Source of the DNA: Paenibacillus polymyxa M1
GTDB taxonomy: Bacteria; Bacillota; Bacilli; Paenibacillales; Paenibacillaceae
NCBI RefSeq assembly: GCF_000237325.1
Contig: NC_017542.1
Coordinates: forward strand, 4,250,501-4,314,500
DNA: 64,000 nucleotides
Reading direction: 5' to 3'
The position numbers were made by a program, and so were the translations under genes. Below the pieces are notes generated by a model. It had not been told where the DNA came from. It saw nothing but the letters and a program-made list of their open reading frames with translations, and did no database searches. Within the stretch, counting starts at the first letter, position 1. The number at the start of each line of letters is the position of its first letter. Below are positions 1-64,000 of this stretch, in pieces.

Positions 1-206
1 TCTCCCAAACCCTTAGATATGAATTTAATAGGGACATATACGGTGTTTGTGGATTTCTCTCCAAATGGATCTAATGTCAAAACGCTGTTATTTACAGCAA
101 CTTCAACATTATAATTAAATTTAGATCCCGCATGCGCGCTCTCAACTGAGACAGAAGATACGAACACAAAGATAACAGCTAAAGGCAAAATTATACGTTT
201 TAACAT
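1..206 (-). CDS. Stalk-domain secreted protein (N-terminal part, runs off left edge)
   Basis: The reverse strand opens with ATG at 206 and stays open to the window edge. The protein starts with a clear signal peptide (MLKRII, then a hydrophobic run, ending near ESAHA). After it comes a stretch reading VAVNNSVLTLDP...VYVPIKFISKGLG. That pattern (short beta strands, a V-P-I-K-F-I box and a terminal LG) is typical of the copper amine oxidase N-terminal or 'stalk' domain found in many Paenibacillus cell-surface proteins. Only about 68 residues are visible, so the rest of the architecture and the function are unknown. It lies downstream of the peptide locus on the same strand but is separated from it by a 223-bp gap holding a repeat. 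Confidence 0.65.
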   Translation of the reverse strand, partial: MLKRIILPLAVIFVFVSSVSVESAHAGSKFNYNVEVAVNNSVLTLDPFGEKSTNTVYVPIKFISKGLG

Positions 207-217
207 GGCTTATTGCC

Positions 218-302
218 TCTCCCCATTTATCAACTAGACCCTCATTGAGAAGCTAAAACACCAAATGCATCCTGTATTCAATCTTTCCTTACTGACAGTG
301 AA
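218..302 (+). repeat. Direct repeat copy 1 (~84 bp)
   Basis: This segment matches 5339-5420 in the same orientation. Both contain CATTTATCAACTAGACCCTC and CTTACTGACAGTG, with about 90% identity and two one-base gaps. The two copies flank the five-gene peptide locus. This copy fills most of the gap between the stalk-domain gene and the M23 gene; nothing else is evident in the gap. The repeat could be a duplicated leader or an attachment or recombination scar. Confidence 0.8.
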
Positions 303-429
303 CAGTAATCAACATGTGTCGAGACGATGTCTCGCTTAAGTTAAAAACACTTGCTTTGAAGAACAATACACGATACGGAAAACCTGACAAACAAATTCTC
401 AAACCGACGTTCTAAGGAGATATTCATTT

Positions 430-1362
430 TTATCGAAAAATAAGCGTTTGATTAAGCAATAAATCATTTCTTTTTAAGTAATTACCATTAAAAGTAATAG
501 GTATCGAAGTTCCATTGAAGTAATCTCTCTTATTGTCATGTTTTATAGCATGAATATGAAGATGCGGCTCACTGCTGTAACCTGAGTTTCCTACTTTCGC
601 AATTTCTTGTCCAACCTTGACAAAATCATTTTTCTTAACTAACAGACTATTTTTCTTCAAGTGTAACAGCAAAATATTATATTCTTTGTGTTTGATGATA
701 ATCATATTTGTATTACTACGACCCAGGGAGTTTGGCACATTATCTTCTACTCCATCCACAACTTCGATAATTCTACCCTCAACCGGACTATATACTGAAT
801 CATTATAAATGGGATAGGATTTTAAAGATTCAGGATTATCAAATTTTCCTTTTCTTGAACCTAACGGGGTGAGCTTGGTTATATCCACCGCATATTTCAG
901 AGTACGATGCGAAAAGTGATAGTTCATAGATGAACTCATTCCACCATTCACTACCTCGTAAGCCCCTCCTTTCAAAGGGAACGCTAAATCGACTGCATCT
1001 TCGTGTTTAGGAGTGGATGTAATGTATGAAATATTAAATAAAATACATATAAAAACTTGATATATCGCTAATAAACCATAAAGAGAAAGGAATATTCGTG
1101 TTTTTCTATTTAAGCCATTAAATTTAAAAGAGCGTAAAGTAACCATTTGACGGAATAAAGAACATCCAAACAATACGATGCAAACCGGACGTAAATAATA
1201 ACTAATTTCTGTCCAATCATTTATGAATAAAATCATGAACGTATATGCACTTGTAAACAAAGTGTGAATATACCACGAAATACGATTTTTAAATGGAAAG
1301 TAAGCCATAATCCAATAAAGTATAAGTGGAATCAGCAGCATTTTTACAAAATAAAAAAACAT
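430..1362 (-). CDS. Membrane-anchored M23 (LytM-type) metallopeptidase
   Basis: The 310-residue protein has about four hydrophobic segments in residues 1-125 (FFYFVKMLLIPLILYW first) followed by an extracytoplasmic M23 domain. Zinc-ligand motifs are visible: NYHFSHR...YAVDI early in the domain and HLHIHA near its end, with VYSPVEGRI and VGQEIAKVGNSG between them as in LytM peptidases. M23 enzymes usually cut glycine-rich or stem peptides of the cell wall, and some process secreted peptides. The start codon follows directly after the stop of the upstream hydrolase gene (TGAATG), with an AAGGAAG ribosome site inside that gene, so the two are translationally coupled. It is the last gene of the small-peptide locus. 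A role in maturing, releasing or resisting the peptide is inferred from position only. Confidence 0.85.
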   Translation of the reverse strand: MFFYFVKMLLIPLILYWIMAYFPFKNRISWYIHTLFTSAYTFMILFINDWTEISYYLRPVCIVLFGCSLFRQMVTLRSFKFNGLNRKTRIFLSLYGLLAIYQVFICILFNISYITSTPKHEDAVDLAFPLKGGAYEVVNGGMSSSMNYHFSHRTLKYAVDITKLTPLGSRKGKFDNPESLKSYPIYNDSVYSPVEGRIIEVVDGVEDNVPNSLGRSNTNMIIIKHKEYNILLLHLKKNSLLVKKNDFVKVGQEIAKVGNSGYSSEPHLHIHAIKHDNKRDYFNGTSIPITFNGNYLKRNDLLLNQTLIFR

Positions 1363-2487
1363 TCAATTTCTTCCTTTATCATATGATAATTTTTTACTTA
1401 CCTCTTTTTGAAATTCAGTATCCGTTAATAATTTATGAAAAAATAAATCCAGCTTCTGCTTGAGCCAAATGTGATCCACCCCAGAATCATCTTGAATAAA
1501 CATGGCTAGTTGAATGTCATTTCCTTCCCGATCCGTACAATATAAAGCCTCTGTTAGGACAGAAATGGTAGACCCACCTTTGTTTCCGAACTCTATTAGC
1601 TTGGAGTTATCCACCTGTCGCTGAATTAGCATTTTTAGATATGGATTTAAAGTAGAAGGAACCAACTCCTCCTTGTGTATAAGCTTCATGAGGTAAGCAT
1701 ATTCTTTAGTCGTTGAACGAGGAAGCTTGCGCGATTCCAGCACTTGAAGCCTTCGTGCATAATTCTGCTTGGTGTTCCATTTCTGAATACATCCTAACCC
1801 CTTATCACTATTTAGTATCTGGTGAATTTCAATGGATTTTTCCATGTATTCTTTGTAGGTCATTTCACTTATTTTTTGTATCGATTCTTTAAATCCTATT
1901 TTATCTACTTCTTGGATATAAGAAGACATTAAACCCGCAGATGAAAAAGGAAAAATTTTATCATGTAACGAAAGTGAGAGTTTATTTATATTTTCATTTA
2001 TCTCATCTAATCCCATTTTATCCATCAGAAATTCTGTATTGGCATTAGAACTGTAAGCTAACATACCGTGAGCAATTTCAAATAATGTAATTTTTCCTTG
2101 AACCTCTTTATGATTTGACTTAATCCATTTGATCCAGCTATTATGAGCGTTGCCATCAGAACCAGGAATATAAAATTTATTTAATTCCTCTAAATCCACA
2201 AGTTCATGTTCATCTAACAGCTTTGCCGCTACTTGGCGAGCAAACTCAATAGCGATGATCACTTTCGCAGTGCTGGCAAGCGGCATTTTAACTTCTGAGT
2301 TGTAGCTGATTTTCTCCATACCATTTTTGATCATATACAAAGAAGCTTTACTCGGATTTTCCTTCAAAAAGCTTAGAACATCTATTTCTGTTTTCTTATT
2401 ATTTTGGCGCTTCGCAATGAGCAAAAACAGGATACATATGAAAACAAATATTAAAGTTATAGCTACTAACAATAAGATTATTTGCAT
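1363..2487 (-). CDS. Membrane-anchored class A beta-lactamase-like serine hydrolase
   Basis: From the start at 2487 the protein has 374 residues: an N-terminal membrane segment (about 2-25) and a serine hydrolase domain. The domain carries an SxxK motif (S72-T-A-K75), an SSN triad replacing the usual SDN, and GNKGGST in the place of the KTG box. This is the arrangement of class A beta-lactamase/D-Ala-D-Ala peptidase folds. The start was chosen because AAGGAGCAAAG lies just before it; an upstream in-frame start at 2526 would overlap the previous gene by 29 bases and lacks a good site. The gene is 10 bases downstream of the HTTM gene and abuts the M23 gene, so it is in the operon. Resistance to antibiotics is not the obvious role in this context. 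Processing of or protection from the small secreted peptide is possible but unproven. Confidence 0.8.
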   Translation of the reverse strand: MQIILLLVAITLIFVFICILFLLIAKRQNNKKTEIDVLSFLKENPSKASLYMIKNGMEKISYNSEVKMPLASTAKVIIAIEFARQVAAKLLDEHELVDLEELNKFYIPGSDGNAHNSWIKWIKSNHKEVQGKITLFEIAHGMLAYSSNANTEFLMDKMGLDEINENINKLSLSLHDKIFPFSSAGLMSSYIQEVDKIGFKESIQKISEMTYKEYMEKSIEIHQILNSDKGLGCIQKWNTKQNYARRLQVLESRKLPRSTTKEYAYLMKLIHKEELVPSTLNPYLKMLIQRQVDNSKLIEFGNKGGSTISVLTEALYCTDREGNDIQLAMFIQDDSGVDHIWLKQKLDLFFHKLLTDTEFQKEVSKKLSYDKGRN

Positions 2488-2497
2488 ACTTTGCTCC

Positions 2498-3838
2498 TTA
2501 ATGGTGAAGTTCACATAAATCGTCACAGTTCCCTACAGGAATCACTTTTCTTTTAGAAGCTATATAATCATACAAATAACCGCCTATACCCATTTTTTTG
2601 AAAATGATTATAAAGGGAACCGCCCACCATAGATACGGTATTCTTGTACAAATTTGTGCAATAGAGTCAATTCCGCGGTGTATTCTACTGGGATCATTCA
2701 GTGAGAAGCTATGCATTCGCCTTTGTAATTCATCAACATCTAATTTGTATGCTTGAACCAATGAAGAATTCCGAAAACTAACAAGCCGTAGCATTCTAAA
2801 ATAATCCAGCTTGTACAAATAGTCTTTTATATTTGTACAGACAGGACACCAACCATCATAGAAAACCAGAATTTGTTTGTGTTGAAAGCTTACATATCCT
2901 AATCTTCTTGTTTTTCTTCGAATTGTAATTGTTATTTTCCGGAAACTGATCTTTATAAAATGGTATAACTTTTTATATTCTTGATCCGTAAACAACAATA
3001 ATTCCATAACAATCATAATTAACGAAAATGTCAGCAAACCCATTCCTATAGCAATACCTATATGAAACAATATCATGGCAATAACTACAAACGGTTTAAG
3101 CCTCTTATTAATCACAGCAAAAGGGAATGCAATTTTAATAATTATAGATAAATAAGTGAATAGAATGGTGAGTCCAACATAATGGTTAACCATATAATCC
3201 AAAATAGGTCTGCTAAACTCTCTCACTTGAGATATATAATAAAGTGCTGTTCCGTTTTGCCACATTTCGCCCATAAGCTGGTACATTCCTGAGAAAAAAT
3301 AAACAATACACAGTTGTATAATACAAAAAAGTACTGCAAAATTGTGGATTATCACGGATAACTTATAGAGTAAAGAGTCTTTCGAGTCTTTTCCACGTGA
3401 GTTGTTCATTTTAGAATCCAAAGAGAAATAGGCAGTGTTATTGGTGAACAACAGAAAAAACATATTCACTATAAGTAAGTTGTCTCCTCCGTCACTAATA
3501 TGAAAAGAGCGAACATACAATGAATAAAAAAATAAGTAGGCTAGAATTGAAAAAAGACGGCCTTTATATCCTATTAAATAAAAAATAGTAACTATAATTC
3601 CTAGGTGATAGATAAAGTCAAAAAATAAAGCTGATGAATTCAAATTATATAAAGACCATGTTAATGACTTGTACCCAGTAGAATAAATATTAATTCCAGA
3701 TTCGTGCCAAAAAAAGTATCTTTGTTTATAATGAATAAAATAATTGAAAAGTAATATCAACCCAATACATATCCGAAGGATACTTGTACCAATAAGAAAG
3801 CGTTCATTCATAAAAAAATTACGGTAATTCAACAACAT
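2498..3838 (-). CDS. HTTM (SdpB/VKG-carboxylase-like) membrane protein fused to a DCC thiol domain
   Basis: The 446-residue polytopic protein has two parts. Residues 1-300 hold about six or seven membrane segments with landmarks typical of the HTTM family (RICIGLILL, SDGGDNLLIVN). That family includes vitamin K-dependent gamma-carboxylase-like proteins and SdpB of B. subtilis. Residues 325-430 form a DUF393/DCC domain, seen in LVFYDGWCPVC with its CxxC redox pair, plus MHSFSLND and RIHRGIDSI. SdpB is known to be required for maturation of the SdpC toxin, and DCC domains are thioredoxin-like. The start overlaps the upstream DUF5819-like gene by 20 bases, indicating tight coupling; an alternative start lies at 3814. 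The fusion suggests one enzyme that both modifies and redox-handles a secreted substrate, but no substrate is proven. Confidence 0.85.
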   Translation of the reverse strand: MLLNYRNFFMNERFLIGTSILRICIGLILLFNYFIHYKQRYFFWHESGINIYSTGYKSLTWSLYNLNSSALFFDFIYHLGIIVTIFYLIGYKGRLFSILAYLFFYSLYVRSFHISDGGDNLLIVNMFFLLFTNNTAYFSLDSKMNNSRGKDSKDSLLYKLSVIIHNFAVLFCIIQLCIVYFFSGMYQLMGEMWQNGTALYYISQVREFSRPILDYMVNHYVGLTILFTYLSIIIKIAFPFAVINKRLKPFVVIAMILFHIGIAIGMGLLTFSLIMIVMELLLFTDQEYKKLYHFIKISFRKITITIRRKTRRLGYVSFQHKQILVFYDGWCPVCTNIKDYLYKLDYFRMLRLVSFRNSSLVQAYKLDVDELQRRMHSFSLNDPSRIHRGIDSIAQICTRIPYLWWAVPFIIIFKKMGIGGYLYDYIASKRKVIPVGNCDDLCELHH

Positions 3839-4529
3839 CCTTTACAACTCCTTTCCAATCATATACGACATTCTCTTCTTTCACTTTAAAATGAAGATCA
3901 TTCCGCTTTGAATATGGAATCGCATCCGATATTGAGGTCATAAACTGGACATCAGTTATTTCATGTTTTAAAAACTCCCTTTTTGCAAACGCAGAAGCAT
4001 AGCGATAAATGATTTGTTCAACTTGATCCGAATCTTTTTCTAAAGAAGCATTTATTTCTTTGGATAAATTTTCTTTTCTTGATATTTTATCCATTAATTT
4101 ATATGTTAGGTCATCTTTCCCTCCTATATATAATTGATGTATGTATCCACTTCCAATTCTGAGCATCCTATTATAAGGTGAAAATACTGTCGTCTCATTC
4201 GTCCTAATCATAGGTTCAGTAACATCATACCAATTGCTTAAAACAGTTTTGGTACTGCCCTCCTCCTTATACTTCACACGTACATATAATTTTAGATTTT
4301 GAGTCATAGGCTGGGGAGCAAATAGATGCCAGTTTTGTTGAAAAAACCGTCCAACATAGTTATCAGTTACTGATTTCAATGAAACAGAGACCGGGTTAAG
4401 CGGTCCAGCGTGAAGTAAAATAAAGAAGAAATGAACCATCAAGAACAACGATAAAGAGAATAACGTAGCATTTAAAATACACGCTTCACTTTTTTTTTCA
4501 TTTAAGAAATCACCTCTTTTTAATAACAT
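3819..4529 (-). CDS. DUF5819-like (SdpA-like) membrane-associated protein
   Basis: The protein has 236 residues with one membrane segment near residues 18-42 (FSLSLFLMVHFFFILLH) and an extracytoplasmic domain. The signature QQNWHLFAPQP directly after the anchor is characteristic of the DUF5819 family, small proteins that accompany HTTM-domain genes. SdpA of the B. subtilis SDP system has the same topology and neighbour, so SdpA-like is a fair working name. It overlaps the following HTTM gene and lies 47 bases after the peptide gene, with a strong hairpin between. The start is uncertain because the AAAAGAGGTG ribosome-site-like sequence lies after this ATG and points to no in-frame start. Role inferred: part of the peptide maturation complex at the membrane. 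Confidence 0.7.
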   Translation of the reverse strand: MLLKRGDFLNEKKSEACILNATLFSLSLFLMVHFFFILLHAGPLNPVSVSLKSVTDNYVGRFFQQNWHLFAPQPMTQNLKLYVRVKYKEEGSTKTVLSNWYDVTEPMIRTNETTVFSPYNRMLRIGSGYIHQLYIGGKDDLTYKLMDKISRKENLSKEINASLEKDSDQVEQIIYRYASAFAKREFLKHEITDVQFMTSISDAIPYSKRNDLHFKVKEENVVYDWKGVVKDVVELP

Positions 4530-4569
4530 CAGGGAGAGAGAAACATAAAAATCTGATCCTCTCCCTGAT
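4528..4569 (-). promoter_or_regulatory. Intercistronic hairpin after the peptide gene
   Basis: ATCAGGGAGAG at 4528-4538 pairs perfectly with CTCTCCCTGAT at 4559-4569, an 11-bp stem with a 20-base loop. It sits between the stop of the small-peptide gene and the next start codon, which lies in its base. No T-run follows on the minus strand, so it looks like an RNA-stabilising or partial-attenuation hairpin rather than a full terminator. Such hairpins often raise precursor-peptide expression above that of the processing genes. Confidence 0.7.
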
Positions 4570-4576
4570 ATTTCAG

Positions 4577-4894
4577 CTATTTATCAAAAATTACATCTGC
4601 ATTCTCTACATCACTGCTAGAAACACCTGTACCTAATAGACTTCCTAAGCGGGTCGCTTCTCTCAGAGCATCCTTGTTAGCTTCATAAGCTGCTTTACCA
4701 ACTTGTACTGCTTTACGAGCAAGGGAGGCTATTGCTTGAGGCTCAACAGCAGCACCATTTGCATTCGCGCTAATTAAAGGAGAAGAATTTCCAGAGGAAA
4801 CGTCATAATCAGAAGCGTAAGAAGCGCTTAAACTTACAGTAGAGAAGGCTGTGATGGCTAGAGCCAGACTAAGTATTGTTAATTTTTTCTTCAT
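4577..4894 (-). CDS. Small secreted peptide precursor
   Basis: The 105-residue product starts with a signal peptide (MKKKLTILSLALAITAFST... to about SYA, residue 27). A Ser/Asn/Ala-rich spacer follows, then a predicted amphipathic helix around residues 52-90 (SLARKAVQVGKAAYE, EATRLGSLLGTG) and an acidic tail. There is no cysteine, so it cannot form the disulfide of the SDP peptide. A perfect AGGAGG site lies before the ATG. It is the first gene of the five-gene leftward locus and is followed by a hairpin, the usual place of a structural toxin or signalling-peptide gene. The helix is rich in Lys/Arg and Ala, compatible with a membrane-active peptide. I do not recognise a named family; the antimicrobial role is inference. 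Confidence 0.7.
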   Translation of the reverse strand: MKKKLTILSLALAITAFSTVSLSASYASDYDVSSGNSSPLISANANGAAVEPQAIASLARKAVQVGKAAYEANKDALREATRLGSLLGTGVSSSDVENADVIFDK

Positions 4895-5210
4895 AGATAA
4901 TTCCTCCTAAAATGGTTAGTAACAAAATAATTTCAATCTCTTAGTTTTATAACTTTTATATTACTATTATTTAATATAATTACTTATTATATCACTCCCT
5001 TCCATATTTTATATCTTATTTTCCCTTGCCAAAAATCATAAACATAAATTTTTGGTAATTAAAATTAAAAATTATTATCTTAGTCCAGTCACGCTTCATT
5101 TTAAAATCCATTAAGAAAAGAAAACAGCAATCTCTACAAACCCCATCAAACTCTGTGCCTTAAATAGTTTCATGTCTACATTTGGTCTACAATTAAGGGT
5201 GATTAAAAGC
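4895..5210. other. AT-rich gene-free stretch upstream of the peptide gene
   Basis: No credible gene is seen. The part next to 4894 is very AT-rich and must hold the promoter of the leftward peptide locus, but several overlapping -10-like boxes make a single choice unsafe. No strong operator or riboswitch fold was noticed. Confidence 0.5.
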
Positions 5211-5274
5211 AAAAACCCGCTCAATGAGCGGATTTCAGTATAAAGACGTGGGGAGTTGAACCTCTGTCCCAAAC
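5211..5274 (-). pseudogene. Decayed tmRNA (ssrA) 3'-end-like fragment with terminator
   Basis: On the minus strand the sequence reads TTTGGGACAGAGGTTCAACT followed by CCCCACGTCTTTATA. This resembles the T-arm and acceptor end of Bacillota tmRNA (GGTTCGACTCCC...CGTCTCC) with several mismatches and no CCA-compatible end. Directly after it comes a hairpin, CCGCT/AGCGG at 5217-5231, followed by a T-run (the AAAAA of 5211-5215), like a native tmRNA terminator. The tag ORF and the 5' part are absent. Integrases commonly target ssrA 3' ends, so this may be an old attachment-site remnant. The match is judged by eye. Confidence 0.45.
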
Positions 5275-5338
5275 TTTTAATATACATTAATTGTTATTAT
5301 CAGTGTTCTTCAAGCCATATGTATCAGACTTGAGGAGC

Positions 5339-5420
5339 TCTCTCCATTTATCAACTAGACCCTCATTGAGGAGCTAAACACCAATGCATTCTGTAATCAA
5401 TCTTTTCTTACTGACAGTGT
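5339..5420 (+). repeat. Direct repeat copy 2 (~84 bp)
   Basis: This is the second copy of the repeat at 218-302, in the same orientation and about 5.1 kb away. It abuts the tmRNA-like fragment on its left. The remaining bases up to 5554 show no supported gene. Confidence 0.8.
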
Positions 5421-5554
5421 ACATCACTCCTCATACTCTTGTGTGGTGACAATGATTGCCGTATTTTGGGCCATCTATCTGGCATCCGAATTTTTATTAC
5501 ATCATTTCAGCAAACTGTCATTCTTAATACTTTTTTATTAAAAAGTGATCGCAT

Positions 5555-6079
5555 CTATTTTTCACTAAAGCTTTTGGCCCATTCAGCAACCCTACGGCTA
5601 CTTTCTTCTTCTGACAAATCCTCGATCCTGGTCATAATAGACCATCTTACTCCACAAGGATCCAATATACTTGCGAATCGATCACCTGAAACAAAGTTTG
5701 CAACGGGTTCCCTTACTTTCGCTCCTCTTGCTACCGCATTTTCAATGACCTGATCCACATTCATTACGTAAATTCCGAAAGAATAACACGCATTTCCTTC
5801 ATCTGGCGGCAAGACCAATTGATATGTCGGATTCGCTGCTCCCAGCTGCAAAAAACCATTTCCAAAATCTAATTCCGCATGAACAATGATTTTATTGCCA
5901 TTCTCATCAGGTAATTCAGTAATATCCTTAACCCTTGCATTGAAAACCGCTTTATAAAACTCTATTGCTTCCGAAGGATTCTTCACGGTAATAAACGGGG
6001 TAATAGATGTAAAGCCGTTGGGTATTCCCTTCTTTGTATATTTGCCTGACACTCCCACATATTCTCTGCTTTCAGTCAT
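5555..6079 (-). CDS. VOC-family (glyoxalase/PhnB-like) protein
   Basis: The 174-residue protein carries a vicinal-oxygen-chelate fold. SITPFITVKNPSEAIEFYKAVF marks the first beta-alpha unit, and GIYVMNVDQVIENAVARGAK with SGDRFASILDPCGVRWSI marks the second. The DP-G-RWSI ending followed by an RIEDLSEEES tail is typical of the PhnB-like branch, whose members are metal-dependent or binding proteins of mostly unknown substrate. It lies 51 bases downstream of the DJ-1/PfpI gene on the same strand, so both may share a transcript. Cytoplasmic; substrate not predictable from sequence. Confidence 0.85.
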   Translation of the reverse strand: MTESREYVGVSGKYTKKGIPNGFTSITPFITVKNPSEAIEFYKAVFNARVKDITELPDENGNKIIVHAELDFGNGFLQLGAANPTYQLVLPPDEGNACYSFGIYVMNVDQVIENAVARGAKVREPVANFVSGDRFASILDPCGVRWSIMTRIEDLSEEESSRRVAEWAKSFSEK

Positions 6080-6130
6080 TTTAACTCCTCCTTTAAATGA
6101 TCGTAACAGTTCAGTTTTATGCTTATACCT

Positions 6131-6757
6131 TCATTGGATTGAATTCATCAACTCATAGTAATGTTTGGATGCACGAGTCTTATTAAGACTATACCAAGCC
6201 TCTAATGTTTTAGAAGAAAACACGCCCAGAGCTTTCAACACGTGTACGGAGAATTCCAACGGAGCCATTCCAGATGCAGTGATTAGTTTTCCATCCGTTA
6301 CAGCAGACTCCATTTTGTAATACTTTTCGCCCGTATAGGTGGGACAGATCATTTTAAGGTATTCCAGATCATTGCTTGTATGCGAACGTGAATTCAGCAG
6401 TCCTGCCTGGGCAAGTCCCATGGTAGCACCACAAATCGCCGCCACCCATATACCTTCCTCTAAACATCTCTCAACAATTTTTAAAATCGGTTGGTGAATG
6501 GTTTCTGTCCATGTATTTCCACCGGGTAAAATCAATAAATCTGTGCTTTTAATACTGCACTCATCTAGTTTGATGTCAGGCAGGATTTTCAATCCGCCCA
6601 TGGTTGTGACAGGAGTCTTTTCCATTCCCACGGTAACTATTTTGGATGGGAACAGCCCCTTTTTATAATATCTCCCCGAATTCAGTTCGGCAGTTAAGTA
6701 ACCGATCTCCCAGTCTGCCATAGTGTCAAATACATAAAGATATGCCGTACTATTCAT
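6131..6757 (-). CDS. DJ-1/PfpI family protein (type 1 glutamine amidotransferase-like)
   Basis: This is a 208-residue DJ-1/PfpI domain protein. The nucleophile elbow AAICGATMGLA places the reactive cysteine at about residue 109, and LLILPGGNTW supplies the upstream Gly-rich loop. Members act as proteases, glyoxalases/deglycases or amidotransferase-like proteins; the exact reaction cannot be assigned. Its length is normal for the family. It precedes the VOC gene, a pairing compatible with reactive-carbonyl handling. Upstream lies a WYL regulator on the same strand, but a strong terminator at 6831-6867 separates them. Confidence 0.85.
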   Translation of the reverse strand: MNSTAYLYVFDTMADWEIGYLTAELNSGRYYKKGLFPSKIVTVGMEKTPVTTMGGLKILPDIKLDECSIKSTDLLILPGGNTWTETIHQPILKIVERCLEEGIWVAAICGATMGLAQAGLLNSRSHTSNDLEYLKMICPTYTGEKYYKMESAVTDGKLITASGMAPLEFSVHVLKALGVFSSKTLEAWYSLNKTRASKHYYELMNSIQ

Positions 6758-6830
6758 TCACAGGTTCTCCTTATTTTATAATTTATCAAGTGATACCAAC
6801 CTCGGTAACCCGTGATTATCCCCATTATAA

Positions 6831-6867
6831 AAAAGCTTCACTGACATCTGCTGTCAGTGAAGCTTTT
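6831..6867 (-). terminator. Rho-independent terminator of the WYL regulator gene
   Basis: AAAAGCTTCACTGACA at 6831-6846 pairs with TGTCAGTGAAGCTTTT at 6852-6867, a 16-bp perfect stem with a 5-base loop and a T-run on the minus strand. The stem touches the stop codon of the regulator gene. Confidence 0.9.
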
Positions 6868-7828
6868 AGCGCTGATAATATTCTACTAACTCCGACGCAA
6901 CAGCAACTAGTTTTTCCTTCAAGCTCTGTGGTTCGATGACTTGAATGGATTTCCCATAGGGTAGGAGTAAATAAGGGACATATGTATGAAGTGATTTTTC
7001 CTCAAGCAAAAAGATGGCTTGGTTAGCGGTTCGTTCTTTCAGATGATGCCCCAAAAACCAATGCAGACATAAGTCATCCAATGCCTCTGACTTGCCTTCG
7101 ATCATTAAAGAAATTAAACCGTCCTTGCCCACTAAATCAGGTAACAGATTTTGCATAAAAAATTCACGAGCCGAAAAAGCCTCAGGCCGCTTAAATAGGC
7201 TTGGAGTACGCTTAATCTGTAGAATCCGATCTGCCCGAAAGCTACGGATCTCATTCCTTAGGTGACAAAATGCAACAGTATACCATTTGTTGTTCCAGTA
7301 AACCATTCCGTAGGGGTCTATCACCCTATTCTTGGGTTGTTCTTCATGGCTTGTGCGATAATCCATTTCAACAGAGAATTCGTTGGCTACAGCCTGCTCC
7401 AATTCTGCCAATATCGGCTGTAGAGAAGGATCTCCCATGCGATTTATCACTTCAAATCCGGCTAAATGACGGCTAAGTATACTTTCCTGCTCTTGATTCG
7501 AATACTTTTTCAATTTTGACGTCGCATTGCTTAATGCCTCACTCAAAGGGTATCCAGCTTCCTTTGCAAAAACAGCAGCATGAAGGAGCGCCTTTTTTTC
7601 CTCCATATCAAATAGTAAAGGTGCTCTAATAAAATTATTCAGCAAGCGATACCCGCCATGATGGCCCGTGTCGGATATTATAGGCACTCCACTGGCGCAT
7701 AGTGCGTCAATATACCGATAAACTGTCCTTATATTTATTTCTAGCTTTTCGGATATTTGTTTTGCGGTCATTTTCACACCCGAATTCAGCATCCATAAAA
7801 TGGCCAGCATATTATCGTTTTTTGGCAT
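6866..7828 (-). CDS. YafY-type transcriptional regulator (HTH + WYL domain)
   Basis: The 320-residue protein has an N-terminal winged helix (residues 1-57: MLAILWMLNSG, MTAKQISEKLEINIRTVYRYIDAL). A WYL domain follows (about 140-235), seen in VDYRTS-like MDYRTSHEEQPKNRVIDPYG, YWNNKWYTVAFCHLRNEIRSF and RADRILQI, and then a C-terminal WCX-like extension. WYL regulators bind ligands or nucleic acids and control stress, metabolism or defence genes. It could regulate the DJ-1/VOC pair just downstream, although a terminator lies between. Its target is not shown by the sequence. Confidence 0.88.
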   Translation of the reverse strand: MPKNDNMLAILWMLNSGVKMTAKQISEKLEINIRTVYRYIDALCASGVPIISDTGHHGGYRLLNNFIRAPLLFDMEEKKALLHAAVFAKEAGYPLSEALSNATSKLKKYSNQEQESILSRHLAGFEVINRMGDPSLQPILAELEQAVANEFSVEMDYRTSHEEQPKNRVIDPYGMVYWNNKWYTVAFCHLRNEIRSFRADRILQIKRTPSLFKRPEAFSAREFFMQNLLPDLVGKDGLISLMIEGKSEALDDLCLHWFLGHHLKERTANQAIFLLEEKSLHTYVPYLLLPYGKSIQVIEPQSLKEKLVAVASELVEYYQR

Positions 7829-7945
7829 AACATGAACCCTCCTCTCTCATTAAAGCTCAATCTTTTATAAATATCACTTTATAGTCCCTCTTACCACCTA
7901 TTATATGCTTATTTCCATTTTATACGTCCCTCTCATATCTTCAAA

Positions 7946-8034
7946 TTCCAGATTTACACATAGTAAATACCATAATGTATGGGTCATTCTGTAAACTAAC
8001 TCTCTCTTTTAACCGATAAATACATATGCTGGAT
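7946..8034 (+). promoter_or_regulatory. 89-bp upstream element with SigD-like promoter (copy A, before VgrG cluster)
   Basis: This 89-base block is matched without gaps, with 9 mismatches, by 38294-38382. Within it TAAA at 7992-7995, a 16-base spacer and ACCGATAA at 8012-8019 resemble the SigD consensus TAAA-N15-GCCGATAA. A near-palindrome TTTACACATAGTAAA lies upstream of that. The element ends 43 bases before the vgrG-like start at 8078 and is the only promoter candidate of the cluster that I can see. Confidence 0.65.
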
Positions 8035-8077
8035 TTATAATTCCACTTTTTAAACACAACTACAGAAGGAGACACCT

Positions 8078-9580
8078 ATGGAAAATATCGTGACGTACGG
8101 TCATATCGAAATCATGCCTTATGAGTTCGTCCGCCTTCATGAACTTAAAATCTTAAAAACAGTCAATGACCATGCCCGAATGATCTGTACAGGCATCATC
8201 TCGGAGAAAAAGCGAGAGCTGTATGTACGTGCTTCGGATGAAGAAACCCAGGTCAAAGCTTTTGTTACGGACAAAAATGGCAATCGGCAGCCTCTTTTTC
8301 GAGGCATTGCCTTGGATGTGGAGGAAAAAGTCGTTCACGGGGTCCATTACCTAACCGTCGAAGCCATCTCTCATACCTACGAGTTAGATATTAAACGCCA
8401 TCAACGCTCTTTCCAAAATCCCAAGCTCACCTATACGGGTTTGATTGAAAGTATTGTATCGGACTACTCCAAAGCAGAAGCGATGGATGTTGTGTCCCAT
8501 AAGAAGCCCATTGGTACCTTTATCATGCAATATGATGAAACCGATTGGCAATTTCTGAAACGGATGGCTTCCCACTTCTACTCTCCGCTCATTCCTGCAG
8601 TGGGCTATGGAGTGCCAAAGTTTTATTTTGGCCTACCTATGGGACTCAGCAAAGGAGAAATTAAATCTACGAATTATAAAGTCACCAAACGGGTCGCGGA
8701 TTTTCAAACCGCCTCAGAGAACCATATCCCTGGCGTGCGTGATGCGGATTTTATCCAATATGAGGTCGAGACGGAGAAATTGCTGGAGCCTGGCTACGAA
8801 GTGACCTTTCAAGGTCATAAGCTGATCGTAGCTGAAGTGCTAACAGAGATGAAGGACGGGGTACTGACCCATACCGCCAAGCTGTCACCACGAAGCGGCT
8901 TACGTCCGATTAAAGACTACAATCGCTCCATTATCGGCGCTTCTATTCAAGGCAAAGTACTGAGCGTTCGTCGGGACAAAGTACGTGCCCAGCTCGATAT
9001 GGACGATCAGCAAGATCCGAACACAGATTACTGGTTTCCCTACTCTACCATTTATGCCTCTGCGGATAACACGGGCTGGTATTGTATGCCTGAGGATGGG
9101 GACAGCATTCGTATCTATTTCCCCAGTTATAAGGAAGAAGAGGGATACGCGATCAGCTCAGTTAAAAGAGAACCACAACCTTCCGGGGGAAAAGCTTCTG
9201 TTACTTCTGGTCATGGCACAACTTCTGCTTCGTCTGCCGGATCAAAGTCTTCTTCGGCACTGTCTGCGGTAGCTCCTGCGCCAGATCGAATGGCTGATCC
9301 TGCCATTAAGACGCTGCGAACCAAATACGGCAAAGAAATCATGCTCGCCCCAGATCAAATCGTTATTTCTGGCAATGGCATGTCCATTGTCATTAACGAT
9401 AAAACAGGCATTGATATTGTAAGTGGAAAAAATGTGAGTATTAGCGCGGCTTCGGATATTATTATGAGTTCTGGTAACATCCAGCTTTCTGCCGGAAAAA
9501 TTGAGCTGTCTGGTAAAGGTAACACGATCACGTTGGATGACAAAACCACCTTCTCCGGCACGGAAATTAAGATGAACTAA
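8078..9580 (+). CDS. VgrG/Pvc8-like spike protein 1
   Basis: The 500-residue protein shows the three parts of a contractile-injection spike. They are a gpD/gp27-like base (about 1-280, with QYDETDWQFLKRMASHF), a gp5 OB-fold (about 285-370, IIGASIQGKVLSV...LDMDDQQDP...YWFPYS) and a C-terminal beta-needle with periodic short strands (VSISAASDIIMSSGNIQLSAG). It ends right after the needle, so it carries no effector domain. A paralogue with the same OB signature follows at 12408. It is the first gene of a rightward cluster and starts with ATG after AGAAGGAGAC. Such spikes sit on the tip of type VI, R-type or eCIS particles; no other particle gene is present here. Confidence 0.88.
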   Translation: MENIVTYGHIEIMPYEFVRLHELKILKTVNDHARMICTGIISEKKRELYVRASDEETQVKAFVTDKNGNRQPLFRGIALDVEEKVVHGVHYLTVEAISHTYELDIKRHQRSFQNPKLTYTGLIESIVSDYSKAEAMDVVSHKKPIGTFIMQYDETDWQFLKRMASHFYSPLIPAVGYGVPKFYFGLPMGLSKGEIKSTNYKVTKRVADFQTASENHIPGVRDADFIQYEVETEKLLEPGYEVTFQGHKLIVAEVLTEMKDGVLTHTAKLSPRSGLRPIKDYNRSIIGASIQGKVLSVRRDKVRAQLDMDDQQDPNTDYWFPYSTIYASADNTGWYCMPEDGDSIRIYFPSYKEEEGYAISSVKREPQPSGGKASVTSGHGTTSASSAGSKSSSALSAVAPAPDRMADPAIKTLRTKYGKEIMLAPDQIVISGNGMSIVINDKTGIDIVSGKNVSISAASDIIMSSGNIQLSAGKIELSGKGNTITLDDKTTFSGTEIKMN

Positions 9581-9600
9581 CGGAAGGTGAGAACTAGCAG

Positions 9601-10704
9601 ATGGATAAACAAGCGGCATTACACCATTTTAAAGAACATCATTTTACACCTTTGTTGGACATTCAGTTGGACAGGCTGGAAGCCATGTTTGATCGCTACC
9701 AAGCTCAACTAATCTCCGATTTCAAAGAATCGTTTAGGGATTTGTGTATACACATTCTGAACATGCAGCAACAAGGCCAAAAAGAACCCATTGGATATAT
9801 TCACTACTCGTTCTTGCGCACTCAGATGCTGGAGCAATCCTACCTGTATATGGTCGAGGCTTATTCTGCTGAATGGTACGAAGATGATTCTGATTGCAAG
9901 TTAACCTATGACGCATCATGGGCTTACGCATCGATGAGTACCATGTTGGAAGCCTTGGAGCAGGAACGAAAAATATATATGGGGACGATCACTTCAGTGG
10001 ACGTTGAACGATTGATACTGGAGTCCGCTCCTTTGTTTCACCAGTTTGTGAACTCCCTCCTGCGCTTAGGGATAGCAGAAGTGGTTCAAATGCCTGAGTA
10101 TCTCGCTATTCATAAAACTGATCGTGTAGTCATCCGAACGGGCGAATACAAGGATATCAGCGAGAATCTATATGTCGAAGATCAGGAAGCACTTCTTGCA
10201 GATCATGTGAGAGAGCAATTGATACACTCCAGTGAAGAAGAACCCTATGTTTACGAAAACCTAAAGCGGATCTCTCTTCCCCACCTTCACCTGATGCAAA
10301 AGGATCTGCGCTATAACGATTTTAGCCACACTGACTTACGGGAAAGCCAGTTTCACACCTGCATATTGATCGGAAGCATGTGGCAGCGATCGAATCTAGC
10401 AGGGGGTAGCTTTCAGGGATGCTTACTGACCGACGCGGATTTTAGATATAGCGATTTGAGAGATGCTAACTTCAGTAATGCCAGCGGACAACCTTATCGG
10501 GAACATGGAGTTCGGGTACCAGGTCTATGTGGCCTTCATTTTGAACATGCCATCCTGGATGGGGCCGATTTTACGGATGTGCATTCGTTTGAACATGCGT
10601 ATTTTGATGGGGCTTCGATGCAAGGAACCCTCGTCCCGCAAAAGTACTACCAGCATTGGAAACTAAGCGAAGCACAGCTTCAATCTATTGTGTGGACGGA
10701 GTAA
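9601..10704 (+). CDS. Pentapeptide-repeat protein, possible effector-loading adaptor
   Basis: The 367-residue protein has an alpha-helical N-terminal region (about 1-220) without recognised motifs. A C-terminal pentapeptide-repeat region (about 235-350) follows, with units such as ADLRE-like TDLRESQF, SNLAGGSF, ADFRYSDLRDANF and ADFTDVHSF. Pentapeptide repeats fold as right-handed quadrilateral helices. It lies 20 bases after spike 1, and the same strand continues into two small unknown genes and the PAAR-like gene. Pentapeptide proteins accompany VgrG genes in some type VI clusters, where they are thought to be adaptors or cargo. That role is inference here; no catalytic motif was seen. Confidence 0.75.
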   Translation: MDKQAALHHFKEHHFTPLLDIQLDRLEAMFDRYQAQLISDFKESFRDLCIHILNMQQQGQKEPIGYIHYSFLRTQMLEQSYLYMVEAYSAEWYEDDSDCKLTYDASWAYASMSTMLEALEQERKIYMGTITSVDVERLILESAPLFHQFVNSLLRLGIAEVVQMPEYLAIHKTDRVVIRTGEYKDISENLYVEDQEALLADHVREQLIHSSEEEPYVYENLKRISLPHLHLMQKDLRYNDFSHTDLRESQFHTCILIGSMWQRSNLAGGSFQGCLLTDADFRYSDLRDANFSNASGQPYREHGVRVPGLCGLHFEHAILDGADFTDVHSFEHAYFDGASMQGTLVPQKYYQHWKLSEAQLQSIVWTE

Positions 10705-10716
10705 GGAGGAATGTGT

Positions 10717-11229
10717 ATGCGCCATTATTATGTGCTGGTCGATGATCATCGTATATCCCGAAACATTGAACCGATGAATTTAAATCTTTTTAAAACGCCA
10801 TTTGTTGGCATGCCTCCGGCTCAGGTTTTAGATGTTCATGCGACAGAAGATGCGGAGTATACGGACTGGCTACCATTTTTAACCTCACAACCGCTATTTT
10901 CCGATCCTATGAAACGGATTCTAGAATTATACAATACACAAGCTCGTTTTAAGCAGGTGTATATCGTGAACCGGGAACCTAGCCGTCAGGAATTATATTG
11001 GATTTGTTCCGTTCCCTCTGTGGAAGGCATTTCAGAGCAGACTGAATTTTATGCGCACGACCAAACTCTAAAACGACTTGTTCTAGATAGCTATAAGGTG
11101 AATGGACACCATTTTTTCCGATTGTCCAACGTGAGGGAACCTTATTTCATCGTTAGCTTAGAGGCTGCTGAAAGCTTGCTTCGGCGGAGTTTGAGTGGTT
11201 TTCGGCTACAGAAGCTAGAACTCTTATAA
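10717..11229 (+). CDS. Unknown protein of the VgrG cluster, Imm11/DUF1629-like
   Basis: The protein has about 170 residues, acidic and without a signal or membrane segment. The start at 10717 (MRHYYVLVDDHR) is preferred because AAGGAGGA lies 7 bases before it, whereas the ATG at 10711 touches the ribosome site. The C-terminal pattern PYFIVSLEAAESLLRRSLSG with a final hydrophobic strand resembles the Imm11/DUF1629 fold, in which a late helix carries 'S..a...l....l.G'. The gene lies between the pentapeptide and the next unknown gene with only short gaps. A chaperone or adaptor role for loading the spike tip is possible. The family call is weak. Confidence 0.5.
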   Translation: MRHYYVLVDDHRISRNIEPMNLNLFKTPFVGMPPAQVLDVHATEDAEYTDWLPFLTSQPLFSDPMKRILELYNTQARFKQVYIVNREPSRQELYWICSVPSVEGISEQTEFYAHDQTLKRLVLDSYKVNGHHFFRLSNVREPYFIVSLEAAESLLRRSLSGFRLQKLELL

Positions 11230-11241
11230 GGAGGTTCAATC

Positions 11242-11871
11242 TTGACGGAGCATTGGGATGAATTTTTTTTAAAACTGCATCATCAGCAAGTATTGAAAGA
11301 GCAATTAAGTACAGCGGAAAACGATGAAAGCTGGATGATGATATCTATTGAAGAAGCGATAGAGGGAATTTTAAAAGGCTCACTAACGCTGACGAATGAA
11401 CAGGAAATTCGGTTTCAAACTCTTCCTGTCTTTGAAAATCAAGTCACCATTTCCCTGCCTGACTCTCTTGCTCCAGAAGTTCGAACTGGACAGACGGTAG
11501 ATCCATCGAGAAGCTTCGTCGTTCAGGACAAGCTGGGCGGAATCCTGTTCGGTCTGCACCAAAGCGGGCAAGAACTGGACCCTACGCAAATAGAAGTCTA
11601 TCAACAACAGATGATTGAGCAAACCAGTCGCGCACAACCAAGTATGAAGCTTGTAGATGAAAAGATTCTTTCTATTCAAGATACCATCATTGGCTGCTAT
11701 GAAGCTATTTTTCTAGTTTCCCCCTCTCCCTATTATCAAATTGTCTTTGTGCGTTCCTGGCGTGGCAAGGCTATGATCGGGAGTTGCCAATTTAAGCTGG
11801 AGGATGGTCCCCTCTGGGTTCCGTTAACCTATGCCATGCTGCACACTGCGACATGGTCGGAGCTTTCTTGA
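11242..11871 (+). CDS. Unknown cytoplasmic protein of the VgrG cluster
   Basis: The 209-residue protein starts at a TTG preceded at correct distance by GGAGG. It has no signal, membrane segment or recognised motif. Features are a run of small hydrophobic strands around ENQVTISLPDSL and YQIVFVRSWRGKAMIGS, and a Trp-containing C-terminus. It sits 12 bases after the previous gene and 31 bases before the DUF4280 gene, so it is part of the operon. I do not recognise the family. Position suggests an accessory factor for the spike and tip proteins. Confidence 0.6.
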   Translation: MTEHWDEFFLKLHHQQVLKEQLSTAENDESWMMISIEEAIEGILKGSLTLTNEQEIRFQTLPVFENQVTISLPDSLAPEVRTGQTVDPSRSFVVQDKLGGILFGLHQSGQELDPTQIEVYQQQMIEQTSRAQPSMKLVDEKILSIQDTIIGCYEAIFLVSPSPYYQIVFVRSWRGKAMIGSCQFKLEDGPLWVPLTYAMLHTATWSELS

Positions 11872-11902
11872 ATCTATACCTTTTATCCAAGGAGGTACTT
11901 AT

Positions 11903-12382
11903 ATGTTTTTACCTATACTTATTAAAGCTTTGGCCCAAGGTGCACTCAGCGGAGAACATTCCTATGTGGTGAGAGGAGCCAAGCTACAGTGCAGTCAAGG
12001 TACAGACCCTGGTGTGCTTAATATGATGTACAGCCATGGTGTCTTCATTAAAGATAAACCCGTTCTGAACGTGGACGATGCCATTTGTGGAGCCAATATT
12101 AGCAAAATCAATGCTTTTGGTCTGTGTAAATTGAAGCATGGTCTTCCTTGCGAACCTGAGATTGCGTTTGGGTCCAAGTGGACCGGTGGGAAAGAAGACG
12201 TATTGATTGAGGGGGCACCCGCCCTACTCAACAATTCGACCTTAATGTGTAGCTGCCAAGATGTTCTGACTAATACGTTCAATTTCATGATAGACCCCAG
12301 TGATGATGGTACCCTCTCTTCTGCGATCGGACCTAGTGGTGGGGGCATCATCTCAATCATCGATGACGGGCAAGACAGTTGA
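11903..12382 (+). CDS. DUF4280 PAAR-like tip protein
   Basis: The 159-residue protein starts at the ATG behind AAGGAGGTAC. Its sequence YVVRGAKLQCSQGTDPGVL, then VLNVDDAICGANISKINAFG, then DVLIEGAPALLNNSTLMCSC is the DUF4280 pattern, a PAAR-like domain rich in Cys and Gly. Such domains cap VgrG spikes and may bind a metal through Cys/His. Its 3' end and the intergenic space to the following VgrG gene are duplicated at about 18.9-19.2 kb. It lies directly upstream of the toxin-bearing spike, consistent with a tip for that spike. Confidence 0.85.
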   Translation: MFLPILIKALAQGALSGEHSYVVRGAKLQCSQGTDPGVLNMMYSHGVFIKDKPVLNVDDAICGANISKINAFGLCKLKHGLPCEPEIAFGSKWTGGKEDVLIEGAPALLNNSTLMCSCQDVLTNTFNFMIDPSDDGTLSSAIGPSGGGIISIIDDGQDS

Positions 12383-12407
12383 TTTTATCAAGCAAGGAGA
12401 TTCAGGA

Positions 12408-15305
12408 ATGAACATCGTAGCAAAAGACCGTTTTACCTATCAGCATCTACATGTTACCTGGCCCTATGGCAAGCTGCGTCTTCGTAATGTCCATATGAGT
12501 CACGAGCTCGGAGAACATGCCAGACTGAAGATCACGGGCGTCTTGGAAGGCAATCAAGCAGACACGATCATTACTAAAGCAAGTAGCGACGACGAAGTTG
12601 AGCTATGGTATTCCGATGCCAAAGATCAGAAGCATCCATTATTCATAGGACAACTATACTGCGTAGATGTGGAGCACACGCACCAGGAAATCGTGGTAAC
12701 TCTCGACGTCATTTCTCACAGCTTCAAATTGGATACGCAGTTCAAAAATCGTTCCTTTCAACATATCAATCAAAAATTTGTGGAGATTGTAGATGCAGTA
12801 CTGGCCGATTATAAAGGCTCGGATAAGATCGATGAAGCTTTTGAGAAAAAAGCGACAGGCCAGTTTATTATGCAGTATCAGGAGACGGATTGGACTTTTT
12901 TAAAACGGCTGGCTTCACATGTGGGAGCCCTGCTCGTCCCCAATATCGTTTCACACCATGCGCAAATTTGGATCGGAATCCCGCAAGCCAGGCAGCATAT
13001 TCATTTGAAAGAGGTTCCTTTTTCGTTACAACGCAAGATCGCTCCTTATCTGGATCAGGAGGCGAACGGCTGGAGATCTGCCAATATCGGAGATTACACC
13101 CGTTATACCTTTGAGTGGGATCAAATGCTGCAATTAGGAGATGAAGTTGAACGCAATCACGAAACTTACGTCATCACCAAACGTGAGGGTCAATTGATTC
13201 GTGGCTTGATGACTTGGTCGTATGAATGCGCCCTGACTGGGGGCTTGAAGGTCCCCAAAATCTATAATCGAACAATCATTGGCGCGGCTATTGAAGGAAA
13301 AATACTGGAGGTCAGCCGGAATCAGGTTCGATTGCATTTGGATATGGACGATCAGCAGAATCCTAAGGATGCCCAGTGGTTTCCCTATTCTGCAGAAGGG
13401 AATCAGGTGTGGTATCTAATGCCGGAAAAGGGTGCGCAGGTGAAGCTGTATTTTCCAAGCGCTGACGAGGACGATGCGATGGTTATACAATCGGTCCGAA
13501 CGAAACCATCTAGTGTTGCTGTCCCTTCATCTCACGCAGCTCAAGGTGCCGTGATCGAATCACCAGCAGAACGTCACCAGCGTAAAACAGCCGATCCTGG
13601 GGTCAAATCCTTTGCAAATCCCCAAGGAAAAGAAATTTCCTTAGGGAACTCCGAGCTGTCGATGAGTGCGCAGGAAGGATCGCTATACATCTCCATGAAT
13701 ACCCAGCACGGTGTTAGCCTGAACAGTACCCAACGTGTACAAATTCAAGCTGCAGGAAGTCTTAGTCTTTCGGCAGGTAGTATTCTGCTGCAAGGAACCA
13801 ACGGCTTACATTTGAATACAACAACGGATACGCTTGATTTGGAGCAGGAAGTTAACAGCGTGAGTTCGGAAATCCAGCTTAAAGCTTCCCTCCATCAATA
13901 TTACCCAGAACCGATCTTGTCTGACTTTGAGAAGCAAGTCGCTGAAAAGGGAATTCAGGGCGTAATGGGAGCACGCGCCAAGGAAAACGTAGGCGCCACC
14001 CTCAAGGGAGAATGGGATGCGGGTTTGGAGTTTGCAAAAGGCATGTGGAATTCGTTTGTCGACATAGCGGATCTTGTAACAGTTCCTCTTGCTTTTCGTT
14101 TTATCTTGCCAGAAGGAATCTTGAGACGTAATGAAACTTTCGAAGGTATTCAGCATGGCTTAGAACTGGGCGCTGAGAAAGGTATCAAGTATGTGGAAGT
14201 TGTTAAAAATTCGTCCAGTGTAGGACAGGGATTTAAAGACGTTGGGAAAGAAGTAAAAAAAGATGCTAACTTTATATGGGACGGCATCACAGAACCTTTC
14301 GTAAAAAAATTAGATAACTTCTTCCCCAACCCCTATACCGATACCAAACAGGAAAGTTATGATGCAGGATATGATAGTATAAAAGCCGCGGAACGTGCAG
14401 CAGACATTTATACAGTTCTTAAAGGCGGCGCAAAGTTATTTAAAAATCTTGGAAAGCTGGGTAAAGAAGAAGTCTCCTTATCTAAAGGGGCCAAGGAAAC
14501 TGGAGAAAAGAATACTGGAAAAGGTGGCGCGCCGGGATTATTCGGAGATACAGCAAAAGCTGAATCTGCCCTTGCCAAGGCTGGAGATGGAAAATTCAAA
14601 ACGAATGCCATTCGTTTCCCTAATAATTTTGAATCCTTAGGTAGTTACTTGCAAAGTGTAGCTAGAAAGATGAATATTCGTATTACTAAAAGGTCACCCA
14701 TCTTTGCAACTGCTGGAGATCATTATCGGTTTCATGATTCTGGTCATGATATCCCACATTCTAAAGGTTCTGGTGCAAAAATTTCGCCTGAGAGACAAAA
14801 ACAGATTGATGCGTTAGAATCAGGAGAGTACACGGGTAAGAGTACTAAAGGAACGGATGAAGGTGCTAGGTCTACAAACGTCTCTATAGAGAAAAAGAAA
14901 TGGCTTGAAAGTCTACAAAACACAGAAAACTTCAAACAAGGGACCAAAGAAAATGGATTAAACCATATTTTTGATGGTGAAATACTCAAAAATGGAAATG
15001 CCAACGGTTTCCATTATGAAGGAATGCCGAATAGTAACGGTAAAATTGTAGGAAATATCGACCCACCTAATGAGTTTGGTGTGTATCAAGCAAATATTGA
15101 AATTAATGGGGTATTAAAGGGCCCTAAATCCACATTTTTTCCAAAGGAATGGACACCACAACAGGTGATAGATGTAGTAAATGAAGCTTTTAATAATAAA
15201 GAAATTATAAAGAACAATAAATATATAGGAAAAACAAGCACGGGAATGGAGATAGAGTTTATTTTAAGAAATGATAAGATAATTTCAGCTTATCCAGTAT
15301 ATTAA
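12408..15305 (+). CDS. VgrG-like spike 2 fused to a C-terminal EndoU nuclease toxin
   Basis: The 965-residue protein begins at the ATG behind GCAAGGAGA. Its N-terminal half repeats the spike-1 architecture: gpD/gp27-like base 1-270 (QYQETDWTFLKRLASH), OB-fold 280-370 (IIGAAIEGKILEV, LDMDDQQNP, QWFPYS) and needle 400-490. A pretoxin-like region with hydrophobic helices follows (about 500-700), then a Lys/Gly-rich linker. The last ~110 residues match bacterial EndoU RNase toxins: NHIFDGE, GFHYEG and a late FPKEWTPQQVIDVV. EndoU toxins cut RNA in target cells. The next gene is the likely immunity gene. The needle-to-toxin layout is that of an evolved VgrG. Codon and base composition turn AT-rich near the toxin end, a common sign of recent toxin-module exchange. 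Confidence 0.85.
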   Translation: MNIVAKDRFTYQHLHVTWPYGKLRLRNVHMSHELGEHARLKITGVLEGNQADTIITKASSDDEVELWYSDAKDQKHPLFIGQLYCVDVEHTHQEIVVTLDVISHSFKLDTQFKNRSFQHINQKFVEIVDAVLADYKGSDKIDEAFEKKATGQFIMQYQETDWTFLKRLASHVGALLVPNIVSHHAQIWIGIPQARQHIHLKEVPFSLQRKIAPYLDQEANGWRSANIGDYTRYTFEWDQMLQLGDEVERNHETYVITKREGQLIRGLMTWSYECALTGGLKVPKIYNRTIIGAAIEGKILEVSRNQVRLHLDMDDQQNPKDAQWFPYSAEGNQVWYLMPEKGAQVKLYFPSADEDDAMVIQSVRTKPSSVAVPSSHAAQGAVIESPAERHQRKTADPGVKSFANPQGKEISLGNSELSMSAQEGSLYISMNTQHGVSLNSTQRVQIQAAGSLSLSAGSILLQGTNGLHLNTTTDTLDLEQEVNSVSSEIQLKASLHQYYPEPILSDFEKQVAEKGIQGVMGARAKENVGATLKGEWDAGLEFAKGMWNSFVDIADLVTVPLAFRFILPEGILRRNETFEGIQHGLELGAEKGIKYVEVVKNSSSVGQGFKDVGKEVKKDANFIWDGITEPFVKKLDNFFPNPYTDTKQESYDAGYDSIKAAERAADIYTVLKGGAKLFKNLGKLGKEEVSLSKGAKETGEKNTGKGGAPGLFGDTAKAESALAKAGDGKFKTNAIRFPNNFESLGSYLQSVARKMNIRITKRSPIFATAGDHYRFHDSGHDIPHSKGSGAKISPERQKQIDALESGEYTGKSTKGTDEGARSTNVSIEKKKWLESLQNTENFKQGTKENGLNHIFDGEILKNGNANGFHYEGMPNSNGKIVGNIDPPNEFGVYQANIEINGVLKGPKSTFFPKEWTPQQVIDVVNEAFNNKEIIKNNKYIGKTSTGMEIEFILRNDKIISAYPVY

Positions 15306-15323
15306 TTAGAGGAGATTTGAATA

Positions 15324-15788
15324 ATGATTAAGTATAAATATAAATTAAAATATATGGAAAAATTCAATATAGTCGTATTAGATTTTGACGAAGAAAAATC
15401 ACTGGAGTTCGCAAATATGATAAGTGATCCATTAGGATCTGATATACCTTGGAGATTTAAAGATTTGAAAATTGATATTGATAATTATATTGATTTATTA
15501 AGAGGAAATATACCACAATACAACCATGGAGGAAATGCATCTAGTGTTATATCCTATAGAGATTATACAATAATTGAAGATCCTTTTTATGACGAGGAAG
15601 AAGATGAAGTTGAACCGATCTGTAAATTAGAGACAGTTGAATTTGTGAAAATCATATTAGTATGGGCTTATGAAACTTATAAATATAAAAGTGAGCGGGG
15701 GGTGATTGCTCAAGAAGAGGCAGAAATGGTTATGAATTGGATCAAACAGAAAATGACAGAAGTTAAGAGTATAGAAAATAACGAATAA
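15324..15788 (+). CDS. Candidate immunity protein for the EndoU toxin
   Basis: This 154-residue, strongly acidic protein (DEEEDEVEP around residue 92) lies 18 bases after the toxin stop and before a terminator, the classical immunity position. It has no signal peptide or membrane segment, so it would act in the cytoplasm by binding the nuclease. I do not recognise a named Imm family. The N-terminus (MIKYKYKLKYMEKFNIVVLDFDEE) offers a second start, but the ATG after AGAGGAGATTTG is best. Confidence 0.7.
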   Translation: MIKYKYKLKYMEKFNIVVLDFDEEKSLEFANMISDPLGSDIPWRFKDLKIDIDNYIDLLRGNIPQYNHGGNASSVISYRDYTIIEDPFYDEEEDEVEPICKLETVEFVKIILVWAYETYKYKSERGVIAQEEAEMVMNWIKQKMTEVKSIENNE

Positions 15789-15826
15789 CCATAACAAAAA
15801 CTAAACAAATATAAATATGTATTGAG

Positions 15827-15868
15827 AAGCTTATTCCAATAAGAGTTATAATGAGGAATAGGCTTTTT
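15827..15868 (+). terminator. Cassette terminator, family 1
   Basis: AAGCTTATTCC at 15827-15837 pairs with GGAATAGGCTT at 15855-15865 and is followed by a T-run. Closely related hairpins end the cassettes at 17653, 22549 and 26598. Confidence 0.85.
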
Positions 15869-15924
15869 CAATGCGTAGACAGGTATATCAACAGTCGTTA
15901 TAACACTGAAACATTACATAAATT

Positions 15925-16242
15925 TTGATTTTGCGTAACGTAAGCGGGATACAGATTAGGCTGATATTCCACCTGCCTTCAAGCAAACTGAATTCGCCAT
16001 TTTATTATGAAGCAAGAGTTAGTCAAACTCCTGCGCCGGATAATCCAAAGATCGGTTTTGAAGGAGCACGTGGGGAGTCTCAATGTACGCTTAAGCCAGC
16101 ACCAGATCCTTAAATAAAAAAGATATTATATGAAGCTGGTATTAATGGTGTACAATATAAAAATGCTGTCCCCAATCTTTCACCAGTAGCAAAAGCACAA
16201 GTAGAAATCGACTATATGCTCAGTGGAAAGGGGAGATTTTAA
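15925..16242 (+). pseudogene. Toxin C-terminal fragment upstream of the first DUF6985-like gene
   Basis: The frame reads SKLNSPFYYEARVSQTP, then GARGESQCTLKPAPDP, an in-frame TAA at 16111-16113, and then KKILYEAGINGVQYKNA and FSP-like LSPVAKAQVEIDYM up to the stop at 16242. The 'EAGI.GV.YK...P.(F/L)SPVAKA.VEI' pattern is that of C-terminal nuclease domains of polymorphic toxins, possibly HNH/Endo VII-type. No delivery domain is attached, the stop breaks the frame and no start is convincing. It stops one base before the immunity ATG. A displaced, dead toxin tail is the best explanation. Confidence 0.65.
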
Positions 16243-16243
16243 A

Positions 16244-16712
16244 ATGACAATAAACGATCCAATCTTTGGCGAACTCGAATATAACTATAGTTGGGCTAAA
16301 GATACCACTATTCATTTTTTGGGAAAAGAAAACTGAGATTGCATTGATGATAGATGGTGAAGAAGATGGCGAGTTTGATGAAGATCAATATACGGCATAT
16401 CAATCATTAATGCAAAATTGGGAGCAATTGCAGCAAAGCTTCTTGCAACCAATTTTAGACTATTACCAACAAAAGCGACATGAACTTGGTTATGATACTG
16501 AACTTAATTAGAATTATCCCTTAGTTGAAACAACCGACAAACTTCTTGAAATGATTACTTTGGATGGAATTGTTGTTCCATATTCAGGTATTTATGAAGG
16601 TCGAGATATCGAAATACTTTTTGATTGTACATGGGATGTAGAGAATGGATTGGGAATTCGTTTATTAAATGAAAAAGTAACTGAAGTAGGTTACCAGGAT
16701 GTTGCAATTTGA
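16244..16712 (+). pseudogene. DUF6985-like immunity gene, copy 1 (frameshift plus nonsense)
   Basis: The gene starts MTINDPIFGELEYNYSW. An extra A near 16331 (GGGAAAAGAAAACTGAG, against GGGAAAAGAAACTGAG in copy 2) shifts the frame, and TAG at 16509-16511 replaces the GAG of copy 2. Repaired, it would encode about 155 residues ending VTEVGYQDVAI. The family resembles DUF6985, proteins found next to toxins and thought to be immunity proteins. It is nearly identical to 23845-24250. Copy 1 keeps the true C-terminus; copy 2 keeps the frame at the frameshift site. Confidence 0.75.
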
Positions 16713-16869
16713 ATATTTGGAGAGAGGCAAACTGGTGCTGAATTAAACACTTAATCACACCATTATTTTCGATTTAACCTTTGTTTTATCTGAGGAAGTT
16801 TCGTGAATGGAGAGTTGAACTGTTCACACGAAAGTTCTAAAAAAGAATATCCTATTTAACAATACACTG

Positions 16870-16914
16870 AACAGGTCATTATGGTTAGATACTACCATAA
16901 TTGGCTTGTTTTTT
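16870..16914 (+). terminator. Cassette terminator, family 2
   Basis: AACAGGTCATTATGGT and ACCATAATTGGCTTGTT form a long imperfect stem followed by a T-run. Related hairpins occur at 24448 and 25434. A new toxin-tail reading frame starts almost at its end. Confidence 0.8.
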
Positions 16915-16920
16915 GTTATT

Positions 16921-17013
16921 ATCTTAGCACTAGTCCCGTTAGGTATTCATAACATCACCAAGCATAATGGGGAAAGAACAAAAGGAAACTGGGCAGACGA
17001 TCCACGACATTAA
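16921..17013 (+). pseudogene. Toxin C-terminal tail upstream of the SUKH gene
   Basis: One frame reads LVPLGIHNITKHNGERTKGN then WADDPRH and stops at 17011-17013, 18 bases before the immunity start. His/Asn-rich ends of this type occur in polymorphic nuclease toxins. Only about 30 residues remain, beginning at the preceding terminator, so the toxin is not functional. The family is unknown. Confidence 0.5.
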
Positions 17014-17031
17014 TTTGAGAGGTGAAATATT

Positions 17032-17505
17032 TTGAAAATACAGAATGAAAGTATAATTTCCCCTCTTCCAGATAGAAATTTAATTATGCGTGTGGAAGAG
17101 AATTTCGAAATTAAGTTTCCTAATGATTTTATAAATTTTATATCGAAAAACAATGGTGTTATTCCAATAACTAGATTCTTTGAATATAAATCTAATAGAT
17201 ATGTAGTTGATCGTTTTCTTTGTTTATTGGACAATCCCGGCGAGCATGACAAAGGGATGTATGACATCAAGGTTGTTTTCAGTCAGTTAGATGAAAGAAT
17301 ACTTTCTGATGGAGACATAACAGGTGCAGAATTAGTGCCATTTGCAGCCCTATTTGCAGGTGATTTCGTCTGTCTAGATTTTAGCGAAAGTAAAACCGAC
17401 CCAGTAATTTGTATTTGGTACAATGAGGAGTCTGACGATTATGATCCAGTTACAGAAAAAATCGCTGATAATGTAAATAGTTTTCTTGATATGTTAGAAG
17501 AATAA
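17032..17505 (+). CDS. SMI1/KNR4 (SUKH) family immunity-type protein
   Basis: The 157-residue acidic cytoplasmic protein starts at TTG behind GAGAGGTG. The SUKH pattern is visible: an N-terminal helix with EENFEIKFPNDFINFISKNNG, a central strand region ending LVPFAALFAGDFVCLDF, and a late VICIWYNEES followed by a terminal helix (DNVNSFLDMLEE). SUKH proteins neutralise many nuclease and deaminase toxins. The frame is intact although its toxin is only a fragment, so this is an orphan immunity gene that could protect against attack by relatives. A family-1 terminator follows at 17653. Confidence 0.85.
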   Translation: MKIQNESIISPLPDRNLIMRVEENFEIKFPNDFINFISKNNGVIPITRFFEYKSNRYVVDRFLCLLDNPGEHDKGMYDIKVVFSQLDERILSDGDITGAELVPFAALFAGDFVCLDFSESKTDPVICIWYNEESDDYDPVTEKIADNVNSFLDMLEE

Positions 17506-17652
17506 TTGGAATGGACATGGATGAAATCATCATTCGAGTCTATTAATATTATGATGTAAAAATGTTTACAGCCCAGCCCCAACGACAAGATCATACAAGA
17601 CTGCCATTAAACCAAACATAAATTAACTTGACAACACTTGATAAATTTTCGT

Positions 17653-17695
17653 AGGCTTAATCCAACTTGAACCACGAGGAGGAATAAGCTTTTTT
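17653..17695 (+). terminator. Cassette terminator, family 1
   Basis: AGGCTTAATCC at 17653-17663 pairs with GGAATAAGCTT at 17681-17691, followed by TTTTT. It belongs to the same family as 15827-15868. The 147 bases between the SUKH stop and this hairpin hold nothing I can identify. Confidence 0.8.
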
Positions 17696-17779
17696 CCATG
17701 CAAAAACAATAACTCCTTGCCTTCCCTCTCCATCAGAGTTAATATACACACACTTCAACCACGGGAGGGAAAATACACT

Positions 17780-18072
17780 ATGTCAAATTGGCCAGATTGG
17801 TTTCTCGAAGCGTTACGCATCGTTTTTATGAATTAGAATTAGCCAGTGAACAACAGGCTTCATCAGAGGACAACTATCTATACACTTAAATGGATCAATT
17901 CAAAATTAAGAAAAACCAGGATATCCAACATCTATTATCGGAATGGGTAGAAGCCCTAGGCTATCAGCTGCGTCAGGACAAACAATCCATGTATATGGAA
18001 AGAGTAAGTAAAAGGGAGGATTCGATTGATTCTTCCCGTCATACATTCCACAGTTACTCGTTAGCCTACTGA
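17780..18072 (+). pseudogene. Small unknown gene, decayed copy 1 (beside recombinase remnant)
   Basis: A frame starts MSNWPDWFLEALR behind CGGGAGGGAAA, is broken by a shift, and continues as FYELELASEQQASSEDNYLY, a stop, and then MDQFKIKKNQDIQHLLSEWV and EALGYQLRQDKQSMYMER. The same organisation, with other lesions, recurs at 19919-20151. It looks like a short helical protein that often sits beside serine recombinases in Paenibacillus; I cannot name the family with confidence. Confidence 0.55.
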
Positions 18073-18091
18073 TAGTGTTAGCCCCTTTACA

Positions 18092-18893
18092 TTAATCCAT
18101 TATTTCATCTATGCTCATTCCACTTTTCAAGGTAAAAACAAAATGAGCTGGTGAGAGAATCGTGATCTTTTCCACCAATGCATTAAATAGATTATCATCA
18201 AATTGTTCTAGTATATCTTACTGTGGGCTTAGTACTTGGATGATTTCATCGACTCGCTCCTTGATTTTTTCCTTCTGATCCTCTTCCTCCTCTAACATCA
18301 CCATCTGTTGCCGTATCTAGTTGAGCTCACTGGAAAGTCTGTTCGTCTCTTCATCATATACAATCTCATCAATCTGATTCCGTAGTTTGAGGTTCACTAA
18401 TTCCTTCAAGTCGGATTTCAATTGTTGCATCAGCCCTTCGATATCCAATAGCGGTTCTTGCTCTACTTTGCTCAATAGTATCGATTCAATATTGCCTTTC
18501 AGCGTTTTAATGAATTCTTTCTTGTTCTCATACATCCGGTTGAACAATCGTACAAACGCGGAATGTAAAATTTGCTCATTAACCGATTTGGCATCATAAG
18601 TTACTTTACCTTCATTTACATACATTTTGCATTGCCATACCACTTTTTTGGATGGATTATTGCTGTTTCAGGTTCGACGTTTTAAAAATGGCTCCACCGC
18701 ATCCACAATATACTTTACTGCTCAGTGCATATTTACTGGAGTATCTTTTACTAGCCCCCATCAACTCCCTTTCAGCTTGGCCCTCCGTTCCTTTTCCTTT
18801 TGCACCACTTCAAACAGTTCCTTGGATACAATGGGTTCATGGTCGCTTTCAATTAAATATTGCTGCTCTGTCCTTTATTCCTTATTCGTTTGT
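18092..18893 (-). pseudogene. Large serine recombinase C-terminal remnant, copy 1
   Basis: Read leftwards with several stops, the segment encodes a zinc-ribbon/C-terminal region of a large serine recombinase: SDHEPIVSKELFEVVQKEK, then WQCKMYVNEGKVTYDAKSV, a long coiled coil (LLDIEGLMQQLKSDLKEL, MLEEEEDQKEKIKERVDEII) and the end LFNALVEKITILSPAHF. The catalytic N-terminal domain is missing. Its 5' edge abuts the duplicated DUF4280 fragment at about 18.9 kb. A second copy lies at 20244-20830. These are scars of a mobile element. Confidence 0.75.
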
Positions 18894-18896
18894 GGG

Positions 18897-19241
18897 TTAG
18901 AAAATCTACAGAAGACGTATTTATTGAGGGGGCACCCGCCCTACTCAACAATTCGACTTTAATTTGTTGCTGCCAAGGTATACACGAGACGATATCCTCC
19001 TTTTTTGGTGGAGGCAGCACGGACAATTTCGCCACGGGATCGGGTGGTGAAGCCATCATCTCCATTACAGATGACGGACAAGACGGCTGATCATATCAAT
19101 CAAGGAGAGTAAGGATGAACATCGTAGCGAAAGGCCGCTTTACCTATCAGCACTTACATGTCACTTGCGGCAGGCGCAGACTTAGATGATATTATTGAAA
19201 TACTAGAAGACCTTGGAAAACAAGCTGCTTCTAGAAGATAA
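18897..19241 (+). pseudogene. Duplicated DUF4280 3' end + VgrG 5' start + foreign toxin tail
   Basis: From about 18905 the frame EDVFIEGAPALLNNSTLICC to ISITDDGQDG repeats the end of the DUF4280 gene at 11903-12382. The intergenic space and ATG at 19115 then repeat the start of spike 2 (MNIVAKGRFTYQHLHVTC). After about 22 codons the similarity stops abruptly at 19181, and a different frame reads GADLDDIIEILEDLGKQAAS and ends at 19241. This is a deletion-fusion joining tip, spike start and the last residues of another toxin. It shows that the tip-spike-toxin arrangement once existed in a second copy. Confidence 0.8.
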
Positions 19242-19261
19242 AATTCAAAGGAGAAACTAAA

Positions 19262-19771
19262 TTGGATAAAGTTCAAAGTGCGAAAGACATTAGAGGTGCT
19301 ATAAAAAGTGGCCAATTGGATAGGTTAAGAGATTTACTTGAGAAAGAACCAGAAATGTTGACATGGATGACACCCTTTGGTACATGGTTACATGTAGCAG
19401 CAGCTTATGGGCATCTAGAAATAATAAAATATCTTATTAGTGCAGGGATAGATACTAATGCGCAGGGTGGAACTTTTTCTACAAATGCTCTTGAAAGAGC
19501 AGCTACAAAAGGGCATTTAAATATTGCTGAATATCTCATTAACCAGAATGTCGAGATTGATACTAGTGAGCCAGATAGAAATCCTCTGTTCGCTGCAATA
19601 TATGGTGGTCATTTTGAGATTGTCAAATTGTTAGTTGAGAATAATATAGATGTATCTATAAAATACTCTGGTTACAACATGAAAGATATGGATGCTTATG
19701 CATTTGCCATTGAAAGAGGACAAACAGAAATTGCTGAATATTTAAAGCAGAAGATGGATGGAAAAAGATAG
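19262..19771 (+). CDS. Ankyrin-repeat protein, probable immunity protein
   Basis: The 169-residue protein starts at TTG behind AAAGGAGAA. It has four or five ankyrin repeats: GTWLHVAAAYGHLEIIKYLI, NALERAATKGHLNIAEYLI, NPLFAAIYGGHFEIVKLLV and a final AYAFAIERGQTEIAEYLKQ. It is cytoplasmic and intact. It lies 20 bases after a toxin-tail remnant, the immunity position. Ankyrin proteins are known immunity partners in polymorphic toxin systems, but this pairing is inferred from position. No terminator is obvious before the next duplicated block begins near 19850. Confidence 0.8.
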   Translation: MDKVQSAKDIRGAIKSGQLDRLRDLLEKEPEMLTWMTPFGTWLHVAAAYGHLEIIKYLISAGIDTNAQGGTFSTNALERAATKGHLNIAEYLINQNVEIDTSEPDRNPLFAAIYGGHFEIVKLLVENNIDVSIKYSGYNMKDMDAYAFAIERGQTEIAEYLKQKMDGKR

Positions 19772-19918
19772 AAAAAGACTTATTTAATAGTATTCAATAC
19801 CGAGATGTTACAATAAAATTGGTCATAATGTTTTTGTAAGTAGTATAATAAGACCTTGCCATCCCTCCCTATCAAAGTTAACATACACACACTCAAACAA
19901 CGGGAGGAAAAGTATACT

Positions 19919-20151
19919 ATGTCGTATTGGCAGAGTGGTTTCAGGAGACGTTACGCCAACGATTTTATCATTTAGAACTAGCCCGTGTATAACAGACTTC
20001 ATGTTCATCAGAGGACAAAAATCTATTCACTCAAATGGATCATTTCAAAATGAATCAAAATGGGGAAATCCAATGTCTTCTATCTGAATGGGAAGAAGCT
20101 ATAGGTTATCAGCTAAGTCAGGACAAGCAATCATCTAAATGGAAGGAGTAA
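19919..20151 (+). pseudogene. Small unknown gene, decayed copy 2
   Basis: This copy parallels 17780-18072. It has MSYWQSGF behind CGGGAGGAAAA, a frameshift, a stop, then MDHFKMNQNGEIQCLLSEWE and EAIGYQLSQDKQSS ending at 20151. Upstream bases from about 19850 also match those upstream of copy 1. Lesions differ from copy 1, so the two copies decayed separately after duplication. Confidence 0.55.
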
Positions 20152-20189
20152 AAGACGGGATTCGGTTGATCCATCCCGTCTTTTACTCC
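20145..20189. terminator. Strong hairpin terminator
   Basis: GGAGTAAAAGACGGGAT at 20145-20161 pairs perfectly with ATCCCGTCTTTTACTCC at 20173-20189. The stem is 17 bp with an 11-base loop. It lies between the small gene copy and the converging recombinase remnant and may serve both strands. Confidence 0.8.
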
Positions 20190-20243
20190 ACAAATATTTG
20201 TTAGCCCATTGATCGCATTAGCCTATTTTGTTAGTCTATTAAT

Positions 20244-20830
20244 TTATTTAACAATGATCTATTAAAGCTAGTACCTGAATAATCTCATCGACACGTTCCT
20301 TGATTTTCTCATTCTGATCCTCTTCCTCCTCTAATATCAGCATCTGCTGCCGTAGCTCGTTGAGTTTAGTGGAAAGTCTGTTCGTCTCTTCATTATATAT
20401 AATTTCATCAATCTGATTCCGCAGCTTGAGATTCACTAATTCCTTCAAGTCGGATTTCAATTGTTGCATCTTTACTTGTTCTCATACATCTGGTTGAACA
20501 ATCATACAAGCGCAGAATGTAAAACTTGTTCACAAACCGATTTGGCATCACATGCAGCCTTACCTTCATTGACATACGTTTTACATTGCCATACCACTTT
20601 TTTGGATGGATTATTGCTGTTCCAGGTTCGGCGCTTAAAAATTCTCCACAGCATCCACAATATACTTTGCCGCTCTGTTCATATTTACTGGAGTATCTTT
20701 TATTCTCCCCCATCACACTCGCTTTCAGCTTGGCTCTCCGTTTCTTCTCTTTTTGCACCGCATCAAATATTTCTTGGATAAAATCGGATCATGTTATTCT
20801 CTATATAATATTGCGTTCTTGTCCACGGTT
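20244..20830 (-). pseudogene. Large serine recombinase C-terminal remnant, copy 2
   Basis: Leftward frames give VYCGCCGEFLSAEPGTAIIH (zinc ribbon), KKRRAKLKASVMGENKRYSS and the coiled coil LKSDLKELVNLKLRNQIDEI...EEEEDQNEKIKERVDEII, ending at a stop after VLALIDHC. Compared with copy 1 it has a deletion of roughly 95 bases near 20467 and other shifts. No catalytic domain is present. With copy 1 it brackets the ankyrin cassette. Confidence 0.75.
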
Positions 20831-20835
20831 TATAA

Positions 20836-21030
20836 GCTTATTTTCAAGATATGTTAAAAAATAAGGACCCAAGATATGCGAGTTTTCAGAGTAAATTGAA
20901 AAAGCTAAAAAAGAAGTATCCTGGATTACAGTTTGATTTTATTAGGGTAGAAACAGATGTGAAAATAACCAAAACTGGATTTGGCGTGGACGAGTTAAAG
21001 GTAAAAGACTGGAATAAAGTAATAGACTAA
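20836..21030 (+). pseudogene. PoNe-type DNase toxin C-terminal remnant
   Basis: The frame AYFQDMLKNKDPRYASFQSK...KKKYPGLQFDFIRVETDV ends at 21030, 16 bases before an intact PoNi-type immunity gene. The sequence style (ryasf..klk..yp..qf.firve) fits the end of PoNe nucleases, and the neighbour supports it. The catalytic part is missing, cut by the recombinase remnant. Confidence 0.6.
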
Positions 21031-21046
21031 CCTTAAGGAGGATATA

Positions 21047-22021
21047 ATGCTAAACCCAAAAAAATTAGAAATAGCGTATAAAAGATACAGCAAAAACTTT
21101 GTTGACGGAATCAAATTTGAAGATATTAAAGAGGAATATGAAGAGTGCCAGAAAGAAATAATTAATATTGTCGATATGAATGCCGTGGAGAAGGATCATA
21201 TTTTATTAATAGATTTAGAATCGATCTCTTCATATCATCTCTCTAAATGGAAACAAAATGTTCTAGTTAATGGTGAAAATACAGTAGAAGACTTAAAAAA
21301 AATGCAAATAGTCGTTTTTTACCAGTGTATGGGGCAAGATCTTTATAAAATCCGTTACCCTGAAATGATGACAGAATACTCCTTTCAGGAAGTCATAACA
21401 GCCCTAATTCATTTCACAATGTTTGGGTGGGAGAAAGAAGAAAACATATTATTCGAATTTATTGATAATAACCTTGGAAGTAATATACTGAAATCCAATG
21501 AATGGAACAAGCATACATGGTTCTTACTGGAATTATACTTGCAATATAGAAATAAAACTATTGCAGGAACGAGTCAAAACTTGAATATATCTGTGAAGGA
21601 AAAATTCAAGGAAGCTGGGCTTCGATACGATTTAATCCCGAAAGACTTGGATATATATAAGGAAGTGTTGGGACAATGGACAACTCGGGATTCGGAAGCA
21701 ATTAAACACCTGATTGGCGAAATGTCACTTTACCACTCTATTTTAGCCTCAGAAATGGGCGAGTCCATTGAATTTGGCGACTTTAAATATGGATTCTATC
21801 CGTATGAAATATTATTCTTGCTTTATGTAAGGAAAAAGTTGGGCCTACCGGTTTTCAATGAATTTGACGAGGTATTGATGAACACGCCAGAAGCTAAAAT
21901 GGAAATCGGGGACCCTGAACCCTATCCAGAATGGGATCCGCTGTTGCGCCTAACAGATAACTTCTATCGAAAGAATTATCCCGAATATATTCCGAACAAA
22001 TATGGGGAATTGTTTCAATAA
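21047..22021 (+). CDS. PoNi-type immunity protein (DUF1910/DUF1911)
   Basis: The 324-residue acidic, helical, cytoplasmic protein carries the DUF1911 signature YGFYPYEILFLLYVRKKLGL. An upstream helical half contains WFLLELYLQYRNK and a central VLGQWTTRDSEAIKHLIGEM. Proteins of this type are known immunity partners (PoNi) of PoNe DNase toxins. Start at ATG behind AAGGAGGAT. The toxin is reduced to its last 60 residues, so this is an orphan immunity gene. It is 21 bases upstream of another small gene, probably co-transcribed. Confidence 0.82.
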   Translation: MLNPKKLEIAYKRYSKNFVDGIKFEDIKEEYEECQKEIINIVDMNAVEKDHILLIDLESISSYHLSKWKQNVLVNGENTVEDLKKMQIVVFYQCMGQDLYKIRYPEMMTEYSFQEVITALIHFTMFGWEKEENILFEFIDNNLGSNILKSNEWNKHTWFLLELYLQYRNKTIAGTSQNLNISVKEKFKEAGLRYDLIPKDLDIYKEVLGQWTTRDSEAIKHLIGEMSLYHSILASEMGESIEFGDFKYGFYPYEILFLLYVRKKLGLPVFNEFDEVLMNTPEAKMEIGDPEPYPEWDPLLRLTDNFYRKNYPEYIPNKYGELFQ

Positions 22022-22042
22022 TTACAAACGGAGGAAATCAAC

Positions 22043-22495
22043 ATGTCTGATGAGGAGATCGTCCATCTTATATTCGAGGATCGCCAAGACATAGAAGTCA
22101 TTTTAAGTGACTTGGAGTTAAGTCTCAACGAGAGTGTTTTAAAATATGGTCTATCTACGAAGAAATTTCTCTACCTTGATTATCGAGGTGAGCAGTCTAT
22201 GGAGATTGTTAACTATATTTTAGATTATGAATTTGCTCATAGCCTTGAGTTGGCTTCCCAAAAGGAACTAGAGGAACTGGGGGAATTTGATTATGAGTAT
22301 ATACCTGATAAGATAAAAGAAGTCAATAAACTCATTTATCCTAAAAGGTATGGATTGTTTACTTATCCAACCAGTGGCGATTATTATGCCCTATTTATTG
22401 CCAAACTGGAGCACAAATCTAAATTGCTGCGAGCAGAGCTGTTGGTTGATGAATGGACACCTTACAAAGAAAGATGCATACAGTATTACTATTAA
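22043..22495 (+). CDS. Unknown acidic protein, possible second immunity protein
   Basis: This 150-residue acidic cytoplasmic protein starts behind CGGAGGAAAT. It has an N-terminal helical region, FLYLDYRGEQSMEIVNYIL in the middle and an aromatic C-terminus (ELLVDEWTPYKERCIQYYY). I do not recognise a family. It follows the PoNi gene and precedes a family-1 terminator, so it belongs to the PoNe cassette. It may be a second immunity factor or one left from another toxin. Confidence 0.6.
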   Translation: MSDEEIVHLIFEDRQDIEVILSDLELSLNESVLKYGLSTKKFLYLDYRGEQSMEIVNYILDYEFAHSLELASQKELEELGEFDYEYIPDKIKEVNKLIYPKRYGLFTYPTSGDYYALFIAKLEHKSKLLRAELLVDEWTPYKERCIQYYY

Positions 22496-22548
22496 TTACA
22501 CTTTCGGTCTATTAAAATCAGCTGATCTAACAACTTATAAACTTTTCA

Positions 22549-22594
22549 AAAGCTTATTCCTACTTGAATCATGAGTGGGAATGGGCCTCTTTTT
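22549..22594 (+). terminator. Cassette terminator, family 1
   Basis: AAGCTTATTCC pairs with GGGAATGGGCCTCTTT and a T-run follows. It is a third member of the hairpin family at 15827, 17653 and 26598. Confidence 0.75.
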
Positions 22595-22678
22595 AAGCTA
22601 AATTCAAGGAAGAAAAAAGAGCTTTCTGGTCAAATTTTAAATGATCCGCTAACGGCTGTATAGGGTTTCCTCACTTAA

Positions 22679-22978
22679 ACCAATTACGGTTACCCCTTTC
22701 AGCCTAAGAGGGATAAAATAAGATATCCTGCGAAAGACGCACCAAATAGTAAGGGCGAAATGATTCCAAGGGAGGGAGATACAGAATACAAAATTATAAA
22801 TGATTTAGCTAATAAGCTTGGTCCATCTAATTCAAACATAAAAGGAAAGATTAAATTATTCACGGAAAATGATACGTGTATTAGTTGTAATGACATTATT
22901 TATAGTTTTTCAAAAGACTATCCTGAAATAACAGTAGAAATTGTTCATAATAACGGATTAAAAATACTAAAAAAATAA
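22679..22978 (+). pseudogene. Deaminase-toxin C-terminal remnant
   Basis: An open frame from after a stop at 22676 reads RYPAKDAPNSKGEMIPREGD, then TEYKIINDLANKLG, KGKIKLFTENDTCISCNDII and YPEITVEIVHNNG to the stop at 22978. The CISC pair in 'LfTe...C.SC..vi..F....P.i.v' is the metal-binding helix of toxin-type cytidine deaminases. The N-terminal His/Cys-Ala-Glu motif is absent, so the fragment cannot be active. It ends 12 bases before an intact candidate immunity gene. Confidence 0.7.
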
Positions 22979-22990
22979 GGAGGTAAAAAT

Positions 22991-23680
22991 ATGACTTGGA
23001 TATATCAGGAGTTAATAGATTCATTCATTGAAGAGTGTGATGAATATAAATTACAGCATCAAAGCCCCAGTGAAGCGATTTCTCGGGCTTTTGATGAAAA
23101 TTATAGTGAGAGTTATTCAGATGATATGAAAAAGGCAGTTTTAAATGTTATTTCAGCGGAATTAAAATTAAAACAACCACGAATATATAAGCTTGCTAAA
23201 GAAAATTACATCAGAGATCTTAAATCGATAGATTTTGAAAAAGTAAAGAAGCATATTCAAAGTGGGCAATTAAATGAAAAGGAATTTGAGGAACTGTACT
23301 CGCGAAGAAATAAAGTATTGGTTGACCTGGAGAAGATGCCCGTTGACCTTTGTCCAAAAGCCAGATGGTTTTATAATGAGATCATAGATAAAGTCAACAC
23401 CTATTTTGTAGGGGCTGAAAGTGTTGAAGATACTATTGATCATGTGATGGAATGTTTTGAAAGAGAGTTTCGATACAAGGACTGTGCAAAAAAGAATGTT
23501 TATACTACAATTGTAGAGAACTTAATACGACAAAGTGAAAGAGTACCTGAATACATCATTGATGAGATTAAATTTGGATATTTTGATAATTCCCAATTTG
23601 AACTGACAGAGGAAGAGAGCCAAGATTTATCAAAGCGAATCACTAAGGTTCTTGAAGATCTTGATATTTTCCACCAGTGA
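22991..23680 (+). CDS. Candidate immunity protein for the deaminase toxin
   Basis: The 229-residue, acidic, helical cytoplasmic protein starts at ATG behind AAGGAGGTAAAA. It contains LIDSFIEECDEYKLQHQSPS and EAISRAFDENYSES near the N-terminus, a basic middle and VLEDLDIFHQ at the end. The N-terminal layout recalls Imm3-like immunity proteins, but I am not certain. It sits directly after the deaminase remnant with a strong ribosome site, so an immunity role is likely. Confidence 0.65.
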   Translation: MTWIYQELIDSFIEECDEYKLQHQSPSEAISRAFDENYSESYSDDMKKAVLNVISAELKLKQPRIYKLAKENYIRDLKSIDFEKVKKHIQSGQLNEKEFEELYSRRNKVLVDLEKMPVDLCPKARWFYNEIIDKVNTYFVGAESVEDTIDHVMECFEREFRYKDCAKKNVYTTIVENLIRQSERVPEYIIDEIKFGYFDNSQFELTEEESQDLSKRITKVLEDLDIFHQ

Positions 23681-23844
23681 AGTAATGTCTTTATAAATAT
23701 GTCTTTATCTCGTAATATGATGGTGGCAGAGAGGCTAACAGCCCCCACCCAGTGTCGCGTATGTCATCTATCAACCAATATAATATTAACGCTATATTTT
23801 GAGCCTCAAGGATTTTCCAATAAACAATACAGAGATAATTCAAA

Positions 23845-24388
23845 ATGACAATAAACGATCCAATCTTTGGCAAACTCGAATATAACTATAGTTGGGCTAA
23901 AGATACCACTATTCATTTTTTGGGAAAAGAAACTGAGATTGCATTGATGATAGATGGTGAAGAAGATGGCGAGTTTGATGAAGATCAATATACGGCATAT
24001 CAATAATTAATGCAAAATTGGGAGCAATTGCAGCAAAGCTTCTTGCAACCAATTTTAGACTATTACCAACAAAAGCGACATGAACTTGGTTATGATACCG
24101 AACTTAATGAGAATTATCCCTTAGTTGAAACAACCGACACACTTCTTGAAATGATTACTTTGGATGGAATTGTTGTTCCATATTCAGGTATTTATGAAGG
24201 TCGAGATATCGAAATACTTTTTGATTGTACATGGGATGTAGAGAATGGATTTTGGACATGTTGCAATAGCCACACTATCCCTCTTGGACAATAAAGATGC
24301 ACAGATTAAGTTTAACGAACTTTTTGAGGAGCTAAATGATAAATTTTTAGTAGATAATTTTAGTAAATCAGAATCATATAAAGTATAG
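23845..24388 (+). pseudogene. DUF6985-like immunity gene copy 2, fused to the tail of another gene
   Basis: The copy matches 16244-16665 almost base for base. TAA at 24004-24006 replaces a Ser codon (TCA in copy 1), stopping it after about 53 codons. At about 24250 similarity ends, and another frame reads VAIATLSLLDNKDAQIKFNE, then LFEELNDKFLVDNFSKS, ending at 24388. That looks like the C-terminus of a different immunity-type protein. The chimera arose by deletion between two cassettes. Confidence 0.75.
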
Positions 24389-24447
24389 TAGGAAAATATC
24401 GGAAATCAAGCAACGGAATATCTAAAAAAAGTATACCCGTTATGCTG

Positions 24448-24492
24448 AACAGGTCAATTATGGCCGGATACCACCATGATGGGCCTCTTTTC
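24448..24492 (+). terminator. Cassette terminator, family 2
   Basis: AACAGGTCAATTATGG and CCATGATGGGCCTCTTTT form an imperfect stem with a T-run. It matches 16870-16914 in layout. The bases between it and 24600 show no gene. Confidence 0.7.
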
Positions 24493-24600
24493 AAAAGGAC
24501 TACATCCGCTACGTTTGTGACCACGTATCGTCCATTAAGTGGGTGAGAGATAATCGTGCCATACAATTTCAGATATTCAAGCTGATATTGTGAACTCATA

Positions 24601-24744
24601 AAACAGGGTCATCCATACAAAGATCCTGATTCATATAGAGATGGTGATTCATATAGAGATGGTGATTTTGGTTCAAAACCACCAGGTGCACATGATTCAG
24701 CTGCTCCTCAACCCAAAGGCGAATTTCTGTATTTAACCATTTAA
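24601..24744 (+). pseudogene. Toxin C-terminal tail with an internal 18-bp tandem duplication
   Basis: The frame reads KQGHPYKDPDSYRDGD, SYRDGDFGSKPPGAHDSA and APQPKGEFLYLTI, then stops at 24744. The DSYRDGD motif is doubled by two adjacent copies of TCATATAGAGATGGTGAT. It is followed 34 bases later by an intact acidic gene, matching the toxin-immunity order seen in the other cassettes. No delivery domain is attached. The family is unknown. Confidence 0.45.
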
Positions 24745-24778
24745 TGGAAAATATAGATGAGATGGAGCGACATAATTG

Positions 24779-25276
24779 ATGGAAAATTTTAATCAGGCAA
24801 TTAAGCGTATTTCTACAATAGATTGGAGTTGTATTGGAAACAAACAAGCAAGATCACATGTTCATTTGAGTAAAGAATACTTAAGAAGAGCATCAATATT
24901 TTTTCAATATTATCCTGGGCCTTGTAGGTATCCTTTTATTATAATTTCAAATTCGATAACTAAGTCACAAGTGAGTGTTGATGAATTACAAATACTAAAG
25001 GAAATTGACAATAGTTATGTTAGAGAAATTGTTACCAGTTATATAGAGTTAAACGCACTCATTGATGAAGGAAATCAAATTGCTATTGATAATAAAGATT
25101 TGTTTGAGCCAGCAATAAAACTATATGAAAGAGGTGGCCTTTTCTTTATAAGGGGAGGTTATTTGAATGTAGTTGGTGCTACTGATTTTCTTTCGCTTGC
25201 AAATCGAGTTAAAAGGGAACCACTTGAGATAAGTGATGAAATCTTGGATGCTCTTGACAATGAACGTATAGAGTAA
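24779..25276 (+). CDS. Unknown protein, probable orphan immunity protein
   Basis: The 165-residue acidic cytoplasmic protein contains AIKRISTIDWSCIGNKQARS, YPGPCRYPFIIISNSITKS and a C-terminal EISDEILDALDNERIE. I do not recognise a family. It lies after a toxin-tail frame and before a family-2 terminator, the position of all immunity genes in this array. Start at ATG 24779; the ribosome site (GGAG) is somewhat distant. Confidence 0.6.
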   Translation: MENFNQAIKRISTIDWSCIGNKQARSHVHLSKEYLRRASIFFQYYPGPCRYPFIIISNSITKSQVSVDELQILKEIDNSYVREIVTSYIELNALIDEGNQIAIDNKDLFEPAIKLYERGGLFFIRGGYLNVVGATDFLSLANRVKREPLEISDEILDALDNERIE

Positions 25277-25433
25277 CCATTTTTACATTTTTTCGGTTAG
25301 GTGAACTACCCAGTCATCTGCTCTACCAAAGACTTATATATCTCATGTAATACCCGTATAAAGACTTTTCTTGTTTACTTAAACACACATTGATGATTAA
25401 AAGCATAACCTTAAAAAGACTAAAGTCTACAAT

Positions 25434-25480
25434 AAACAGGTCGGTTATGGTCAGAGGTCACCATGATTGACCTGTGTTTT
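25434..25480 (+). terminator. Cassette terminator, family 2
   Basis: AAACAGGTCGGTTATGG pairs with CCATGATTGACCTGTGTTTT. It lies in a ~314-base stretch without an intact gene (25277-25590); otherwise I see nothing there but decayed sequence. Confidence 0.8.
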
Positions 25481-25590
25481 ATGCTTTCATTTATTTCTCA
25501 TTTCCTAAAATTACATTAATATAATCCAAAGTTTCCCAAATGTAATTCGCTATATAAAATTCATTTTATGGAAAATTGGGGGAATAACTT

Positions 25591-25763
25591 AGAAGAGGGC
25601 TTGCACAAACTGGCTCTGGGCACTATCAAGATGTTACCCCATGCGGAATTTTGGGCAAATTAGAAAGTCTCACTAAACAGAAGATTAAAAAAAATTTAAT
25701 GATGACGATCCAAATTTACATTTAGAAAAGGCCAATTTCCTCTTAGAAAAATTAGATGAATAA
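25591..25763 (+). pseudogene. Toxin C-terminal fragment with frameshift, upstream of the DUF4261 gene
   Basis: One frame reads RRGLAQTGSGHYQDVTPCGI then LGKLESLTKQKIKKN. After a one-base shift in the A-run near 25694 a second frame continues NDDDPNLHLEKANFLLEKLD and stops at 25763. Both halves look like one conserved toxin-type C-terminal domain. It is unattached to any spike and precedes the DUF4261 gene by 49 bases. The family is not named here. Confidence 0.5.
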
Positions 25764-25812
25764 AGATTAATATGGTCGAGTATAAATTCTTGCGAGATAA
25801 GGTGATATTGCT

Positions 25813-26556
25813 ATGAGTTTACCAAAAATTATTTTAGGAATACCTGGTTATTGGGAAACAAGAGATGAATTTATAGAGGCAATGGCTCGAAAGGGAAACG
25901 GTTTTATATATGCAGGTAGCCATATCGGAAACCTTAATAAGCCAAAAGATTTCTTTGACGTAGAAATGAGTGAATATAATCCTTATGTTGCAGAAGCTTT
26001 CGAGGTAGCTGGAAATGGCTCATTTAAAAGGGAACACATTGATCAATTAAATGAACATAAAAGTATCGTCTATCTTTTGGGTGAGGGCGGTTCTATAGAA
26101 AAAGTTTTGGATATTATGGAGGTTGCTAGTGCTGTATTGCATGCAGGAGGAATGGCTGTAAATGTTGAATCTTCTGGAAGAGCAAGTACAAAAGAGGAAT
26201 GGTTAGGACTAACAAGTAGTAGAGACATTGCTCAAGTTTTTACTGCGTTTATTCAAATGTCCCGCGAAGAAAACACATTTTACACTACTGGTATGCACAG
26301 CTTTGGTTATCCTGATGTACAAACAACTTCTGAAGACATAACTGGCTCGGAAGTGTCCACATTATTCAGGATATTTTGCTTATATAACCTTGTAGAAGCT
26401 CCAAAGATCACTAACGGAGAAACATTTAGTACAGATCCAAGCTCTCCAATCTATCTATTAAAGCATAAAGAATGTACAATGTTTGAGGAAGAAGATCCAT
26501 TCTATAATCCATTCGGAGTATGGAATTTAATTCGAAATCACCGCCCTATCAATTAA
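25813..26556 (+). CDS. DUF4261-type protein, probable immunity protein
   Basis: The 247-residue cytoplasmic protein starts PKIILGIPGYWETRDEFIEA. Features fitting DUF4261 are VLDIMEVASAVLHAGGMAVN, VESSGRASTKEEW and FYTTGMHSFGYPDV. DUF4261 proteins often lie beside toxin genes and are believed to be immunity factors. The frame is intact, while the upstream toxin fragment is broken. A family-1 terminator follows. This is the last cassette before the sugar-transport genes. Confidence 0.75.
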   Translation: MSLPKIILGIPGYWETRDEFIEAMARKGNGFIYAGSHIGNLNKPKDFFDVEMSEYNPYVAEAFEVAGNGSFKREHIDQLNEHKSIVYLLGEGGSIEKVLDIMEVASAVLHAGGMAVNVESSGRASTKEEWLGLTSSRDIAQVFTAFIQMSREENTFYTTGMHSFGYPDVQTTSEDITGSEVSTLFRIFCLYNLVEAPKITNGETFSTDPSSPIYLLKHKECTMFEEEDPFYNPFGVWNLIRNHRPIN

Positions 26557-26597
26557 ATTTTTTCATTTGATACCCAGTTATACTTAATAAATTCTTA

Positions 26598-26645
26598 AAG
26601 GCTTATTCCACTTACTATTATGAGGAGGAAAAAGCCTTTATTTTG
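26598..26645 (+). terminator. Cassette terminator, family 1 (end of array)
   Basis: AAAGGCTTATTCC pairs with GGAGGAAAAAGCCTTT followed by T-rich sequence. It closes the toxin/immunity array. Confidence 0.75.
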
Positions 26646-26700
26646 TTCAAGATCAGCAACTAATAACTAGCCCTCCAGCCGCCTAAACTAAACTCGCATA

Positions 26701-26769
26701 AAAATGCCCCCTAGCATTCATCGGACAAACCAAGAGGTTTGATCCAATGTCTATACTAGGGGGTGCTCT
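26701..26769 (-). terminator. Terminator of the sugar ABC operon
   Basis: AATGCCCCCTAG near 26703 pairs with CTAGGGGGTGCTC near 26756, a GC-rich stem with a long loop that may form a second hairpin. A T-run follows on the minus strand. It lies 21 bases after the last permease gene. Confidence 0.75.
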
Positions 26770-26789
26770 TCTAATCAAGAAAATTTGCT

Positions 26790-27671
26790 TTACCCTTTAA
26801 CTGACCCGGCTGCGATCCCTTCCACAATCCGGTCACTCATGATGAGGAACACGAGCAAAATGGGCAAAATGCTGATCATCAACGTGGCTCCGATTGCTCC
26901 CCAGTCGGTCGTATATTGTCCGATAAAGTTCTGAACGCCTACGGTCAGTGTTTTATTTTCGTCAGAGCTAATGAACGTATTGACGAAAATAAACTCGTTC
27001 CAGTTGTAGATCATATTAATAATAGACGTCGTTGCCATGACGGGGGTGGTCATGGGCAGCACAATCCGGAAGAACATCCGGTTGACGGAGCAGCCGTCCA
27101 TAACGGCCGCTTCTTCCACTTCACGGGGCAGAGCGTAATAGAAGCCCAGCAAGATCATCATCGTTGTTGGCAGATTAAAAGCGACATACGACAGGATGAT
27201 GGATACCGAAGTATCTGTTAGATGCAGTTTGAGAAACATACTGAACAACGGGATCAAAGTGGAATGGACCGGAATCATGAGTCCGACCATAAAGAGCCCG
27301 AGGACCAGCTGACTCCCTTTCCACCGCATACGTGTAATGGCAAACGTAACAAAGCTGGCAAGCAGCACGGTCAGCGCCACAGATATGACCGTAATCCACA
27401 CACTATTGAAGAAATACCGTCCGATATTGCCGCTGGTCCACACATTCATATAGTTTTCCCAATGCGGCTGGGACGGGAGTGCAAACGGTGGAAGGTTAAA
27501 CACTTCCTGATTATTTTTAAGCGAAAAAAGCATCAGCCACACTAGCGGTAAAAGCTGCGTCACCGCTAAGATGATCAAAAGTATATACAAAGCGGCATAA
27601 CCGACCCGAGTTAACATTTTGCCGCGAGTAGCGACTCCAAGCGGATAGTTGGCGGCTGCCTGGGTTTTCAT
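26790..27671 (-). CDS. Carbohydrate ABC transporter permease (MalG-like)
   Basis: From the start at 27671, chosen because GGGAGGAACGG precedes it, the protein has 293 residues and six membrane segments. The first is LYILLIILAVTQLLPLVWLM. The cytoplasmic EAA loop that docks the ATPase reads EEAAVMDGCSVNRMFFRIVLP. The C-terminal ending IVEGIAAGSVKG is typical of the CUT1 family. It is the third gene of a three-gene importer after the binding protein and partner permease. No ATPase gene is in the window, so a shared MsmX-type ATPase probably powers it. Confidence 0.92.
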   Translation of the reverse strand: MKTQAAANYPLGVATRGKMLTRVGYAALYILLIILAVTQLLPLVWLMLFSLKNNQEVFNLPPFALPSQPHWENYMNVWTSGNIGRYFFNSVWITVISVALTVLLASFVTFAITRMRWKGSQLVLGLFMVGLMIPVHSTLIPLFSMFLKLHLTDTSVSIILSYVAFNLPTTMMILLGFYYALPREVEEAAVMDGCSVNRMFFRIVLPMTTPVMATTSIINMIYNWNEFIFVNTFISSDENKTLTVGVQNFIGQYTTDWGAIGATLMISILPILLVFLIMSDRIVEGIAAGSVKG

Positions 27672-27727
27672 ATCCGTTCCTCCCTCTTCCTGTCCTTTGT
27701 TACCCATGATCTAATTGCATGAATGTT

Positions 27728-28609
27728 CTATGAATACTGGATGGTGTCACTAGTAGCGGTCACCTTGCGAATCACCCACGTAGCAACCAGACAGATGAGC
27801 AGCAGGGCAAAGGCTGTAGCGCTGCCATATCCGAAATCGAAGCTGCGGAACGCCTGGTGGTACATGTACGAAGCCATCACTTCACTGGCCCCGTTCGGCC
27901 CACCGTCCGTCATGACGTAGATCAGGTCAAAATATTTGAGCGAGCCGACAATGGACAATATGATCGTCACGTTAATTACCTCGCGCAGTAGAGGCAATTT
28001 GATACGAGTCGCAATCTGCCAGGCACTGGCTCCGTCGATCCGTGCAGCCTCCATCAGCGTTTCGGGAATGTTTTTCAGCCCGGCATAATAGATCAGGATA
28101 TAAAAGCCTGCATATTGCCAAATAATCGGAATGAATAAGGCAAGCAGCACCAGAGACGGATTAGCCAACCACTCGGGCGGATTGTGAACTCCGACCGATG
28201 CCAGCAAAGAATTCAGCACTCCGTTGGTCGGGTGATACATTTTGAGCCACAATTGAGCGATCGCTACAGAAGACAGCAGCATGGGAATCAGATAAATTTT
28301 CCGCAGCAGATTCGCTCCCTTGATTTTTCCTGACAGAATCATCGCAACGACCAGATAACCGATCAGACTGATGCCTGAAAACAAGGCCAGCAGCAGCGAA
28401 TGCCAAGCACTTTGCCAGAATGCCGCGTCTGTGAACAAATGTTGATAGTTATCCAGCCCTACGAAAGTCATAGGGCCGATTCCATTCCACTGATTCAGGC
28501 CGTAATAGCCGGTCAGTACGATGGGCACATAAATCACGGCAAATAACAGCAGCAGGGAAGGCAACACATAGAGAGCAATGACGAGCTTATTGGACATGAC
28601 CTTTTCCAC
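27728..28609 (-). CDS. Carbohydrate ABC transporter permease (MalF-like)
   Basis: The 293-residue, six-segment membrane protein starts at GTG behind AAGGAGGTCTG. Its EAA loop reads METLM-like LMEAARIDGASAWQIATRIK, and the LKYFDLIYVMTDGGP motif is common in CUT1 MalF-type permeases. It lies between the binding-protein gene and the MalG-like gene and forms the channel with the latter. Substrate unknown; probably an oligosaccharide given nearby cellulase and pectinase genes. Confidence 0.92.
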   Translation of the reverse strand: MEKVMSNKLVIALYVLPSLLLLFAVIYVPIVLTGYYGLNQWNGIGPMTFVGLDNYQHLFTDAAFWQSAWHSLLLALFSGISLIGYLVVAMILSGKIKGANLLRKIYLIPMLLSSVAIAQLWLKMYHPTNGVLNSLLASVGVHNPPEWLANPSLVLLALFIPIIWQYAGFYILIYYAGLKNIPETLMEAARIDGASAWQIATRIKLPLLREVINVTIILSIVGSLKYFDLIYVMTDGGPNGASEVMASYMYHQAFRSFDFGYGSATAFALLLICLVATWVIRKVTATSDTIQYS

Positions 28610-28635
28610 GGTCAGACCTCCTTAGGTGGTCAATT

Positions 28636-29979
28636 TCAATTTCCTTTCTCGATGGCAGCCTTATGCTGGTCGGCAAATTGTTGCGGTGTCACCGCTTTAC
28701 CAAACAACGCCTGAATCATATTCAAATGTACCTGCGCTGCATTCGGCTTCATTTGTACATCAGCGAACAATGTAATGTTGCTGGCTTGGTTCAGCCCATT
28801 CAGCAGATCGACATACAGCTTGGGCAATTTTTCTTTAGAGGTGTCCACCTTCGTCGCCGGAATAACGCCCGCCTGTGTGACCGATTGCTCTCCCCATTTT
28901 TCTACGAAGTATTCCACGAACGCTTTGGCTTCTTCTTTTACTTTGGAATTTTCCGAAACGAACAAACCTACTCCCGGACCTCCTACCCAACTGTTCTCGT
29001 TGCCCTTGCCGCCTGCAACCATCGGGAATTTAAAGAAGCCGACTTGATCTTTAAACGCTTGCGGGATTTCGGGATTAGTCGTAAAATTCGGCAACTCCCA
29101 AGTAGCCATCAAATACATCGCCGCTTTGTCGTTCATAAACTCGGATTTTCCTTCATCATTGGACAAGCCGTTAAATCCTTTGTTAAAGGCGTTCATATCC
29201 ACCAGCGTCTGAATTTCGGAGGCCGCCTGAATTAAACCAGGGTCATCGAATGATCCTGAGCCGTCAATTGCTTTTTTCAGCGTTTCGCTACCTGCTATAC
29301 GGTCTGCCAGATACATGTACCAAAGCGAACCCGTCCAGCGGTCTTTATTGCCCAATGCAATCGGTGCAACTCCATGATCTACAAGTGTTTTCACCACCTG
29401 CTTAAATTCATCAAATGTCGCAGGTACCTTCAAGTTATATTTTTGGAATATGGCTTTGTTGTAATAAATGGGTGTTATGTTCAATTCGATCGGAAGCGCA
29501 TACGTTTTACCATCCAGCGCATAGGCATCGGTCGTTCCCGGTACGAATTTGTCCTTCAGCTTGGAACCTTGCAGCAGGTCATCCATCGGCGTAAATAATC
29601 CACCTTTAACGTAAGGCTCCATGAAGCCCGCTGCCCAAGTGATGCCGATATCTGGCAATTCGTTGGAAGCTGACAGCACTTTGAGTTTGTTTTTGTATTG
29701 TTCATTTTCCAGCACTTCCTGCTGAATGACGACATTCGGATGATCCTTTTGGTATTGATCTATAATCTGAGTTACAAGCTTGCTTTGCTGTGCCGAGCTT
29801 CCCTCTGGCCATAAGTGCATCATTTTGAGCGTAACCTTGCCCCCAGCTCCACTGGAACCGCCTTGCCCATCCTTACCAACACCACAACCGGACAGCACTA
29901 GCATGAATGACAGCAGCAGGGTCAACCCAGCAACCCATTTTCGATGTGAGCGCTTACGAACTGAATACTCGTTGGACAT
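28636..29979 (-). CDS. Extracellular sugar-binding lipoprotein of the ABC importer
   Basis: The 447-residue protein has a lipoprotein signal with lipobox LSGC (Cys32). The mature part is a family-1 solute-binding fold: VTLKMMHLWPEG at the start, LPDIGITWAAGFMEPYVKGG, YALPIELNITPIYYNKAIF, KFPMVAGG and WVGGPGVGLFVSENS. It captures a sugar outside the membrane and delivers it to the two permeases downstream. It is the first gene of the operon, and a cre-like site lies 32 bases upstream. The adjacent sensor/regulator pair is the typical control unit of such importers. Confidence 0.92.
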   Translation of the reverse strand: MSNEYSVRKRSHRKWVAGLTLLLSFMLVLSGCGVGKDGQGGSSGAGGKVTLKMMHLWPEGSSAQQSKLVTQIIDQYQKDHPNVVIQQEVLENEQYKNKLKVLSASNELPDIGITWAAGFMEPYVKGGLFTPMDDLLQGSKLKDKFVPGTTDAYALDGKTYALPIELNITPIYYNKAIFQKYNLKVPATFDEFKQVVKTLVDHGVAPIALGNKDRWTGSLWYMYLADRIAGSETLKKAIDGSGSFDDPGLIQAASEIQTLVDMNAFNKGFNGLSNDEGKSEFMNDKAAMYLMATWELPNFTTNPEIPQAFKDQVGFFKFPMVAGGKGNENSWVGGPGVGLFVSENSKVKEEAKAFVEYFVEKWGEQSVTQAGVIPATKVDTSKEKLPKLYVDLLNGLNQASNITLFADVQMKPNAAQVHLNMIQALFGKAVTPQQFADQHKAAIEKGN

Positions 29980-30010
29980 CGTTAGACCTCCGTTATTGTA
30001 ATTATATTTT

Positions 30011-30025
30011 TTGTAACCGTTATCA
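30011..30025 (-). promoter_or_regulatory. cre-like site upstream of the sugar-binding protein gene
   Basis: TTGTAACCGTTATCA fits the catabolite-responsive element WTGWAARCGYWWWCW with one mismatch. It lies 32 bases before the start codon, where CcpA binding would block transcription. Confidence 0.6.
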
Positions 30026-30115
30026 TTTGTAAGTTTAGCACTCTATTTCTGCTTCCAACAGGGTACGCTCATTGGGTATAATTCCACTTTTATTGGGTTG
30101 TGAGCAGCCTATATG

Positions 30116-30916
30116 TCAGTCGATATTCTCTGGTCCTTTACGCATCTGCTGTCTATAGCGGCTGGGACTTACCCCCTCGGTCGCTTTGAATACTTTAATA
30201 AAATATTTATCTGTCCGGTAGCCTGAGCGCTCACCGATTTGGGCAATCGTCAACTGGGTATGCAGCAGCAGCTCCTTAGCCCGTTGTATCCGTATCCTGT
30301 GCAGATATTCGCTGAAGGACAAACCACTTTGCTCCTTAAATAAAACACTAAAATAGCTCGCATTCAGGTGTGAATGCGCTGCAGTCTGCGCCATCGTAAT
30401 GGGTTCGTGAAGATGCTCTGCCATAAAGGTGAAGGCTCGCCGTACCGGATCGCTAAGCGTAGTCGCTTGGAGGTCAAGCTCTAGCAGAACAGGGTCAGCC
30501 AGCTTGTCCAGCTTCTTATACCGCTGCCGTTCCTCTTCAAGTTGAAGTGCTTCATTTACCGCATTCAGCAGCTCCTGCTTATCAATCGGCTTGAGCAAAT
30601 AATTAACGGCTCCGAGACGAAGCGCCTGCTGGACATAATCAAACTCCGCATATCCCGAGATCACAATGATCGCCGGGCGATGTGAATCCCGTTCCAGAGA
30701 ACGGATTAAATCCAGCCCGCTGAATTCCGGCAACCGGACATCTGTAATCAGCAGATGCACCTTCTCCGCTTGCAGCATATGTAATGCCTCCAGGCCATTC
30801 CCCGATGTCATAATCCGGTATTTCCCGGCGGCCCACTGCTCCAGTGTCTGATGTATCCCCTGACGTGTTCTTTGTTCATCGTCCACAATAACAATGGTCT
30901 TGGATGAAAAACTCAT
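30116..30916 (-). CDS. AraC-type response regulator (YesN-like)
   Basis: The 266-residue protein combines a receiver domain (1-120; phospho-acceptor Asp in LLITDVRLPEFSG, Lys in NYLLKPIDKQE) with a C-terminal AraC helix-turn-helix pair (about 160-260; LNASYFSVLFKEQSGLSFSE and IAQIGERSGYRTDKYFIKVF). It is shorter than many YesN proteins because the linker is brief. It starts 2 bases after the kinase gene stop and would be phosphorylated by that kinase. Expected targets are the adjacent binding protein and permease genes. Confidence 0.92.
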   Translation of the reverse strand: MSFSSKTIVIVDDEQRTRQGIHQTLEQWAAGKYRIMTSGNGLEALHMLQAEKVHLLITDVRLPEFSGLDLIRSLERDSHRPAIIVISGYAEFDYVQQALRLGAVNYLLKPIDKQELLNAVNEALQLEEERQRYKKLDKLADPVLLELDLQATTLSDPVRRAFTFMAEHLHEPITMAQTAAHSHLNASYFSVLFKEQSGLSFSEYLHRIRIQRAKELLLHTQLTIAQIGERSGYRTDKYFIKVFKATEGVSPSRYRQQMRKGPENID

Positions 30917-30918
30917 TC

Positions 30919-32679
30919 CTACCGCCCCCCGTATTCATCAGGAATTTCAAAAGCGACCACCGTTCCTTCCTGCACAGCACTGTAGATCAGCACGCCGTCC
31001 GTTGGATAAGATGCACTGTCATAATAGAGAGCAAGCCTGCGCTGCACATTAACCAGTCCCATACCAGTTCCCTTGCTCTGACAGGCAGATCCCTCGATCA
31101 ACGCTGTACGCACAGCTGCAAGTTCCTCCTGTGTCATTCCAGGTCCGTTATCTACAACCTCGATCCTAGTCCAACCCAACCTCGCCGAAGGAGTGATTCG
31201 AATTTCAACACGGCCATTGCCGATACGATTTTCGACACCGTGTAAGATTGCATTTTCTAGAATGGGCTGGATCAGCAGCTTAGGAAGCGGAATTCTTGCT
31301 GCCTCTGGTGGCATATGAATTTGCCAGCTCAGACGTTCGCCCAGACGCATCTCCATCAATTCCAGATAACGATGGACTTGTGCTATTTCTTCCCCAAGTG
31401 TCACCCAAGAGTCATGGTGAGCCGGTTCGATCACATAACGAAACAGCCGCGACATGGACACCATCAGCCCGGCAAGCTCCTCCTCTCCTTTTTCTTGCAG
31501 CGACCAATTGAATGCATCTAGCGTATTAAAAAGAAAATGCGGGTTGATCTGCGCTTGCAGTGCTTTAAGCTCGGTCTGGCTTTGTAAAGCCTCCTTCTCG
31601 CAAATGACACGGATCAATTCATTGATATCGACAATCATCGTGTTGTACTCTGCATTTAATTCCTGTAATTCAACCGCTGCTGCAGGTTCAGGATTCAAGG
31701 CCAACGCTCCTTCCCGTGAACGGCGCATCGCCTGAATCAAGTGACCTATCGGTCTGGTAATCAACGTTGACAGCATAAAGGACATGAACAGGAATAACAC
31801 GGCACCTAGAGACGCCGAAATAATAAGTGTCGTCCGTAAAACCGTAATTCCGTCTGTGACGACGCTAACTGGAATCAGGATCAGCAGCGACCAGCCGGTC
31901 CGTTCCGATTGCTGAACTGCCTTCACATACTCGCGCTCTCCAATATGAACCGTCTGTGTCTTGCTGTGCAATACATCTAACAAATTAATCTGACTCATAG
32001 GCTCACCCGACAGCAGCTGCCCTCGACGATCTACAAGCAGCATAGTTTCATTTGCTTCTTCTTGGGTCGCTGACGTACCATTTAGCCCAAAATAACTTCG
32101 TTCCATGCGGGTAATCAGATATCCTCCGCGTGAAAACCAGCGATCCACCAGGCTCACCTGCCGAATCGCCAGCAGCGACTGGGGATTTTCAGGATCTATG
32201 CCGATCCAGACCAGCCTGCCTTTCATCTCATTGGCTTCCCGAATGTCCGCCTGTCCGATACGATCCTCCAGACTGCCTTCTCTAATCGGAAACAACATCT
32301 TCCCTTCAGCGGTATACAGCTCCAGCGAGCCAACGCTCGGCATATAAGCCTGATAGCTATGCATCACTTGCAGTAGCGATTGACGCTGTCCGAAAGTCAC
32401 CTTGCCCCCATTACGCTCCTCCAGCAAAATATGCTGAACAGATGGATGATTCGCCACTTGTTCCGTCAGGCTGTCCATCTGGCCGATTAATGCATCCAGT
32501 CTGCCGCTTGCTTGTACTGCGGTTTGACCAATATGCCGTTCGGCACTGTCTTTCAACAGGTGAGAGACATTAAGATAAATAAACGCTCCCGCCACACTCA
32601 TCATAATGAGCATTACCAATATAAAGCCGATAAAGATCTGATTACGCAACGTGTTTAATGGTTGAAACTTTGAACGCAT
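30919..32679 (-). CDS. Sensor histidine kinase (YesM-like)
   Basis: The 586-residue membrane kinase has two membrane segments (about 15-38 and 285-305) that enclose an extracellular sensor region. A HAMP domain follows (TRPIGHLIQAMRRS), then the His-kinase dimerisation motif QINPHFLFNTLDAF and an ATPase domain (ENAILHGVENR, VDNGPGM, GTGMGLVNVQRRL). This layout is the YesM/LytS-type family that partners with AraC-like regulators. It senses an extracellular cue, perhaps the sugar-loaded binding protein. A cre-like site lies upstream at 32718. Confidence 0.92.
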   Translation of the reverse strand: MRSKFQPLNTLRNQIFIGFILVMLIMMSVAGAFIYLNVSHLLKDSAERHIGQTAVQASGRLDALIGQMDSLTEQVANHPSVQHILLEERNGGKVTFGQRQSLLQVMHSYQAYMPSVGSLELYTAEGKMLFPIREGSLEDRIGQADIREANEMKGRLVWIGIDPENPQSLLAIRQVSLVDRWFSRGGYLITRMERSYFGLNGTSATQEEANETMLLVDRRGQLLSGEPMSQINLLDVLHSKTQTVHIGEREYVKAVQQSERTGWSLLILIPVSVVTDGITVLRTTLIISASLGAVLFLFMSFMLSTLITRPIGHLIQAMRRSREGALALNPEPAAAVELQELNAEYNTMIVDINELIRVICEKEALQSQTELKALQAQINPHFLFNTLDAFNWSLQEKGEEELAGLMVSMSRLFRYVIEPAHHDSWVTLGEEIAQVHRYLELMEMRLGERLSWQIHMPPEAARIPLPKLLIQPILENAILHGVENRIGNGRVEIRITPSARLGWTRIEVVDNGPGMTQEELAAVRTALIEGSACQSKGTGMGLVNVQRRLALYYDSASYPTDGVLIYSAVQEGTVVAFEIPDEYGGR

Positions 32680-32717
32680 AAGCCTTCTCCCCCTGAATCA
32701 TCGCAGAAAAGCTGATA

Positions 32718-32732
32718 ATGATAACGCTTTCT
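32718..32732 (-). promoter_or_regulatory. cre-like site upstream of the kinase-regulator operon
   Basis: ATGATAACGCTTTCT matches the cre consensus with one mismatch and lies 39 bases before the kinase start. CcpA would thereby couple the two-component system to carbon status. Confidence 0.6.
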
Positions 32733-32854
32733 ATTTTTCTATTCTAGCGCATCGTTCCCCTTTGTTGGCATCTTTTTAGCAGAGATTAATTAAAACGGCC
32801 AGCCCTCTTTGAAATCATTGCGTTTGATCATAACACGTAATAACGATGTATATT

Positions 32855-32900
32855 AAAAAAAGCCTTAACAAAGATAACACCTTATCCTTGTTAAGACTTC
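32855..32900 (-). terminator. Terminator downstream of the HEAT-repeat gene
   Basis: GCCTTAACAAAGATAA and TTATCCTTGTTAAGAC pair imperfectly around a short loop, with a T-run on the minus strand (the A-run near 32855). Confidence 0.8.
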
Positions 32901-32955
32901 ATCTGCATTACCAAAGCAATCCCTCAAAGTTACATTCAATGGCAGGGTTCAGACA

Positions 32956-33399
32956 TTATCTTGTGGATAACGAAGCCCATTTTTGCTCCAGCCACTGATC
33001 AAATTCAGCACCCTTGTCGCCTTCATATACGTCATAAATATCGACTCTCATCTTGTGCAGCTTCTCGCGAAAATCGTTATAGGTATGGTCGGCTGGCAGG
33101 CTTTTTTTAATGCGCACCAGTATCTTCGTCAGCCCCTTAACAAGCTCACCCTCTTTGCGCACAGGTGGCTGTACGTTTTCGCCCCATTCCTGTAGCTTGT
33201 GGTAAGCAGCTTCCTGAACGGCATATACCATATCATTATTCATTCGGTGCGTCAGCAAGTCAATCGTCTGCTGGTTCTTCCATGCACCCAGATCATTCAC
33301 CGCTGCTAGACGCGCTTTCCAATCGGAGGTTCGGTTGGCAGCCACCTTAAGCTGCTCATATACTTCTGCAAATTCCTGCTGAGTTTCGTTGTTTTCCAA
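32956..33399 (-). CDS. HEAT-repeat protein
   Basis: The 147-residue soluble protein has two HEAT-like helical hairpins: DWKARLAAVNDLGAWKNQQT and VYAVQEAAYHKLQEWGENVQ. A basic helical C-terminal part follows (KGLTKILVRIKKSLPADHTY). HEAT repeats are protein-interaction scaffolds; no enzymatic motif is seen. It is a single gene between the kinase operon and the cupin gene, with its own terminator. Confidence 0.75.
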   Translation of the reverse strand: MENNETQQEFAEVYEQLKVAANRTSDWKARLAAVNDLGAWKNQQTIDLLTHRMNNDMVYAVQEAAYHKLQEWGENVQPPVRKEGELVKGLTKILVRIKKSLPADHTYNDFREKLHKMRVDIYDVYEGDKGAEFDQWLEQKWASLSTR

Positions 33400-33656
33400 A
33401 ATAATCTCATCCTTTTCTAAAAATCACTACACTGCTGTTCATCACGATTGCCGTTTGTTAAATATAACATACTTGCAGGTCTTCTACTAAAAAAGATCAT
33501 TATGAAGTGCATTGGACCCACAGCCAATAATATGAACAAGAAAGAACCCAAGGCTCCGCCTCAGGCTCACTGGTGCAGATTAACAACTGGAACCTGCGTT
33601 GGTACAGTTTTTTTATATACGGCATGCTCGATAATAGCCATATTTAGTGAGAAAAT

Positions 33657-33998
33657 TTATAGAAAATCGGCACGTGCTGGTGTAAATGCATCTAGCAAAA
33701 TTCCGTCATCCTCCAGCGGGATACAGCCATGAAGAGTGTCGGATGGAAAATGGATGCTGTCTCCTTCTTTAACAGTCTGCACTTCCTTGGTTTGCCCATT
33801 ATCGATCATGAACTTAAAGCTTCCTTTCAAAACATAAGTGACTTGTTCATGGACATGCTTATGCAACAGGATTTCCCCAGTTTGGGCTTTAGCAAACATC
33901 ACTTTGATATACATAAGCTGGTCACTGTGCGCCAGCACTTTCCGGGTCGTATTACTGTCTACTGTATCCATTTGAATATCTTGGTCATTAAAAAACAT
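33657..33998 (-). CDS. Small cupin protein
   Basis: The 113-residue protein has one cupin domain. LLHKHVHEQVTYVLKGSFKF gives motif 1 with metal-binding His/Glu residues, and GDSIHFPSDTLHGCIPLEDD gives motif 2. Small cupins act as isomerases, dioxygenases or sugar-binding regulators; the substrate cannot be read from sequence. It lies downstream of the PTS gene on the same strand, with an operator-like palindrome between, so it probably shares LacI-type control and a sugar-acid pathway. Confidence 0.85.
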   Translation of the reverse strand: MFFNDQDIQMDTVDSNTTRKVLAHSDQLMYIKVMFAKAQTGEILLHKHVHEQVTYVLKGSFKFMIDNGQTKEVQTVKEGDSIHFPSDTLHGCIPLEDDGILLDAFTPARADFL

Positions 33999-34055
33999 GA
34001 ATCATTCCTCCTCATTTAGAACCCAATTTATTTAGATGAGTTATTTTTAAAAATT

Positions 34056-34071
34056 CATAAATCGGTTTAGT
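34056..34071 (-). promoter_or_regulatory. Second LacI-type operator-like site, before the cupin gene
   Basis: CATAAATCGGTTTAGT differs at only a few positions from the core of the perfect palindrome at 35361-35378. It lies at the end of the PTS gene, 58 bases before the cupin start. Confidence 0.55.
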
Positions 34072-35322
34072 TTAAAACCAGCGGAAAATAAGCCAAAGTA
34101 ATCCGGAAAGGGTTGTAAAGTCGGGATCGGCGAATGTCACTCCGTCGGCACCCAAAAAAGAAAAGAGCGGCAAGGTGAGAGCCGGCAGCAGACATAGCAA
34201 GAATCCATTAAGACAACTGGAAATGACTGCCCCTCTAAAACCACCGCTGGAATTGCCAAATATCGCGGCTGCACCGCCAGCGAGAAAACAGGCCATGATC
34301 CCCGGTACAATAACAGGCAATCCAATAAGCGGGAAAACAAAAACGCAGGCCACACCTGTGAAAAAGCTGACCAAGAAGCCTACCAACGCGGAATTGGGTG
34401 ATTTGTCGAACAGTACCAGAACATCCACCCCAGGAACTGCTCCAGGTGCGAACACTTGGGAGAACCCCTTGAAAGCGGGTACAATTTCAGTCGTGAACAG
34501 CTTAACACCTGCTTTTGCGATATACAAGCCAGCAGCAAAAGTGGCTGATTGTTCGAGGATAAAGACGAGGTATTCTTTGCCGTTAGATAATTTGCTGACA
34601 TATTCAGAACCAGCAACCAGTCCAGATACCAACAAAAGCACCAGCATCGTCAAGGTTGTTGCCACATTGGGATCACGCAAAAAACTGATGCGGTCATTTA
34701 TTTTTACATTTTCGGTGTCATGTTCACGATTGCCTAAAACTTTTCCTAAATAGGTACCGAGAATGTAAGAAGTCATGGAAGCATGAGCAATTGTATATTC
34801 ATCCGATTTGATAATATTTTTGCTGGCATTTCGGAGCAGGTAAGGAAACACTGCCATATAGCTCCCAATGACCAAGGAACCAACGATGATTGTAGTTAGC
34901 GAACTGAGACCCAGACCTTTCATAACGGCTGTAGCGGCAAAGCTCATGAACAAAATCAAGTGGAGAGACAAATAAATGTACTTGAACTTGGTCAGGCGCG
35001 CAAGCACGATGTTAAGGATCATGGAAAAAAGTAGAATGAGCGCAGCATCCGCCCCGATCTGATCAATGGTCAGGGCCATGATAGCTTCATTGCTTGGTAC
35101 GACACCTTTAAGGTTGAACGCAAAAGAAAATATTTGGCTGAAGTTGGTGAGCACGCCTCCTAAAATTCCGCCTCCGACCTTAATCATGGTAAAGCCCATG
35201 AAAGAAAGGGTAGTTCCCGTTATGATCTCGGATACTTTCTTCCTCTGGAATATGAGACCGAGTAATGTCACAATCGCAATTATGATGGATGGCTCCCTGA
35301 TAATGCTCATAAACATTTCCAT
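34072..35322 (-). CDS. PTS EIIC component, UlaA/SgaT-like
   Basis: The 416-residue protein has about ten to eleven membrane segments. Its N-terminus (SIIREPSIIIAIVTLLGLIF, EIITGTTLSFMGFTMIKVGG) and the later GVDVLVLFDKSPNSALVGF resemble the ascorbate-type EIIC UlaA. EIIC forms the sugar channel and needs EIIA and EIIB for phosphorylation, but neither gene is nearby. The start follows GGAGATCACT. Upstream lie a perfect palindrome, a CRP/Fnr-type palindrome and a cre-like site, so the gene is heavily regulated. The adjacent LacI gene is the obvious regulator. Substrate not certain. Confidence 0.8.
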   Translation of the reverse strand: MEMFMSIIREPSIIIAIVTLLGLIFQRKKVSEIITGTTLSFMGFTMIKVGGGILGGVLTNFSQIFSFAFNLKGVVPSNEAIMALTIDQIGADAALILLFSMILNIVLARLTKFKYIYLSLHLILFMSFAATAVMKGLGLSSLTTIIVGSLVIGSYMAVFPYLLRNASKNIIKSDEYTIAHASMTSYILGTYLGKVLGNREHDTENVKINDRISFLRDPNVATTLTMLVLLLVSGLVAGSEYVSKLSNGKEYLVFILEQSATFAAGLYIAKAGVKLFTTEIVPAFKGFSQVFAPGAVPGVDVLVLFDKSPNSALVGFLVSFFTGVACVFVFPLIGLPVIVPGIMACFLAGGAAAIFGNSSGGFRGAVISSCLNGFLLCLLPALTLPLFSFLGADGVTFADPDFTTLSGLLWLIFRWF

Positions 35323-35360
35323 AGTGATCTCCGACCTTCTTTTCTTTTATTTTTCATTCT

Positions 35361-35378
35361 TACTAAATCGATTTAGTA
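35361..35378 (-). promoter_or_regulatory. Perfect palindromic operator before the PTS gene
   Basis: TACTAAATCGATTTAGTA is an exact 18-bp palindrome with the central CG typical of LacI/GalR operators. It lies 38 bases before the PTS start and is the likely binding site of the LacI protein at 35640-36662. Confidence 0.7.
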
Positions 35379-35429
35379 ATGCTTGAAAAAAATTTCCCTT
35401 CCGGGAATGTAAAAAGAAGTAGAACTTTT

Positions 35430-35449
35430 TTTGTGAATTATATCACAAA
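35430..35449 (-). promoter_or_regulatory. CRP/Fnr-type palindrome
   Basis: TTTGTGA-N6-TCACAAA contains TGTGA-N6-TCACA, the recognition pattern of the CRP/Fnr family. It lies about 108 bases upstream of the PTS start. No CRP/Fnr gene is in the window. Confidence 0.45.
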
Positions 35450-35594
35450 TCCAATCATAAATTTCCGTTTATGGTTCACTCCTCTCCTTTATTAAGTTGC
35501 AGTCATCACTACACTCAACACTACCAGAAAGGGTATTCATGACTCGAATCATAAGATCATTATAGCTCTTTATTTTCCTTTTACAATAGAATTT

Positions 35595-35609
35595 ATAAAA
35601 ACGTTTTCA
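35595..35609 (-). promoter_or_regulatory. cre-like site upstream of the PTS gene
   Basis: ATAAAAACGTTTTCA matches the cre consensus with one mismatch. It lies between the LacI gene stop and the PTS gene; apart from this and the two palindromes the gap 35323-35639 shows no gene. Confidence 0.5.
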
Positions 35610-35639
35610 AAAAAAGAAAAAAATACTTATTCCAATTAT

Positions 35640-36662
35640 TCAATTTAACTTTTGGACAGATTCTCTGTGGTTAATGACCGGATTCAATCGGATGATTTCT
35701 GACAGCTGCTCATGCCCCTGCTCTTTTTGATCAATTTTATCGAGCAGTAGCCTCGCACTTCTTTTCCCCATTTCAAAACTCGGCTGGGAAACGGTAGTGA
35801 TCGGCGGATTATAAAAAGATGCAAAGGATACATCATCTATCCCAATCAAGGAAAAATCATTAGGTATGGTCAGATGATTATTTTTGGCATAGATCAGCAC
35901 CTGCTCCAAAATCATGTCATTCGTAGCAATGATTGCGGTGGGCGGGTTCTCCATGTGAAATAGTTGTCTAATAAGATCAGACATTTCATCCAGCCTGCCG
36001 CTTTTGATATAGTTTTCATGCACGGATATGTCATGTTTGCCGAGCGTATTTCTATAGCCGGACAGCCGCTCACTTCGTGTGGTAATTGCTTTTTTGCCTA
36101 GGGGAAACGTGATGATGCCGATGTTTTTGTGACCATGCTCAATCAGTGCTTCAACCGCAAGCTCACTAGCTTTTTCATTATTTAACAGCACCGTGTCTAC
36201 GTTGATTTCATCGATTTTTCGGTCGACAAACACGAACGGATAGCCACTTTTAACAAGGGAAACATATAATTTTTTGTTCTCTTCTGTCGGAAAAATAATA
36301 AGTCCATCCACTTGCCGAGCAATCATCGACTGGACGTACTTTTTCTCTTTGAGCGAATCATCATCAGTATTGCAGACAATGACCTGGACATTTTCCAGTT
36401 GGCATTCATCTTCAATTGCGCGCACGATTTCTGTTGTAAATCTCGACAAAATAGTTGAAGAAATAACCCCCACAATAAAGGTCTTCTTTTGCTTGAGACT
36501 GCGCGCCACCTCATTGGGAATATAACTGAGCTCCTCAATCGCTTGCTCAATCTTCTTCTTGGTGCTTTCACTCATATAGTTGTATCTTTTATTCAGAAAC
36601 TGTGAAACTGTGCTCTTCGACACCCCTGCACGTTCTGCGACTTCTTTCATCGTGGTTACCAT
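35640..36662 (-). CDS. LacI/GalR family transcriptional regulator
   Basis: From ATG 36662 (behind AAAGGGGGGAAT) the protein has 340 residues. An N-terminal LacI helix-turn-helix and hinge (MKEVAERAGVSKSTVSQFLN, IPNEVARSLKQKK) precede a periplasmic-binding-like effector domain (FIVGVISSTIL, FPFVFVDRK, PTAIIATNDMI, FSLIGIDDVSFASFYNPPIT). An upstream in-frame start at 36710 lacks a good ribosome site. It lies next to the PTS/cupin genes, whose upstream palindromes suit a LacI dimer. The effector is probably a sugar or sugar phosphate. Confidence 0.9.
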   Translation of the reverse strand: MVTTMKEVAERAGVSKSTVSQFLNKRYNYMSESTKKKIEQAIEELSYIPNEVARSLKQKKTFIVGVISSTILSRFTTEIVRAIEDECQLENVQVIVCNTDDDSLKEKKYVQSMIARQVDGLIIFPTEENKKLYVSLVKSGYPFVFVDRKIDEINVDTVLLNNEKASELAVEALIEHGHKNIGIITFPLGKKAITTRSERLSGYRNTLGKHDISVHENYIKSGRLDEMSDLIRQLFHMENPPTAIIATNDMILEQVLIYAKNNHLTIPNDFSLIGIDDVSFASFYNPPITTVSQPSFEMGKRSARLLLDKIDQKEQGHEQLSEIIRLNPVINHRESVQKLN

Positions 36663-36952
36663 GATTCCCCCCCTTTCTATATTGCGTATTAGGCATGTGT
36701 TCATTTTCAACTCTGTATGTACTCTACAACCTGTATGTAATGTGAATTTCCTTTATTATATACCTTCTTTTACAGGAGGAAAATATAATAAATGTGAGTT
36801 GGAACGTGCCTCACCCCATAATCCAGCCCCACAAATGCTAGACCCCCTAACCTAAATATCCCTTGTCGCAAAACTAATAATTTTGAACGAAATCTTAAAA
36901 ATATACAAATTTTATGAACTTGTTTGATGGAAGATTTGAACATAAAATGAAA

Positions 36953-36968
36953 TTGTAATCGGTTACAA
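36953..36968 (+). promoter_or_regulatory. Inverted repeat upstream of the endoglucanase gene
   Basis: TTGTAATCGGTTACAA is an almost perfect palindrome with a central CG, resembling a cre/LacI-type operator (two mismatches to cre). It lies 31 bases before the start. The remaining ~290 bases up to 36663 contain the LacI promoter region and nothing else I can identify. Confidence 0.55.
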
Positions 36969-36999
36969 TATCATTTATATAAAGGAGGAAGCAAGAATC

Positions 37000-38193
37000 A
37001 TGAAGAAAAAAGGGTTGAAAAAAACATTTTTCGTCATTGCCTCCCTCGTCATGGGCTTCACACTGTATGGGTACACTCCACCTTCGGCAGATGCAGCCAG
37101 CGTGAAAGGATATTATCATACCCAAGGAAACAAGATTGTAGATGAATCCGGGAAAGAGGCCGCATTTAACGGTCTGAACTGGTTTGGTCTAGAAACCCCT
37201 AATTACACTTTGCATGGACTGTGGAGCCGCTCAATGGACGACATGCTGGATCAGGTGAAGAAGGAAGGTTATAATCTCATCCGTCTGCCTTACAGCAATC
37301 AGTTATTGGATTCCAGCTCTCGTCCGGACAGTATTGATTACTACAAAAATCCTGATCTGGTCGGATTGACTCCGATTCAAATTATGGACAAGCTGATCGA
37401 AAAAGCTGGACAACGCGGTATTCAGATTATCCTTGACCGTCACCGCCCAGGCTCAGGTGGACAATCCGAGCTATGGTATACCTCTCAGTACCCTGAGTCC
37501 CGCTGGATCAGCGACTGGAAGATGTTAGCTGAACGTTATAAAAACAATCCTACCGTCATTGGTGCAGATTTACACAACGAACCGCACGGTCAGGCAAGCT
37601 GGGGAACAGGCGATGTTTCCACAGACTGGCGTCTCGCGGCGCAGCGTGCAGGGAATGCCATTCTGTCTGTGAATCCGAATTGGCTGATTCTGGTAGAAGG
37701 TGTGGACCATAATGTACAAGGCAACAACAGCCAATATTGGTGGGGCGGCAACCTGACAGGTGTAGCCAACTATCCTGTCGTTCTGGACGTACCGAACCGT
37801 GTCGTCTATTCACCACATGACTACGGTCCTGGTGTGTCTTCGCAGCCATGGTTCAACGATTCAACCTTCCCGTCCAACCTGCCAGCAATCTGGGATCAAA
37901 CCTGGGGCTACATCAGTAAGCAAAACATAGCTCCGGTGCTGGTCGGTGAATTCGGCGGTCGCAATGTTGATTCGTCTTCCGCTGAGGGTAAATGGCAAAA
38001 TGCACTCGTAGACTATATTGGTGCCAATAACCTGTACTTTACGTATTGGTCCCTGAATCCGAATAGCGGCGATACAGGTGGTCTGCTGCTGGATGACTGG
38101 GTTACCTGGAACCGTCCGAAGCAGGACATGCTGAGCCGGATTATGAAGCCTGTAAATTTCATAGCAGAGCAAGTGAAAGCAAGCGCCGAATAG
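37000..38193 (+). CDS. cel5A: Secreted endo-beta-1,4-glucanase, glycoside hydrolase family 5
   Basis: The 397-residue protein has a signal peptide (cleavage near SADAA, residue 33) and one GH5 catalytic domain without a binding module. The acid/base Glu194 is in DLHNEP and the nucleophile Glu317 in LVGEFGG. FNGLNWFGLET at the N-terminus and YSPHDYGPGV with its conserved His/Tyr also fit. It would cleave internal bonds of cellulose or related beta-glucans outside the cell. The size and sequence resemble the single-domain Cel5A of P. polymyxa. It starts behind AAAGGAGGA, with a palindrome upstream and a terminator downstream, so it is a single-gene unit. Confidence 0.93.
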   Translation: MKKKGLKKTFFVIASLVMGFTLYGYTPPSADAASVKGYYHTQGNKIVDESGKEAAFNGLNWFGLETPNYTLHGLWSRSMDDMLDQVKKEGYNLIRLPYSNQLLDSSSRPDSIDYYKNPDLVGLTPIQIMDKLIEKAGQRGIQIILDRHRPGSGGQSELWYTSQYPESRWISDWKMLAERYKNNPTVIGADLHNEPHGQASWGTGDVSTDWRLAAQRAGNAILSVNPNWLILVEGVDHNVQGNNSQYWWGGNLTGVANYPVVLDVPNRVVYSPHDYGPGVSSQPWFNDSTFPSNLPAIWDQTWGYISKQNIAPVLVGEFGGRNVDSSSAEGKWQNALVDYIGANNLYFTYWSLNPNSGDTGGLLLDDWVTWNRPKQDMLSRIMKPVNFIAEQVKASAE

Positions 38194-38216
38194 GCACAGA
38201 ACTTCAATCCGTTTAT

Positions 38217-38291
38217 TAAAAAAGCCGATTTTTCCTCCTTCAGTCCAGCTTGTGCTGGGACTACGAAAAGGTGGAGAAACGGCTTTTTTCA
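38217..38291 (+). terminator. Terminator of the endoglucanase gene
   Basis: AAAAAAGCCG and CGGCTTTTTT are the outer arms; an inner hairpin AGTCCAGC/GCTGGGACT sits between them. T-run present. Confidence 0.85.
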
Positions 38292-38293
38292 TT

Positions 38294-38382
38294 TTCCAGT
38301 TTTACACATTGTAAATTCCCTAATGAATGGGTCATATTGTAAACTAAATCTCTCTTTTAACCGATAAATACATATGTTGGAT
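38294..38382 (+). promoter_or_regulatory. 89-bp upstream element with SigD-like promoter (copy B)
   Basis: It matches 7946-8034 without gaps (80 of 89 bases). TAAA at 38340-38343, 16 bases and ACCGATAA at 38360-38367 keep the SigD-like arrangement. The near-palindrome here is perfect: TTTACA-CAT-TGTAAA. It precedes the small membrane protein gene by 64 bases. Confidence 0.65.
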
Positions 38383-38446
38383 GTGAAAATCATTTCGACG
38401 AGAGACTCACCATGAACGTAAACATAATTAGGAAGGAAGTTTTCAT

Positions 38447-38776
38447 GTGATTATTTGGAAGGGCTTTGGTATTTTAAATATCATTATTCCAGGAATTTTA
38501 TTCGTTATTGTCGGCAGTTTAGTATCCGCTCTTGGGCTTGACTCCATAGATTCCCGGCTGCCGATGGCTTTTGTGTTCATTGTGTCGGGAGTTATTATCT
38601 GGTATTTGGGTAAAGCACTTAACGCCGACTCGGACAAGGTGCTCGTTGATATGGAAACAGGACAACGCTATCGAATGGGAACCCAGCACAGTCTGTTTTT
38701 TATCCCTATGCATTATTGGGGCCCTGCCGGTCTAGCGATCGGATTTATTTTAATCGTTGCATCGATATTTATATAA
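38447..38776 (+). CDS. Small membrane protein of unknown function
   Basis: The 109-residue protein starts at GTG behind GGAAGGAAG; the overlapping ATG at 38445 is followed at once by a stop. It has three membrane segments (about 8-28, 42-58 and 88-108) with a short soluble loop containing DMETGQRYRMGTQHSLFFIP. Similar short membrane proteins are widespread in Bacilli but I know no function. Its upstream region shares the 89-bp SigD-like element with the VgrG cluster. Confidence 0.65.
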   Translation: MIIWKGFGILNIIIPGILFVIVGSLVSALGLDSIDSRLPMAFVFIVSGVIIWYLGKALNADSDKVLVDMETGQRYRMGTQHSLFFIPMHYWGPAGLAIGFILIVASIFI

Positions 38777-38804
38777 CGTTGATTGTAAAACATGAGCTAT
38801 TCCA

Positions 38805-38847
38805 AACACCACAATGCGAGCCAGTTGCTCCACTGTGGTGTTTTTTC
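38805..38847 (+). terminator. Terminator of the small membrane protein gene
   Basis: AAACACCACA at 38805-38814 pairs with TGTGGTGTTT at 38835-38844, followed by T residues. Confidence 0.85.
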
Positions 38848-38867
38848 CTTATGTAGATCGATTATGA

Positions 38868-39572
38868 TCAGATACTCCCCTGGTTTATTTGTGATAAAGC
38901 TTTTCTCACAAGCTGATCAGCTTGTCGAGTGGTCTCAGGTAAGCGATATTGTGGACAAAGCTTTAATATCCAGTTGCAGGCCGTTTCTAATGAAATACGA
39001 TGTCCTACGGATACAAACAGAGGTTTAATGTTGTCCTGGGTTCTTAACGCCCTACCGATAATTTCCTCACGATCCATTAATAACGAACATGCCCCTCGTT
39101 CTTGAGATGGCTCTTCGAATTCACCCCATAGCCTCGTTTTACCACATCCAATTGTAGGAATATCAAATATAACACCTAAATGACTGGCTAATCCGAATCG
39201 TCTAGGATGGGCAATTCCTTGTCCATCACAGACCACCAGCTGAGGAGAGGTCTTGATTTGCTTCAATGCTTTTACTATAGGCGGCAGCTCCCTGAATGAA
39301 AACAATCCGGGGATGTAGGGAAAATGGACAGCATCTTCAACCACTATGGATTCCACTACTTGTAATGAGCTAGCATCTAAAATCACGATGGCCGCAACTA
39401 AGAGATCACTTTGTTCACTGTATGCCACGTCTACCCCAGCAACATATTGAATTTCAGGGAATCGATCTTCTTTTGTAACTTTTAAAGATAACTCCTGCTG
39501 TAATTTCACCGCTTCTTTTTCATCTAGATCCCATTCATGATTTATGATTGGTTCCATTTTTCTGTGCCTCAT
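38868..39572 (-). CDS. nfi: Endonuclease V (deoxyinosine-specific)
   Basis: The 234-residue protein shows the endonuclease V signatures: VAGVDVAYS with a catalytic Asp, FPYIPGLFSFRELPPI, LVVCDGQGIAHPRRFGLASH and PTIGCGKTRLWG. The enzyme nicks DNA one base 3' of deoxyinosine to start repair of deaminated adenine. The length is usual for the family. Start at ATG behind AAGAGGAT. Single gene facing the small membrane protein gene; the array of deaminase-type toxins in the same window makes deaminated DNA repair a noteworthy but probably coincidental neighbour. Confidence 0.92.
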   Translation of the reverse strand: MRHRKMEPIINHEWDLDEKEAVKLQQELSLKVTKEDRFPEIQYVAGVDVAYSEQSDLLVAAIVILDASSLQVVESIVVEDAVHFPYIPGLFSFRELPPIVKALKQIKTSPQLVVCDGQGIAHPRRFGLASHLGVIFDIPTIGCGKTRLWGEFEEPSQERGACSLLMDREEIIGRALRTQDNIKPLFVSVGHRISLETACNWILKLCPQYRLPETTRQADQLVRKALSQINQGSI

Positions 39573-39654
39573 TTCTATCCTCTTAGAATGTAGTTTTCCG
39601 AATGTCCTCTGTATGTTAATGGATCAGCGTGTTTGCTACTGAGATGGCGAAAAC

Positions 39655-40236
39655 CTAGCTCATGCTATGACCTAGCTGCTCGACCTTGCTCAGCCATTCG
39701 TTACGCTGTTGCTCTGTCCTCTTATTCATGAGATCAATGGTTGTAGAACGTACTGGTTTGACTCCACATAAATGTAACGTGGAATCCTTCATCATCCGGT
39801 GCCCAGGCTGTCCTTGGAAAAATCGGTAATACCAGTGCGGACCATCCATCGTGCTGATAAGGCGGGCTGTTCTTCCCTTTAAAAGCTTGTCAGGCAAGGG
39901 TTTTCCTTTTTGATATTTAAACGCGAATCCCGGCATAAAGGTACGGTCAATAAATCCCTTCATTAACGCAGGCAAGCTGCCCCACCAGATCGGAAAGACA
40001 AAAACGAGATGTTCTGCCCATTTAATCCATTCCTGTGCTTGAATCAAATCAGGTTCTAGCGGCAATTTATTCCGATATCCACCTGATAGATTTGGATTAA
40101 ACTCCAACGCGGACAGCTGCAATAAGCGAACCTCAGCCCCTGCGCCTTCGGCTCCTTTTACATAGGCTTGAGCCAGCGCTTCTCCATAACTGTCAGCGAC
40201 CGGATTCCCCTGAATCACCAATATTTTTTTAGACAT
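39655..40236 (-). CDS. NAD(P)H-dependent quinone oxidoreductase (NQO1/KefF family)
   Basis: From ATG 40236 the protein has 193 residues. A flavodoxin-like fold is shown by KKILVIQGNPVADSYGEALA, FVFPIWWGSLPALMKGFIDR and LISTMDGPHWYYRFF. Such enzymes reduce quinones or azo compounds with two electrons, using FMN/FAD. ATG 40236 is preferred over GTG 40245, which touches the ribosome site AGGAA. It lies 66 bases after the TetR gene on the same strand, with an operator-like site GTTAG-N6-CTAAC upstream. Confidence 0.88.
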   Translation of the reverse strand: MSKKILVIQGNPVADSYGEALAQAYVKGAEGAGAEVRLLQLSALEFNPNLSGGYRNKLPLEPDLIQAQEWIKWAEHLVFVFPIWWGSLPALMKGFIDRTFMPGFAFKYQKGKPLPDKLLKGRTARLISTMDGPHWYYRFFQGQPGHRMMKDSTLHLCGVKPVRSTTIDLMNKRTEQQRNEWLSKVEQLGHSMS

Positions 40237-40270
40237 ATAAGCCACTTCCTACCTTCATATTATGATTTTA

Positions 40271-40286
40271 GTTAGAAAACACTAAC
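40271..40286 (-). promoter_or_regulatory. TetR operator-like site before the oxidoreductase gene
   Basis: GTTAG-AAAACA-CTAAC is a perfect 5-bp inverted repeat with 6-base spacing. A near-identical site lies before the TetR gene at 40905. Confidence 0.6.
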
Positions 40287-40310
40287 TTTATATTTAAAAA
40301 GAAAAGGTCA

Positions 40311-40895
40311 CTACTGACCTTTACTTAATAAAGCAGTTAAACGTTGTTTGATCTCTACGGCAAATGGAACCAGCTGCTGTGGAAGTTCACCTTCCAGGCT
40401 AGACACGGACAATCGTGTAATGGCTCCAATGATGAGCACACCTGATAGCTGAACATCCTGCTTAGGCAGTTCACCTTGTTGAATCCCCTGTTCGATGAAT
40501 TCAGTCAACGCCTCCAGCGGCTGACGCACATTCTGGTTCTGGCTTGCTTCAACATACAGCTCATGATGCTGTGATAGTAGAAGCAATCCATATTGGTCCT
40601 CATCATGCATATTCAGCACTTCATCCACCAGTTGGTGGAAACGACTGAGAAAGCTCCCACTCTGCTTGCGATAAAAGTCAATTAAGGTGGTGTAGCTATT
40701 GCAATACTGCCCGAATACCTCCAAGGCCATCGCGTCTTTACTCTTAAAATGCTTATAAATCGCGGCATCTGTCACACCGGCAGCCTCTGCAATTTCTTTG
40801 ACCGAAATCCCATCAATTCCTTTGGTTGCAAATAAGCACATCGCTGCCTGCAGAATATCCTTCTTTTTACTGTCTACATGTGTTTTCTTATTCAT
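40311..40895 (-). CDS. TetR family transcriptional regulator
   Basis: The 194-residue protein has an N-terminal TetR helix-turn-helix (FATKGIDGISVKEIAEAAGV, TDAAIYKHFKSKDAM) and a helical ligand-binding domain without recognised ligand signature. It precedes the quinone oxidoreductase gene. Both genes have a GTWAG-N6-CTAAC site upstream, so it probably represses itself and the oxidoreductase until an electrophile or quinone binds. Confidence 0.9.
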   Translation of the reverse strand: MNKKTHVDSKKKDILQAAMCLFATKGIDGISVKEIAEAAGVTDAAIYKHFKSKDAMALEVFGQYCNSYTTLIDFYRKQSGSFLSRFHQLVDEVLNMHDEDQYGLLLLSQHHELYVEASQNQNVRQPLEALTEFIEQGIQQGELPKQDVQLSGVLIIGAITRLSVSSLEGELPQQLVPFAVEIKQRLTALLSKGQ

Positions 40896-40904
40896 AGGAT
40901 TATA

Positions 40905-40920
40905 GTAAGTGATTGCTAAC
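40905..40920 (-). promoter_or_regulatory. TetR operator-like site before its own gene
   Basis: GTAAG-TGATTG-CTAAC resembles the site at 40271-40286 in half-sites and spacing. It lies 10 bases upstream of the TetR start, suiting autoregulation. Confidence 0.55.
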
Positions 40921-41099
40921 CAAATTGCAAATCATATTTATACAGTTTCAACCTGTCTGTATGCTTGAATTTAAAATCCATCGTAATAAACCTAAAATAC
41001 CATGTTTTTATAAGTGAATGGTCATGAATACGTTAAATGATACGTGTATCGCCTCATTTTATTCCTATAAAATACATATGTAACCGAATAAAAGCGGGC

Positions 41100-41435
41100 G
41101 TTCTGAACCGTAAATAAAGAGGACGAAAAGGCAACCGATTGGCATACGCTGCATTACGGCGCTCGGCGCTAGGACAAGTCGGGCTAATCATGCTTGAAGT
41201 GCATGCAGTCACCCAGCAGGGAAAAGATTCGGGCAGCCTTGGCATATGGAGCGACGAGCACATTTCCCCGCTGCAAAAAGTGGTGCAGGCCATCCATGAC
41301 CAAGGCTCTAAAGCCGGTCTCCAGCTTTGGCATGTCGGACGCTCCTGGCTAAATCCATTCTGGCCCAGACAGGCAGCCGAGCAACTCGGTGTTCGTATTG
41401 AAGGATCTGCACCCTATAACCATTTTTGGTTTTAA
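41100..41435 (+). pseudogene. Old Yellow Enzyme (NADH:flavin oxidoreductase) fragment with frameshift
   Basis: One frame gives EDEKATDWHTLHYGARR and stops. A second frame continues SALGQVGLIMLEVHAVTQQG, GIWSDEHISPLQKVVQAIHD and GLQLWHVGRSW before ending in unrelated sequence at 41435. 'DWH..HYG.RA.G..GLIM.EA.AV' is the conserved start of YqjM-type enzymes. Only about 100 of roughly 340 residues remain, the frame is broken and the C-terminal two thirds are missing. It is a dead remnant. Confidence 0.75.
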
Positions 41436-41474
41436 AATAATGTCCATCACATGAAGTATTCATCGTAAGCAATG

Positions 41475-42290
41475 TCATGCACTGTATCGCACACTAAATT
41501 GAACAATTTCCACAATAATAGGTGTGCCGGAGGAAATAGTCTCCCCTTCGCTGAGGTGAATCGTCAGCGATGAAGGTGTCAAGCTGAACAACGTTCTTTC
41601 TTGTAACATCCCGTTAATATACAGATTGGCATAACTATTGCTTCCGACATGAAACCTTTGAAAAGCCCCCTGCACACCATCTACAGAAAATTGATCCGCC
41701 ATAATCGTAACTGAAGATTCAATCGGATCAGGAGTAAAATAAAAATACCGCTCAGCCCTAGGGACAATTTCAACATTGGAGATGTCAGGAGCCGGACCTG
41801 TTGGACCAGTTATACCTTGGCCTCCAGTAGGACCGGTTACGCCTTGTGCCCCGGTAGAACCGGGTATGCCTTGGGCTCCGGTAGGGCCAGGTATGCCCTG
41901 TGCTCCGGTAGGACCAGGTGCACCTGTTGCGCCTGAACTACCGGGAGCCCCAGCTGGACCTGGCACTCCCGGTGCTCCCTGTGTTCCTGCTGGACCCTGT
42001 ATTCCAGGTATTCCTGGTGTTCCCGCAATTCCCGGTACTCCTGGCGCTCCTGTCACCCCGGCTTCGCCTGGCAGACCTTGCTTTCCTGTATGCTCCATCC
42101 TCTTCCGTTTAGCAGGAGTATTTCTGAAGCGTCGTTGTATAATAATTAGTTTTGGATGCTTTTGAGCATGGAGCCCCGTTTTTGTTTTACCTTTGAATGA
42201 ATACCGGGGCTTGCACTTTTTTCGTTTGTTGATCTTGCAATGTACCGGTCTCTTTCCTTGCCTCCTTAGTGATGCATCGCGTCTTTTCAT
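41475..42290 (-). CDS. Collagen-like protein with C-terminal DUF4183 domain
   Basis: From ATG 42290 the protein has 271 residues. It has a basic N-terminal region (about 1-65), then 33 uninterrupted G-X-Y triplets (GKQGLPGEAG to GITGPTGPA). A C-terminal beta domain follows, with YFYFTPDPIESSVTIMADQF and YANLYINGMLQERTLFSL, typical of DUF4183. Collagen-like stalks with a C-terminal beta domain form filaments on exosporia or spore coats. No signal peptide is present, which fits mother-cell synthesis. A sporulation-type -10 element lies upstream. The divergent neighbour at 42540 has the same C-terminal domain. The start is not certain because GTG 42305 overlaps the ribosome site. Confidence 0.85.
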   Translation of the reverse strand: MKRRDASLRRQGKRPVHCKINKRKKCKPRYSFKGKTKTGLHAQKHPKLIIIQRRFRNTPAKRKRMEHTGKQGLPGEAGVTGAPGVPGIAGTPGIPGIQGPAGTQGAPGVPGPAGAPGSSGATGAPGPTGAQGIPGPTGAQGIPGSTGAQGVTGPTGGQGITGPTGPAPDISNVEIVPRAERYFYFTPDPIESSVTIMADQFSVDGVQGAFQRFHVGSNSYANLYINGMLQERTLFSLTPSSLTIHLSEGETISSGTPIIVEIVQFSVRYSA

Positions 42291-42325
42291 AACAGCCGTA
42301 CACACCTCCTCCTCTCATGCTTATG

Positions 42326-42352
42326 TATTGTATGCACATCTCCCATTAGGGT
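42326..42352 (-). promoter_or_regulatory. SigK/SigE-like promoter of the collagen-like gene
   Basis: On the minus strand CATACAATA fits the mother-cell -10 consensus CATANNNTA, and an AC dinucleotide lies 16 bases upstream as in SigK promoters. It starts 36 bases before the chosen start codon. Confidence 0.5.
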
Positions 42353-42539
42353 CTTAGGCATTTGTAGCATGCAGATTCCAAGTATTCGCTTTCATTTTTT
42401 GCGCAGTAAAATAGGGCTTTCTCCATTTACCCTATTATTAATAGGAAGGTTCATATGCCGTTTCCGAATAGGTTGAAAAATCATTTATTGATTAAGAGCC
42501 AGCAGTGGCTCATCCCAGTAAAGAAAGGAGATGAAAACG

Positions 42540-42953
42540 ATGCCCATCATAAAACCTGTATACACAGCAGTAGCTACTGCTCCAGTAGCTACTGGTGGTG
42601 CCATAAGCACGACTGTAACCCCAGCCGTGACTCGTTTTTTTGCAACCATTACAGCCGGGATGATCGGAGCAACAACAACAACTATTCCTGCTGCCAGCTT
42701 CGTAGATGACGCCGATGCTCCAGTCGTTGCTTTGCCAACATTAACGGCTACTGATTCTGCTAATTATTATATTAACGGAGTTATTCAGCAGAGCTCCTTA
42801 TTCACCCTAACCACGGCAAGTCTGGTCATTGCCTCCGTAGATATTACACCAGGTGTCCCCGCTGTCATAGAAATATCTGATTTTAGCGGCACAACCTCTA
42901 CTATCACAACTCAGCCTACCATCTCTGCCCCTACCGTAACGATTATCACATAA
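42540..42953 (+). CDS. DUF4183 protein, probable spore-surface component
   Basis: From ATG 42540 (9 bases after GGAG; ATG 42531 is too close) the protein has 137 residues and is rich in Thr, Ala and Val. VTRFFATITAGMIGATTTTI, ANYYINGVIQQSSLFTLTTA and ITPGVPAVIEISDF match the DUF4183 pattern of the divergent collagen-like protein. There is no collagen part, no signal peptide and no cysteine. Similar short proteins assemble on spore surfaces. The two genes are back-to-back with about 250 bases between them. Confidence 0.75.
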   Translation: MPIIKPVYTAVATAPVATGGAISTTVTPAVTRFFATITAGMIGATTTTIPAASFVDDADAPVVALPTLTATDSANYYINGVIQQSSLFTLTTASLVIASVDITPGVPAVIEISDFSGTTSTITTQPTISAPTVTIIT

Positions 42954-43026
42954 GGCGTTTCAATGATTTTGAACCAAGCCGGACTGAATGGTCATTCACG
43001 CTGTACACTACCCCGTATATGCTAGA

Positions 43027-43066
43027 AAAAGACCGATTCAGATGTCCAGATCTGAATCGGTCTTTT
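43027..43066. terminator. Bidirectional terminator between DUF4183 and cyclase genes
   Basis: AAAAGACCGATTCAGAT at 43027-43043 pairs perfectly with ATCTGAATCGGTCTTTT at 43050-43066. A- and T-runs on both sides suit both converging genes. Confidence 0.9.
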
Positions 43067-43076
43067 AAGCTCAAGA

Positions 43077-43814
43077 TTAAGGCAAAATAGCAAAGGAGCG
43101 CACCGGAAATCCCGGAGAATCCTGAATGCTCGGTACAATATTATAAATGACTGCACCCTTCGGGGGCAGCTTGTCCAAATTCGTCAGCACCTCAACTTGA
43201 TATCGATCCTGCTCCAATATGTAATATTCTCCTACCAGCTTACCCTCTTTTCGATAAGCTACAGAGGAGTCAGTATCCAGTGTTTCATGTCCAATAGCAG
43301 CAACATTTCGTTCCTCTACCAAAAAGCACAGCGCATCCAGCGACCAACCCGGGCAATGTGCATCTCCAGCGTTGTCCTTGTTCGAGAAGGCATCAGGATC
43401 AGGCCAACGCTTGCTCCAATCACTACGAAAGGCGACAAAGGACTGATCGGCAATCCGTCCGTGCTCTTTTTCAAAATCCAGAATATCCGCAACCGTAAGC
43501 TCATAGTCGGAATTGGCTGCAACGGCTGCTGAACGGTCAATGACAACCAACGGCAAAACCAGTTCCTTCAACGAAAGCTCATGTAAATAACGTTTACCCT
43601 TCACAAAATGAACGGGGGCGTCGATATGAGTTCCATATTGCCCTGGAAAGCAGTATTGTTTTACAAAAAAGCCATCGTCGTGGGTAAACAGGGTATCCAC
43701 CTGAACATTATCGAAAACCGGAAAATGGGGAATTTCGGGATAAAAGGCATGGGACAAGTCCACCCACTCTTTTTGCTTCAACAACTTCAGGATATCTGCT
43801 AAATACTCTGCCAT
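43077..43814 (-). CDS. Cyclase/kynurenine formamidase-like metal hydrolase
   Basis: From ATG 43814 the protein has 245 residues. It carries the cyclase-family metal site GTHIDAPVHFVKG, preceded by WVDLSHAFYPEIPHFP and followed by SFVAFRSDWSKRWPD, with IGHETLDTDS near the C-terminus. Relatives hydrolyse N-formylkynurenine, isatin or similar amides using Zn or Mn. The substrate cannot be assigned because no tryptophan-degradation gene is adjacent. ATG 43823 lies too close to GAGGAGGA, so the second ATG was chosen. Confidence 0.88.
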   Translation of the reverse strand: MAEYLADILKLLKQKEWVDLSHAFYPEIPHFPVFDNVQVDTLFTHDDGFFVKQYCFPGQYGTHIDAPVHFVKGKRYLHELSLKELVLPLVVIDRSAAVAANSDYELTVADILDFEKEHGRIADQSFVAFRSDWSKRWPDPDAFSNKDNAGDAHCPGWSLDALCFLVEERNVAAIGHETLDTDSSVAYRKEGKLVGEYYILEQDRYQVEVLTNLDKLPPKGAVIYNIVPSIQDSPGFPVRSFAILP

Positions 43815-43908
43815 GATGCCCATTCCTCCTCAGCTTTATTACAAGCATTGTACCTGAGGATGCTGCAAAAATCTATAAATCCCCTGTCCTTCCCCTTCGT
43901 ATTTTGGC

Positions 43909-43923
43909 TTGAAATCGTTAACA
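43909..43923 (+). promoter_or_regulatory. cre-like site 1 upstream of pectate lyase
   Basis: TTGAAATCGTTAACA fits the cre consensus with one mismatch. It lies in the 443-base gap between the cyclase and pectate lyase genes, which has no gene of its own. Confidence 0.5.
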
Positions 43924-44042
43924 TTACGAGAAAAACCATTCAATTTTCTTTTGCTTTAATATGAAGATGAACAGACTGATTTTGAAAGAAATTCACCAGG
44001 AAAATTCCATATAATCATATATACATTTTCTATTCGGTATGA

Positions 44043-44057
44043 TTGTTAACGTTTTCA
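44043..44057 (+). promoter_or_regulatory. cre-like site 2 upstream of pectate lyase
   Basis: TTGTTAACGTTTTCA fits the cre consensus with one mismatch and lies about 200 bases before the pectate lyase start. Two sites 134 bases apart may allow looped CcpA repression. Confidence 0.5.
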
Positions 44058-44257
44058 TTCTGGCATATGCGTTTTGATTGGAAAAAGAAGGGCTCTATTG
44101 AATTATATAAAAAATTCGACAAAAATTTTAGTATGTAACTTTTATTATATTAACAAATACTGGAACACAAAGTATGATAGAACATGTAGAAACTACAGGA
44201 GCACCCGGGACTCCCTTCGTTCGTCTACTCCATTTATCCAATATACGGAGGTATTTT

Positions 44258-45541
44258 ATGAAAAAGAGATGTTCACTCGGAATCGCAGCCGTGTTATTGT
44301 TCGCTACTCTGGCTCCTATGGGTGCACCTGCTCATGCAGCCAGCGATATTGGCAAGGAGACACTCGGCAGCAAAAACGGCTGGGCCGCCTTTTCTACTGG
44401 CACAACAGGTGGAGCTGCTGCTACTTCCTCCAATACTTTCACCGTAACGAACCGTAAACAACTTGTCGATGCGTTAGGCAAGAGCAGCAACACTACACCT
44501 AAAATTATTTATGTCAAAGGTACAATCAATGCTAACGTCGATGACAATAATAAACCATTAGGATTGAACGATTACAAGGACTCTAAGTATGATTTCAATG
44601 CGTATCTCAAGGCGTATGATCCGTCTACATGGGGGAAAAAGGTTCCTTCTGGTACATTGGAAGATGCACGTAAGGCATCACAGAAGAATCAAGCCAGTCG
44701 TATCGTTATTGAAATTCCATCCAATACAACGATTGTCGGTCTGGGCAACAATGCCGTCATTAATGGTGCAAACTTCCAATTAAAAAAGGGTACAGACAAC
44801 GTCATTATCCGTAATATTGAGTTTCAGGATGCCTACGATTATTTCCCACAATGGGACCCAACTGATGGCAGTACAGGCAATTGGAATTCAGAATATGACA
44901 GCATTACAATTAACGGAGCCACGCATGTATGGGTGGATCACAATACGTTCAATGACGGGGCTCACCCCGATAGCGGAAACGGCACCTTCTACGGTCAAGA
45001 ATACCAGCATCATGATGGACTGCTCGATGTGATTAACCAAGGTGATCTGGTTACCATTTCATACAATCACTTTTACGATCATGACAAAACATCCATTATC
45101 GGCAACAGCGACAGTAAAACAGCGGATGAAGGGGCTTTACGTGTAACCCTGCATCACAATTATTATGAGAATACAGTACAACGCACACCGCGCGTACGTT
45201 ATGGACAAGTCCATCTATATAACAATTACTATACAGGTGATGTAAAACGCTCTGAATACCCTACACTGTATATATGGGGCGCGGGCAAAGCCTCTAAAAT
45301 CTTTGCTGAAAACAATGTCATTGACGTTGCGGGACTGTCCGCAGCCAAAATTGTGACTGTTTTTGGTGGAACTGCCCTGTCAGACACTGGCACACTTCTG
45401 AATGGACAGGCCGTAAACGCAGGCTCCAGCGCGGGGCTTAGCTCCTCTGTAGGCTGGAAGCCATCCTTGAACGATAAAATTTCCCCATCCGCCAGCGTGA
45501 AGACAGAAGTCACTTCCCAAGCCGGTTCCGGCAAGTTGTAA
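44258..45541 (+). CDS. pel: Secreted pectate lyase, polysaccharide lyase family 1
   Basis: From ATG 44258 (behind CGGAGG) the protein has 427 residues: a signal peptide ending near PAHAA (residue 28) and one PL1 parallel beta-helix domain. Calcium-binding and catalytic motifs are visible: YFPQWDPTDGSTGNWNSEYD, WVDHNTFNDGAHPD, HHDGLLDV and the catalytic Arg region QRTPRVRYGQVHLYNNYY. It cleaves polygalacturonate by beta-elimination outside the cell. Two cre-like sites upstream suggest glucose repression, and a terminator follows. It is a single-gene unit; an in-frame upstream ATG at 44174 is unlikely because it lacks a ribosome site. Confidence 0.93.
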   Translation: MKKRCSLGIAAVLLFATLAPMGAPAHAASDIGKETLGSKNGWAAFSTGTTGGAAATSSNTFTVTNRKQLVDALGKSSNTTPKIIYVKGTINANVDDNNKPLGLNDYKDSKYDFNAYLKAYDPSTWGKKVPSGTLEDARKASQKNQASRIVIEIPSNTTIVGLGNNAVINGANFQLKKGTDNVIIRNIEFQDAYDYFPQWDPTDGSTGNWNSEYDSITINGATHVWVDHNTFNDGAHPDSGNGTFYGQEYQHHDGLLDVINQGDLVTISYNHFYDHDKTSIIGNSDSKTADEGALRVTLHHNYYENTVQRTPRVRYGQVHLYNNYYTGDVKRSEYPTLYIWGAGKASKIFAENNVIDVAGLSAAKIVTVFGGTALSDTGTLLNGQAVNAGSSAGLSSSVGWKPSLNDKISPSASVKTEVTSQAGSGKL

Positions 45542-45600
45542 GCGCTGCCGTCTAATACAAATCACCACAGACTCATACAACCTGTGGTGTTACACCAAAA

Positions 45601-45649
45601 AGGCTGTTCCTCCGTAATATTAATTCACACGGAGAAACAGCCTTTTTTT
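45601..45649. terminator. Terminator between pectate lyase and Opp-type ATPase genes
   Basis: AGGCTGTTCCTCCGT pairs with ACGGAGAAACAGCCT, followed by TTTTTTT. The A/T context may serve both converging genes. Confidence 0.9.
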
Positions 45650-45685
45650 ATTTATTATTTGATTATTTACAAATGATATCGTGCT

Positions 45686-46753
45686 TTAACTGCCGTATTG
45701 TTCAACTAAAACTGGCTTTTCAAATGCGTTATCCAGCTTGCGAAGTTTAGCCTTCACCGCTTCTGGTGGCTCAACCGCAGGTGCATCTGGATGAAGCAGC
45801 CATGATTTCACAAAGTGTGTATCAGACAATTGATAGAGTGGAGGCTCTTTCTCAAAGTCAATTTTCATGGCATAAGAACTACGGGCTGCAAACGCATCCC
45901 CTACAGGTGGGTGAAGCAGATCCGGTGGTGTTCCCGGGATCGCAGCCAGCTTCTGACCATGGCTGTCCAAACTAGGCATGGAAGCGAGGAGTCCCCATGT
46001 ATATGGATGTTTTGGGTTATAGAAAATTTCATTAACCGTACCTGTTTCCACGATTTGCCCTGCATACATAACAGCAACGCGATCCGCCATCTTCGCCACA
46101 ACACCGAGATCATGAGTGATAAAGATGATAGAAGTATCAATTTTTTTCTGAAGATCCTTCATCAGTTCCAAGATTTGAGCTTGAATGGTTACATCCAACG
46201 CAGTCGTCGGCTCATCGGCAATCAGAAGTTTCGGATTAGCAGCCAATGCCATTGCAATGACGACACGTTGACGCATACCGCCACTAAATTCATGCGGATA
46301 TTGGTTAAAACGCTGTTCAGGATGTGGAATACCTACCAGATTCAGCAACTCAATACCCCGCTTGCGAGCAGCGTCCTTGGATATCTTTTCATGCTTGAAA
46401 AGCACTTCCGTGATCTGCTTACCAACTTTCATCGTCGGGTTAAGTGAAGTCATAGGGTCCTGAGAAATCAGACCAATTTCCTTACCACGAATTTTTTGCA
46501 TCTGCTTTTCCGTTTTATTAATCAGCTCTTGTCCGTCAAACATAATTTGACCCTTTTGATAAACGCCCGGAGGAGTCGGGATCAGCTTCATAACAGCTTG
46601 TGAGGTTACGCTTTTGCCTGAGCCGGATTCACCGACAATCGCCAGCGTCTCTCCTTTATTGACATGAAAGTTTACGCCACGAATGGCCTGCACTAGTCCC
46701 TGACGGGTCTTGAAAGATATCGTTAAGTCCTTCACTTCCAAAAGGCGGTTCAT
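45686..46753 (-). CDS. Oligopeptide/dipeptide ABC transporter ATPase (OppD/DppD type)
   Basis: The 355-residue ATPase has Walker A GESGSGKS, Q-loop GLISQDPMTSLNP, signature FSGGMRQRVVIAMAL, Walker B LLIADEPTTALD and the C-terminal oligopeptide extension (HPYTWGLLASMPSLDSHGQK then PGTPPDLLHPPVGDAF). It energises uptake of peptides, or of nickel or sugars in some relatives. The other subunits (OppA, B, C, F) are not in the flanking genes, so it is an orphan here; the partner genes must be elsewhere. Confidence 0.9.
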   Translation of the reverse strand: MNRLLEVKDLTISFKTRQGLVQAIRGVNFHVNKGETLAIVGESGSGKSVTSQAVMKLIPTPPGVYQKGQIMFDGQELINKTEKQMQKIRGKEIGLISQDPMTSLNPTMKVGKQITEVLFKHEKISKDAARKRGIELLNLVGIPHPEQRFNQYPHEFSGGMRQRVVIAMALAANPKLLIADEPTTALDVTIQAQILELMKDLQKKIDTSIIFITHDLGVVAKMADRVAVMYAGQIVETGTVNEIFYNPKHPYTWGLLASMPSLDSHGQKLAAIPGTPPDLLHPPVGDAFAARSSYAMKIDFEKEPPLYQLSDTHFVKSWLLHPDAPAVEPPEAVKAKLRKLDNAFEKPVLVEQYGS

Positions 46754-46978
46754 CTCATCACTCTTTCATTTATTATTCATCACTATTATTGACCACTATC
46801 TAAAAAAACGACGTTCATGAGTCAAGGTATATACGAATAATTTTACTCATTTTAGTACCTGCCAGTCAAGCAATATCTAAAATATCACCAAAAACCTATC
46901 ATGCAATGTCAAATTAATGGCACATTTTAGCGAAAAATTGATCATTTTTAACCATTTTTGCCTCATTTATAACATGCG

Positions 46979-48358
46979 TCATGACATGCGTTGAATGTAG
47001 CTGAAGCGTGCCCCACCTAATGGCGATCGTGTACAAAGTAATTCTCCATTCAGTCGGGAGGCTATTTGACGGCAGATGGCCAATCCTAGTCCCGTCGCAC
47101 CATTTGATCCGGTATAGAATCTTCCGAACACCTCGGCTGCTTCAGATTCGGTTAGACCTTCCCCATCATCATCTACATGCATAACCCACACAACCTCCGG
47201 TGTTGTCCCCGTCTCCAAATGAATGACTACCTCTGTGGAGGTGTGTCGAACTGCATTTTGCAGCAAATTCAATATCATACGGAATAATTGCTCGGCCGGA
47301 ACGGCCACATGCAGACCCTCTCCCTCCACTCGCAGCGAGATAGAGCGTTCGCTGGCCATCGGCATCAACAGATGAACAGCGTCCTCCGCCATACTTCTCA
47401 GATCAATCAAAGAGACCGGCCATTCCTCATTCAGCGCCTCCAACCTCGATAGCTGAAGCAACTTTTCCACCATATCAATTAATCGCTGGGATTGCACTTT
47501 AATAATGCTCAGTCCCTCGTCCTGCGATACTACTTGATCCTGAATGGCATATACATAGCCTTGAATGGACATTAACGGTGTCCTTAGCTCGTGTGATACA
47601 TTTTGTAGAAATTCAATTTGGCTGTGGTGGTGCTGCTGAATGCGGGCGGACATGGAATGAAAGGTGCCTATCAGTTCGCCAATTTCGCTTTTGTCCGCCT
47701 GCGGAAAATCACTATCCTGCGGCTGATTCGGCTCATAGTTGCCTACCGCCTCTTTCAATCGCTTGAGCGGACGCACCAGACGTGAAACAACCATCAGACC
47801 AATAACGAGAATCACCAGAAAACTCGCGACGATCGACAGCAGCGTGGTTCTCATTAATGGTACATAGAGTGCTCTCAAAGAAGATAAGGGTGAGTATACA
47901 AAGATCCGAAAAGGTTGTCCGGGCAATTCTTCATTCGTAAACAGTATCTTTTTACCTTGAAGGACAGCAACGCCTTCATGTGTAGTAACCAGATCGTGGG
48001 CAGACGGATGAACCGATGCAAAAAAGCCCTGGCGGGTCAAAAGCAAACGCTCGAGCTTTTTGCCTTCCATTCCAGAGACGCTGGAGTCGATGATGCGGTT
48101 ATCCGTGCTTAAAATAAAGTAATCGGCAGATAAAAGCACACCCTTGATAACATAGTTAAGTTCAGCATTATCCAGTCGATCAAAGCCCCCGTCACTCATA
48201 ATATGGACGGCTTTGCGTGCCTGCTCATGGAGCTTGGATTTGGCCTGATTCACCAGAATGTCATCGATGAGCCTGATAAATAAGACCACCGTAATACAGA
48301 CAGTAATCAGCATTGCAATGGACAGGGACAGCAGAATTTTGGCTCTCATCGTACGCAT
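46979..48358 (-). CDS. Sensor histidine kinase (EnvZ/HisKA type)
   Basis: The 459-residue protein has membrane segments near 7-30 and 170-190 around a ~140-residue extracellular sensor. Then come HAMP (SRLVRPLKRLKEAVGNYEPN), HisKA (FLQNVSHELRTPLMSIQGYV, His site) and an ATPase domain (LLQNAVRHTS, VDDDGEGLT, GATGLGLAICRQI). It lies 2 bases after the response regulator gene, forming a two-component pair. The signal is unknown; no transporter adjoins to give a hint. Confidence 0.92.
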   Translation of the reverse strand: MRTMRAKILLSLSIAMLITVCITVVLFIRLIDDILVNQAKSKLHEQARKAVHIMSDGGFDRLDNAELNYVIKGVLLSADYFILSTDNRIIDSSVSGMEGKKLERLLLTRQGFFASVHPSAHDLVTTHEGVAVLQGKKILFTNEELPGQPFRIFVYSPLSSLRALYVPLMRTTLLSIVASFLVILVIGLMVVSRLVRPLKRLKEAVGNYEPNQPQDSDFPQADKSEIGELIGTFHSMSARIQQHHHSQIEFLQNVSHELRTPLMSIQGYVYAIQDQVVSQDEGLSIIKVQSQRLIDMVEKLLQLSRLEALNEEWPVSLIDLRSMAEDAVHLLMPMASERSISLRVEGEGLHVAVPAEQLFRMILNLLQNAVRHTSTEVVIHLETGTTPEVVWVMHVDDDGEGLTESEAAEVFGRFYTGSNGATGLGLAICRQIASRLNGELLCTRSPLGGARFSYIQRMS

Positions 48359-48360
48359 GG

Positions 48361-49071
48361 CTACATCTCCTGAACCGTTGCTTTATATCCAAATCCCCAT
48401 ACCGTATTAATGACGAGTGTGGAGTGGTATTCTGCCAACTTTTTGCGAATACGTTTGACCAGATCATCTACGACTCTCACATCTCCTATAAAATCATAGC
48501 TCCACACCTGCTGAATCAAATGCTCTCTGCCAAAAGGCCGTTCCAAATGATTCGCAAGAAACAGCAACAGATCGAATTCACGTGAGGTCAAATTCACCGC
48601 TCGTCCGTCTACTGTAACTTTACGAAAGTCAGCAAAAATGCACAGATTGCCTGCATGGCAAAGATTTGCGCCCTCTGCTGCTTGTTTGTCATCAGATGCA
48701 GACGCTCCAGCCTTGCTCAGTCTCAGCATCGCTTTGACCCTTCCCACCAGCTCCCTTGGATTAAAGGGCTTGGTCAGAAAGTCACTGCATCCCAATTCCA
48801 GCCCATGGATGCGGTCATTTTCCTCTCCGCGCGCGGAGATCATAATGATTGGCATTTCTGTAAACTCACGAAGCTGAGTCAATAGAGAAAGCCCGTCAAT
48901 GCCTGGCATCATAATATCAAGCACGAGACAATCCGGACGGTTGGTTCGGATATGCTCTACCAGTGTTTTCCCACTGGAAAAGGAAGTTACCTCGTAGGAC
49001 TCTTTTTTCAAATATTCAGATATTAGTTGCAAAATGAATACATCGTCATCTACTACTACTATTTTTGTCAT
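48361..49071 (-). CDS. OmpR/PhoB-type response regulator
   Basis: The 236-residue protein has a receiver domain (1-120; Asp in CLVLDIMMPGIDG, Lys in DFLTKPFNPREL) and a winged-helix DNA-binding domain (about 145-235; VNLTSREFDLLLFLANH, RVVDDLVKRIRKKLAEY, VWGFGYKAT). It is co-transcribed with the kinase downstream. A lysine- and alanine-rich secreted protein gene lies upstream on the same strand but is separated by a terminator. Confidence 0.93.
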   Translation of the reverse strand: MTKIVVVDDDVFILQLISEYLKKESYEVTSFSSGKTLVEHIRTNRPDCLVLDIMMPGIDGLSLLTQLREFTEMPIIMISARGEENDRIHGLELGCSDFLTKPFNPRELVGRVKAMLRLSKAGASASDDKQAAEGANLCHAGNLCIFADFRKVTVDGRAVNLTSREFDLLLFLANHLERPFGREHLIQQVWSYDFIGDVRVVDDLVKRIRKKLAEYHSTLVINTVWGFGYKATVQEM

Positions 49072-49146
49072 AGCCTTAACTCCTTGCTGTTGTTCTGAAT
49101 GCTAGCATCCTTTCTTAAGCTTATCAGAAGCCCCACAGAATAGACA

Positions 49147-49180
49147 AAAGACGGGTATACCGTTCCCGGTCCCGTCTTTT
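49147..49180. terminator. Terminator downstream of the Lys/Ala-rich protein gene
   Basis: AAAAGACGGG at 49147-49156 pairs with CCCGTCTTTT at 49171-49180. It separates the Lys/Ala-rich gene from the two-component genes. Confidence 0.8.
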
Positions 49181-49245
49181 CTTATCATGAATCGCTGCTG
49201 TATATGCTAGGTGAACTGAAAGCTAACTAACTTCTACCTTCTACC

Positions 49246-49725
49246 TTATTTTTTGTTTGTTACTACTTTAGCTGCTGCTTTTGGAGCTGTTTTCACCGTT
49301 TTTGGAGCTGTTTTAGCTGGGACTGCTTTTTTTACTGGAGCTTTATGGGTTACTTTTTTAGATACAACATGTTGTGCACGAGTTTTATGTGCCGCTACCT
49401 TGCGTTGAACAGCATTATGTTTTTTCGCATGATGTTTAACTGTGCGGTGTTTTGCTTTCACTGCTTTTGCTTTGTGGCTTGCCACTTTTTTCACACTGGC
49501 TTTTTTGGCAGGAGCTTTTTTAACAGGTGCTTTCACCACAGGTGTTTTCGTTGCAGGCGCTTTTGACGGTGTTTTGCTAGCAGGAGTCGTAACCGCAGGA
49601 GCTTTGATGGCTGGTGCAGTGGTGACTGGAGTTGTGGTTGCTGTAGCGGCGAATGCGCTGCTTGCTCCTCCCAGTACACTTACTACGGTCAATACGGCTG
49701 CTGCATTTTTAGTCCATTTTTTCAT
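49246..49725 (-). CDS. Secreted low-complexity Lys/Ala/Pro-rich protein
   Basis: The 159-residue protein has a signal peptide (MKKWTKNAAAVLTVVSVLGG... to FAA, residue 27). The mature chain is almost wholly made of Thr/Pro/Ala and then Lys/Ala/Val/His. KTPVVKAPVKKAPAKKASVK and VKHHAKKHNAVQRKVAAHKT are typical stretches. It is strongly basic, with no cysteine and no folded-domain motif. It could bind teichoic acids or nucleic acids at the cell or spore surface. I do not recognise a family. It lies next to the giant repeat gene but has its own ribosome site. Confidence 0.7.
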   Translation of the reverse strand: MKKWTKNAAAVLTVVSVLGGASSAFAATATTTPVTTAPAIKAPAVTTPASKTPSKAPATKTPVVKAPVKKAPAKKASVKKVASHKAKAVKAKHRTVKHHAKKHNAVQRKVAAHKTRAQHVVSKKVTHKAPVKKAVPAKTAPKTVKTAPKAAAKVVTNKK

Positions 49726-49882
49726 GATTGAATCACCTCTCCTTTAAAGTATCTTTAGCTTATCAGGAGAATTCGGGATAATTGTGGAACAAATATGTGA
49801 AAAGTATATGAAAAAGCGTGCAGCTCTGTATCTGAAAAATACATGAGTCTGCACGCTATAAGTGTTGCAACCATCATCTCCA

Positions 49883-52800
49883 CTAACCGATGGCAATCCA
49901 AGAAACAATACCGTAGTTATGCGCGGTTTCACTCCACTTGGTTACGACGATCACCGCTCCATGAGTCGTCTGAGATTTCAGCGTCGCATGGAAGAGAGGA
50001 TGGTTCGTCATCGCTACCAATGTGTAATCCGGGTTCACAAATGGCTCCCCGAATACAATGGTTACTTCTGTCTCTCCTTCGCTTCCCTTTAAAAGAAACG
50101 GCGCTCTGCCAAACTGCTGCAATGCAGGCTGATTTGCACAAGTACGGACCGGGGTGATGCTCAAATGCTCTGGTGTCACTGCGTTCAGTTCCAGCTCACG
50201 TGAGCCCACGGAACCTTCTACCAGATGATGACCTCCGATGCTCTGCTCTGCCACATGATGACTTTGTACCGCAGCAGCCTGCAGATGCTCTGGACCTACA
50301 GCTTCTGGGCTCAGCACCTCACTGTCGACGACCTGATTCTGCAGATGGCTGCGGGATATACTGTTTGCCTGAAGTTTGTCGCCACTGATTCCTTCCTCAG
50401 GCAAAAGTCCCGAGAGATGAATATCTGTGGACAATTGATTCAGTGTTACTGAGCCGGGTTTCAGATGGTGCGAATCAATGACTTCCTCTGCAATATGGTG
50501 GCCTTCAATTGCCTCCTCAGCCACATGGCGGGACTCCACCGTTCCATCTGCGAGTTTGCCGGACGTCACCGCTCCATCCCGTATAGCTTCCTCTGACACC
50601 GCCTGCCAGCCGATATGCTGTGACTGAATAGCTCCTGCTTGCAAATGCTCGGATTGGACAGAATCCGGTGAAATGTGGCGGGACTGCACTGCCCCCTCTG
50701 CCAGTGCTGACTCTTGAATCGCTCCATCGGACAAATGCTGGGCTTGCACGGCATGTTCTGTCAAATGTACGGAGCTTACGCTGGCTTCCGCCAGATTCGA
50801 AGCTCGCACCGCCCGAAGCGCAAGCTTCTCAGCGTTCACGCTGCCTGCCTGGAGCGCGTGAACAGATACACTCCCTGGCGCAATATGCTGGATCGTCACT
50901 GCCGAAGGCTGCAAGTGGGCTGAGGTGACGGATTCCGGCGCCAGATGGCTCGACTGGATGGTCTCTTCTGCCAAATGATGGGCTTGCACTGCTTCGTCCG
51001 TAATGTGCCACGGCTGTACGGAATGTGGAGATATTTTGGCAGCTGTCACGACCTCATCTGCCAGTTTATCGGACGTAACAGACTCATCCTGCAGAGCATT
51101 AGTCGATATCGACTGGTATGCCAGATGCTCGCCCTGAATGGTTCCGGGGTGCAGATGGTGCGGCTGGATGGATTCCGGGGCAATATGCACGGATTTCACT
51201 GCCCCTTCTGCCAGCGCTGTATCCTGTACTGCACCGATTGCCAAATGCTGGGTGTGTACCGAATGAGCAGACAAATGCGCAGGACCGACGCTGCCTTCAG
51301 CAAGATTCGCCCCTTGTACCGAGTGGGCCGCCAGCTTCTCCGAGGTGACGCTTTCCGCTTGTAGCGCACGGCCGGACACACTATCCGGGGCCAGATGGCT
51401 CGCAAGTACCGCCGAAGACTGCAAGTGGGCTGAGGTGACAGATTCCGGTGACAGATGGCTCGACTGAACGACCTCTTCTGCCAAATGATTGGCTTGCACT
51501 GCTTCATCCGTAATGTGCCATGGCTGTACGGAATGTGGAGATATTTTGGCGGCAGTTACGACCTCATCTGCCAATTTATCGGACGTAACAGACTCTTCCT
51601 GTAATGCATCGGTCGATATCGACCGGTATGTGATATGCTCTTCCCGAATGGTTCCAGGGTGCAGATGGTGCGACTGGATCGATTCCGGGGCAATATGCAC
51701 GGATTTCACTGCCCCCTCGGCTAGCGCCGTATCCTGTACTGCACCGATTGCCAAATGCTGGGTGTGTACCGACTGTGCAGACAGATGGGACGGGCCGACG
51801 CTGTCTTCCGCCAGATTCGTTCCTTGCACCGAGTGGGCTGCCAGCTTCTCCGAGGTGACGCTTTCCGCTTGTAACGCACGGCTAGACACACTATCCGGGG
51901 CCAGATGGCTCGCAAGTACCGCCGAAGAGTGCAAGTGGACTGAGGTGACAGATTCCGGTGACAGATGGCTCGACTGGATGGTCTCTTCTGCCAAATGATT
52001 GGCTTGCACTGCTTCGTCCGCAATGTGCCACGGTTGTACCGAGTGAGCCGACAGTTTGGCAGCAGTCACACCCTCATTCGCTAATTTATCAGACGTAACG
52101 GACTCATCCTGTAATGCATCGGTCGATATCGACAGGGATGCCAGATGCTTGCTCTGAATAGTTCCAGGGTGCAGGTGATGCGACTGGATCGATTCCGGGG
52201 CAATATGCACGGATTTCACTGCCCCCTCGGCTAGCGCTGTATCCTGCACTGCGCCGACTGCCAAATGCTGAGTGTGTACCGACTGTGCAGATAAATGCGA
52301 AGGACCGACGCTGTCTTCCGCAAGATTCTTCCCTTGCACCGAGCGTGCTGCCAGCTTTTCTGAAGTGACGCTTTCCGCTTGTAGCGCAAGACCGGATACA
52401 CTATCCGGCGCCAAATGACTCGCAAGTATCACCGAAGACTGTAAGTGGGCTGAGGTGACAGATTCCGGCGCCAGATGACTCGATTGAACGGCCTCTTCTG
52501 CCAAATGATTAGCTTGCACTGCTTCATCTGTAATGTGCCACGGCTGTACCGAGTGAGCCGACAACTTAGCGGCAGTCACACCCTCATCGGCCAATTTATC
52601 AGATGTCACAGACTCATCCTGTAAAACATCAGTCGATATCGACTGAGATGCCAGATGCTCGCCCTGAATGGTTCCAGGGTGCAGATGGTGCGATTGGATC
52701 GATTCTGGAGCGATATGCACGGATTTCACTGCTCCCTCTGCCAACGCTCTATCCTGTACCGCTCCGGCTACCAGATGCCGGCTGTGTACGGACTGTGCAG

Positions 52801-55800
52801 ACAAATGGGACGGGCCGATGCTGCCTTCCGCAAGATTCGTCCCTTGTACCGAGCGCGCTGCCAGCTTTTCCGAGGTGACGCTTTCCGCCTGTAGTGCACG
52901 ACCGGATACACTATCTGGCGCCAGATGACTCGTAAGCACTGAGGAAGTCTGCAAATGGCGAGAGGTAACGGATTCGGAAGCCAGATGGCTTGACTGGATG
53001 GCTTCTGCTGCCAAATGATTTCCTTGCACTGCTTCGTCTGTAATGTGCCACGGCTGTACCGAGTTGACCGACAGCTTGGCGGCAGTCACACCCTCATCCA
53101 CCAATTTATCGGAGGTAACAGACGCATCCTGCAAAGCATCGGTCGATATGGCCTGGGATGCGATATGCTCGCTCTGAATGCTTCCTGTGTGCAGGTGATG
53201 CGGCTGGATTGACCCCGCGGTAATGTGTACCGACTTCACTGCTCCCTTTGCCAGCGTTGTATCCTGTACTGCGCCAGTTGCCAAATGTCGGGTGTGTACC
53301 GACTGTGCAGACAAATGTGACGGGCCGACGCTGTCTTCCGCAAGATTCGTTCCTTGCACCGAGTGGGCTGCCAACTTTTCCGAGGTGACGCTTTCCGCTT
53401 GTAGTGCACGGCCGGACACACTATCCGGGGCCAGATGGCTCGTGAGCACTGACGAAGACTGCAAGTGGGCTGAAGTGACACTTTCCGGTGACAGATGGTT
53501 CGACTGGATGGATTCTGCTGCCAAATGATTTCCTTGCACTGCTTCGTCTGTAATGTGCCACGACTGTACGGAGTGGGCCGACAGCTTGGCGGCAGTCACG
53601 CCCTCATCTGCCAGTTTGTCAGATGTCACAGACTCATCTTGTAAAGCATCGGTCGAAATGGCCTGGGATGCAATATGCTCGCCCTGAATGATTTCAGTAT
53701 GCAGATGGTGTGGTTGGATCGATTCCGGGGCAATGTGCACGGACTTCACCGCTCCCTCTGCCAGCACTCTATCCTGTACCGCTCCAGCTGCCAAATGCCG
53801 CGTGTGTACGGACTGCACAGATAGATGTGAAGGGCCGATACTGCCTTCTGCAAGGTTCATTCCTTGTACCGAGCGGGCTGCCAGCTTTTCCGAGGTTACA
53901 CTTTCCGCTTGAAGTGCACGACCGGACACACTATCCGGAGCCAAATGTCTCGTTAGCACCGAGGAGGCCTGTAGGTGCACCGAGGTGACCGCTCCAGATG
54001 CCAGATGTGTTGAGTCCACAACCGCCACGGCCAAGTGGTTGCTTTGTACAGCTTCGTCCATAATATGTCCGGACTGCACTGCATGGGCTGACAGCTTGGT
54101 GGAAGTCACACCCTCATCCGCTAATTTATCGGACGTAACAGACGCATCCTGCAAAGCATCAGTCGATATGGCCTGCAGTGCAATATGCTCTTCCCGAATG
54201 ATCTCGCTTTGCAAATGCTCTGATTGGATGGATTCTGCTGCAAGATGCTCAGACTTCACAGCATTATGGGCTAATATCGTTTCCTCTACTACTCCTGCTG
54301 CCAAATGTTTAGTTTGTACAGACTGTGCAGCCAAATGCCTAGGGCCCACGCTGTTTTCCGCCAGGTTGGAAGCCTGCACAGCCCGAGCCGCTAACTTCTC
54401 GGAAGTGACGCTTTCCGACTGAAGTGCATGGCCGGACACACTATCTGGGGCGAGATGTTTGGTTTGGACCGAAGCAGACTGCAAATGGTTGGAGGTGACG
54501 GATTCCGGCGCGAGATGATTCGCCTCCACTGCTTCAACAGCCAGATGGTTGCTCAGTACTGCTTTATCCGTAATATGCCATGGCTGCACCGAACGAGCAG
54601 ACAGCTTGGAGGAAGTGACACTGCCCTCAGCTAGCTTAGGCGCAGTAATCGCCAAATCATTAATTTTATCCGTAGCCACACTTTCTGGCGATAGTTTCAA
54701 CGAAGTAACGGCATGATCCTGTAAATGGTGGGAGTATACCGCACCACTGGCCAAATGCGCGGTATGAACAGCGCCTTCGCCTAGTATGTCTGCGGTAACG
54801 GACTGTTCTTGCAACGCCGCGGTTCCGACACTGTCTTCCCCAAGATGCTTGCTCTGTACAGAGCTCTGGGCCAAATGGGCTGAATCCACCGATTGAGCCT
54901 GCAACGCCTTTCCGCCCACACTGTTGTCGGCAAGGTGGTTTTCACGGATTACTCCCGTTGCAATGTGTACGTGGGTAATGGCTTGAGACGCAACTTTATT
55001 TCCGGTTACCGCCCCTGTGCCAATTTTAGTTTCTATAACCGCCTCGTCAGCGATTTTGTCAGACTTAATAGCGCTCGAAGCGATGTGATTTTCCTTGATA
55101 GCCTGATTCGCCACATGGTGATCCAGAACTGCACCCTTCCCTATTTTCTCGCTTGTCACAGCCCCGGAATGCAAATGTTGCTCCGTAACCGCCTCTGGTG
55201 CAATATGATCTTTCCGAATAATTTCGGATTGAAGATGCACGGAAGAAACTGCCTCTGGAGAAATCTGGGGTCCTTGTATGGCTGCTGTTGCAATATGTCT
55301 GGTAAGTACTGCCTCATCGGCAATTTTGTGTGGGAGAATGCTCTGATCCGATATTTTGGATGAAGTGACGGATTGATCAACAATCTGCAATGAGCCTACA
55401 GACTGATCTGCCAGTTTATTGGATTGAATACTCCGATCCGCGATATGCCGGGCTGTTACTTGGCCCGTTCCAAGCTGCTCTTCCCCGATGGAGCCAGGAC
55501 TGAGATGCTTTCTTTCAATCGCTCCTGCCTGAATGTGCGTACTGGTGACTGCCTCAGACTCCAGATGACGCCCGCTGACAACACCTTCCTCCAATTGTTC
55601 CCTGCCCACTAGTCCGTCGGATAGCTGCTTGCGATTAATCGAACCCGGAGCTAGGTGCCGGGCATGAACGGCATGCTCAGTCAGGTGTGCGCTCTCAATG
55701 CTGCCTGCCTGGATTTTAGTTCCATCCACAGCCCCATCCCGCAGTTTGGAGGTGGTCACAGACTGATCGCCCAGCTTGGAGCTATCAACAGCTTCATTCG

Positions 55801-56647
55801 CCAAATTGTTCGATTGAATCGTACCGCTGCGAATTTTATCGGAGGTGACCGACTGATCTTGAAGCATATCTGAAGACACGATCCATTGCTTGAAATGACG
55901 GCTTTCAATCGAGCCATTGGCAATATGATCGCCGCTGATAATTTTATCCGCCAGCTTTTCTGGAGTGATGCTGCCATCACGAAGTTTTTCACCACTAATA
56001 GAGCGATCCTGCAATTTACTGCCTGCCACGGATGCGTCCGACAGATGCTCAACCGTAATGGAGTCGGGAGCAATCTTCGAAGCAGTCACAGCACCGTCAG
56101 CTATTTTAATTGTATGAACAGCATAATCTGCTAGAAATTCCGTTTGGATACTCTCTTGTTTCAGCTTGCTGGAATCTATGGAAGCGGGAGCGATCTTTTC
56201 ACCTGTCACAGCGAAATCACTCAAATCGTCTGTATAGATGAAAGCATTGTTTACATGCGGAGCCTTCTTATTGTTCAAAATTTCTTCCACATCAATTGGA
56301 TCAGGTTCTGGTTCTGGTTCCGGCTCCGGTTCTGGATCTAGTTCTTGCTCTGGTTCTAGCTCTGGCAGTGGGGGTTCTTCCATAAAAGCTGGAGTCTCCT
56401 CTACATCTGCAACCTCAATCTCTTTCTCGTGCAGAGCCTCGACTTCAGGCTCGATAACTGTCTGTAGCTCCGACTCCTCTGTAGTTGGGGGAGGCGGAGA
56501 AGCAACTTGATGAAGTCTTGCTTCTGTCTCCCTCTCCGCAGGCAGTGGTTTTGAGCGTTGTATCATACTTAACTCATTCATATCCGGGTCAATTACACGA
56601 TAGAGCGGCTTTTTGTTTCTGTTGGTTTTGCGGCTCTTGTTCTTCAA
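49883..56647 (-). CDS. Giant decapeptide-repeat solenoid protein (2254 residues)
   Basis: The gene starts at TTG behind AGGGAGAGAG. Residues 1-145 are basic then Glu/Pro-rich, with a (PE)n spacer near 104-116. Residues about 145-2162 are some 200 decapeptides of pattern [SA]-[VI]-x-x-x-x-[LI]-x-x-x, for example ESVTSDKLAD, HSVQPWHITD and APESVTSAHL, with many His. The last ~92 residues form a distinct domain with a single Cys (TPVRTCANQ) and the end GIVSWIAIG. No signal peptide, membrane segment or sortase motif is present. Such repeats probably form a long beta-solenoid fibre; the C-terminal domain resembles caps on fibre or spore-surface proteins. Function unknown; a spore-surface filament is one inference, a phage-tail-fibre-like origin another. 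Confidence 0.8.
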   Translation of the reverse strand: MKNKSRKTNRNKKPLYRVIDPDMNELSMIQRSKPLPAERETEARLHQVASPPPPTTEESELQTVIEPEVEALHEKEIEVADVEETPAFMEEPPLPELEPEQELDPEPEPEPEPEPDPIDVEEILNNKKAPHVNNAFIYTDDLSDFAVTGEKIAPASIDSSKLKQESIQTEFLADYAVHTIKIADGAVTASKIAPDSITVEHLSDASVAGSKLQDRSISGEKLRDGSITPEKLADKIISGDHIANGSIESRHFKQWIVSSDMLQDQSVTSDKIRSGTIQSNNLANEAVDSSKLGDQSVTTSKLRDGAVDGTKIQAGSIESAHLTEHAVHARHLAPGSINRKQLSDGLVGREQLEEGVVSGRHLESEAVTSTHIQAGAIERKHLSPGSIGEEQLGTGQVTARHIADRSIQSNKLADQSVGSLQIVDQSVTSSKISDQSILPHKIADEAVLTRHIATAAIQGPQISPEAVSSVHLQSEIIRKDHIAPEAVTEQHLHSGAVTSEKIGKGAVLDHHVANQAIKENHIASSAIKSDKIADEAVIETKIGTGAVTGNKVASQAITHVHIATGVIRENHLADNSVGGKALQAQSVDSAHLAQSSVQSKHLGEDSVGTAALQEQSVTADILGEGAVHTAHLASGAVYSHHLQDHAVTSLKLSPESVATDKINDLAITAPKLAEGSVTSSKLSARSVQPWHITDKAVLSNHLAVEAVEANHLAPESVTSNHLQSASVQTKHLAPDSVSGHALQSESVTSEKLAARAVQASNLAENSVGPRHLAAQSVQTKHLAAGVVEETILAHNAVKSEHLAAESIQSEHLQSEIIREEHIALQAISTDALQDASVTSDKLADEGVTSTKLSAHAVQSGHIMDEAVQSNHLAVAVVDSTHLASGAVTSVHLQASSVLTRHLAPDSVSGRALQAESVTSEKLAARSVQGMNLAEGSIGPSHLSVQSVHTRHLAAGAVQDRVLAEGAVKSVHIAPESIQPHHLHTEIIQGEHIASQAISTDALQDESVTSDKLADEGVTAAKLSAHSVQSWHITDEAVQGNHLAAESIQSNHLSPESVTSAHLQSSSVLTSHLAPDSVSGRALQAESVTSEKLAAHSVQGTNLAEDSVGPSHLSAQSVHTRHLATGAVQDTTLAKGAVKSVHITAGSIQPHHLHTGSIQSEHIASQAISTDALQDASVTSDKLVDEGVTAAKLSVNSVQPWHITDEAVQGNHLAAEAIQSSHLASESVTSRHLQTSSVLTSHLAPDSVSGRALQAESVTSEKLAARSVQGTNLAEGSIGPSHLSAQSVHSRHLVAGAVQDRALAEGAVKSVHIAPESIQSHHLHPGTIQGEHLASQSISTDVLQDESVTSDKLADEGVTAAKLSAHSVQPWHITDEAVQANHLAEEAVQSSHLAPESVTSAHLQSSVILASHLAPDSVSGLALQAESVTSEKLAARSVQGKNLAEDSVGPSHLSAQSVHTQHLAVGAVQDTALAEGAVKSVHIAPESIQSHHLHPGTIQSKHLASLSISTDALQDESVTSDKLANEGVTAAKLSAHSVQPWHIADEAVQANHLAEETIQSSHLSPESVTSVHLHSSAVLASHLAPDSVSSRALQAESVTSEKLAAHSVQGTNLAEDSVGPSHLSAQSVHTQHLAIGAVQDTALAEGAVKSVHIAPESIQSHHLHPGTIREEHITYRSISTDALQEESVTSDKLADEVVTAAKISPHSVQPWHITDEAVQANHLAEEVVQSSHLSPESVTSAHLQSSAVLASHLAPDSVSGRALQAESVTSEKLAAHSVQGANLAEGSVGPAHLSAHSVHTQHLAIGAVQDTALAEGAVKSVHIAPESIQPHHLHPGTIQGEHLAYQSISTNALQDESVTSDKLADEVVTAAKISPHSVQPWHITDEAVQAHHLAEETIQSSHLAPESVTSAHLQPSAVTIQHIAPGSVSVHALQAGSVNAEKLALRAVRASNLAEASVSSVHLTEHAVQAQHLSDGAIQESALAEGAVQSRHISPDSVQSEHLQAGAIQSQHIGWQAVSEEAIRDGAVTSGKLADGTVESRHVAEEAIEGHHIAEEVIDSHHLKPGSVTLNQLSTDIHLSGLLPEEGISGDKLQANSISRSHLQNQVVDSEVLSPEAVGPEHLQAAAVQSHHVAEQSIGGHHLVEGSVGSRELELNAVTPEHLSITPVRTCANQPALQQFGRAPFLLKGSEGETEVTIVFGEPFVNPDYTLVAMTNHPLFHATLKSQTTHGAVIVVTKWSETAHNYGIVSWIAIG
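50900..54640 (-). repeat. 510-bp tandem super-repeats inside the giant gene
   Basis: Landmark sequence (C)CARTTTATCGGACGTAACAG recurs at 51061, 51571, 52081, 52591, 53101, 53611 and 54121, exactly 510 bases apart. Each unit holds 17 decapeptide codon blocks (17 x 30 bases) and starts, in protein order, with ESVTSDKLAD. Identity between units is high at the DNA level, so they arose by recent unequal exchange. The 30-base grid is never broken. Boundaries are approximate. Confidence 0.85.
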
Positions 56648-56836
56648 GCAGCTCTCTCCCTTCTCATGTTTATCGTTACAGCATCATATGCAGACCCTTA
56701 GGCACTTGCCACCCTGTACAGAGATTCACTTTTGGGTAAAAAGGATACTTACTGAAATCCACGTTTGAAAAAAAATTGTTAAAAGTTAAAATAGTAAGGG
56801 TGAAGATTGCTACAAGAAGAGAGGAACTACAATAAC

Positions 56837-58024
56837 ATGATTATCAAACCAAGAACACGTGGCTTTATCTGCACCACTGCTCATCCGGTGGGCTGTGCCC
56901 AACATGTTCAGGAGCAAATTGACTATGTACAAGCCCGTCCTGCTATCCAGGGACCTCGTAATGTGCTTGTGATCGGGGCATCGGCCGGATATGGGTTGGC
57001 TTCTCGAATTACGGCCGCTTTCGGTGCGCGTGCCAATACAATTGGCGTGTATCGTCCTAGCAATGCTACGGCTACACGCACAGCATCAGCAGGCTGGTAT
57101 AATTCTGCTGCATTTGAAAAAGCAGCTCAGGATGCTGGGCTTAAATCTTTAAGCGTGACAGGAGATGCCTTCTCGGATGAGGTCAAAGCCAAAACGGTGG
57201 AAGCCATTCGCGAAGAACTGGGACAAGTCGATCTGGTGGTTTACAGTGTGGCTTCAGGTCGCCGTACTAATCCCCGCACAGGCGAAACGTCTAATTCCGT
57301 GCTCAAACCTATTGGTGAGCCTTACACGAATAAGACCGTTAACTTTCACACCGGTGAAGTCAGCAGCGTGACGCTCGAACCGGCAACAGAAGAAGAAGTA
57401 CAGGGGACTGTAGAGGTTATGGGCGGTGAGGATTGGAAATTGTGGATTGACACCTTGCGTGCAGGCGGCGTGCTCGCTGATAACGCCACTACCTTCTCTT
57501 TTTCGTATATCGGTTCAGATATTACCCAAGCCATCTACAGAGAAGGCAGTATCGGAAGTGCAAAAGATCATCTGGAGGCGACAGCTCGTCAGCTGAACGA
57601 CCAGATGAAAACCACGGGTGGACGCGCCTTCGTCGCAGTCACCAAAGGACTCGTTACCCAATCCAGTTCGGCCATCCCTGTCGTTCCTCTGTATATTTCC
57701 GCTTTATATAAGGTGATGAAGGAGAAAGGGCTGCACGAAGGGTGCATAGAACAGAGCTACCGCCTGTTTGCCGAGCGTTTGTACGCACCAGAAACTGCTG
57801 TAGATGAAGAAGGTCGTATTCGCATTGATGATTGGGAACTGCGCGAGGATGTGCAGGCAGAAGTCGCGAAAATATGGGAGGCACTGACAACCCATAATAT
57901 CTATGAATTGTCCGATCTTGAAGGATATCGTCGCGAATTTTTCCAGCTGTTCGGCTTTGAGTTCGAGGGTGTGAACTATGATGCTGATATTGATCCGATC
58001 GTAAATATTCCTAACGCACGCTAA
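56837..58024 (+). CDS. fabV: FabV-type trans-2-enoyl-ACP/CoA reductase (NADH)
   Basis: From ATG 56837 the protein has 395 residues, the FabV length. Signs are MIIKPRTRGFICTTAHPVGC, the cofactor loop VLVIGASAGYGLASR, and the active-site Y-x8-K in IYREGSIGSAK (preceded by FSYIGSDITQA). It reduces the enoyl double bond in the last step of fatty-acid elongation and is insensitive to triclosan in known cases. It stands alone with a terminator behind it. The upstream in-frame ATG at 56807 lacks a ribosome site. Confidence 0.93.
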   Translation: MIIKPRTRGFICTTAHPVGCAQHVQEQIDYVQARPAIQGPRNVLVIGASAGYGLASRITAAFGARANTIGVYRPSNATATRTASAGWYNSAAFEKAAQDAGLKSLSVTGDAFSDEVKAKTVEAIREELGQVDLVVYSVASGRRTNPRTGETSNSVLKPIGEPYTNKTVNFHTGEVSSVTLEPATEEEVQGTVEVMGGEDWKLWIDTLRAGGVLADNATTFSFSYIGSDITQAIYREGSIGSAKDHLEATARQLNDQMKTTGGRAFVAVTKGLVTQSSSAIPVVPLYISALYKVMKEKGLHEGCIEQSYRLFAERLYAPETAVDEEGRIRIDDWELREDVQAEVAKIWEALTTHNIYELSDLEGYRREFFQLFGFEFEGVNYDADIDPIVNIPNAR

Positions 58025-58060
58025 GTCTTTTAGTGCTGCCATTCTGTTAGAAAAATATAA

Positions 58061-58114
58061 AAAAGCTGTCTCTGGCAGAAGAACATTCTCTTCTGCACAA
58101 GGACAGCTTTTTGT
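58061..58114 (+). terminator. Terminator of fabV
   Basis: AAAAGCTGTC at 58061-58070 pairs with GGACAGCTTTT at 58101-58111; an inner GCAGAAG/CTTCTGC extends the hairpin. T-run follows. Confidence 0.9.
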
Positions 58115-58322
58115 TTTCTAACTAAAAAGGAACACTTGTGTCTATTTTGAACAGCAAAATGTGTAAACATTGCAATTTTAAAATTCATTTGATATTGTAC
58201 AAGTAGGCATAGCAAAATCCCTCTTCTTACCAAGAGGGTAAGCACAGTTGGACAAGTCCTACCTTGACTGACCGTGATTATTTTTGCTCAGCCCATCACA
58301 TCCCTGTAAGGAGGTGAACAAT

Positions 58323-58475
58323 ATGGCAAAAGACGTTCTGTGCGAAGTCAACTCATGCACGTACTGGGCTCAGGATAATAAATGCAGCGCAAGCTCTATT
58401 TATATCGTAAGCAACAAGCCTGCAAACACTCACACGTCCGAAGAAACAGACTGCAAAACCTTTGAAGCAAAATAG
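58323..58475 (+). CDS. DUF1540 small Cys-rich protein
   Basis: The 50-residue protein MAKDVLCEVNSCTYWAQDNK... has four cysteines in the DUF1540 spacing (C-x4-C ... C ... C near the end, DCKTF). These cysteines probably bind a metal ion. DUF1540 proteins are common in spore formers, and some are sporulation-expressed. It starts behind AAGGAGGTGAACA. A terminator follows at 58511. Confidence 0.85.
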   Translation: MAKDVLCEVNSCTYWAQDNKCSASSIYIVSNKPANTHTSEETDCKTFEAK

Positions 58476-58510
58476 ACCTTAGTTTTCAAGCCAAACCATA
58501 GCTTTATCAT

Positions 58511-58542
58511 GAAGGAGCCCCTGCCAGGGTTCCTTCTTTCTT
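58511..58542 (+). terminator. Terminator after the DUF1540 gene
   Basis: AAGGAGCCCCT and AGGGTTCCTT form a short imperfect stem with two-base loop, followed by a pyrimidine-rich tail. Confidence 0.6.
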
Positions 58543-58548
58543 ATGATT

Positions 58549-58851
58549 CTAACAAGAATGATAATTATTATCAAGTTCTTTTTGGCCTATGTTATAGAAA
58601 ATGCTATCCGCTCCTATACATTCACTTCCTCGAAGTTTTTCGACTTCGCTTAAGACAAAAAAAGAAGCGTCACCCTGAACGAGTCGCTTCTTGTGCTTGA
58701 CCTTTTGTAATTGTTCCTGCTTGGTTGGCTTCAGTCGCGTGTGCTGTGAAATCTCGCCATAATGATCATTCGTTTTACGACTCTGTGCCGCGCAATAGAT
58801 CCCGGCGCGTTTCGCCTTGCTTAACGCCTTTTGTGTTTGAGTACGTGCCAT
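58549..58851 (-). CDS. Small basic protein of unknown function
   Basis: The 100-residue protein starts MARTQTQKALSKAKRAGIYC behind AAGGAGAG. The first ~55 residues are basic and resemble short conserved proteins of Paenibacillus; the remaining part (SEVEKLRGSECIGADSIFYN) looks like a read-on extension, and the gene may have lost its original stop. No domain is recognised. It converges with the DUF1540 gene. Confidence 0.5.
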   Translation of the reverse strand: MARTQTQKALSKAKRAGIYCAAQSRKTNDHYGEISQHTRLKPTKQEQLQKVKHKKRLVQGDASFFVLSEVEKLRGSECIGADSIFYNIGQKELDNNYHSC

Positions 58852-58944
58852 ACTGCTTCACTCTCCTTGATTGGACTCCCTGTATCATAGCATCCAATAG
58901 GCAAATCGTGAATGGTTTGTCTGACTCAAACATTCTTTAATTCA

Positions 58945-59316
58945 TTAAATGTCTGAAAAAATATCTGGATCGCCACTGGAGGCCGCCACAACAAAAACAA
59001 TAACCAAGAAAATAATAATCAGTGCATAAATCAGTGTGCCGATAATACTACATACCAGTCCAGCAATGGCCATACCTCTGCCTTGCTCGCCATGACGGTT
59101 AATTTCCTTCAGGGAAAGACTGGACAAAATAATACCCACAATTCCGATAATCAACCCAAGATAGGGAATGACAACAGATAAAATCCCGAGCACCATCGAG
59201 GCAACAGCTTTACTGTTTGTAGGTGGAACTACTGGGGGCTGGTTAAATGGAGCGTTATAATCGTTCGGCTCCTGAAAAGGATCGGAAGATCGAGGCTCCT
59301 TGTACAAGTCACTCAT
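58945..59316 (-). CDS. DUF4190-type small membrane protein
   Basis: The 123-residue protein has a Pro/Asn-rich cytoplasmic N-terminus (EPNDYNAPFNQPPVVPPTNS) and two hydrophobic hairpins (ASMVLGILSVVIPYLGLIIG and GMAIAGLVCSIIGTLIYALI). A conserved loop LSLKEINRHGEQGRG lies between them. This is the DUF4190 layout. The function is unknown; many members sit near stress or secretion genes. Single gene. Confidence 0.85.
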   Translation of the reverse strand: MSDLYKEPRSSDPFQEPNDYNAPFNQPPVVPPTNSKAVASMVLGILSVVIPYLGLIIGIVGIILSSLSLKEINRHGEQGRGMAIAGLVCSIIGTLIYALIIIFLVIVFVVAASSGDPDIFSDI

Positions 59317-59537
59317 CTGTTTAATTCAACTCCAATAATTATAATAGCAATATATAAGTTCTAGGGTACCACAATCTTACAAATCAGGACAGTACTTATT
59401 TCAATTTTTTAAATTAGAACGTTGAAAAGAAGAAGCGTAGCATCTTAGCACTTTTTGAGATAACCGGGCATACAGTACTGTACCTATTACAGATAAATTA
59501 CGCTCCAAGAGAGCATCCTGCCAAGGAGGACGGAGCT

Positions 59538-60125
59538 ATGTTATATCGTGGAACAGCCCGCAGAAAGGGCTCGTCTCACCAACGTTTACATGCAGAGACA
59601 CTTCGGAAAATATCCGCCGTCATGCTGCCATTTTACAAAGCTATTGCAACCCAACGTGCTTTTGCCGTCCAATGGTCACGAGCTGTCGTTCAGGGTAATT
59701 TGGATCGGATGAAATCCCTTCTCTGCTCGGTAGCGCCATTTGCCGCCAAACAAGGCTTAGGTACGAATGGGATCGGCTACTTTGTTTCCTTTTTAGCTCA
59801 GCCACCGATGCTCTATTACACGAACGGTACGACGATTCCACCCGGGACGGTGCAGTTCACATTTGAGCCAAAGGTTCATCGCGCCCTTGCCAAAACCGTT
59901 TTTCCGCTGTATCGCGAATTGGCACGCAATGAATGCTTTGCTTCTGCCCTAGCCAAAGCGATCAACAGGCAAGACCAGCGTGCAGTTCATGTAATGATCC
60001 GTAGTTTAATTCCATCCTCGGCGCTAAAATCTGTAGACATTGAGGATGGTGGATTTGCACTGCTTTTTAAGTATCCCTTTAGTAAATATCCCTATCGCAA
60101 TCTACTCTTTCGGGAGTTCACTTAA
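59538..60125 (+). CDS. Unknown basic protein
   Basis: The 195-residue protein starts behind CAAGGAGGAC. It is basic and largely helical (MLPFYKAIATQRAFAVQWSR, FPLYRELARNECFASALAKA). A central part with hydrophobic and glycine residues (GLGTNGIGYFVSFLAQPPML) and an aromatic C-terminus follow. No signal peptide or metal motif is seen. I do not recognise a family. It is flanked by unrelated single genes. Confidence 0.6.
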   Translation: MLYRGTARRKGSSHQRLHAETLRKISAVMLPFYKAIATQRAFAVQWSRAVVQGNLDRMKSLLCSVAPFAAKQGLGTNGIGYFVSFLAQPPMLYYTNGTTIPPGTVQFTFEPKVHRALAKTVFPLYRELARNECFASALAKAINRQDQRAVHVMIRSLIPSSALKSVDIEDGGFALLFKYPFSKYPYRNLLFREFT

Positions 60126-60133
60126 AAAGGTCG

Positions 60134-60484
60134 CTACAAGCGCACTTGCTTAAGTTCTTCAATGAGCTCTTTTCCCATTTGTATAGCCATGTCTGTCAGC
60201 ACTCGGATTTCGTCCTTGGTTGCATGATCCAAATGCGTCCCGCAGCAAATGGCGAAGTTACCCGCAAACTCTTTACGCAAGCGAACTGCAATTTCTTCAG
60301 TAATATAAAATTCCTTGTGGTTTTGCAATTGCACGGTTTGAATCGGCTCAAGCCTAGCCCCCGCAGTAATCGTCCCCAAGTGAGGCTGATCACCGCCTGA
60401 TATGAGCAAAACGATATCTTCCCCCATAAAATAGGCATCCAGCACAAGACGGATACGTCCGCTTTCTTTTTCCAAATGAATCAT
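60134..60484 (-). CDS. Small protein of the prenylated-flavin chaperone LpdD-like type
   Basis: From ATG 60484 (behind AGGAGAGG) the protein has 116 residues. MGEDIVLLISGGDQPHLGTI, FYITEEIAVRLRKEFAGNFA and CCGTHLDHATKDEI resemble LpdD, the small partner of UbiD-type gallate decarboxylases. In that family it is thought to assist cofactor handling. No UbiD- or UbiX-type gene lies nearby, so this would be an orphan. The call rests on motif recall and is moderate. Confidence 0.5.
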   Translation of the reverse strand: MIHLEKESGRIRLVLDAYFMGEDIVLLISGGDQPHLGTITAGARLEPIQTVQLQNHKEFYITEEIAVRLRKEFAGNFAICCGTHLDHATKDEIRVLTDMAIQMGKELIEELKQVRL

Positions 60485-60579
60485 ATGATCCTCTCCTGCT
60501 AAAAAAATATTATTGTGAAACAATTCACTTCATAGAGTACCATTCATTGTATCGCTTCCTGAACTGTTGGACAAATTTA

Positions 60580-60627
60580 AAAAGGCCCACAGCAGCCTCT
60601 ATTAACAGTGGCTTGCTGTAGACCTTT
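60580..60627 (-). terminator. Terminator of the large secreted protein gene
   Basis: AAAGGCCCACAGCA and TGCTGTAGACCTTT pair imperfectly (near 60580 and 60615). A T-run lies on the minus strand. It is 40 bases after the stop codon of the large gene. Confidence 0.7.
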
Positions 60628-60665
60628 ATTGTATTTTAAAAAAACTCCCATCCTCTTACTTGCTG

Positions 60666-63600
60666 TTAACGGATTGTGATGGTATGCACTGCCTTACCCG
60701 TTGCGCCGTCATTATCCGTTACTGTTAGCTCCACGGTATACGTTCCGGCTGTGGTGAATTTATGCTTCACCTTGGAACCAACTGCCGTATCGCCATCACC
60801 AAAATTCCAACTGTAGCTGACGATCTCACCATCTGTATCGCGGGAAGCTTTGGCGTTAAATTGTACATTTTTGTTCTTCTTGGCTGCGTCATTCGCCTGG
60901 ATAATAGCTACCGGCTTTTCATTCGATGTAGGTGGATTCGGACCTGGGCCCTCTCCTCCACCATGGGTTACATACAACCTCCCCGGCGCCTCCGTCTCCA
61001 CTTCATTCCCCGCTGCATCCCTTACCCGGATCACGATGACTCCGCCTTCCAGGTTCAGAGAAGATGAAGTGAGATAAGTACCTTCATAGTGGCCTGACGA
61101 AGTTTCATTTAATGGAATTTCATTACGGGCCAAAGTGGACAGGTTAAAGGGCAGCTCCACATGGAAGGATGCCTCCAAACCGGATGCACTGTCAAAAGCT
61201 ACTCGTACCGGCTGTCCTGGAGTAATACGTACATCCTCAGCAGGGCTAATATTTTCAAGCTTCGGCAGCGCTGTATCGACATACACCGAGCGTGTAACAG
61301 TCGTTTCGTTTTCGGCAAGATCTTTGGCCGTTACCGTAATTTGATTTTCACCTTCATTGATAAGCAGCCGTTTATTAAAGCTACCGTCACTTCCGAATTC
61401 AGCGGGCTCGCCGTTAATCGTCAATTCGGTGAGGAACTCGTCATACACCGTACCGGTTACACTGACCACACCCGCATTTGTACGAGCTCCTTCATCAGGT
61501 GAAGTCAGGATCAGACCCGGTTTAGTCTGATCGAGCGTTACAACCACCGGCTCGGAACGATCTGTTACTTTGCCGTATACCGCCGCTTGAACACTTAGCG
61601 GATTAGCACCTGGCTGAAGATCGACCGACAAACTGAATTGACGATCCTTCACTTTCGTTGTGCCAGTCAGCTCCTTACCGTTAAAGAGCTGAATATCAGC
61701 TCCTTCTGCCGGAGAAGTTCCTGTTACGGTAATCGTTTCCTCCTGCGTATACGTAGCCTTCGTAGGAGTCGTAATCGTTGGAGCATTCACCGGATATCTG
61801 ACGATAGCCCGGATCATGTAGTTCCCTTCCTCTTCAGGTGATTGGCTCCATGTGCCGCTTACACCTTGCCAACTGCGGAGCGCATTTGGGCTGTTTTCAT
61901 CTGTAGCCAGACCTGGTGACTGTGTGCCTACCGCAGACTGTGTATATACGATGTAGAAATCACCTTGAACCGTCACCGGCTCTGGAAGCTGCACCGTCGT
62001 CCATTGTGTCTCATCCCGGACAGCAGTCCCGTCGAATGGACCAGCCACTAGTCGTCCAGGTGCTCCTGCTGCACCGGAGGCGTCATAGATAGAATATTGG
62101 AATGCCGTTCCCCCCGGATTCGGGAAAGCAGAGTTCCAGAACAAAAGGGATGCTCCTGTCACTTGTGCCACTTCCGACTCAGGTGTCATTCTCACTGCCC
62201 ATGAATTGCCTGCCGCGTTAAAGGCTCTGGCATTTTCTCCTGTACCGTCATCATAGGCAATGCCTCCTTGGAAACCGATGAAAGGCTTCAACGTGACATT
62301 CGCTTCAACACTGCCGTTTGGAGGAGCAGTCACGGAAACACTGTCACTGTAATAATTTTCGGCTGCAATGGACAATGTGTATGTTCCTTCCAGCACGTCC
62401 AACGTAAATTCTCCAGCCTCATTCGTCTCTACAGGAGCAATACGTGCATCTTCCAGCACCAATACTTTCGCTTTTTGGATCGGTTCACCGGATTGCTTGT
62501 CGGTAATAACTCCGTGAATCGTACCGTGAGGGACAGCCTGGAGACTAAAGTTTGCTCTGATGACTTTGTTATTTTCAATCGTGACTGCTTTCGTCTGAGG
62601 CACGTAACCGTAGGCTTCGGCCTTCAGCGTATAGTCACCTGCTACATGAGTGAAGCTGTATTTGCCCGTGGTTGGGTCTGTTTTCACCGAACGTCCGGTT
62701 TCCAGTACCGTAACGGTAGCACTGGCTGGAAGACTGTCAAGACCGACACGTCCACGCTCCACGGATGCATCTGCCGGCTTCACTTTTTCCTGGAATTCAC
62801 TCTTTTCAGTACTTGTAATTTTATACAGCGGGAATTGTTCTTCCGCTTTTTCCAGCTTGATATTGGACTCAGGTACGATATCCTTGGTCACTGTCGAAGC
62901 TGGAACACCCAGCACACGAAAATCGTCAATGTACCAGCCATTTTTATTCACACTGTTATCCGATTTCAAGCGGAAACGAACTTGAATCTCATTGCCGGTA
63001 TAGCTATCCAGATTGTAATAAACAGGTGCCCAGTTTTTACCACTTGTATTATGTGAGAACTTACCCAGCTCACTCCACGTTTCGCCATTGTTTTTGGACA
63101 CTTCTACATATCCGTAATCATAGCCGCCCTCAATTTCAAACCAGTGGTTGAAGGTCAGTGTTGCGTTGCGTATACCATTCAAATTAATTTTTGGAGAAAC
63201 CAGTGAAAAATCAGCACCGTTCTCATAGTTGCTATCGAGATCGGTGGCCCACACATTCGGCTTGGACACTGCGCTCCCCGGTCCTACTTCTTTAGGAATG
63301 CCGCGTTCCCATTCATCCTTGGTCCCGGAATGAGTCCAACCATTGTCTGAGCTGCCATCAAAATGATCGCTATACAGCGTATCCGGCACATCCACTCTTA
63401 GTGAAGCCTCGTTCGACTTGACACCTTCGTTACCGCTATAATCCTCGGCTGCCACTGCATAATGATAAGTCGCACCACCGACGGTGATCGTATCCGTGTA
63501 GGTCAGCCCAGAAGTTGTACCGATGGAAGTATAATTTTTGCCGGACTGGGTTGAACGATACACCTTGTACTGCTTCACATCTTCATCAGAGGAAGCACCC

Positions 63601-64000
63601 CAGGCGAGTGTAACATTGCCCACATTATCTGCTTCAGCAGTCAAATGGCCAGGGGCAGCAGGTGCAACGGCGTCTGGTTCCTGAATGGACAGATCGTCAA
63701 TATACCAGCCATCTTTCACGATCGTATTGTCACTAGTAAAGTTGAACAGGAGGTATACCTTTTGACCCGCAAATGCTCGCAAATCAAGATATTGTGTTTT
63801 CCAGCCATTGCTGGTTCCAGTAAACGATAATACCTGCTCAAACGCATTCTGATTGTTGGTGGTCGCTACATACACTTTGCCGAAATCAGAATTGTTTTCA
63901 AGATCGTACCAATGCTTGAAGCTGACCAGTGCCCCCTTGGAACTCTCGGTCAGATCAATAGGAGGAGCCATAAAATAACTGTTGGTGTTGGTCTGGTATT
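60666..64000 (-). CDS. C-terminal part of a large secreted multidomain protein, bacillopeptidase F-like
   Basis: The frame is open from the right edge (YQTNTNSYFMAPPIDLT) to 60666, about 1111 residues. Domain order: an MAM/jelly-roll-like domain (SFKHWYDLENNSDFGKVYV, VKDGWYIDDL), FN3 (APAAPGHLTAEADNVGNVTL), a second jelly-roll domain (LTFNHWFEIEGGYDYGYVEV, NKNGWYIDDFRV), and two carboxypeptidase-regulatory-like domains (TGKYSFTHVAGDYTLKAEAY; GEFTLDVLEGTYTLSI). After these come a Bpr C-terminal-like domain, bacterial Ig-like units and a final PKD domain (YSWNFGDGDTAVGSKVKHKF). The paired jelly-roll/FN3 arrangement is that of S8 bacillopeptidase F-type exoenzymes. The catalytic domain would lie beyond the window, so the enzyme class is inferred. 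Confidence 0.8.
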   Translation of the reverse strand, partial: YQTNTNSYFMAPPIDLTESSKGALVSFKHWYDLENNSDFGKVYVATTNNQNAFEQVLSFTGTSNGWKTQYLDLRAFAGQKVYLLFNFTSDNTIVKDGWYIDDLSIQEPDAVAPAAPGHLTAEADNVGNVTLAWGASSDEDVKQYKVYRSTQSGKNYTSIGTTSGLTYTDTITVGGATYHYAVAAEDYSGNEGVKSNEASLRVDVPDTLYSDHFDGSSDNGWTHSGTKDEWERGIPKEVGPGSAVSKPNVWATDLDSNYENGADFSLVSPKINLNGIRNATLTFNHWFEIEGGYDYGYVEVSKNNGETWSELGKFSHNTSGKNWAPVYYNLDSYTGNEIQVRFRLKSDNSVNKNGWYIDDFRVLGVPASTVTKDIVPESNIKLEKAEEQFPLYKITSTEKSEFQEKVKPADASVERGRVGLDSLPASATVTVLETGRSVKTDPTTGKYSFTHVAGDYTLKAEAYGYVPQTKAVTIENNKVIRANFSLQAVPHGTIHGVITDKQSGEPIQKAKVLVLEDARIAPVETNEAGEFTLDVLEGTYTLSIAAENYYSDSVSVTAPPNGSVEANVTLKPFIGFQGGIAYDDGTGENARAFNAAGNSWAVRMTPESEVAQVTGASLLFWNSAFPNPGGTAFQYSIYDASGAAGAPGRLVAGPFDGTAVRDETQWTTVQLPEPVTVQGDFYIVYTQSAVGTQSPGLATDENSPNALRSWQGVSGTWSQSPEEEGNYMIRAIVRYPVNAPTITTPTKATYTQEETITVTGTSPAEGADIQLFNGKELTGTTKVKDRQFSLSVDLQPGANPLSVQAAVYGKVTDRSEPVVVTLDQTKPGLILTSPDEGARTNAGVVSVTGTVYDEFLTELTINGEPAEFGSDGSFNKRLLINEGENQITVTAKDLAENETTVTRSVYVDTALPKLENISPAEDVRITPGQPVRVAFDSASGLEASFHVELPFNLSTLARNEIPLNETSSGHYEGTYLTSSSLNLEGGVIVIRVRDAAGNEVETEAPGRLYVTHGGGEGPGPNPPTSNEKPVAIIQANDAAKKNKNVQFNAKASRDTDGEIVSYSWNFGDGDTAVGSKVKHKFTTAGTYTVELTVTDNDGATGKAVHTITIR

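Follow-up and report, generated by a model that had tools for sequence, protein, structure and literature searches.

A DUF5819-HTTM operon of Paenibacillus polymyxa M1 and a candidate class of secreted peptides with a conserved C-terminal tail

We describe a five-gene operon of Paenibacillus polymyxa M1 that belongs to a recurrent bacterial neighbourhood whose precursor peptides are otherwise little alike yet conserve a short C-terminal tail, consisting of a hydrophobic residue followed by Phe, Asp and then Lys, Arg or another residue, a feature first reported here. The architecture of the operon is like that of the SDP cannibalism-toxin operon, probably with a different class of substrate, and the family is apparently undescribed. 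We regard it as probable that the operon specifies an exported propeptide that would be recognized by its tail, handled by a DUF5819/HTTM protein pair and matured by a hydrolase. The broader proposition, that such loci represent a widespread and undescribed class of secreted ribosomal peptides combining a C-terminal tag, an SdpA/SdpB-like reader pair and an interchangeable protease drawn from four families, seems to us evenly poised.

The window analyzed here is the whole stretch of 64,000 nucleotides (C1:4250501-4314500; contig NC_017542.1) in a 6.2-Mb genome; loci and genomes used for comparison are designated with L and G numbers. A previous sequence-only reading had proposed five tightly coupled leftward genes, and all five were confirmed as open reading frames (Table 1), four of them carrying domains named by Pfam. 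Their spacing supports coupling, with the DUF5819 and HTTM genes overlapping by 20 nt and the M23 peptidase gene directly abutting the serine hydrolase gene. For the latter, the ATG at 2487, which gives a product like its database twin, is preferable to the first listed start (GTG at 2526). The HTTM-DCC protein is 96% identical to its Paenibacillus farraposensis counterpart. The stem-loop between the precursor and DUF5819 genes has a centroid energy of -23.4 and a minimum free energy of -26.2 kcal/mol (z -2.64; 3 of 200 shuffles equally stable); it may cause the enzymes to be translated less than the precursor.

Table 1. Features of the operon and its flanks, in window coordinates.
Feature	Coordinates	Strand	Product or basis
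Precursor peptide	4577..4894	-	105 aa; ORF call, database matches, tail conserved across loci
C-terminal tail codons (VIFDK) and stop	4577..4594	-	Strict tail pattern across loci
Stem-loop 3' of precursor stop, spanning the listed DUF5819 start codon	4526..4571	-	Folding and shuffles
DUF5819 protein	3819..4529	-	236 aa, an alpha/beta domain preceded by an N-terminal helix; PF19136 (5.2e-23); SdpA profile match, 89%; model pLDDT 87.8
HTTM (SdpB/VKGC-like) membrane domain with a DCC1-like CPVC domain fused at its C-terminus	2498..3838	-	446 aa; TIGR04033, SdpB profile, VKGC structures, PF04134 DCC1-like (1.2e-14)
Serine hydrolase of the class A beta-lactamase fold, hydrophobic helix at the N-terminus	1363..2487	-	374 aa; PF13354 Beta-lactamase2 (1.8e-14)
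M23 peptidase with hydrophobic N-terminal part	430..1362	-	310 aa; PF01551 M23 (1.1e-13)
Direct repeat flanking cassette, left copy	217..315	.	91% to right copy
Direct repeat flanking cassette, right copy	5338..5434	.	Operon absent from this site in a relative

The precursor starts with a signal-peptide-like N-terminus (approximately residues 1-28), which is followed by a spacer, Pro52, an Ala/Gly-rich core, an acidic linker and the tail V-I-F-D-K. It contains no cysteine, as had been noted, and matches no Pfam family at E values up to 1; its six database matches at E <= 0.01 include three named ones, all from Paenibacillus. The amphipathic basic helix attributed to it is weak. The window core has a charge of +2 and is amphipathic relative to shuffles (p = 0.017), and a net positive core is found in 54 of 69 precursors of the family; amphipathicity at p < 0.05 is restricted to 19 of the 69, and the core is not reliably amphipathic across the family. 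Where one locus encodes two precursors, their divergence can be localized: the two of P. massiliensis are identical at 24/30 signal positions and 5/6 tail positions, versus 18/55 in between. Two further pairs are less telling, with 67/85 identities in the middle part for L042, and with 32/70 in the middle and just 3/6 in the tail for L062. Upstream of the intact operon of L017, a second precursor with a different core lies next to a small DUF5819-like fragment (6302-7008), a sign of local duplication.

The shared ending of the small ORFs upstream of DUF5819 reads VIFDK in the window and IFDK, VFDR, YFDR, AFD, VFDQ or VFDN elsewhere. To quantify it, we looked upstream of the HTTM gene for a 55-175-aa ORF ending in xFD or xFDx, and applied this strict test to 92 of 94 loci, excluding two that gave no HTTM match (L020, and L019, in which the DUF5819 frame is partial and the precursor match weak). 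The set is dominated by Streptomyces and includes a true SDP locus (L014) as well as five near-copies (L022/L002, L023/L017, L024/L015, L027/L018 and L029/L021). The strict tail was found in 67/92 loci, against 0/90 for downstream ORFs on the same strand and 1/92 for upstream ORFs on the other strand. In the 69 different precursors that pass the strict test, F-D is followed by R in 26, K in 22, no residue in 10, N in 4, Q in 3, L in 2 and H in 2. A looser pattern positioned through the DUF5819 domain recovers 75/92 loci, three of which (L011, L066, L074) each list an additional, spurious second ORF. The remaining 17 give no tail match even under the loose pattern: they comprise variant ends (EFAR in L010, VIFNK in L021/L029), the true SDP locus, a locus truncated by its contig end (L045), one on a 5-kb contig (L091), five Oerskovia loci, and L012, L048, L052, L067, L089 and L100. 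The window shows the features of the tailed group, with adjacent DUF5819 and HTTM genes and an upstream small ORF that has a signal-like N-terminus and the F-D tail. The conserved tail could alternatively serve anchoring or folding.

The search for a conserved neighbourhood that had been proposed as a check bears out conservation of the gene set across phyla. We scanned 84,980 genomes with an HTTM profile and confirmed 91 stretches, the best 80 of which come from Bacillota, many Streptomyces and other actinobacteria (including Microbacteriaceae, Knoellia and Oerskovia), together with one Chloroflexota, two armatimonad-type MAGs, one Myxococcales, one Eremiobacterota and one Myroides. The neighbourhood itself recurs in Bacillota, Actinomycetota, Chloroflexota, the two armatimonad-type MAGs, plasmids and one viral contig. 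With the plasmid, viral and own loci added to the scan, 90/92 loci have a DUF5819 frame next to HTTM, the exceptions being the true SDP locus and the locus cut by its contig end, a recurrence far beyond chance. Within the window's family, PF19136 occurs in 7/295 genomes, its own included, with six above the cut-off; in the class of a Streptomyces locus it occurs in 48 of 246. Plasmid copies of the pair were found in Virgibacillus, Macrococcus and Streptomyces, and also in a B. subtilis record that lacks a tailed precursor. The full order of precursor, DUF5819, HTTM/DCC, serine hydrolase and M23 is seen in L002/L022, L016 and L017/L023, in L015/L024 with an M23-like frame of merely 53 aa, and in Gracilibacillus L031 with the HTTM split into two frames. 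The contig classed as viral (L021) carries the VIFNK end and a class A-like hydrolase, and its frames are the same as those of Thermoactinomyces L029; this system is possibly prophage-borne.

Refuting outcomes named in advance had been random variation among precursors and the occurrence of the enzyme pair without a small secreted gene. The first is refuted by the tail, which is kept; the second does occur outside the peptide clades, where 30 of 31 actinobacterial loci have the pair without a tailed precursor. These loci were sampled by DUF5819 with 1.5 kb of flank, 30 being each genome's best match and the other being L134. HTTM is adjacent in 31/31, and the only tail belongs to L134, the same locus as L050; the HTTM proteins mostly end their W-x-x-G motif in YP, not YI. 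Some contigs of the tailless loci (L133, L135-L163) have two DUF5819 matches close by. Oerskovia likewise has pairs without a tailed precursor (L092-L095, L097), and the gene upstream of them is, from its sequence, presumably related to beta-ketoacyl synthases.

We then mapped the presence of the tail on an HTTM tree of 103 rows, which took 13 of 30 tailless control loci and omitted near-copies, L014 as a peptide-type row, L031, L045, L098 and L101. The label requires 8 changes, versus a shuffled mean of 31.4, and 0/500 shuffles were as low. Twenty of the 31 tailless rows fall in a single 21-row branch (support 80) with one tailed row, and the remaining 11 are dispersed over the tree; four of these (L010, L021, L028, L039) have variant ends. 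Most tailed rows belong to a Bacillota group (11/15 rows) and an actinobacterial group (51/54). Since this is a quick tree with long branches, its deep order is uncertain. The abundance of tailless pairs and the clustering of the tail label indicate that DUF5819-HTTM is a general pair and that the tailed peptide is limited to some clades.

In B. subtilis SDP (SdpABC, SdpI) and its paralogue YitPOM/YitQ, as in the window, a precursor gene stands beside genes for two membrane proteins, an HTTM protein resembling SdpB and a small one resembling SdpA. The likeness to SDP put forward in the sequence-only reading is well supported by profile-profile comparison, in which HTTM aligns with SdpB at a probability of 99.95% (E 5e-38) and DUF5819 with SdpA at 89% (E 2e-6, over 85 aligned columns including an N-P ... 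Q-x-W-x-x-F pattern), versus 0.1% for a control comparison of DUF5819 with SdpB. Judged by these profiles, the DUF5819 and HTTM proteins show distant kinship with SdpA and SdpB, respectively. The curated families draw a narrower boundary. The HTTM part scores 66.2 bits against NCBIfam SdpB (TIGR04033), below the cut-off of 178.4, and Pfam gives this half no name at E values up to 1. The position of SdpA (PF17418/TIGR04034) is taken by a PF19136 protein with no SdpA match in Pfam or NCBIfam. The precursor, unlike SdpC, has no Pfam or SdpC (TIGR04032) match, no cysteine and an F-D tail, its sole NCBIfam match being a weak one to another family (E 0.095), whereas the true SdpC of Niallia scores 100 bits. 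The locus also differs in its extra hydrolase and in having no SdpI-type immunity gene, the genome's only PF13630 match (E <= 0.001) lying at 971 kb and the locus at 4.25 Mb. Failing these curated tests, the window is an SDP-like variant and not an SDP member, and we think that, in outline, it probably works like SDP.

Other known systems share parts of this arrangement. Linaridin clusters (such as that of corynaridin, crdG/crdE), as described in PMC9927463, combine an HTTM protein, an alpha/beta hydrolase and a small peptide gene; the window differs in its hydrolase families, the signal-like N-terminus of its precursor and the conserved tail, and no linaridin name appears among its Pfam or NCBIfam matches. 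Like the ClbP-type and CAAX-type prodrug peptidases of colibactin and didemnin, the window has a beta-lactamase-fold serine hydrolase putatively dedicated to precursor activation, although the precursors in those systems are made by assembly-line enzymes. In the open literature searched, with subscription papers and preprints mostly outside its scope, we found no paper on DUF5819 and, by title, nothing on this gene set among the works listed for SdpA, SdpB, SdpC, HTTM or linaridins; the open HTTM-domain literature found concerns human GGCX and the linaridin corynaridin.

Of the 75 loci with a tail under the looser pattern, 66 have a hydrolase gene no more than 3 kb downstream; none was found in the other nine. 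Four families fill this slot, namely class A-like and class C-like serine hydrolases, transglutaminase-like proteins and CAAX proteases, the last in both armatimonad-type loci. Catalytic motifs, assessed by pattern, are present in 50/51 class C-like and 10/10 class A-like members, and the transglutaminase-like proteins retain Cys in 9/9 and His in 8/9. The STAK, SSN and KGG motifs reported for the window enzyme are all present, and the Ser and Lys of STAK and the whole of SSN and KGG are invariant in 36 aligned sequences; the enzyme has the fold of class A-type enzymes and scores 22 bits against the NCBIfam class A beta-lactamase, below its 200-bit cut-off. M23 genes on the same strand were seen only next to class A-like hydrolases, as an accessory of Paenibacillus- and Gracilibacillus-type loci. 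In many Streptomyces loci (e.g. L042, 10430-12037) the hydrolase gene is followed by one for an FAD-dependent oxidoreductase, and in Microbacterium L049 such a gene comes directly after HTTM.

The mechanism we favour would begin with export of the precursor by Sec and removal of its signal peptide. The DUF5819/HTTM membrane pair would then recognize the conserved tail behind the acidic linker, with the DCC domain, as its fusion and adjacency suggest, presumably supplying redox equivalents to the pair. The dedicated hydrolase, in the window the class A beta-lactamase-fold serine enzyme, would trim or release a small, Ala/Gly-rich, mostly cationic peptide, and M23 would play a local, ancillary part, perhaps by helping the product to cross the wall. 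The mature peptide is probably antimicrobial and, like SDP, would most likely target the membranes of competitors or siblings.

The role of the hydrolase admits other readings. That the two hydrolases replace the immunity gene, as had been suggested, is unproven, and the four-family slot fits peptide maturation at least as well. If DUF5819 and HTTM alone matured the peptide, the hydrolase, with M23 in Paenibacillus, could protect the producer by destroying or blunting the peptide or its effect on the wall. Such a role would agree with the location of the genome's only SdpI-family match, about 3.3 Mb away, and with the absence of a conserved immunity gene among the neighbouring unlabelled genes that were clustered. 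Moreover, 43/51 class C-like enzymes have no hydrophobic segment, nor do the nine transglutaminases in their N-terminal half, so that several may act in the cytosol and not on an exported peptide, and the short serine hydrolases could there attack peptide that re-enters. Prodrug activation nevertheless has precedents in two of the four families: PMC9889268 describes ClbP as a peptidase with a C-terminal three-helix transmembrane domain that activates colibactin, and PMC10811503 describes DidK as a CAAX-type protease that cleaves didemnin prodrugs. Eight class C-like Streptomyces members (506-550 aa) show by hydropathy an N-terminal transmembrane, catalytic and C-terminal transmembrane order resembling that portrayal of ClbP. 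We consider self-protection unlikely. Equally centred on the hydrolase is the idea that the tail is a sorting signal and that the enzyme acts as a transpeptidase, coupling the peptide to wall or membrane or joining its ends to give an anchored or circular product. Conserved C-terminal tails often serve sorting or transpeptidation, and serine beta-lactamase-fold and cysteine transglutaminase-fold enzymes both form acyl-enzymes. We know of no CAAX-type protease acting in this way, however, and the tail lies at the extreme C-terminus with no transmembrane segment behind it, unlike in sortase substrates. We consider this reading quite unlikely.

A third reading turns to the chemistry of HTTM, which might use quinol-driven chemistry resembling that of vitamin K-dependent gamma-carboxylase (VKGC) to modify the conserved Asp or a residue near it, with DCC renewing the cofactor, and so define a new class of modified ribosomal peptides. 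At E about 1e-6, the HTTM profile aligns with structures of VKGC, suggesting a common membrane domain, though the match is confined to the membrane part of the carboxylase. The VKGC lysine in A-G-V-K-K context, which we take to be Lys218, aligns with a column in which 77 of the 92 HTTM rows have Lys, 14 have Gln and one has a gap. Lys218 acts as a base according to PMC9146348. The Gln rows are those of the window's clade (Gln187 in the window), where the tail is nonetheless kept, so that, if the alignment is right, carboxylase-type chemistry would be unnecessary for the tail system; SdpB, which is HTTM-like too, is described with SdpA as required for SdpC processing in PMC6818787. This reading strikes us as improbable. 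DCC, fused to or beside HTTM in 35/92 loci, fits a role in cofactor renewal; one of these loci, on a Niallia plasmid, has DCC beside true SdpA, SdpB and SdpC genes, which makes it a companion shared by window-type and SDP-type loci, and its pairing with a cysteine-free precursor is thus not the peculiarity it had been taken for.

Should the tail-recognition mechanism hold, the tag would allow substrates to be found although their cores belong to no sequence family, revealing hidden precursor peptides beside DUF5819-HTTM genes, and SDP-type logic would extend from Bacillus to Streptomyces, Microbacteriaceae, Chloroflexota and others. SdpA/SdpB chemistry would also become more testable, as a small tagged substrate with a regular partner enzyme is perhaps easier to work with than SdpC, and the products, if antimicrobial, would be a new source of leads.

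The operon is an accessory cassette. It is flanked by direct repeats 5.12 kb apart that are 91% identical over 86-88 bases, and a relative has the empty site (L122, G294), in which the left flank runs to about window position 279 and is joined directly to the sequence from position 5556 onward; in another genome (L126, G575) the operon start is present at 96% identity over 0.9 kb. Beside the cassette, window positions 5210-5278 are 79-81% like two other genomic places, at which ARAGORN calls a tmRNA, doubtful at one (L119) and ordinary at the other (L120); this segment is likely what is left of a tmRNA 3' end that served as an integration site.
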